Assembly (NCBI GenBank): GCA_036768485.1
Contig: JAVLUZ010000273.1
Span: 314,963 to 378,962 of the forward strand
Direction of reading: 5' to 3'
DNA length: 64,000 nt
DNA from: Mermis nigrescens
Taxonomy: Eukaryota > Nematoda > Enoplea > Mermithida > Mermithidae
Shown: positions 1 to 64,000 of the stretch, piece after piece
Layout of the letters: the number at the start of each line of letters is the position of its first letter
Position numbering within the stretch: position 1 is the first letter of the stretch
The notes under the pieces: generated by a model
Databases searched by the model: none
Told to the model about the DNA's origin: nothing
Seen by the model: only the letters and a program-made list of their open reading frames with translations
Program-made: the position numbers and the translations under genes

Positions 1-1757
1 GGTACAGTGGCGATTTAGTGTGGTAAAACAGGGTTTTTCGACCTTTGGTAGTGTATCTTAGCTAATTCCTGGGTTTCTGAATACTTGACATTTTTCCATT
101 CTAAATGCAAATTCTACTATTTTAAAGATATATAGGACAGACAATTACTGATGCGCCGAAAATTTTCGGAAATTTCACACCTTTTTACAGTTTTTGTCTC
201 TCCGAAAATCTTTGTGCATGTACAAAGACGGTCCTGAAAAGATTCTGTACATTATGAAAAATCTTTGCCGAATACAAAAAACCGTGGCCCTATATGTGAT
301 AATTCGGCTTGAATTTACTTGATAATATTAGTTCGGCGCGAAGCGCCGAAATTTTATCAGCTTTTGATGAAATTTACACATAAAACTCGACTGAGAAAGC
401 TAAAACAACTTGTACTACAAAATCAGAATTATTACAGATATTGTTAATATGCCAATTAAATCTTGTAATGAGCACTACTATGCTTAGAAATCCAATGCAA
501 CATCAGGATGAATTAGTCAATTTCATCTTTGAACGGCAAAAAAGTGCAAAGTTATTGGATAGTACTTATTTTGCATAAAATTTTTAAAAACAGTAAAAAT
601 AGATACAAAAGATATTTAAATCTGCATAAAGATGCCTAGATTACACAAAAATTGATTTTGGAGTGTTTATTTCCCCTGCTTCAATCTAAATACAGTATAT
701 TAGCGATATTTTGCGCGAAGCGTCGAAAATTTTTTGAAATTTCCTAAAATATACTGAAAAACGATATAATTAATATCGCTTTGTCCAAGAAAGTATTTCG
801 ACATTGTATAAAAATGGCTCCAAAAAATGCACGAGCTGGAATTGACTTTTGGCAAAACCTGCATTTATTGGCCATTTTTAGGTGCGTTTTGCGATTTTCG
901 GCCGAAAATTCGTGATCATTTACCCCCTCTCCCATAAAAATGGCCGAAAACCATACGTGTAACAGGGAGTTTGGGGTATTCTCCATCCACTTAGGGTTGG
1001 ACGTCCTCCACACACCCTTCCCTTTAACGTCAGAAAATTTTGACCCACCCTTCCCATTTTTGGCGAAAATTTGCGCTTTGTTGGCTATTTTTAGGTGCTT
1101 TTTCCATTTTTGACATAGAATAAGAGTCGCTAATCCCCCCTCCTTCTAAAAATGGCCAGGGACTCCTACCCGAAATTTCTAGCCCTTACATGTATGCCGA
1201 GGAGCCCCTCCCGAAAATTTTGAGCTGTTATATGCATGTTTCAAAGTGATAGTTTGTCTATTTACTCTTGCTTACATTCAAAAATACTGTATCACTTCGT
1301 GAAATTCTAATAGTTAGCTGCACTTTTGCCATAGTAAAAATTAACTTCAAAAATTATTCAAAAGGTTTTCACCAAAAATCGTCTGACAGTGACTTGAGTC
1401 TTGTACCCTGAAAGTAAGGTAATAACCCTCCCTCACCCCCCCCCTTGGGAATGTGTGTTTCCGATCCATGTAGCGAGCATAAGAATTAAAACTTAGTCAT
1501 CACATGAATAATAAATTGGCACTTTGCTGTATGTAACTTGGTGTAACTGGGTACTGACTAAAACCATAAGAAAAGTCTATAGGTAAAAAATAGCCTGTGT
1601 ACTGCAGATGCATTCTAAATAGTTAATATTCAACGGATATATTAAACTTATTCAAATTTGGTTTTAACCCTCGGCGCCTCGGCACTTTTCAGCTTCGCCC
1701 TCGGCGCCGAGGCTCCAAAAAACGCCGAGGCTTGCCGAGGCCTCGGTCTGATCACTG
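1..1757. mobile_element. hAT-like element (family H), copy 1, cut by the window edge
   Basis: Its right terminus CCTCGGTCTGATCACTG ends at 1757, matching the family inverted terminus CAGTGATCGGACCGAGG with one change. It is the inverted counterpart of 8572-10310 over its whole visible length, including the same nested MITE at about 1-297. Its putative 8-bp TSD GCCTCAAC (1758-1765) cannot be checked because the left end is outside. No transposase ORF is visible. Confidence 0.75.
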
Positions 1758-3739
1758 GCCTCAACCGGGCCTCAAATAATTATCGTTAATATTTTAGACG
1801 TTCACTATTTCAGCTGTTGTCCGTATTTCTTTTGAATTTCCTAGCCAGTGATTCTATTTAAATCCATTTGCCTTACTTCTGTCCACCTGCTCATTATCAT
1901 ATACTTGTCAACTTCATATGTGCATTCAGCTTCTATACAACGCTTCAATCAGAGGCGTAGCTAGGATTTTAGTTCGGGGGCATACACAAAAAAATTTTTT
2001 AAGACTAATTTTGCATTGAATGTTAGTAACGTTATGTACCTATGATAAAACTGAGTTTTTCGACTTTTAGTAGTGTAGCCTAGCTAATTTATGAGTTTCT
2101 GACAATCAGAAATACAAAAATGTTAATCAGCGCGAAACGCCGGAAATTTTTGAAATTTTTACCGTTTTCATGTAGAATTTACGGTCTTTTAATTGACAAA
2201 CAGTTCGGAAATCATAAGAGGCGCAAAGCACCGAGGAATTTCGTAATCTTTTACTGTTCTTAAGATTTTGCAGCCTGAATACTAATATTCTGTGATATTT
2301 TGCCTGATTTAGGCTATTAAACGCAATGCTGAAGCTCTACAAAAAGAAAGAACAATAACCAGCAGCGCCATGCGCCGGAAAATTTTGACGTTTTAGCTCT
2401 TTAAACACAATTTATACCGCTTAAATCATACAGAACAGACAAATTAATTTCGGCGAACCCTTTTTCCTTTTCGTCCTCCCAAAAATCTCGCTGCACATGT
2501 ACAACGAGATTTAACGGCAGGGGAAGGGGGGCTGGGGTGGCGCGCTCAATCGCCCCTAGAAAATTTAGTAAAAAAAGCACTTTAATGTTAAATACTATCG
2601 CTAAAATTTTCGCAAAGTCGGCCAAATCTCGGTTCTAAATTAAGCTCAAAACACTTAAAATTGATGAAGTCCTACATTGTACAAGATATCTGAGCTGAAA
2701 TGCGCTTTTCGACCTTTGCTAAGTATAAAGCGCAACAAAGGGTGCTGCCAATAAGATATAAAAAAGATGCATCAATGACAATTTTGTTCTTATCGTTTTC
2801 AGGCCCATTTGTGGCCTTCTTATTTACAAAATATAATTCTAAAAACAGAAAATGCGCAAAAACATAAGAAAATTTGGCCATTCCTTTCATTTAAAATAGG
2901 ATTATGTGTCCTGTCCTTGTAAAGAAAGACAAACAAAGCAAAGAATAGACAAACTGGTACACAATCATTTTCGCACATTTACTTTTATGCTCAACAAGCA
3001 TGCGCAGTTCCATTCAACGAAGAAATAGAGCAATAAATCACTAAAGTGATGTGAATTGATCAATTATTTTAGCTAATTTAAGCTTTTGAACTCATTGGAT
3101 CTATATAACAATAAATATAATACAGACTCGGCACGAAGCGCCGGAAAATTTTTGACGTTTTTGCCTTTTTGAATTCAATTTTCTGGACACAATATTACAC
3201 TCGAAAAATCAACAAAATTTCTGAAAAATTTTTTTGGGGGGGGCATGTGCCCCCAATGCCCCCTGGCTACGCCTATGGCTTCAATACGTGTGCTATCCTA
3301 TACACTACACAATTTCAATTGACGTCAATGTACGCTATAGTTTGAGTTCTAAAATCCAAACAGCATATCTTCTATCCGACCATAGCATAGTCGCTGTTAT
3401 GTCTGAATGCATAAATTTATTGCTCAATTTCCTTTAAATATCTACATGAAACCTTGTGCTTTTTCAAACCGTGTTTAGTTGCACGTGCATTTTAATAATG
3501 GAATTGCGCGCTATTGTATTAAAAACTTTGTTCTTGCTTGAATAATGCTACCAAAATCCTTGCTAACTACTTAATTTATTTTTAGAAAGATTGATTATTA
3601 ACAGAGCTTAGAATTCAAAAATCTTCTTGATACAGCAGTAAGCCTTGCGCTTGACAAATAACAAATGTAAAATCGGTCTAAATATGTATCTTATGCATAG
3701 CATTATATTGGAAGCAAGGCATGTTGTTAGTATATAAGC
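1758..3739. other. No gene seen; repeat-derived DNA
   Basis: Contains GGCGCGAAACGCC-type motifs (near 2125, 2345 and 3128) and G-rich MITE-like pieces (for example 3234-3270, CCCCCTGGCTACGCC). No conserved ORF. Confidence 0.5.
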
Positions 3740-3812
3740 TCGGGCCCAGTACCAAGCCCGGCAGCAAAGCTCGGGCCCGTGCCCGGTATTTTTTGAGCCC
3801 GGTCGATCACTG
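3740..3812. repeat. Terminal fragment of another GATCACTG-ended element
   Basis: GC-rich GCTCGGGCCC/GAGCCCGG strings end at GGTCGATCACTG (3812), resembling the family H terminus but with a different body. Only one end is recognisable. Confidence 0.4.
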
Positions 3813-3910
3813 ATTATCGCTTTCTGAATTTTTATTATAAAAATACGCTTCGTTTTTGTCCTTCCGCATTAGAGGATGGCATCACCAACCCAACGCTTAA
3901 TTGTCCCGAC

Positions 3911-4475
3911 CGGACAGGCACGTGTGGAGGGTTGGGGGTCCTGAGCACACCTGGGCGTGGGGGGTTTGGGGGGTATGCACCCCCCCAGAAACCAAAATAC
4001 CCCCAGAAATCAAAATACCCCCCCCCCGAAATTAATTTTTGAAAATTTTTTTTCGTTTTTTTCGCAATTTTTTGATGCCAATGAATAGTTCTTGATGAGA
4101 AACGTCGAAAAATGGTGCTTTTATCGCCATACCACCATTTTTAAGACCATTTTTTTACCTTCAAAAACTTTTGCACCCCCCCCAGAATTTTCTTGCTGCC
4201 CACGTATGGTCCTGAGTCCTGACCTCCAGAAATGAAAACTGGAAAATTTTGTGGGGAAAAATGAGGCAAAAGGAAGGCCAAAAACGGATGAAAATTGAAA
4301 ATTTTATTCAAAAGTGCTTCAAATTGACCAGAAACCGTGTGATAATGTAGCTTTAACGCTATTTTAGCGCTTATATAAGTTTTTGAGGTCATATTGGTCC
4401 AAAAAAGCTCAATTTTTAACCCCCATCCCCCGAACCGGCTGACTCCCCCCAGATCGGCCATGCTGTGCATCTATG
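3911..4475. mobile_element. hAT-like MITE family R, copy 1, with a Q element nested inside
   Basis: Flanked by exact GTCCCGAC (3903-3910 and 4476-4483). It starts CGGACAGGCACGTGTGG and ends CATGCTGTGCATCTATG. Element Q1 (3946-4208), with its own TSD, is inserted near the left end. Confidence 0.78.
3946..4208. mobile_element. hAT-like MITE family Q, copy 1
   Basis: Starts CACACCTGGGCGTGGGG and ends TTGCTGCCCACGTATG, flanked by exact GTCCTGAG (3938-3945 and 4209-4216). Nested in R1. Confidence 0.85.
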
Positions 4476-4662
4476 GTCCCGACTCTACGTTGTTTGTTAC
4501 CTATATTTCGCAAGAAAACATTTCCTGCCATTAACAGTTTTTTTTGATTTAAATCAAAGATACCGTTTTTCCATATATTTATAGCCAAAAATCCGGAGTT
4601 TTATAACACTATTCGAACTTATAGGGCGAAAAAGTGTATAAAATGATCAGAACCATAGGTAC

Positions 4663-5053
4663 CACATGTACACAAGGTCAGGGTCGTCAGGGGGAAGGGT
4701 GAAATCCCGACAATTCAAAACGGTAAATTTAATGTTCACGATTTTTTTGCCGTTTAAAGGATCAAAATGATCAAAATAGCATATACATAAAAGTTTTTTC
4801 GTGGTAATATCACATGTTTAGTCCATTTGGAATGTATTATATCACTTTCAACACTAAAAAACGCAAAAATTGATCAATTTTGGGCGCTTTTTGAGTAAAA
4901 AGTATGTACATAAAAATACTAGCGCCGAAATTTTTTTGGCATTTTTACTGCTTTGACCTCAAAATAATGCCAAATAAACGTTCCATCAGCTCAAAATTGC
5001 CGGATAGTACCTGTCCAGCTGACCCTGACACCCCCTACGTATGTGCATGTGTG
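4663..5053. mobile_element. hAT-like MITE family S, copy 1
   Basis: Starts CACATGTACACAAGGTCAGG and ends TGTGCATGTGTG, flanked by exact ATAGGTAC (4655-4662 and 5054-5061). The interior includes TCAATTTTGGGCGCTTTTTG and CCTGTCCAGCTGACCC. Confidence 0.82.
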
Positions 5054-5546
5054 ATAGGTACCAACGCTTAAAATAAGGTTTAAAATTTGTTCTGCGCTTC
5101 ACGCCAAATGAGGAATTTCCACATTTTCGTTCAAATACTAAAAAGCAATGGAAACGAGTTAAAATGCTGAAAAACGCAGCTCTTAGCATAAAAGAATTGA
5201 AGATATTTTCATCGTTTTTGTTATGACTTGCAAAAACAAGTATGAATGGACGTTTTAGTATTCACTTGTTATGAATCACAGGGCTATTTCGCTCCGCTGA
5301 GAACCTCAACCTTGTGCATGTACGTCATGGATACAAAAGTTCAAACTTTTAGGATGGAGAATAAATTCGAAAAAAGGGTTTTGCAAAAAGCAATTATACT
5401 GCGAAAAATTGTAGTATCGCTTTTAAAACTATCTTTTATAATATTTCTGGCAAAGCGAAAAAAATTTAAAACTCGAACAATAAAATCTCTTGCATCAAAT
5501 CAAATGCAGCACTGTCAGAACATTGCTGCTTTCTTGCAAAGTATAG

Positions 5547-6180
5547 ATGCACAAGGTCAGGGTTAGCAGGGGGATAAAATCACAGAAATCTGAAACAGTA
5601 AACTTAGTGCTAACGATTTGTTTGCTATTTAAACGACGAAAATGGTCAAAATAGCCGATAAAATGCTTTTTCGTGGTAATGAAGCATTTTTAAAGCATTT
5701 TTAGTCAATTTCGACAGCATTACATAAATCATTTTTAACACTAAAAATTCAGAAACTGATCAATTTTGGGCGCTTTTGGAGTAAAAAGCACATAAAAGCA
5801 TACGTGGGCAGCACCAAAATTCTGGGGGTGCAAGATTTTTCAAAGGTCAAAAAATGGCCTTAAAATGATGGTATGGCGAAAAAACACCATTTTGCAACGT
5901 TTCTCATCGAGCACTATCCATTGGCATCAAAAAATTGCGAAAAAAACAGAAAAAAATTTCAAAAATTGAATTCTGGGGGTATTTTGATTTCTCGGGGGTT
6001 GCATACCCCCAACCCCCTCCCCCACGCCCAGGTGTTCATAAAAGTGTTAATCTGGCGCGAAGCGATGGAAGAATGTTGACATTATTACTGCTTTTGTCAT
6101 GAAAAAGATGCGAAACACGTTCCGCCAGCTCTAAATCACCGGACAGTACCTGCCTGGCTGAGCGGGGGTAATACTCCCTC
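5547..6180. mobile_element. Family S copy 2, split by a Q element
   Basis: Left part (GCACAAGGTCAGGG, ATTTTGGGCGCTTTTGG) and right part (TCTGGCGCGAAGCG, CCGGACAGTACCTGCC) match S1 once Q2 is removed. Its own TSD is not resolved. Confidence 0.68.
5799..6036. mobile_element. hAT-like MITE family Q, copy 2, nested in S2
   Basis: Reverse orientation, from CATACGTGGGCAGCACC to CCCACGCCCAGGTGTT. Exact TSD CATAAAAG (5791-5798 and 6037-6044). Confidence 0.82.
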
Positions 6181-6781
6181 ACGTTGCAGTATTTTTGACC
6201 CCCGTAATAGACACGAGCTGAAAATATTTTCAGTCGCTTTTTTACTTTTAATGCATAGAGTATAGTTTAAAAGAAAAATGCACTCTATTCTAAGTAGGTA
6301 GGTACCTCCGTGATCTGGCTTCCTATTTAGGGACTTCCCGTCAGAAAAATCCTGCTTAAACACTTGCAGAAACAAACATGGAATCCACCAACCAAGCTTT
6401 CTCGAGAGACAATTAGAAGGATAAGACCTCAAATTATTGCCCAGGTATATATGCTAACGACTTTCAATTTTACTGCATTCTGATTTTTTTGAAATTTTTC
6501 ATGGTTTTGTCTTTAAAAAAAGATGTAGCATCCTTCATTTTCAATATGCATCTCAAAAACGGCATCTTAGAAAAAATGTTTGGACTGACACCAGAATTCC
6601 CAAACCGTACCATCTTTAAGTCGAATTTATGGCTTTTTTTAATAACAGATAATTCAGTAAACAGGCCACGACAAATATTTGACTTTTTGCCAACCAAATC
6701 TTGGGAATTATACAGACACATTTAACAAAAAATTGCTTATTTAAGTAAATTTTTGCTGACATTTGAACTTTTGAATCCCCC

Positions 6782-8324
<1,543 letters not shown>

Positions 8325-10024
8325 ACGCTATAAGCTATTTTTAGGGGTTCATAAAAGCCATGCAGCTATTTCTTCGAGTCAGAAACGGCTAAATCAGACA
8401 TATAACAGCCCGAAATTTTAGGCGGGGCGGGTTAGTTGACCATTTTTTAAAGGAAGATATATGGCCTTCAATTTTTTATCAATAATGGCAAAAAAGCGCC
8501 TAAGAATGGCCAAAAGACGCATTTTATTGCCAAAAATCGTAGAGGTTAAAAATTCGGGGATGGGTGACGGGCAGTGATCGGACCGAGGCCTCGGCCTCGG
8601 CGTTTTTTGGAGCCTCGGCCTCGGCGCCGAGGGCGAAGCTGAAAACTGCCGAGGCGCCGAGGGTTAAAATCAAATTTTAATAAGTGTAATATATCCGTTG
8701 AATATTAACTATTCAGAATGCATCTGTAGTACACAGGCTATTTTTTACCTATAGACTTTTCTTATGGTTTTCGTCGCGCACCCAGTTACACCAAGTTACA
8801 TACAGCAAAGTGCCAATGTATTATTCATGTGATGACTAAGTTTTAGTTCTCATGCTCGCTACATGGATCGGAAAAACACATTTACATAGAGGGAGGGGTG
8901 AGGGAGGGTTATTACCCCCTCTCAGGGTACAAGACTCATGTCACTGTCAGACGATTTTTGGTGAAAACCTTTTGAATATTTTTGAACTTAATTTTTACTA
9001 TGGCAAAAGTGCAGCTAACTATTAGAATTTCACGGAGTGATACAGTATTTTTGAATGTAAGCAAGAGTAAATAGACAAACTATCACTATGAAACATGCAT
9101 GTAACAGCTCAAAATTTTCGGGAGGGGCTCCTCGGCATACATGTAAAAGCTAGAAATTTCGGGTAGGGGTCCCTGGCCATTTTTAGAAGGAGGGGGATTA
9201 GCGACTCTAATTCTATGTCAAAAATGGCAAAAGCACCCAAAAATAGCCAACAAAGCGCAAATTTTCGCCAAAAATGGGGAGGGTGGGTCAAACTTCTCTG
9301 ATATTGGAGGGAAGGGTGTTTGGGAGGACGTCCAACCCTGTGTGGGTGGGGAATTCCCCAAAGCCCCTCTGTTACTCGTATGGTTTTCGGCCATTTTTAT
9401 GGGAGAGGGGTAAATGATCACGAATTTCCGGCCGAAAATCGCAAAAACGCATCTAAAAATGGCCAATAAATGCAGGTTTTGCCAAAAATCAATTTCGGCT
9501 CGTGCATTTTTTGGAGCCATTTTTATACAATGTTAAAATACTTTCTTGGGCAAAGTGATATTAATTATATCGTTTTTCAGTATTTTTAGGAAATTCTTAA
9601 AAATTTTCGGCGCCTAGCGCAAAATATCGCTAATATAATGTATTTAGATTGAAGCAGGGGCATTAAACACTCAAAAATCAATTTTTGTATAATCTAGGCA
9701 TCTTTATGCAGATTTAAATATCTTTTGTATCTAGTCATACTGTTTTTAAAAATTTTAAGCAAAATAAGTACTATTTAATAACTTTGCACTTTTTTGCCGT
9801 TCAAAAATAAAATTGACTAATTTATTCTGACGTTGCATTGAATTTCTAAGCACAGTAGTGCTTATTAAAAGATCTAATTGGCAAATTACAATATCTATAA
9901 TATTTCTAATTTTGCAGTACAAGTTGTTTTAGCTTTCTCAGTCGAGTTTTATGTGTAAATTTCATCAAAAGCTCATGAACTAATAATATCAACTAAATTC
10001 AGGCCGAATTATCACATTTAGGGC

Positions 10025-10411
10025 CATGATTTTTGTATTCGGCAAAGATTTTTCATAATGTACAGAGACTTTTCAGGATCGTCTTTGTTCATGCACAAAG
10101 ATTTTTGGAGAGACAAAAACTGTAAAAAGGTGTAAAATTCCCGAAAATTTTCGGCGCATCAGTAATTGTCTGTCCTACATATCTTTAAAATAGTAGAATT
10201 TGCATTTAGAATGGAAAAATGTCAAATATTCAGAAACCCGGGAATTAGCTAAGATACACTACCAAAGGTCAAAAAACCCTGTTTTACCACACTAAATCGC
10301 TACTGTACCATACTATAATAGTACACAAAAATTTGCATGTACAAAATGTTCAAAGACTTTTGGATACCATCTTTGTACATGTAAAAAGGTATCTTGCACA
10401 AAAAAACACTG
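10025..10411. mobile_element. hAT-like MITE family M, copy D, inside hAT-like copy 2
   Basis: 387 bp from CATGATTTTTGTATTCGG to CAAAAAAACACTG, flanked by TTTAGGGC and TGTAGGAC (6 of 8). The homologous site in hAT-like copy 1 also carries it (about 1-297), so the insertion predates the split of these two copies. Confidence 0.68.
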
Positions 10412-10528
10412 TGTAGGACTGCATGCCGATTGCAGGTCACACACTGGCAGTATGTAAAAATGTGTATCTTTAAAAATATATTAATATAAAATATCTACAA
10501 AAATTTGTTCGCTCAAACAAAGACATTA

Positions 10529-11494
10529 CCGTCACACGGGGTGACTTGAGCCACCGGGATGACATGAGCCATTCAGCATGGATTTCGTTTGTGATCCTCA
10601 TTGCACGCGTGCTATTTATTACTGTCTTTTGAAATAAAACTTTCCTGGTATAGTTTTTGTTCATCTTTCTTGCTATTACATTAGTTTTTCAACGCAGCTT
10701 CTTCTGTCATCTGTTATTTACTGCTTTCCTGAATATGTAAATTTTCCTGAAAAAAGTATGGTGCTAAACTTTTGAATTTTCTGAGACAATGAGCAGATAC
10801 TTCAAGGAAATTCTTTTTTAATGGATTGCTAACGTTTTTCTGCATCTGACAAAAGTATTTTAAGGCCTTACTTTCACTTCTGATATTTAGTAAGGCCAAT
10901 GGCTCATTTCACCCCAGCCATTGTGCAAAAAACGGGGTGAAATGAGCCACTACTGTCATGCTTTCTAATTAGTTCTACTTTAGAAGATGCTCCATTATAA
11001 ACGTAAATTAGGAAGTAGGCGATATGAAAACTGGTCAGAGGAACAGTTAGCAGAAGCTGTGCGCCTGGCTGAAGAAGGAATGAGTATCTGGGACCTTTAT
11101 CGAACTTTCAACATGCCAAGGGCTACCATTGACTGATTACATTCCAGTTTCTTGTCTTTTTTTATAAAAACGCATGCAATTTTTTTAAAACACCATAGGT
11201 GGCTCATCTCACCCCATTTGATGTGCTATTTTAGCCATCTGACGCTCATATAGTGCACTAGGATTCATGTGGCTCAAGTCGCCCCACTGCCGAGGTGAAA
11301 TGAGCCACCCTCAAAATTTTTAAAAAACTTATGATTGAACACTAGTACATAAAAAATACTTCTAGAATAGAAAGGTTAGCCCTTTTTTGTTGTTTTGGCA
11401 AAATTAGCGTTCACGATTTACTCTGGATGAAGCGTTCTGCACAAAAATATGAAATTTTCTGGCTGTAAATGGCTCAAGTCACCCCGTGTGACGG
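10529..11494 (+). mobile_element. pogo-like (Tc1/mariner superfamily) element, 966 bp
   Basis: Twenty-five-bp perfect inverted termini (beginning CCGTCACACGGGGTGACTTG) are flanked by TA on both sides (10527-10528 and 11495-11496). It encodes one short ORF with a Pipsqueak-type DNA-binding motif and lacks the DDE catalytic part, so it is a deletion derivative. It sits inside hAT-like copy 2. Confidence 0.82.
10987..11136 (+). CDS. Pipsqueak/CENP-B-type helix-turn-helix ORF (49 aa) of the pogo-like element
   Basis: The predicted peptide runs MLHYKRKLGSRRYENWSEEQ, LAEAVRLAEEGMSIWDLYRT, FNMPRATID. The pattern (YENWSEEQLAEAV, then MSIWDLYRTFNMPRATI) is that of the psq HTH domain found at the N-terminus of pogo transposases and of domesticated relatives. 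It stops right after the recognition helix. The stop could be a true truncation, or an exon end since splicing is possible. Confidence 0.6.
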   Translation: MLHYKRKLGSRRYENWSEEQLAEAVRLAEEGMSIWDLYRTFNMPRATID

Positions 11495-11857
11495 TACTTA
11501 ATTTACTGGTCCCCCATGTTGGTATTTCACCCTTCCCTCAACTCTGAACCTTGGTAAACTATGATCGGAACCAGTGATCGGACCGAGGGTACTTTTTGGA
11601 CCCTCGGCCGAGGCCGAGGCGACTTAAAATCCTTGCCTCGGCCGAGGCCGAGGGTAATGCCGAGGTCAAGCTTATATACCTACACCCATAAATAGTACTC
11701 TTAGAATATTTTGTATGTACATGAGCTAGAGAATAATCGTAATATTTAACACTTTATCGAACTAAAACAAATGTTTATTGGTGTTAGCCAGAATTTTTAT
11801 TTGAATCTGGTGAAGCAGATAATTCATCATCAGAAATCTAGATCATCTGAATCAAAG

Positions 11858-11985
11858 TTATGTAGCCTCATCTATTTCGCCTTGTTGTGCTATCGCGTTA
11901 TCGTCGTCATCAGCCTTTATCAGATTCTTTAAAGTCACACTATTATAACCAACAACTTTGAGATGTGCTTTACAAAAAGAGTTTT
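11858..11985 (-). pseudogene. Second, inverted copy of the acidic-tailed ORF remnant
   Basis: The minus strand reads KNSFCKAHLKVVGYNSVTLK and NLIKADDDDNAIAQQGEIDE before a frameshift and stop. It is homologous to 14465-14634. One copy or the other carries small indels, so neither is a working gene. Confidence 0.45.
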
Positions 11986-12459
11986 TGAACGTTTTATGGT
12001 AGCAGACGAATGCGAGAATTACTGTACTTTCTGGTCCATCCAGTAGCGGGAGGGGGCGGTATACAAACTTTTCCAAAAAAGTCAAAAACAGGTTCAAAAT
12101 TTTGCCCTTAACGCGCGAAATAGCATTTTTCGGTGTTTTACATTGTATACTTTTACATAAAATCACTTTTGAAGTCATATTTTTCTTAAAATTTTAGAAT
12201 TTTCGACAATTTTGTGCGAAAAATCCTTAAATTTCTAAGACTTTAACAAAAATCTGGCGCGAAGCGCCGAAAAATTTGCAAAATTAAGGCGGACAGACGT
12301 CTAGAAGCATGATTTACTGCTTGATTTCCTGTATTTATAGCATTTGATGCGAAACATTGAAATTTTTTTATTGAAAATAGAAGAAAACTATGCAAAAATA
12401 GCTGTTTCTGCTGTTAAAATTGTTTTGAAACCTAAATGAACAGAAAAGGGCTTCCAGGG

Positions 12460-13238
12460 CCCGGTTTAACCACAAAGCTACGAGTTACGAGTTACGGGTG
12501 ACGGTTTCACGAGTACGGGCTACGAGTGCTACAAACCTCCGTTTCACCAAAAACTGAGATTCACGAGCCACGGGCTACGAGTTCTACGAGTTCTTTTTAC
12601 GAGTGTTTTTTCACGAATAACGGCTGGGCGGTTTCACCAGATATTACGATCGAATGTTACGAGTGAAAAGATTTGTAAATTTTGTAATATTATCACGGAT
12701 CAAAAAGAGGTCCATAGGACTCGTAACGAAGTGGCAGACTAATGCGTTCAATAGTTTTCTGATTTGTTTTTTCTCAATTTGTTTCACTTTCGTGCACAGA
12801 CCTACATAATACATATACTGGCAGCACATGTAAAGGGTAAGAAGATTAGCATTAAAAAATAATATATTTTTCAAAAAATGTTCTAGAGAAATCCCATAAA
12901 ATTCGATTCTTAAGCTAAATTCTTGAGTAGTAATTCGAAATTTTATTTCTTTAGCCCTTGTTAGTAATGTTCGCAGCTTTTTTATGAAAAATATTACAAT
13001 CACTTAGAAATTTTTCATGAATTGCGGAAATCAGACATTTTTGATTAGATTTTCTAAAATTAGAATTTCATCGCACTTCCTTCCGGAAAAGAGCCGACTG
13101 CATATTTTATGTACCTACGTATTAATAACAACTAAGAATGATTTGTTACATTTGAAAATTGAAATAATACGTTGTGATATACTTTTAGCTTCGTAACGTC
13201 TCTGAATCTGATTTAATTGATTTCGTTTATAAATTATA

Positions 13239-13287
<49 letters not shown>

Positions 13288-13362
13288 TTATTATTAGTAT
13301 TAGTATTATAATAATAATAATAATTATTATTATTATTATTAGTATATATTAGTATTAATATA

Positions 13363-13455
<93 letters not shown>

Positions 13456-13949
13456 CATCATTATTATTATTATTGCTATTATCGTCATTATTATTATTAT
13501 TACTACTATTATTATTTTCATTTTTATTTAGAGTTATAAATTTTCTGAGAAGCTTATTAATTCTTGTTGACTAAATCCCAAACATTTCTTAACACTTTCT
13601 ATGTTTTTCTATCGAGCGGCATAAAATCTGCTATTAATTACATAATTATGCTGTTTAAAACAGAGACAATGACTAACGAAGAATGTCATACGCAACAGAA
13701 AAGATATACATTTTATTACGAGTACTCGTAAAGGTCCAAAAAGTACTCGTAAAAAATGAGTTTTTATGAGTCCTACGGAAACCCTGGTGAAACCCTCGTA
13801 ATACGAAATCTTAAGCCGTTGCTCGTTACTCGTAACTCGTAGTCGTAATTCAAAACTCGTAAAAAGATGGTGAAACCCGATTTTCCCATAAAACGGAAGT
13901 CGTAGGACTCTTAGGGGTCGTAAACTTATGGTGAAACCGGGTTCAGGTC
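12460..13949. mobile_element. Element G1: inverted-repeat element with TACGAGT-rich arms and a central microsatellite
   Basis: Ends CCCGGTTTAACCACAAAGC (left) and, inverted, CCCGGTTTCACCATAAG (right). Both arms are dense in TACGAGT/ACTCGTA strings (12480-12660 and 13715-13860). The centre is a long ATT/TAA tract. No TSD was resolved. A diverged relative lies at about 19085-20720, sharing the segment before the microsatellite. Confidence 0.6.
13228..13517. repeat. (TAA)n/(ATT)n microsatellite
   Basis: About 290 bp of TAA then ATT repeats with few interruptions, at the centre of element G1. It produces poly-isoleucine ORFs on the minus strand that are not genes. Confidence 0.95.
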
Positions 13950-14439
13950 GCCAACAAAGTAAATAAATGTCATTAATAGGTATCATCCGGCGCGTAGCGC
14001 CGAAAAAATTTGAGAAATTATGGTCACTGACGACCAAAAATCATTGCGAATTGCATATCCATTCTTTTATCTCGCCAAATATTTTGCCCAATGGAGAGCG
14101 GCCGCCCCCTTAAATCCGCCTCTGCATGTAGCGACTGTACTTTCCGATCCATGTAGCAAAAAGACGCTTTTGGTTGTACAAATCATCATTGTGAAATTCA
14201 ACGCGAAGCGCGAAAAGTCTTTCGCTATTATTCTCACATTTTATTTCGAAAGGGGCACTTTCCCCCAATCCCCCTGTATACGAGCCTGAGCTCTACGTTA
14301 GGGTTAAAATAGGAACTATATGCCATGCAGGAAGGTCGGTAGGATACTTAATTAGTGATACTGACACACAAAACCTCTAAAATAAAAATAATTCATGACA
14401 ATGCGGTGGAAGAATAGAAAAGCTGTGGTGAATGAATGA

Positions 14440-14634
14440 CAGACAAATGTTCAAAAACTCCTTTTTGTTAAGCTTAATCTCAAAGCAGTTGGTTATAATA
14501 GTGTGACTTTAAAGAATCTGATAAACGATGACGACGATGATGATGCGATAGCACAACAAGGCGAAATGGATGAGGCTAACTCTGATTCAGATGATCTAGA
14601 TTTTGATGATAAATTATCTGCTTCATCAGATTAA
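14440..14634 (+). pseudogene. Acidic-tailed ORF remnant in hAT-like element
   Basis: An open stretch of about 64 codons ends GYNSVTLKNLINDDDDDD, AIAQQGEMDEANSDSDDLDF and DDKLSASSD before TAA (14632-14634). A second copy is present inverted at 11985-11858, with frame damage near its end. Two conserved copies inside one element suggest the C-terminus of a protein once encoded by the family. I cannot match it to a known transposase domain. Confidence 0.45.
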
Positions 14635-15551
14635 AATCAGAATTCTGGCTAACAAGGATAAACATATAAACATTTATTTTAGTTAGATAAAGTGTTTGAT
14701 ATTACGATTATTTTCTCTGCACTGTACTTTCCGATCCATGTAGCGAGCATGAGGAATAAAACTTAGTCATCATATGAATATCAATTGGCACTTTGCTGTA
14801 TGTAACTTGATGTAACTGGGTACGCGCCTAAAACCATAAGAAAAGCCAATAGGTAAGAAACAGCCTGTGTACTGCAGATGCATTCTAAATAGTTAATATT
14901 TAACGGATATATTAAACTTATTCAAATTTGATTTTAACCCTCGGCGCCTCGGCACTTTTCAGCTTTGCCCTCGGCGCCGAGGCCGAGGCTCAAAAACGTC
15001 GAGGCTTGCCAAGGCCGAGGCCGAGGCCTCGGTCCGATCACTGATCGGAACGTACAGTGCAGTTTCCATCATATTACCTACCACACCAAAATTGGATGAC
15101 TGAAAAAGCGTGTTTAAACATGCATTACTGCAAAAGCGAGCACAACAATGGCTACAGTTCTGTCTTTACTTAGCTTATTTCGCTTATTCGTTTATTTCTT
15201 AGACACTGTTTTCTCAAGTGCTTGTTCAGCCATATTTTTTATTAACTTTTCCAAGTCTTCAACGGCAACTTGTTAAATTAAGTATGCTTTCATGCTGCTG
15301 ACTTTATTCAATAAATCCTTCACACATTTAATCTACTATTATTGAAAATAAGCATGAATTGTTTGACATTCGATAAAGTGCTTAATATTACGATTATTCT
15401 CTAGCTCATGTGCATACAAAATATTCTAAGAGTACTACTTATGGGTATAGGTATACAAGCTTGACCCATCGGCATTACCCTCGGCCTCGGCAATGGATTT
15501 TAAGTCGCCTAGGGTCCAAAAAGTACCCTCGGTCCGATCACTGGTGACGGG

Positions 15552-16097
15552 ATCCCCTATCCCCTGTTTTACATATATGGGCTATATAGATATTATAGTT
15601 TACTCCAAATATGTGACATCAATACTTAGCTAATTTCACATACTCGCACAGACATGTAATAGCTCTGAATTTTGGATGGAGGTAGTCGGCCATTTTTAGG
15701 AGAAAGGAGGGAAATGACATTTTTTTGGTCAAATAGAACAGAAAAACACTTAAATCTCAAATATGACCTAAACGTCAGTTTTCGCCAAAAATATGGAAGG
15801 TTAAAATTTCTCACCTTGGAGGCAAGAGGGGACGACCAACTTTGGATAGGGGGATCCCCCATTCTTCTGTAATATGTATGAACACACAGTACGAGTATTA
15901 ACAGCACTCGGCATTAGGGCAGAGAAGGCTCTTTTGGTTGATGTGCTCCTCTGATACAACTCGCGCTGATGTCTACCTGAATATTTCGAAAAATGTTTTT
16001 TTATGTACTAATGTTGCTTAGTTTTTGTATTAGATGGGTACACATTGTTCAGATGAATCAAAGTCAACATTGAACGAAAATTGTGATAAGTACATGG
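15552..16097. other. No gene seen; family V repeat
   Basis: Between hAT-like copy 2 and MITE M-A. 15660-15880 is a repeat with GACGACCAACTTTGG that recurs near 33230-33390, 48925-48990 and 63893. No coding signal. Confidence 0.5.
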
Positions 16098-16105
16098 TCT
16101 ATAAC

Positions 16106-16845
16106 CACTGTTTTTTTGTACGAGACAAAGATTTTGAGGCTCGTACAAAGATTTTCGGAGCCATCTTTGTACAATGTACAAAGACTTTTTAAGGCAAAGT
16201 AATAGTAATTTTAACGTTTTTTTGAGTATTTTTTTAGCAAAATTTCTAAAAATTTTCGGCGCTTCGCGCCGAGTATCATAATTACATTCTATTTAGCTCC
16301 AGGCGCGGGCACTAAACACTCCAAAATCTATCTGTAAGCATCTTTGTACAGATTGAAGCATCTTTACATCTATTCCCACTGTTTTATAAAGATTTTATGC
16401 AGAAAAAAGAACTATTAAACAACTGTGCACTGTTTTCTGCCGTTTGAAGATAAAATTGACTCTTTTATCTTTGCCTTGCATTAAATTCATTAGCATTGGT
16501 GTCTATTATGAGATTCAGTCAGCACATTGCAACCGCTTATTATTTATAATTGTGTAACACAAGTCATTTCAACTTGCTGAGTCGAATTTTATGTGTAATT
16601 TTAACCTAAGTCTCATGAAAATTTTGGCGTTTCGGGCCTAACTAATATAACCAGCTGAATTTAGGACAAAGTTACACCTTTTGCGAAGCGTGCGGGTCAC
16701 GGATAACAATCTAGTAGTATGTAAAAATGTGTACATTCACTTGCATATCTATACGTTATATGTACAAAAAAATTTTCGCTCGTACAAAGACTTTTCCAGG
16801 GATCTTTGTACATGTACAAAGAGGGCTCGTACAAAAAAAACAGTG
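16106..16845. mobile_element. hAT-like MITE family M, copy A
   Basis: 740 bp. Termini CACTGTTTTTTTGTACGAG and the inverted CTCGTACAAAAAAAACAGTG, flanked by exact TCTATAAC (16098-16105 and 16846-16853). It contains TTTGTACATGTACAAAGA palindromes and a GGCGCTTCGCGCCG motif. It lies downstream (3') of the last visible Rab18 exon. Confidence 0.88.
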
Positions 16846-16977
16846 TCTATAACTGATAAAATTCATTAGGCACTGGCGGGCTTGGTTTTTTGCTTCGTAC
16901 TGGCATGCAATAACATACGTAAAGTATACCTAATTATGTACATACTTAAAGTACAATATGCGACAAAAATTACCTAC

Positions 16978-25149
<8,172 letters not shown>

Positions 25150-25709
25150 AACACAACACGTTAAGAAGACTGGTTTAGTAAGGCAGAGAATGTCAGACAG
25201 TCATTCAGATAGATTCAGTAGGCAGTTAGGTTATGAATAGGAATTTTGCAACTAGAAATATAGGCTAAAGTATTGATATGAATATCGAAATTCTAAATGA
25301 TGACAATAGTGGCTTTTCGACTCCCTGCAATACACACATTCGCAACTCCGATTTTTTGATGAATTTTATGTTATTTGAAAGCATTTACAGTAATAAGCAA
25401 AAACATGTGATAAGGGTTTATTGGGTGGCAAAGTTTACCTGTCTTAGTATTACGAATAACGATCAAGAATTGGACTCTGAAATTGTCTGATTTCGTCCAA
25501 CATTTTGACTCATGGTTAAGAGGCCTAACGAGCAGTGTTACCGACCATGGGGTTTTTAACCCAAAAGTCGGCTTTTTTTCGACGAGTTGCAAATATTTTG
25601 TACAGTGTGTGAGGTTTTGTGAGGAATTTTTGGGGTCTTTTAAATTTTGAGTTGATAACACTTCATACGACTGAAACATAGAAGAAATCTTCTGCGCTTA
25701 ACAAGAATA

Positions 25710-25961
25710 GTCTGTTCTATTCCATACAGCCCATTTTCGCTGATTTCTTATTACTGTAATAGAATTTCACTGCACAATTGGTTTCCTTAATTATGCCTTC
25801 GGTGCGGCTGATTGCTTTAATTTCTTCTTATTGATGCTTAATGTGCCTTGCAAAAAAAATGTGGCGTATCCAACAAATTCCTACAAAAACTTGAACCACA
25901 GAATACCCCACTACAGGAATAAGTCGTAAAAGCGAAAATGGGCCGTTTAAAATGGAACAGA
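25710..25961. mobile_element. Tc1/mariner-like MITE between Rab18 and actin
   Basis: Inverted ends TCTGTTCTATTCCATACAGC and TTAAAATGGAACAGA; both arms share CCCATTTTCGC and its reverse. TA lies next to both ends. Confidence 0.6.
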
Positions 25962-26000
25962 TATGTAGGTATGTACCTACTCGCTGTACGAATTGTTTTA

Positions 26001-26223
26001 GTCTATTTCACGAAACCTTGAGCATGGAAATTAATTTAAAGAGCTCAAGCAAATAGCTATAAAAGTGGCTTCTAGGCAGCCTAATGTAATACAATTTCGC
26101 AAAGCAAAACTTCCCGTGCTTACTAGTTGCTATGTATTTAGAGTATCAGATCAAGCCGCTTCTATAATCGGTTTGTATTCATTAAGAAATTGCGAGCCAT
26201 GCACGAGGTTTCGTGAAATAGCC
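26001..26223. mobile_element. Tc1/mariner-like MITE, 223 bp, upstream of actin
   Basis: Inverted ends GTCTATTTCACGAAACCTTG and CGAGGTTTCGTGAAATAGCC, flanked by TA (25999-26000 and 26224-26225). No coding capacity. Confidence 0.75.
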
Positions 26224-26525
26224 TACATATGAAGCTACCTAACTTTCATCTTTATTGTACGTAAAAATGTACATATACATAAGTACAGTAATTTTGCATA
26301 ACGAAACTTTGTGTGGACCTTGATTTTTGTGGATAATAAGTATCATCTCATTGCATTAGTTTAAACCGATTTGTATGTGGTTGATTCACCGATTAAAAAT
26401 TTGCTCGTTATGCACAAGGTTTCGTAAAACAAAAAGTTATAAAAAATACAAATTTCATCGATTAATTTCAGGTTAAATTTCACTGCTAAGGCTAATCCGC
26501 AGCTGTGAAATTTGCAGGTATTATA

Positions 26526-26686
26526 GCCTGTTTCACGCAACTTAGGTCATAAATTTTAAAACTATCGGCGGCAATAAGCTGACAGACTGCGATTATAGCA
26601 TTGATCTGATGTATAAATATCGTAACCCTCGGCCTACTGTCGACGAAAATTCTTAGAATTTATTCACGAAGTAATGTGAAACAGAC
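26526..26686. mobile_element. Tc1/mariner-like MITE family T, copy 1
   Basis: 161 bp with inverted ends GCCTGTTTCACGCAACTT and ATGTGAAACAGAC, flanked by TA. Same length as the copy at 38675. Confidence 0.78.
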
Positions 26687-27015
26687 TATAGGTATCGTAC
26701 CAACAATGATTAATTTTTCCAGAGAAATTATTCGTCGGATGATTTATGTTTGTTCATGCCGTTCGATGACATCAGCGCCAATCGATGACATGCGCCAATC
26801 GATGGAACGCATTATGATTAACCGTTAAATCAGTGTATGTATGTACGCCTTGATGTAGAGATGCCTATTTCATTACACAGTTCTTATGTCCAATCATAGT
26901 CAGGGCTGCTGTGCACGTGATCCAAATTCAACCAATCATATCATCGGACTGCTGTACTAGACATCTATTTTTAGTAGACTGAATCAGCAATACGCTCGAT
27001 TCCTGGAATCGGAAG

Positions 27016-27100
27016 CCTTATTTGGCGAATAGCGCGCATTATGCTTGGTTTGTGTATATAATGCTAACCAGTTTCTGCGCCGCTGTTTTATTCCATTTAT
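27016..27100 (+). promoter_or_regulatory. Candidate actin core promoter: CArG box and TATA box
   Basis: A perfect CArG box CCTTATTTGG (27016-27025), the binding site type of serum response factor, lies 30 bp upstream of TATATAA (27055-27061). A second AT core, CCATTTATAAGG, follows at about 27092. CArG boxes are characteristic of actin promoters. The distance to the ATG (about 1.2 kb) fits a non-coding first exon plus intron. This is an inference from motifs; the start site is not defined. Confidence 0.45.
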
Positions 27101-28219
27101 AAGGCCTATACCTACAGTGTGTTTACGTACGTACGTGCCTGCCTAGTGTCTACATACTTGTCCGCGCTCGTGTCTATATTTTTTGATAGAAAGAATAATT
27201 GTAACAGTATTCCACTGGATTTAGTCAAACAAGTGGCACCGTCCGTCCACCTAAGCAACTTTAATAGCTGAATACTTTTCAATAGAAGTGAGACAGTATA
27301 AAACTAAACTCATTTTTACAATGTTGACCTCGGTAATCGATGAGATGCTGGATTGGTAGGTACTTTTTAAGCCTGCATTATATGTTAAGAATTTGCGTTC
27401 GTCATTTTAATTTGCTGGTTGAACCGTTAAGGATTATTTTTCTGCGCTTTTTGGAAATTGCCGTTTTCTTGTACAAGTTTGCTTAAGATTGGGTGCTTAC
27501 CGGTATACCTCTCATCCACATTTTTGAACATTTTTTGCTTGGAAAATTCTTTCACCTTATTTTCAACATTGTTTGCTTGAAAAATTCTTTTCAACATGCC
27601 AAATCTCATCAATACTTATCACATTCAGATGCTGACACTTTTATGCTATATTCAAGCTTGACGTACCTACTTCTAGAATCAAGGACCTTTTGTTTTTTGT
27701 AAGCGTGGTCATGTTCATAAGTGTGTGTATATGCGACCTATCTATATACTGTTTTTTATGACATCTAAAAAGGCTTCTTTTTCTGCACTCACAGCCTAAG
27801 CGGTAAGTAACAGTCAGCCACATTGAAATCAGGATTGCCAAGTTGGGGTTTTTTTCCATTTTGAAGCCGTTGGAGGCATTTTTTAGCGATTGAAGTTTTT
27901 TCGCGCCTATGCTTTACCATTGGTTGGGGTCTTTCCGGCAGTTAGAGGTAAAAATTGGGGTCTTTTGACGAGCACTTGGCAACTCTGCTTGAGATGCAGT
28001 CCTAGAAATTGTTAAAGTAGTTTTCGTTTTCACTGCTTTTTTAAGTTGCTCTCCGGTCCTCTGCTTCGACTGACCATCTTCAGAACGGCTATACGATTGT
28101 GTGCATACCTCGTGTTACAATTTTTTGATTTTTCGTTTTTTTGCGTCGTTTAACAGTTTACTACGTGACATTCCACATTCCTAACGGATTAGTTTATATC
28201 TAACTCGCTTATGTTTCAG

Positions 28220-35741
<7,522 letters not shown>

Positions 35742-36352
35742 ATGTCTTCTTTTTATCGTTCGTCGATTAACCATAATTGTCATTCCGTTTGCCTCACTTC
35801 GCTTTTTTTCTCGTTATTTGTTCTTTCTTCTATTCCATTTGTCATCCTAATGGTTCGTGAACGTTAAAAATCGTTTTGCTTTTGTCACATGTTATAAACC
35901 TATCTTGCTTATATCCTATTCGTTTTGTTGCCAATTACATCTTTTAAATGCTAATTTGTATCACATCGCCTGCATGATTAATATACGAGTTAATGACGTC
36001 TTTTTATAATTGAGATAAAGCGCTCGCATGTACGAACTGAATATTTTTGGGCGACGTAATGTTTATGCTCCTATTAGCAATGATTCTTTTTGTTGATAAA
36101 TGACTATTTTATGCAGGCACTGTAAGTGCCTTCCTTTGTGCAATGGATAGTCAGATGGCAGATATAGTATTATTTGACGGGAAGCGTCCTAAACGTTCGC
36201 AAGTTTCTTAAAAAAAGTTCAAAATGGCATTCCAAAGGTTCCCTGGATGCCCTAGAAAACCTTACTTAAACTACTCTTCTAACGTGAAAATTTTTTGAGC
36301 GGCAAGATCCACTGAGAAATGCAATGTAGTTGTCCTCTATCTAGGTTTTGGG
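35742..36352. other. Actin 3' UTR and downstream DNA
   Basis: T-rich sequence follows the stop codon. I do not see a clean AATAAA in the first 350 bp, so the transcript end is undefined. Confidence 0.5.
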
Positions 36353-36703
36353 TAGGTGGGCAGCACCAAAATTCTAAGAGATGCAAGATTTTTCAAAGGT
36401 AAATGGTGGTACGGTCAAACAGCACCATTTTTCAACGTTTCTCATCGAGCGCTATCCATTAGCATCAAAAATCGCGAAGAATGGGTTGCATACCATAGGT
36501 GGGCAGCACCGAAATTCTGGGGGGTGAAAAAATCTTCGAAGGTCAAAAATGGTCTTAAAAGGTCGTATGGTGAAAAAAACACCATTTGTCGACGTTTCTC
36601 ATCGAGCACTATCCAATGGCATCAAAAATCGCTGAAAGAAGCAACAAGATTTGAATTCTGAGGGGGTATTTCAACTTCTTAGGGGTGCATATCCCCCATG
36701 TGT
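36353..36703. repeat. Two adjacent reverse-oriented Q copies downstream of actin
   Basis: A truncated copy starts at 36353 (TAGGTGGGCAGCACC). A second begins CATAGGTGGGCAGCACCG at 36494 and runs to about 36703. TSDs not resolved. Confidence 0.65.
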
Positions 36704-37096
36704 GCTTGTGTATTGTGCCTATATAAGCTACGCCAGTATATTAGTAAAGCGTAATACTTGTTATTACATAGCTATGTAGTCAATTTAAAAAGCAGGTTTT
36801 GCACGGTATATTATATTTTTAAAATGTAATAACTTTGAAATTTGTATTGAAACCCCGTACATTCAGTAATATTTTTGGTTACATTCAGTAACCAAAAAAA
36901 ATTCGACCTTATATAGAAAAATGCTGCAATCTTATCAGATCAGATCTATAAAGAAGTAGGTAGGTACGTTGTATGTATGTACCTATAGACTTACCTATAT
37001 AGTACAGTGCTGGCTCATAACCCCGGTATTTAAATTTTTGCCAAGCGATAGTGCTAGACCAGAAATGTCGAAAAATTGTTCTTCTAACCATACCAC

Positions 37097-37298
37097 CATA
37101 CCTGGGCGTGGGGTATGCATCCCCAGAAACCAAAATATCCCCCATAATTCAATTTTTGAAATTTTTCTCACAATTTTTGATGCCAATGGATAGTGCTCGA
37201 TGAGAAACGTTTTCGCCACACCACCATTTTAAAGGCCATTTTTCAACCTTTGAAAAAATTTGGCACCTCCCCCAGAACTTTGGTGGCGCACACCTGTG
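37097..37298. mobile_element. Family Q copy 12
   Basis: From CATACCTGGGCGTGGGG to GGTGGCGCACACCTGTG; flanks CATACCAC (37089-37096) and CATACCGC (37299-37306), 7 of 8. It appears inserted into an older Q copy whose remains flank it. Confidence 0.75.
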
Positions 37299-37341
37299 CA
37301 TACCGCCATTTTTCGACCTTTTAGAAATCCTGCACCCTAAT

Positions 37342-37543
37342 CACACCTGAACGTGGGGATGCACCCCTCCCCCGAGAAAGCAAATACCACCCAGAAATCA
37401 AATTTTCAATTTTGTTTTTTTCGCAAGTTTTTGATGCTAATGGATAATGCTCGATGAGGAACGTTGAAAAATGGTGTTTTTTCGCGATATGAGAAATGTT
37501 GCACCACCCCCATCCCCCAGAATTTTCTTGCTGCCCATGTATG
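37342..37543. mobile_element. Family Q copy 13
   Basis: From CACACCTGAACGTGGGG to TTGCTGCCCATGTATG; flanks ACCCTAAT and ACCCCAAT (7 of 8). Pieces of an older Q copy continue on both sides (for example TTTGGTGCTGCCCACCTC at 37561). Confidence 0.75.
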
Positions 37544-37815
37544 ACCCCAATCCTTCCGGAAGTTTGGTGCTGCCCACCTCACTAACGATACACACGAACA
37601 TAAGTCAGACAGAGGAACACCTGTGTCTACAGGGTATTTACCTAGCGAAGGCTCATGTATAGCCTCACATAAGTAAGCATAAATTTAAAAAATAGTTTTC
37701 GAAAGTAGGCCGATGGATTACGATAGTTATATATCAAATCAATGCCAAATTCGCAATCTGTCGGCTTGTCGGAATTTTTAAAATTTATGCCCAAGCTTGT
37801 GTGAAACACACTATA

Positions 37816-39562
37816 AGTGCTGGTCAAGCTGCAATATCCAAGGGGTCCTATACCAGCTGCGAGACCCTGGATCTTTAGCACCTGAACCGCACATACTGGT
37901 TACCCGGATGCTTGAGGCAGCTAAGCCTAGAATTCCTATGTTTGCTTACTTACTTGACCCCAATTAACACAAACGCGCGAGATTTATTACGATCTCCAGC
38001 CAAAAAATACTTCCCGAGAAAACCAACTCTAGCTTGTTTTCTGTGTCCATATGGCCGAAAGATTTTAGGTTCCTTAGAGGATAAGAACATGAGTAAATAA
38101 CAGCAGAGTGCTCTTGCCAAACAGATTATCTTTTGTAATACCGTATTTATTGTAATAAACCGCGCCCTCTAATAGACAGCCCACCTGCAAAGCGAAGTTA
38201 TAAACAGCGCCCTCTAATAGTGAGCCACCTGCTATTGTATGAATGCTGTCCTTAGTTTAATGTGTCCTTGAATACAATTTCTTGGCCGAAAAGCAGTCCA
38301 AACTCAATATAAGAACATGGGATATTATTTTTATGCAAAAATGCCAAAAATAAGACAATTGATGAAGTGATTGAGATTGAAATTGTAAAAATATTTCGTT
38401 AGTTTGTTCAGTAATGAAGAAATTTGATGCTTTTTGGGTAAAATCAAATGAAAAAAGTTATAAGACAGCGCACCTTCAAGCTGAAAAAGTTATAGACAGC
38501 GCACTGTTTATTAGAATAAATACGGTATTAAGTGATTTTGTTAAAATTTTCAGGAATATTTTAAAGGATTCTTTCCAAAAGAATAATAATAAAAAGGAGC
38601 CGACCTGTTAACTTAGGCAACATATTTAATGCTAGTGGATCACAAAAAAATCTACCAGGTCGACTGAAGCTATAGTCTGTTTCACATAACTTCGTGCATA
38701 AATTCTAAGAATTTTCATCGACAGTAAGTCGAGGGTTACGATAATTATATATCAGATCAATGCTATAATGGCAATCTGCCAGCTTATTGTCGGAGATGGT
38801 TTTAAAATTTATGACCGAAGTTGTGTGAAACAGACTATAGCTATCTTAAAAGGCACTACTGCGCGTGTCAAATCCAAGACACTAAAAAATATAAGCGCGA
38901 GTCCGTTCCGTGAGTTCGTTTTACTTAACGACTAGATAATTAGGAAAAGAACGCGAATATTAAGACATAAATGCGAGAATGAATTAGCATAAGGACATTT
39001 TAGAAAAAAGCACGCTGATAATAAATAAGCGGAAAGAGCAAATAGACACATATGTTGTACATAGGCATAAAGATGAAAACGTAATTTTATAAGATACTAA
39101 GTATAGTAAGTATGATATAACATGGTGACCAATTTGGTATCAAATCGCATTCTAAGCAAGTACCGATTTCGTTGCTCAGATTTGTAGTATGAAAAATGTA
39201 GATAAATTTTTAATATAAAAAGGGGTAAATTGGTCCTGGAAAATGTGGTTGTCATCTAGGCGTCGAAAGACACTAACGGAAAGCTCTGTGATTATGTCTT
39301 TGCCAGGCATTGAACCAAATGATCGGCGTTTGCGTGGTAAAAGCACTATTGAACAAAGATGAAACGCAGATACTGCTATGTATATGTAGGTATGTTTCTG
39401 TTTTTCGATCCAGTCAAGTAGTTCACGAAATTGATCATATCGATGAAATATTCAGATATTTCTAAATCCACAAAACCAATCCCGCTTTTACTGTCGTCAG
39501 CACAATGTAGCTCGTTTCCGATTTCGATTGACGAAGTACCACCAGTTTTCAGATTCCTTTGC
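37816..39562. other. No protein gene seen; two 16-bp direct repeats and a T-family MITE
   Basis: CAGCGCCCTCTAATAG or a near match appears twice near 38160-38220. Otherwise AT-rich. The downstream end of the snoRNA host transcript may fall here. Confidence 0.4.
38675..38835. mobile_element. Tc1/mariner-like MITE family T, copy 2
   Basis: 161 bp with inverted ends GTCTGTTTCACATAACTT and AAGTTGTGTGAAACAGAC, flanked by TA at 38673-38674 and 38836-38837. A third, left-truncated relative lies at about 37690-37815. Confidence 0.8.
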
Positions 39563-39628
39563 ACTGAAAAATGCATTGTTTAACATCCACAAGCGGCAGA
39601 AATCATACAAAATTAGATGAACGATTTA

Positions 39629-39686
39629 TCAGAACTCTAACCTACATAAATTAAACATTATCAAATAATCAGAATAAGCAATACAA
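39629..39686 (-). ncRNA. Box C/D snoRNA, family 2, copy a (C box weak)
   Basis: D box CTGA (39632-39629) with guide TAGGTTAGAGTT and internal CTGA (39672-39669). The C box position has decayed. Box D is 65 nt from the acceptor at 39564. Confidence 0.45.
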
Positions 39687-39853
39687 ACACCTAAAAAACT
39701 TATTGTATAATTCATAACTGCGAAAGCAATAATCTACAACATAGCTACATATATTATTCAATGCAACAAGGAAGTTTTACGCATTGGAGTAGACAAGGGG
39801 GTCATTTATATTATTGCGAGTTGATAACGATTTTCAACGAAAAAATTAACGAC

Positions 39854-40051
39854 CATACCTGGGCGTGGAGGGGGTTGTGGGGGAAGGTATTCAATTTTTT
39901 TGTTTTTCTCGCAATTTTTTGATGCCGATAGATAGTGCTCGATGAGAAACGTTGAAAATGGTGTTTTTTCGCCATACCACAATTTTTAAGGTCATTTTTT
40001 GACCTTTGAGAAAATCTTGCACCCCCAGAACTTTGGTGGCGCCCACCTATG
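39854..40051. mobile_element. Family Q copy 7, within the snoRNA array
   Basis: From CATACCTGGGCGTGGAGG to GGTGGCGCCCACCTATG; flanks TTAACGAC and GTAACGAC (7 of 8). Confidence 0.8.
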
Positions 40052-40346
40052 GTAACGACTATTAGAAATCACATTTAACAAATGTTCAATCATTGCGTAA
40101 GTTCACATTCCCCGACATATGTATTTATACTTGAATTTTCGGACATGAGAGGCGACAAATAGTTCGCTTACCAGGCATCAGCCTGCAAACAGTCGCCGTT
40201 CCGGGAAAGACTCGCTTCGTGTCCTTCAGGCAGTCGATTTATATTTGGTCATAAAAGACTTATGGGATAAAACCTGAATAAAAATGTCATTTAATGCTGC
40301 ACAGTTCATTCATACAGAAACACTAAATTTATACCCAATTGAAAAA

Positions 40347-40420
40347 TCAGATGCAAATTTTCCTACATACTCGTATGTACGATAATTCAGCCGGGTAAAC
40401 GGCAAACAAAGGCTCATCAT
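40347..40420 (-). ncRNA. Box C/D snoRNA, family 1, copy 1
   Basis: Minus strand: C box ATGATGA (40420-40414), D' box CTGA (40390-40387), D box CTGA (40350-40347). The guide before D' contains GCCGTTTACCCG, complementary to 28S rRNA CGGGTAAACGGC. Box D is 73 nt from the acceptor at 40274. Confidence 0.75.
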
Positions 40421-42352
40421 TTATGTATATCAAGATAAAGCAAATATTTCATGTAAGCTTTTACTAAGCCAAAATTTTAAGAAAATGATTCTCGAGATCA
40501 TCGATTCCTGGAAAGACCCCCTCAGGCGTTCTGGACCAAAACCTATTGCTTGAACCAAAGCGTAAAACGACGTTTAATAGCATAATTTTAATTACATACA
40601 CATTTTTTCTAGTATCAAACTTATAAACTCTTCCATTATCTCGGATATATTTGACGTTAAAGGTCATTTCATTGTCCTTATTGTTATTTGTTTTCATTCA
40701 AAACCATGAATATTCATGAAGAATAAAATATAGCAAATTAGCAATACATTATGTATCAAAATTTGACATTAAATAACAAAAAATTACTCATTTACCCACT
40801 CAAGAAAACTCCATTTACTTCCCCCAGAGCTTACATTTGTGTATCGCCTACCTAACACAATTTTAAGAAAAAATGATTGCAGCACGAATATTTTGTCTTG
40901 TATAAAACATATTTTGCGTCAAATATGTAAGTCTTGTGTCACTTTTATTTTCTGTTATGTAACTAGCAATCCAACTAGTTTTCACGCAGTCAGATTTTCA
41001 ATTTTCTCTACAGCCACATTAAACAATTTGAGAACTTGCGTTTTTGAATGAGAAAAACGCGGTCTTTCAAGTGCTGCGTTGTTATTGCAAATCTAGCGAT
41101 TATTGAGATATGATTGAAAAACATCAAGATTCTTCTCCTTTCAAAATGCGTAATTACAGAAATTGAGAGCCCGAACTTAGGCTATATTAAGTCAGATTTA
41201 TGCATATAAGAGTTTGTAGTACCTCAGTTACATCTGTTGCTTTTAGAATCTCTCGCATATAATTATTTCGAAAATTGAAAGATTGTGGCTAATTAAAACC
41301 AAAAAGGTTTTAAATAATTCTTTTGAGCAAGCCTGCCGTCATAAGTAACATCCCAAGGTTTTAACTCTGTCATATGATACCATTGTAGCACATTTATTAC
41401 AAGCTGTCTCGAGTGGCCCTAATCTGGGGCCTACTTGAGATGCCAAATATGTGAAAAAACTTTTCCAATGACACCAGTTTGGTGCTTTGCATGTCAGCAG
41501 CCAAAGCATTATCGCACAAGTAAAATTCAATGAATACATAAGATTTACAAAAAGCCAAATCTCAGAAATCGCTACAAGTATCCCGTGCGATGGTATCATA
41601 AAAAATTAATAAACGATTTATGAGAACCGCCTAAAATCACTAAATAATCAAAATGTTCATCGTAGCAACCTAAAACTTTCTACAGTAAGAGATGTAATTT
41701 TAAAAGCAGCGGTACCTAGTTAAATCTTAGTTATATATTATTCAATTGAATGAGGATATTATCTGCATTGTAATAAATAAGGCAATTCGTATTATTATTG
41801 TTGAGCAGATGAGTATCAATGCCTTTCTACGCAAAACACAAGTAGAAATCATATTCAACAATTTGCCAACCATCTGGGAGACCAGAATTCGTATAAAATG
41901 CAATAAATGACTTTCGATTGCTGCCATACATGTTATGCGGGGATTCCCATTGGAAAAGTCCCCCCCCCACAGAAAAATTTTCACCCCTACTACCTTCTAA
42001 AATTTTTTCACCCATTCCACAGAATTCGTGATTTCTCTAAAAATTCGCATAAAACGTGTTTTTTAAAATGTTAAATTTTCGGCGCTAAACTAATTTTCTT
42101 TGTTCAATTTAATACAAAACTGAAATTCGCAGTAGCTGAAATGATTCTGATGCGAAGCTAACAATTAGTCCAGTTACCAGACATCGCTTGAGAGGAAGAC
42201 ATGTCGTTCCTGGAGAAGCCCGTTTCGTAGCTATCAAGCCGTCGGTTTATACTTGAGTTTGTCAATCGAACCTAGATTAAGAGAAAATTTAATGTTATAT
42301 AATACATGCATAACTTATATATTTATAGAAGGGCTAAATGAGTTATTAGCTG

Positions 42353-42418
42353 TCAGATATGCAAATTTTCCTACACGTAATAATTCAGCCGGGTAAACGG
42401 CAAACAAAAGCTCATCAT
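42353..42418 (-). ncRNA. Box C/D snoRNA, family 1, copy 2
   Basis: C box ATGATGA (42418-42412) and D box CTGA (42356-42353) with the intact 12-nt guide. A short terminal stem TAGCT/AGCTA can form outside the boxes. Box D is 81 nt from the acceptor at 42272. Confidence 0.75.
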
Positions 42419-42607
42419 TTAAGCTATAAAGCAAACATGCGTGGGAATTTCACTGTTTCAGAATGTTAAAAATTCAAGCAAATCACTTACATGCAGATCA
42501 TTTCCGATTTCGGCTTTCTCGGAATAACCAATTCCTGTTGGCTAAAAAGTATGTCATTTAAAAATCATGACAAACTACGTACATATATGATAAAAATGAA
42601 CAATTTA

Positions 42608-42661
42608 TCAGAACTCTAACCTAAAAATCATTCGTTATCAAATAATCAAAATAATCATCAT
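42608..42661 (-). ncRNA. Box C/D snoRNA, family 2, copy b
   Basis: C box ATGATGA (42661-42655) and D box CTGA (42611-42608), preceded by the same TTTTTAGGTTAGAGTT. Box D is 66 nt from the acceptor at 42542. Confidence 0.6.
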
Positions 42662-43141
42662 AGAAATCAAAAACCTTCTACAGTAAGACTTCTAATTGTG
42701 GAAGCAGTATTCCATTGCTACATGCGTATGTAAAGGTACCTTAATTCAATATTTTTCAATGCAACATGAATGTTTTCTTATTGTAATAAACAGGGTAATC
42801 TGTGTATCAAGTCATTTATATTATCAAAGCAAATTATGACTTTTCTGCATAAAACCATTTTAGCAACAACCTCAATTAAATAGTTATCTTATTTTAACGC
42901 TTACTCTTTAACCTAACGTACAGTAAGTCACACACGTGCGTTGGGGGATATGGAATTCTTCAAGTCATAGATCCAGCCCATTTTCTTCCCTAGTTTGAAG
43001 CAAACGAACCGTTCAAATGTTCCTCCTCCTTATTTTTTGTTTTGTTGCAAAATTATCACACATTTTCATCAATAGAAAATGCAACCAATCTTGTCTCAAT
43101 TTCGAAAAATCAATTCCAAAAATGCTTTTACGGGTCAAGAG

Positions 43142-43371
43142 CATACCTGAGCATGGAGGGTTTGGGGGTATGCACCCCCAGAAGCCAAAATACCCCCCAA
43201 AATTCAATTTTTGATTTTTTTTGTTTTTTTCGCAATTTTTTGATGCCAATGGATAGTGCTCGATGAGAAACGTTGAAAAATGGTGTCTTTTCGCCATACC
43301 ACCATTTGGGGCCATTTTTTGACCTTTGAAAAAATCTCGCACCCCCAGAACTTTGGTGCCGCCCACCAATG
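43142..43371. mobile_element. Family Q copy 8, within the snoRNA array
   Basis: From CATACCTGAGCATGGAGG to GGTGCCGCCCACCAATG with exact TSD GTCAAGAG (43134-43141 and 43372-43379). Confidence 0.86.
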
Positions 43372-44281
43372 GTCAAGAGGCTGCTAAGAAAAGCAAAAAA
43401 ATCTAAAACGATGAAATGACACGACACAATGTCATCTAATTGCTTATACGCCTTTTTTATACAATTCGTTCTAACGACTTTTATTGCACATTTCCAATGT
43501 GCAATAAAAGTCGCTAGAACAAAAATTACCCCTCTCAAAGAAAATTTTGTTTACTCCCCCAATACTCTGGATCGTTTGCATACACGAGGTGGGTAAAAAA
43601 CGAATCCTCTATCGAACATTGTAAATTCTTAACGACTACAGCAAATCGAATGCGGTTTGCTTTGATAGGAACCTGATTATCTCCGTATTAAAACTTTATA
43701 AAGTGCTTATTACCGATTCATTTTTTCGAAACATACACACAAATTAACAAAACTCGCTTTTTCGAGTCATAATTCATAGTCCTACTACCAATTAAATGCT
43801 TACGATGAAGTTAAAATGCTCTGAAGAATCAAAATTGTCGATGAATTCTTCTATTTTCTATCGGTTTAACTGACAAAGCTGGTCAAAAGGGCTAAAAAGC
43901 ACTAGAAGACGCACTATTACCTGATTAAATTAGTTCACATTGGCTATTTTTATCACTTTCACATCTGACATTCAAAAAAGGCCAGAACTCTGAATTTAAA
44001 TGGTCCTCAATTTTGGGATTTTACCTTCCCTCAACTTTGGACCTTAGGAAATCATGGCAGCAATCTTCACACTGAACTTTGTCGTAAGCTAAGTATTGCA
44101 ATGCACAACCGAAACACATGTTCAATTAGCAAGCATCAATCTGAGAAAAGCTTATCGCTCCTGCAAAAGCTGACTTCGTGGCCTGTTTCATCATAAAAGA
44201 TTTCTGGGATCATACCTGAATAAAGAAGTCTTTAACAGTTAATTTACATACAGCACAGCTAAATGTGTACCCGATTGAAAG

Positions 44282-44345
44282 TCAGATAAAAATTTTTCAA
44301 CACATGATAATTCAGCCGGGTAAACGGCAAACAAAAGCTCATCAT
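44282..44345 (-). ncRNA. Box C/D snoRNA, family 1, copy 3
   Basis: C box ATGATGA (44345-44339), D' CTGA and D CTGA (44285-44282); the guide is intact. Box D is 66 nt upstream of the acceptor at 44216. Confidence 0.75.
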
Positions 44346-44576
44346 TGAAATAAAAAATAAACACGCGTGAAATATTTCACTCGTTTGTAGAACGTTGAAA
44401 ACTTAAGAAGAGTGTGTACCTCCTTAGATACATCCCACTCCTAATTTCAGTTGAGATAATCGATTTCTGTGAAATGACAAAATACAATTGTTCAAAAATC
44501 ACAACTACGTAATAAGATGTCAGTACATGCAAACATTTATGTACATACATACATACCATAAAAACTAAAAACCAAT

Positions 44577-44629
44577 TTATTCAACTCCCTAAAAATCATT
44601 CGTCATCAAAAGATCAAAATGATCATCAT
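44577..44629 (-). ncRNA. Box C/D snoRNA, family 2, copy c (decayed)
   Basis: The C box ATGATGA is intact (44629-44623) but box D is altered to TTGA and the guide is damaged. A more decayed relative lies near 41608-41660. Confidence 0.4.
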
Positions 44630-45185
44630 AAGAAAGAACCTGAAACTTTCCACAGTAAGACTTGAAACTGTAAAAGCAGTAATCGCCTGTTAAATCTCAG
44701 TCGCACATTATTCAATCGAAAAGGACGTTCTCTGCATTAGAATAAATAAGGTAATCCTTAATATTTTTGATAAGAGTGACATTAATGCTTTTCTACGTAA
44801 AAACAATTATATAAATCATATTTAACAATTTGTCAACCATATGCGAAAAAGTTAAATACGTTACTTTCATTTTTATTTAGCAATCGATTTTGTGATTGCT
44901 GCTAATTTCAGCATCTTAATGCTTAATTCTTTCAAGTTGACTTTGCAGTAAGTATATACTAGAATGATTCTGATGTGCAGAGGACACGTAGATCATTTAC
45001 CAGGCATCAGCCTAAGAAACGTACGTCGCTTCTGAAAAACCGCGTCGTCGTCACTGTCAGGCAGTCGATTCATATTTCATAACAATAATAACAGATTTCT
45101 GGAATCAAGCCTGAATAAAATGACATTCAATGCTGTATTTGTAGTTCATTTATATAGAACAGCTAAATATGTACCTAATTAAAGG

Positions 45186-45251
45186 TCAGATGCAAAAATT
45201 TTCTTACACGCGATAATTCAGACGGGTAAACGGCAAACAAAAGCTCATCAT
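45186..45251 (-). ncRNA. Box C/D snoRNA, family 1, copy 4
   Basis: C box ATGATGA (45251-45245), D box CTGA (45189-45186). The guide core is intact and only the base next to D' differs (T for G). Box D is 75 nt from the acceptor at 45111. Nearly identical to copy 5. Confidence 0.75.
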
Positions 45252-46489
45252 TTGTATGTATATGAGAAAACAAATATATGTTCAAAAATGTTGATAAGAG
45301 GAACATTAGTGCTTTTCTACGTAAAAAAAATTATGGAAATCATATTTAACAATTTGTCAACCATATGCGAAAAAGTTAAATACGTTACATAAATCTTTCT
45401 TTTAGAATATTCTTTTTGTTATTGATGTTATTACTATTATTATAGTACCTATTCATAGTATTCGGGCACATCGATGTAGATTTTCTATTCCTGTCTTGCT
45501 CTCGCTATCTATTTACTCATTGTGTTTCCTCACGTGATTGAACAGGCCAGTTAGGGCAGTATTTCAAGTGTAGGTTTACAATGTTTTTTGTTTTTTTTGT
45601 TTTTTTATTATTTATTATTCCATTTATTTTTTAATTATTTATATATTCTCTATTAATGTTTCTTTTTCATATATAATATTTATGGTATCTATAATGTTAA
45701 TTCGTTTATTTATTTATTCAATTAATTAATTTTTTCCCTTTTTTTACGATGAGAGGCAGTCTAGCCGCCTAGACTGGTGCCGCTAGGTTGCAGTGACAGT
45801 CAGAGGATTAAAGGCACGAAACTGTAGCAACCCAGTTCCTCTCTGATGACCTCGTCTATTTATGATTTACGATTTTTTTCTTCTCTTTCCTCTTCTACGT
45901 TTTGCTTTTCCTTTCTTCTTCTTCTTTTTTCTCTTCCTTTTCCTTACCTTTTTGATGTAATTTTCGTTTATAATTCTGCCTACTTTTTCTGTTTCATTTA
46001 GACTTTTGCGCCTCATAAAACATGTAATCTCTCATAATATAATTATTTTTAGGTACACTTGTGCTATTTTACGTGTCCTTTTTGTTTCTTTCTTACTAAT
46101 AGCATGATTCACGCACCTCTATATCTGTCTTTCTTTCTTCTTCTTTTCAATATTTGCTTGGTTATTTATTTCTTTTCTTTTTCTCCTCATTATTTCTTTT
46201 TGTTTATTTCTTTTGCTTCTTTCTCGTATTGATGACTTCTTACTATTTGCAGTATGTACTAGAATGATTCTGATGTGCAGAGGACACGTAGATCATTTAC
46301 CAGGCATCAACCTAAGAAACGTACGTCGCTTCTGAAAAACCGCGTCGTCGTCACTGTCAGGCAGTCGATTCATATTTCATAACAATAATAACAGATTTCT
46401 GGAATCAAACCTGAATAAAATGACATTCAATGCTGTATTTGTAGTTCATTTACATATATAGAACAGCTAAATATGTACCTAATTAAAGG

Positions 46490-46555
46490 TCAGATGCAAA
46501 AATTTTCTTACACGCGATAATTCAGACGGGTAAACGGCAAACAAAAGCTCATCAT
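46490..46555 (-). ncRNA. Box C/D snoRNA, family 1, copy 5
   Basis: Same sequence as copy 4 across the whole core, including the base change next to D'; the pair arose by a recent duplication. Acceptor at 46411. Confidence 0.75.
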
Positions 46556-47008
46556 TTGTATGTATATGAGAAAACAAATATATGTTCAAAAATGTTGATA
46601 AGAGGAACATTAGTGCTTTTCTACGTAAAAAAATTATGGAAATCATATTTAACAATTTGTCAACCATATGCGAAAAAGTTAAATACGTTACTTTCATTTT
46701 TTATTTAGCAATCGATTTTATGATTGCTGCTAGTTTCTGCATTATAATGCTTTATTGTTTCAAGCTGACTTTGCAGTACTGTACTAGAATGATTCTGATG
46801 TGCAGAGGACACGTAGATTATTTACCAGCATCAGCCTAGGAAACGCACGTCGCTTCTCAAAAAACCGGCGTCGTCGTGACTATCAGGCAGTCGATTCATA
46901 TTTCATAATATTAATAATATATATATTTCTGGAATCAAGCCTGAAGAAAATGACATTCAATGCAGTATATGTAGTTCAAGAGGAGCTAAATATGCACCTG
47001 ATTAAAGG

Positions 47009-47074
47009 TCAGATGCGAAAATTTTCCTACACACGATAATTCAGCCGGGTAAACGGCAAACAGAAGCTCATCAT
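47009..47074 (-). ncRNA. Box C/D snoRNA, family 1, copy 6
   Basis: C box ATGATGA (47074-47068), D box CTGA (47012-47009), guide intact. The downstream exon starts at 46940. Confidence 0.75.
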
Positions 47075-47487
47075 TTATATCTGAGTAAACTAGTATGTTT
47101 AAAAATCTTAATAAGAGTAACAATAATGCTTTTCAACGTAAAAAAACAATTATAGAAATCATATTTAACAATTCGTCAACCATATGCGAAAAAGTTAAAT
47201 ACCTTGCTTTCATTTTTTGTTTAGCAATCGATTTTATGATTGCTGCTAGTTTCTGCATGATAATGCTTTATTGTTTCAAGTTGACTTTAGATCATTTACA
47301 AGGCATCAGCCTAAGAAACGCACGTCACTTCTGAAAAAAACTGCGGCGTCGTAACTATCAGGCAGTCGATTCATATTTCATGATAATAATAAAATATTTC
47401 TGGAATCAAGACTGAATAAAATGACATTCAATGCTGTAGATGTAGTTAATTTATATAGAAGAGCTAAATATGCACCTAAATTAAAGG

Positions 47488-47553
47488 TCAGATGCAAAAA
47501 TTTTCTTACATATGATAATTCAGCCGGGTAAACAGCAAACAAAAGCTGATCAT
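47488..47553 (-). ncRNA. Box C/D snoRNA, family 1, copy 7 (decaying)
   Basis: The C box is altered to ATGATCA (47553-47547) and the guide has one change (GCTGTTTACCCG). D' and D boxes remain. Probably a degenerate member. Confidence 0.55.
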
Positions 47554-47596
47554 TTATATATGAAAAAACAAATGTTGGTTCAAAAATTGCACTCAT

Positions 47597-47842
47597 GGTC
47601 AGTCATACACGTGGGGGTTTGGGAAGTCTACCACCCCACCTCCTGAAAATAAAGAATGGGGAAATTTTCGCGGAAAAAAAGCAAAATGGAGGCAAAAAAA
47701 CGGATTAGAATCAAAAATTTTTTTAAATAGTTTAAATTGACTGGAAACAGTGTACTAACGTAGTTTTACCGCTATTTTAGCACTTAAGGCCCAAAAAATC
47801 TCAATTTTTACCTCCCCTTCCAATTCGACCATGCTGTGCATC
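47597..47842. repeat. Family R copy 2, within the snoRNA array
   Basis: Resembles R1 from CATACACGTGGGGGTTTGG to CATGCTGTGCATCTATG. Flanking octamers do not match clearly. Confidence 0.55.
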
Positions 47843-48019
47843 TATGCTCATTGCACTTAGATAGGGAGAAAATTACGCAACTACATACTTTCATATATCA
47901 AGATCGTTCTTCGGTTTTCTCGAAGTGTGTAATCGATCCCTTTGAGCTGGAATGTACATCGTTTCAAAATCATATCTAGACTACATACGTTTACATGCTA
48001 AAAATGAACAAACGATTTA

Positions 48020-48074
48020 TCAGAACTCTAACCTAAAAATCATAACGTTTTCAAACAATCAGAATGATCATCAT
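48020..48074 (-). ncRNA. Box C/D snoRNA, family 2, copy d
   Basis: C box ATGATGA (48074-48068), an internal CTGA (48062-48059) and D box CTGA (48023-48020). The element before box D reads TTTTTAGGTTAGAGTT. Box D is 73 nt from the acceptor at 47947. I do not recognise the target. Confidence 0.6.
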
Positions 48075-48129
48075 TTAAAAAACACTTCAACAACGTGCCC
48101 TCTGTGCACTAGATAGGAAGTTTCTCACC

Positions 48130-49112
48130 GGAAAAAAAACTTTAAAATGACTGAAATAAAATGGGAATTTCAATATAACAGAAGACGTTCGATTAGTAGT
48201 ACACGAGCACTTTTAGTGTACGAAATAAATTGATCGTCGAGCAAAATTAATGCGTTAAGGAAATCGCGAAAGAATACGATTTAAATATAAAATTCACTTC
48301 CGCCGGAAATATCGTAACTGAACACGAGTAAATGAATACCAATATTTGAAAAATTGAAAAACCTCCCAGTAGACTTTGTTTCTCTGAACAAGCTATCACA
48401 GGAACGTACGAGAAAAGTTATAGTTACTCACATGATTTGAAGAATGTGCAGCGAAGCACGAGATAAAAGCTGCATTAAGTGCGGAAAATTTTAGATGCAC
48501 ACTAGACGGAAGCCAAGTATAAGCGGTTGAAACTAGTCTAAAAATGAAATACACTGAGAAACAATAATTCACAAATTATAATGGTTAGAAGACCATTAGA
48601 AATTGGCCTGCGATCATCGATGTAAAGCGACGGAGCCTTCCAACAAATTCATAAAATTAAAGCAATTTTATTTTAATTGGTACAAAAATGAAAAATAGAA
48701 CGCCTGAAGCTAACTAAGCGAGGCTTTTTTAAATTCCATAAAATATGCAAGGAACTCAACCGGCTCACAAGGCATCGCGAGGACTAAATCTTTCCGACTG
48801 ACTTTTTACAAATTCAAATAGTAGGAACCTAACCAGACATTTAACAACCTATTATTGATTAAAATTGACAAAAAAGTACATAAAAACGACCGTACAGAAA
48901 ATCTGACGATTTATAAATTCCTGGCTTTAGAGGAAAGGGGACGACCAACTTTGGGTGAAGGGGATTCCACATTCTCCTCTTTTATGTACGATAGTACTAG
49001 TTTTGACATAGAAAAAAGAACTGAGAAATAAGCAAATAAATTATCCTGGGTCATCAGACCGGCACATGCAGTGGTTCTAGCAAACACAAAAGACAAAGTG
49101 AAATAAGAATAT
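48130..49112. other. Spacer between the Prp8 3' end and the snoRNA array
   Basis: Should contain the snoRNA host promoter if the host is transcribed separately. I see only a V-family piece (48925-48990) and no clear core promoter. A small exon between acceptor TTTATTTCAG and donor CCG|GTGAGA ends at 48129. Confidence 0.35.
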
Positions 49113-49118
49113 TTTAAT
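49113..49118 (-). terminator. Prp8: Possible Prp8 polyadenylation signal
   Basis: ATTAAA on the minus strand about 80 nt after the Prp8 stop codon, the nearest good hexamer. Confidence 0.4.
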
Positions 49119-49198
49119 GACTATAAAATACACTACAGCACAATATGAAAACAATGCAGTCTGCACGCGAAAATTGTAACAATGAAATCCGTTGATAA

Positions 49199-62771
<13,573 letters not shown>

Positions 62772-62997
62772 TTATGTAAAAGGTACCTATTTTCGTTATC
62801 AAATAAGCAGATGGATGAGAATTGATAAATTTAATTAATGACGGCACAGATACATATAGCGTAGGTACAATATGGACACTGGGATAGATATCAGACTATT
62901 TTTGAATATATTTGATGTTGCAGGTCATTCCATCGCCCTTCTTATTCGTTTGCTTTCAAAATTCAACCAAATATTCACAGGGGGTTTCACTTCACCC

Positions 62998-63446
62998 CAC
63001 GGTTTTTTGTATTCGGCAAAGATTTTTCGCGATGTACAAAGACTTTTGAGGACCGTCTTTGTACATGTACAAAGATTTTTTGGAGGACAAAAACTGCAAA
63101 AAAGGTTCGAAATACGCAAAAATTCTCGGCGCTCCGCACCGAAATGAGCAATTGTGTGTTCTATATGTATATCTTTATAATTTCAGAAATTGCATTTTGA
63201 AAGGAAAAATGCCAAAAATTTTGGCGCTTCGCGCCGTTTTGAGACGATTATAACTGATTTTGCCCTCAGAAACCTAGAAATTGCTAAAATACGTAACCAA
63301 AGGTCGAACAACTCTGTTTTTGCTACACTAAAATCGCTACTGTACCATATTGTAGTACCCAAAAATTTGTGTGTACGAAATGTACAAAGACTTTTAGGGA
63401 CCATCTTTGTACATGTACAAACGGACCTTGTACAAAAAAAACATTG
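62998..63446. mobile_element. hAT-like MITE family M, copy C, in a Prp8 intron
   Basis: 449 bp from CACGGTTTTTTGTATTCGG to TTGTACAAAAAAAACATTG, flanked by CTTCACCC (62990-62997) and CTTCACTC (63447-63454), 7 of 8. Confidence 0.75.
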
Positions 63447-63454
63447 CTTCACTC

Positions 63455-63795
63455 CCTTTCCCCCAGAAAATTTTTCACCTTTTCCAGAATTCGCGATTTT
63501 TAAAAAGTTACCGCAAACTCGCAAAAAAGGTGCTCTTTGCGTTTTTAGCCATCTATTTGCTCATAAAAGTCGCATTTTCGGCGCTACTCATTTTGACTAT
63601 ATCTTGTTCAATTCATTCGAATTTTTTAAATTTTTTCTAAATTTTTCATACTTTTATGCTCTAGAAAGATAGAGCATCGTCAGAAATTCCGAAAAACGAT
63701 GTTTTGGATACGCATGCACTATTTTTAAGCACAAAAATACTTTTAAATCCAAACCCTCCCTCTCCCTGAATTTCCATGCTGTGCATGTCTGGATG
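63455..63795. repeat. Family N repeat at the right edge of the window
   Basis: Abuts MITE M copy C. It carries GATAGAGCATCGTCAGAAAT and ends CATGCTGTGCATGTCTGG. The rest to 64000 is a family V-like fragment (near 63893) without genes. Confidence 0.5.
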
Positions 63796-64000
63796 AAGGC
63801 CAACACTATCAAATGACTAGAAAAATTAAAACTTATGCATAAAGTTTTGCGAGAAGTTGACTAGATAGTGTAAGAAATTTAAGCCTTTGAAGATAAAGGA
63901 CGGCCGACATTGGGTGAGGGATCATCATCCCTTACAGTGGTCGCCATGAAGATGACGCGCCATCACCCTCAAATTATAATAGATGGTGCGTCGCGAGCGC

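Follow-up and report, generated by a model that had tools for sequence, protein, structure and literature searches.

Between 48.1 and 39.6 kb, the minus strand of the window (the whole 64-kb stretch of DNA analysed here) carries 12 homologous C/D units, which homology comparison divides into two families, A (n = 7) and B (n = 5). All units lie on this one strand. The first-pass annotation had described 11 C/D-like units alternating with short exons on the same strand; the units themselves stand and the count does not, homology giving seven A and five B. It had also placed them just downstream of Prp8 and in the same orientation, as we find: this gene, identified by a high score against chains including one named hPrp8, has its coding end at ~49.2 kb, ~1.1 kb before the first unit. 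Among the 120 of 436 hits listed for a Prp8 exon, the best by E-value is 83% identical, and a reverse-transcriptase fragment gives 16 hits. From Prp8 downwards, the features are the following.

49202..50425, minus strand: last coding pieces of Prp8
48020..48074, minus strand: B1, SNORD28-like C/D snoRNA (C box to D box), boxes intact
47889..47946, minus strand: predicted exon after B1, acceptor 73 nt past box D, GT donor, boundaries read from the sequence
47488..47553, minus strand: A1, SNORD87-like C/D snoRNA, C box ATGATCA, one guide change (C to T) that keeps a G-U pair
47300..47411, minus strand: predicted exon after A1
47009..47074, minus strand: A2, SNORD87-like C/D snoRNA, intact
46826..46940, minus strand: predicted exon after A2
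46490..46555, minus strand: A3, SNORD87-like C/D snoRNA, intact (Rfam sn2343, 25.1 bits)
46301..46410, minus strand: predicted exon after A3
45186..45251, minus strand: A4, SNORD87-like C/D snoRNA, intact
45001..45110, minus strand: predicted exon after A4
44581..44629, minus strand: B2, degenerate B unit, C box present, D box lost (TTGA)
44282..44345, minus strand: A5, SNORD87-like C/D snoRNA, intact (Rfam SNORD87, 25.7 bits)
44130..44215, minus strand: predicted exon after A5, acceptor retained, donor GT changed to CT
42608..42661, minus strand: B3, SNORD28-like C/D snoRNA, boxes and guide intact
42491..42541, minus strand: predicted exon after B3, acceptor 66 nt past box D, donor GTAAGT
42353..42418, minus strand: A6, SNORD87-like C/D snoRNA, intact, 5-bp external stem
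42178..42271, minus strand: predicted exon after A6
41621..41660, minus strand: B4, decayed B unit, both boxes altered
40347..40420, minus strand: A7, SNORD87-like C/D snoRNA, intact, longer D'-to-D stretch
40172..40273, minus strand: predicted exon after A7
39629..39685, minus strand: B5, B unit, C box lost, D box and guide retained (Rfam SNORD28, 18.5 bits)
39505..39563, minus strand: predicted last exon, bounded 5' by the acceptor, with an arbitrary 3' limit (39505)

An exact RTGATGA together with an exact CTGA, the box criterion of C/D snoRNAs, is found in eight of the 12 units (A2-A7, B1 and B3), i.e. in six of the seven A copies and two of the five B copies. The defects are the altered C box of A1 (ATGATCA) and the absence of box D in B2, of box C in B5 and of both in B4. 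Between 39.0 and 48.8 kb the exact RTGATGA occurs ten times on the minus strand, nine times in units and once (44194) inside the predicted A5 exon, and not at all on the plus strand. A descriptor fitted to family A (RTGATGA, 19-30 nt, CTGA, 18-45 nt, CTGA) has six matches on the minus strand of this region and none on its plus strand or in the remaining window, with a mean of 0.004 and a maximum of 1 in 500 dinucleotide shuffles; the B units do not match it. The distance from C to D is 54-74 nt in the nine copies tested. Contiguous terminal stems measure 3, 3, 2, 2, 1, 5 and 2 bp in A1 to A7, 4 bp in B1 and 6 bp in B3, so that three of these nine copies (A6, B1, B3) have at least 4 bp and two (A1, A2) have 3 bp. 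The folds of A2, A3, A6, B1 and B3 are not better than those of shuffles.

The D' guide of family A is complementary to a site in 28S rRNA that is universally conserved. Its core, TTGCCGTTTACCC, occurs seven times in the window with at most one mismatch, always within the array, against 0.06 expected. Pairing was scored on two eukaryotic 28S loci, which are rRNA of other species and not of animals, for six of the seven A copies (A4 has the letters of A3). At each locus the best 28S duplex of all six copies lies at CGGGTAAACGGC, adjoining box D', with a narrow lead at locus L002 for A1 (31.0 vs 30.5) and A2 (33.5 vs 32.5). In A2-A7, counting from the box, the guide forms 15 contiguous pairs, three of them G-U, at CGGGTAAACGGCGGG in both loci, and the D+5 nucleotide is a G. 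A1 pairs at the same site, but needs four G-U pairs and fails the G-U filter. The real A guide opens with 12 Watson-Crick pairs, a run reached by none of 300 shuffled guides, and its overall score was reached by three of the 300; by pair count, the A1 guide was equalled by 33/300 and 19/300 shuffles and is not clearly above chance.

Rfam lists SNORD87 and/or sn2343 for five of the seven A copies and neither for A1 or A7. Like vertebrate SNORD87 and like sn2343, which we take to be of nematode origin, A has the D' guide UUGCCGUUUACCC followed by the D' box. It differs from both in its weak terminal stem, its seven tandem copies and scores below the Rfam cut-offs (25.7 of 50 for SNORD87, 25.1 of 60 for sn2343); no model matches at its curated cut-off anywhere in the window. 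An excerpt of PMC3349704 reports 28S G3723 as the position guided by SNORD87. Together, the pairing and the Rfam matches support unit A as a putative SNORD87-like 28S guide. Yeast snR190/G2395 was dropped as a relative of family A: its site is in H73 (PMC8536666, in the portion available) and its human counterpart is given as SNORD12/G3878 (PMC11971394, likewise in part), not SNORD87/G3723. In a side search of viral contigs, five matched TTGCCGTTTACCCNNCTGA, none with a C box within the printed 40 nt upstream, and the 28S and 18S patterns had no match.

The guide of family B, GUUAGAGUUCUGAU, is identical to the SNORD28 consensus in B1 and B5, and B3 has the same letters. SNORD28 gives the top bit score for B1 (22.5) and B5 (18.5) against a cut-off of 50; it is listed neither for B3 nor in the 9.8-kb Rfam search at E up to 5, and for B1 the archaeal sR5 and SECIS_1 models have lower E-values. 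Family B has the D guide of vertebrate SNORD28 (U28, host SNHG1) and, unlike it, scores below the Rfam cut-off; human SNORD28 resides in SNHG1, apart from SNORD87, whose host is SNHG6. Against the available rRNA, all non-animal, the B guide gave no signal (234 of 300 shuffled B guides scored equally), and at the site in question the 18S of L002, likewise non-animal, has different letters. Its putative target, the 18S position that corresponds to human C1391, is therefore taken from the Rfam match. SNORD28 is tabulated for 18S-C1391 in an excerpt of PMC6466398. Family B as a 28S guide was rejected, the better duplexes not adjoining a D box.

The distance from box D to the assigned acceptor is 76, 68, 79, 75, 66, 81 and 73 nt in A1 to A7, and 73, 66 and 65 nt in B1, B3 and B5, where it was picked among several AGs; B2 has a better acceptor at 114 nt and a weaker AG at 76, and B4 has none in range. 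An assigned AG acceptor hence lies 65-81 nt past box D in ten of the 12 units, the spacing put forward earlier for this array. As a control we looked at 65-81 nt for an AG preceded by at least 8 or at least 9 pyrimidines of 13. The looser condition holds in 11 of 12 units and at 20% of all positions in the region; the stricter one in 7/7 A units and 0/5 B units, and at 10% of positions. The spacing is therefore well established for A but weak for B. A distance of ~70 nt to the 3' splice site is reported as the rule among vertebrates and also for Drosophila DmSnR60 (PMC1821038, in part). Six of the seven A exons end at a GT donor, A5 having CT, and the splice junctions proposed in the first-pass annotation agree with the acceptors and donors found here. 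The A copies are related to one another, and the features they have in common are not independent.

A snoRNA cluster behind a conserved protein-coding region is also known from Drosophila mfl/Nop60B, where tandem copies of one C/D guide (DmSnR60, four copies) lie one per intron, ~70 nt ahead of the 3' splice site, together with copies of a second small RNA (snm60, two copies; PMC1821038, in part). In that gene both sets of copies belong to introns of variable 3'UTRs (same excerpt). By analogy, the snoRNA introns might be alternative 3' exons and introns of Prp8, with read-through splicing feeding the array; the common strand and the ~1.1 kb between the Prp8 coding end and the first unit fit this. 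Yet the guides differ from those of mfl/Nop60B, the copies here number 7 + 5, and transcripts running from Prp8 into the array are hypothetical. Nothing was found that prefers this scheme to a promoter of the array's own, the sequence above 48.13 kb having been read by eye. We consider it unlikely, though the best placed of the alternatives.

Conservation is unevenly distributed along the units. Over the 15 of 21 A copy pairs that involve A5-A7, the stretch from C to D' is 0.91 identical, against 0.57 for the upstream flank, 0.71 for the 3' part of the intron and 0.67 for the exon. For boxes and guide, this agrees with the earlier remark that boxes, guide, acceptors and most donors are conserved against diverging flanks. 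It also bears on whether this is a pseudogene cluster in decay, a former host gene now mostly unexpressed. Such decay would account for the boxes lost in three of five B units, the altered C box of A1, the lost donor of A5 and the dispersed repeats inserted in introns. But in six of seven A units the guide and the two exact boxes have been retained although flank identity has dropped to 0.57, a pattern indicative of selection acting on several copies that makes wholesale decay rather improbable.

The modules are repeated and divergent in sequence, and the same introns hold other, dispersed repeats (those at 39.9-40.05 and 43.13-43.37 kb also match elsewhere in the window), as one might expect of a transposon or a retroposed snoRNA family standing in tandem by chance. 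The A and B modules, unlike these intron repeats, have no match elsewhere in the 64 kb, and all units share one strand; a transposon is excluded inside this window and very improbable overall. A3 and A4 match at 95% over 484 aligned columns, A4 being a recent duplicate. The ancestral repeat reconstructed from these comparisons is a B-exon-A-exon dimer, from which A-only units were amplified later.

That the predicted exons are functional RNAs themselves (e.g. H/ACA snoRNAs) rather than spliced by-products is barely credible: they can be aligned across all seven A copies, but their conservation is no higher than that of the intron, and an H/ACA or other structured RNA was rejected on the weak consensus fold of the seven stretches (-6.3 kcal/mol, 12 pairs, two changed on both sides). 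Five of six copies of the conserved stretch of intron that follows the A exons were folded, likewise with a weak result. For coding capacity, the statements on frame are based on the A exons, whose lengths (112, 115, 110, 110, 86, 94 and 102 nt) keep no constant frame; the joined exons have 13-21 stops per frame and a longest open stretch of 78 codons (B1 and B3 boundaries being 1-2 nt off). A non-coding host is therefore probable, given exon lengths without a constant frame and an exon conservation (0.67) that does not exceed that of the 3' part of the intron (0.71).

The best reading of the array, well supported as a prediction, is thus a snoRNA host gene of repeated exon and intronic C/D modules. 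This had been proposed before; the guide identities, with a 28S target for A and a SNORD28 match for B, are our addition. We think it very likely that the locus is a non-coding host gene of the Uhg type, in an animal. An animal source is suggested, short of proof, by an actin exon of animal type, by the high Prp8 score and by the SNORD87-type guide. RNA polymerase II would make a single transcript of the minus strand; on splicing, each intron would yield one box C/D snoRNA, positioned 65-81 nt before the intron's 3' splice site, and the short exons would be left as by-products. The predicted substrate of 2'-O-methylation through the D' element of unit A is the 28S G that corresponds to human G3723, the last of the three Gs in GCGCGGGUAAAC; through the D element of unit B it is the 18S C that corresponds to human C1391. 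In the history of the array, the dimer was duplicated, A-only amplification followed (A2-A4), and three of the five B copies decayed.

The host gene had been described as known from no organism, which holds for the exact gene and not for its architecture. Drosophila Uhg genes 1 to 5, 7 and 8 have up to 16 introns and no recognisable ORF in the account given by an excerpt of PMC4430873; there, one snoRNA per intron (with two exceptions) is made by genes dedicated to snoRNA production. Unlike these, the present array has two guide families per repeat unit, in a comparison of gene architecture. The SNORD115 and SNORD116 arrays of placental mammals are likewise tandem C/D repeats in a long non-coding host, imprinted and with up to hundreds of copies (excerpt of PMC11028025), whereas the guides here are conserved ones for rRNA, spaced as usual from the predicted 3' splice site. 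In the literature searched, we found no invertebrate array combining SNORD87 and SNORD28.

Guides like SNORD87 and SNORD28 are here united in one amplified, apparently non-coding animal host gene, with constraint on boxes and guide while exons and introns drift. Tentatively, and with somewhat more doubt than confidence, we propose a non-mammalian tandem-repeat snoRNA gene whose unit pairs an 18S with a 28S guide, and whose birth-and-death amplification perhaps serves guide dosage, so that one promoter may set methylation in both ribosomal subunits. It might then be an invertebrate counterpart of SNORD115/116, small and with assignable rRNA targets. The array also offers predictions for two rRNA methylation sites.

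The first-pass annotation proposed an array of eleven C/D-box-like units on the minus strand. This array was borne out, and homology now resolves 12 units of two families on that strand (48.1-39.6 kb), eight of which (A2-A7, B1 and B3) carry an exact RTGATGA together with an exact CTGA.

47553, 47074, 46555, 45251, 44345, 42418, 40420, minus strand: C boxes of family A (A1-A7, SNORD87-like)
48074, 44629, 42661, 41660, 39685, minus strand: unit starts of family B (B1-B5, SNORD28-like)

In the other units, A1 has ATGATCA as its C box, B2 has lost box D, B5 box C and B4 both. A C..D'..D descriptor, fitted to family A, had six matches on the minus strand at 39.0-48.8 kb and no other match on either strand of the window; when that region was shuffled 500 times with dinucleotides preserved, the mean was 0.004 matches and the maximum 1. 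All seven occurrences in the window of the family A guide core TTGCCGTTTACCC (at most one mismatch) lie inside the array; chance would give 0.06. Terminal stems are of 3 bp or less in six of the nine copies tested. No array unit reached the Rfam cut-off of any family.

The proposed reading, a tandem host gene with intronic C/D modules, is supported, and guide identities are now added to it. Box D precedes the predicted acceptor by 76, 68, 79, 75, 66, 81 and 73 nt in A1-A7 and by 73, 66 and 65 nt in B1, B3 and B5; B2 and B4 fit this spacing poorly. A distance of about 70 nt is the reported vertebrate optimum and is also described for Drosophila DmSnR60 (PMC1821038). An AG with at least 9 of 13 preceding pyrimidines occurs at 65-81 nt in 7/7 A units and 0/5 B units (background 10% of positions), and one with at least 8 of 13 in 11/12 units (background 20%). 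Since the A copies are related, the spacing counts as a single strong observation plus a weak one rather than as ten. The predicted exons following A1-A7 measure 112, 115, 110, 110, 86, 94 and 102 nt, and six of the seven have a GT donor. These variable lengths, and the 13-21 stops in each frame of the joined predicted exons, indicate that the host exons are probably non-coding.

A eukaryotic 28S pattern provided two target loci, both in MAG records with bacterial labels (Gammaproteobacteria and Flavobacteriales) and so on contaminating contigs; Rfam finds eukaryotic LSU in both, and also SSU and 5.8S in one of them, L002. In each locus the top duplex was at CGGGTAAACGGC for 6/6 A copies tested (six of seven were run, A4 being identical in letters to A3). 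Counted from the box, each of the A2-A7 guides forms an unbroken run of 15 pairs, three of them G-U, and places a G at D+5; A1 did not pass this filter. Of 300 shuffled guides, none equalled the main A guide's run of 12 leading Watson-Crick pairs and three reached its overall score; for A1, 33/300 shuffles matched the leading pairs and 19/300 the score. For five of the seven A copies Rfam lists SNORD87 and/or sn2343 below its cut-offs, with guide and D' box common to both sides; neither family is listed for A1 or A7. SNORD87 is the reported guide for 28S G3723, a position reported as methylated (PMC3349704).

In B1, B3 and B5 the D guide is AGGTTAGAGTT followed by CTGA, which, going by animal 18S, should presumably fall at the site of human 18S C1391. 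SNORD28 has the highest Rfam bit score for B1 (22.5) and B5 (18.5), with GUUAGAGUUCUGAU identical; two other models have lower E-values than SNORD28 for B1, and SNORD28 is not among the matches listed for B3 or in a wider Rfam search of the array region. We infer that family B targets 18S at the equivalent of human C1391; the sole 18S used for pairing is non-animal and differs at that site, and against these non-animal rRNAs the guide did no better than shuffled ones (234/300 were as good). SNORD28 is tabulated with target 18S-C1391 and host SNHG1 (PMC6466398).

Boxes and guide had been described as conserved amid diverging flanks, and the copies agree: over the 15 of 21 A copy pairs that involve A5-A7, the stretch between C and D' is the most alike (identity 0.91), followed by D' to D (0.81), the 3' intron (0.71), the exon (0.67), the upstream flank (0.57) and the sequence past the donor (0.52). 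Boxes and guide are retained amid drifting exons, the pattern to be expected of by-product exons. In self-comparison, B-exon-A-exon pairs align to one another (e.g. 42352-42712 with 44281-44684, 68%), an expansion of A alone came later (44951-45430 with 46251-46732, 95%), and neither module has copies outside the array within the window.

The array region holds other elements.

39889-40051 and 43132-43374: insertions of a dispersed repeat within array introns (self-comparison)

This repeat has related copies in other parts of the window, for example near 4, 6, 22-24, 33 and 36-37 kb. At 43464-43527 (minus) there is a near-perfect 28-bp inverted repeat (fold -39 kcal/mol, z -14); several miRNA families match it, all sub-threshold, and a small inverted-repeat element is a likelier reading of it than a miRNA. 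A 47-nt minus-strand segment (ATGGTTGACAAATTGTTAAATATGATTTC...) occurs 3' of A exons in six places (40047-47183), five of the six copies being 62-70% identical to the reference copy, and alignment of five of the six revealed no clear fold. Between A3 and A4, 45430-46245 is of low complexity, A-/G-rich on the minus strand; the alignment of duplicated modules breaks off there, and it looks like an insertion.

Prp8 is confirmed upstream of the array, as first placed, and its coding sequence ends near 49.2 kb. Other features of the window are:

28240-28653, plus strand: actin gene coding exon, N-terminal part
29148-29807, minus strand: reverse-transcriptase fragment (RVT_1 below cut-off; 16 homologues)
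6785-6964 and 8139-8322: long (TA)n arrays, about 180 bases each

The array may have its own promoter or, less probably, be fed by Prp8 read-through, as in the mfl gene (PMC1821038). The architecture predicted here is already known from Uhg genes (PMC4430873), and the mfl cluster is likewise an earlier example (PMC1821038). What is new is this locus itself and its two-guide repeat unit.
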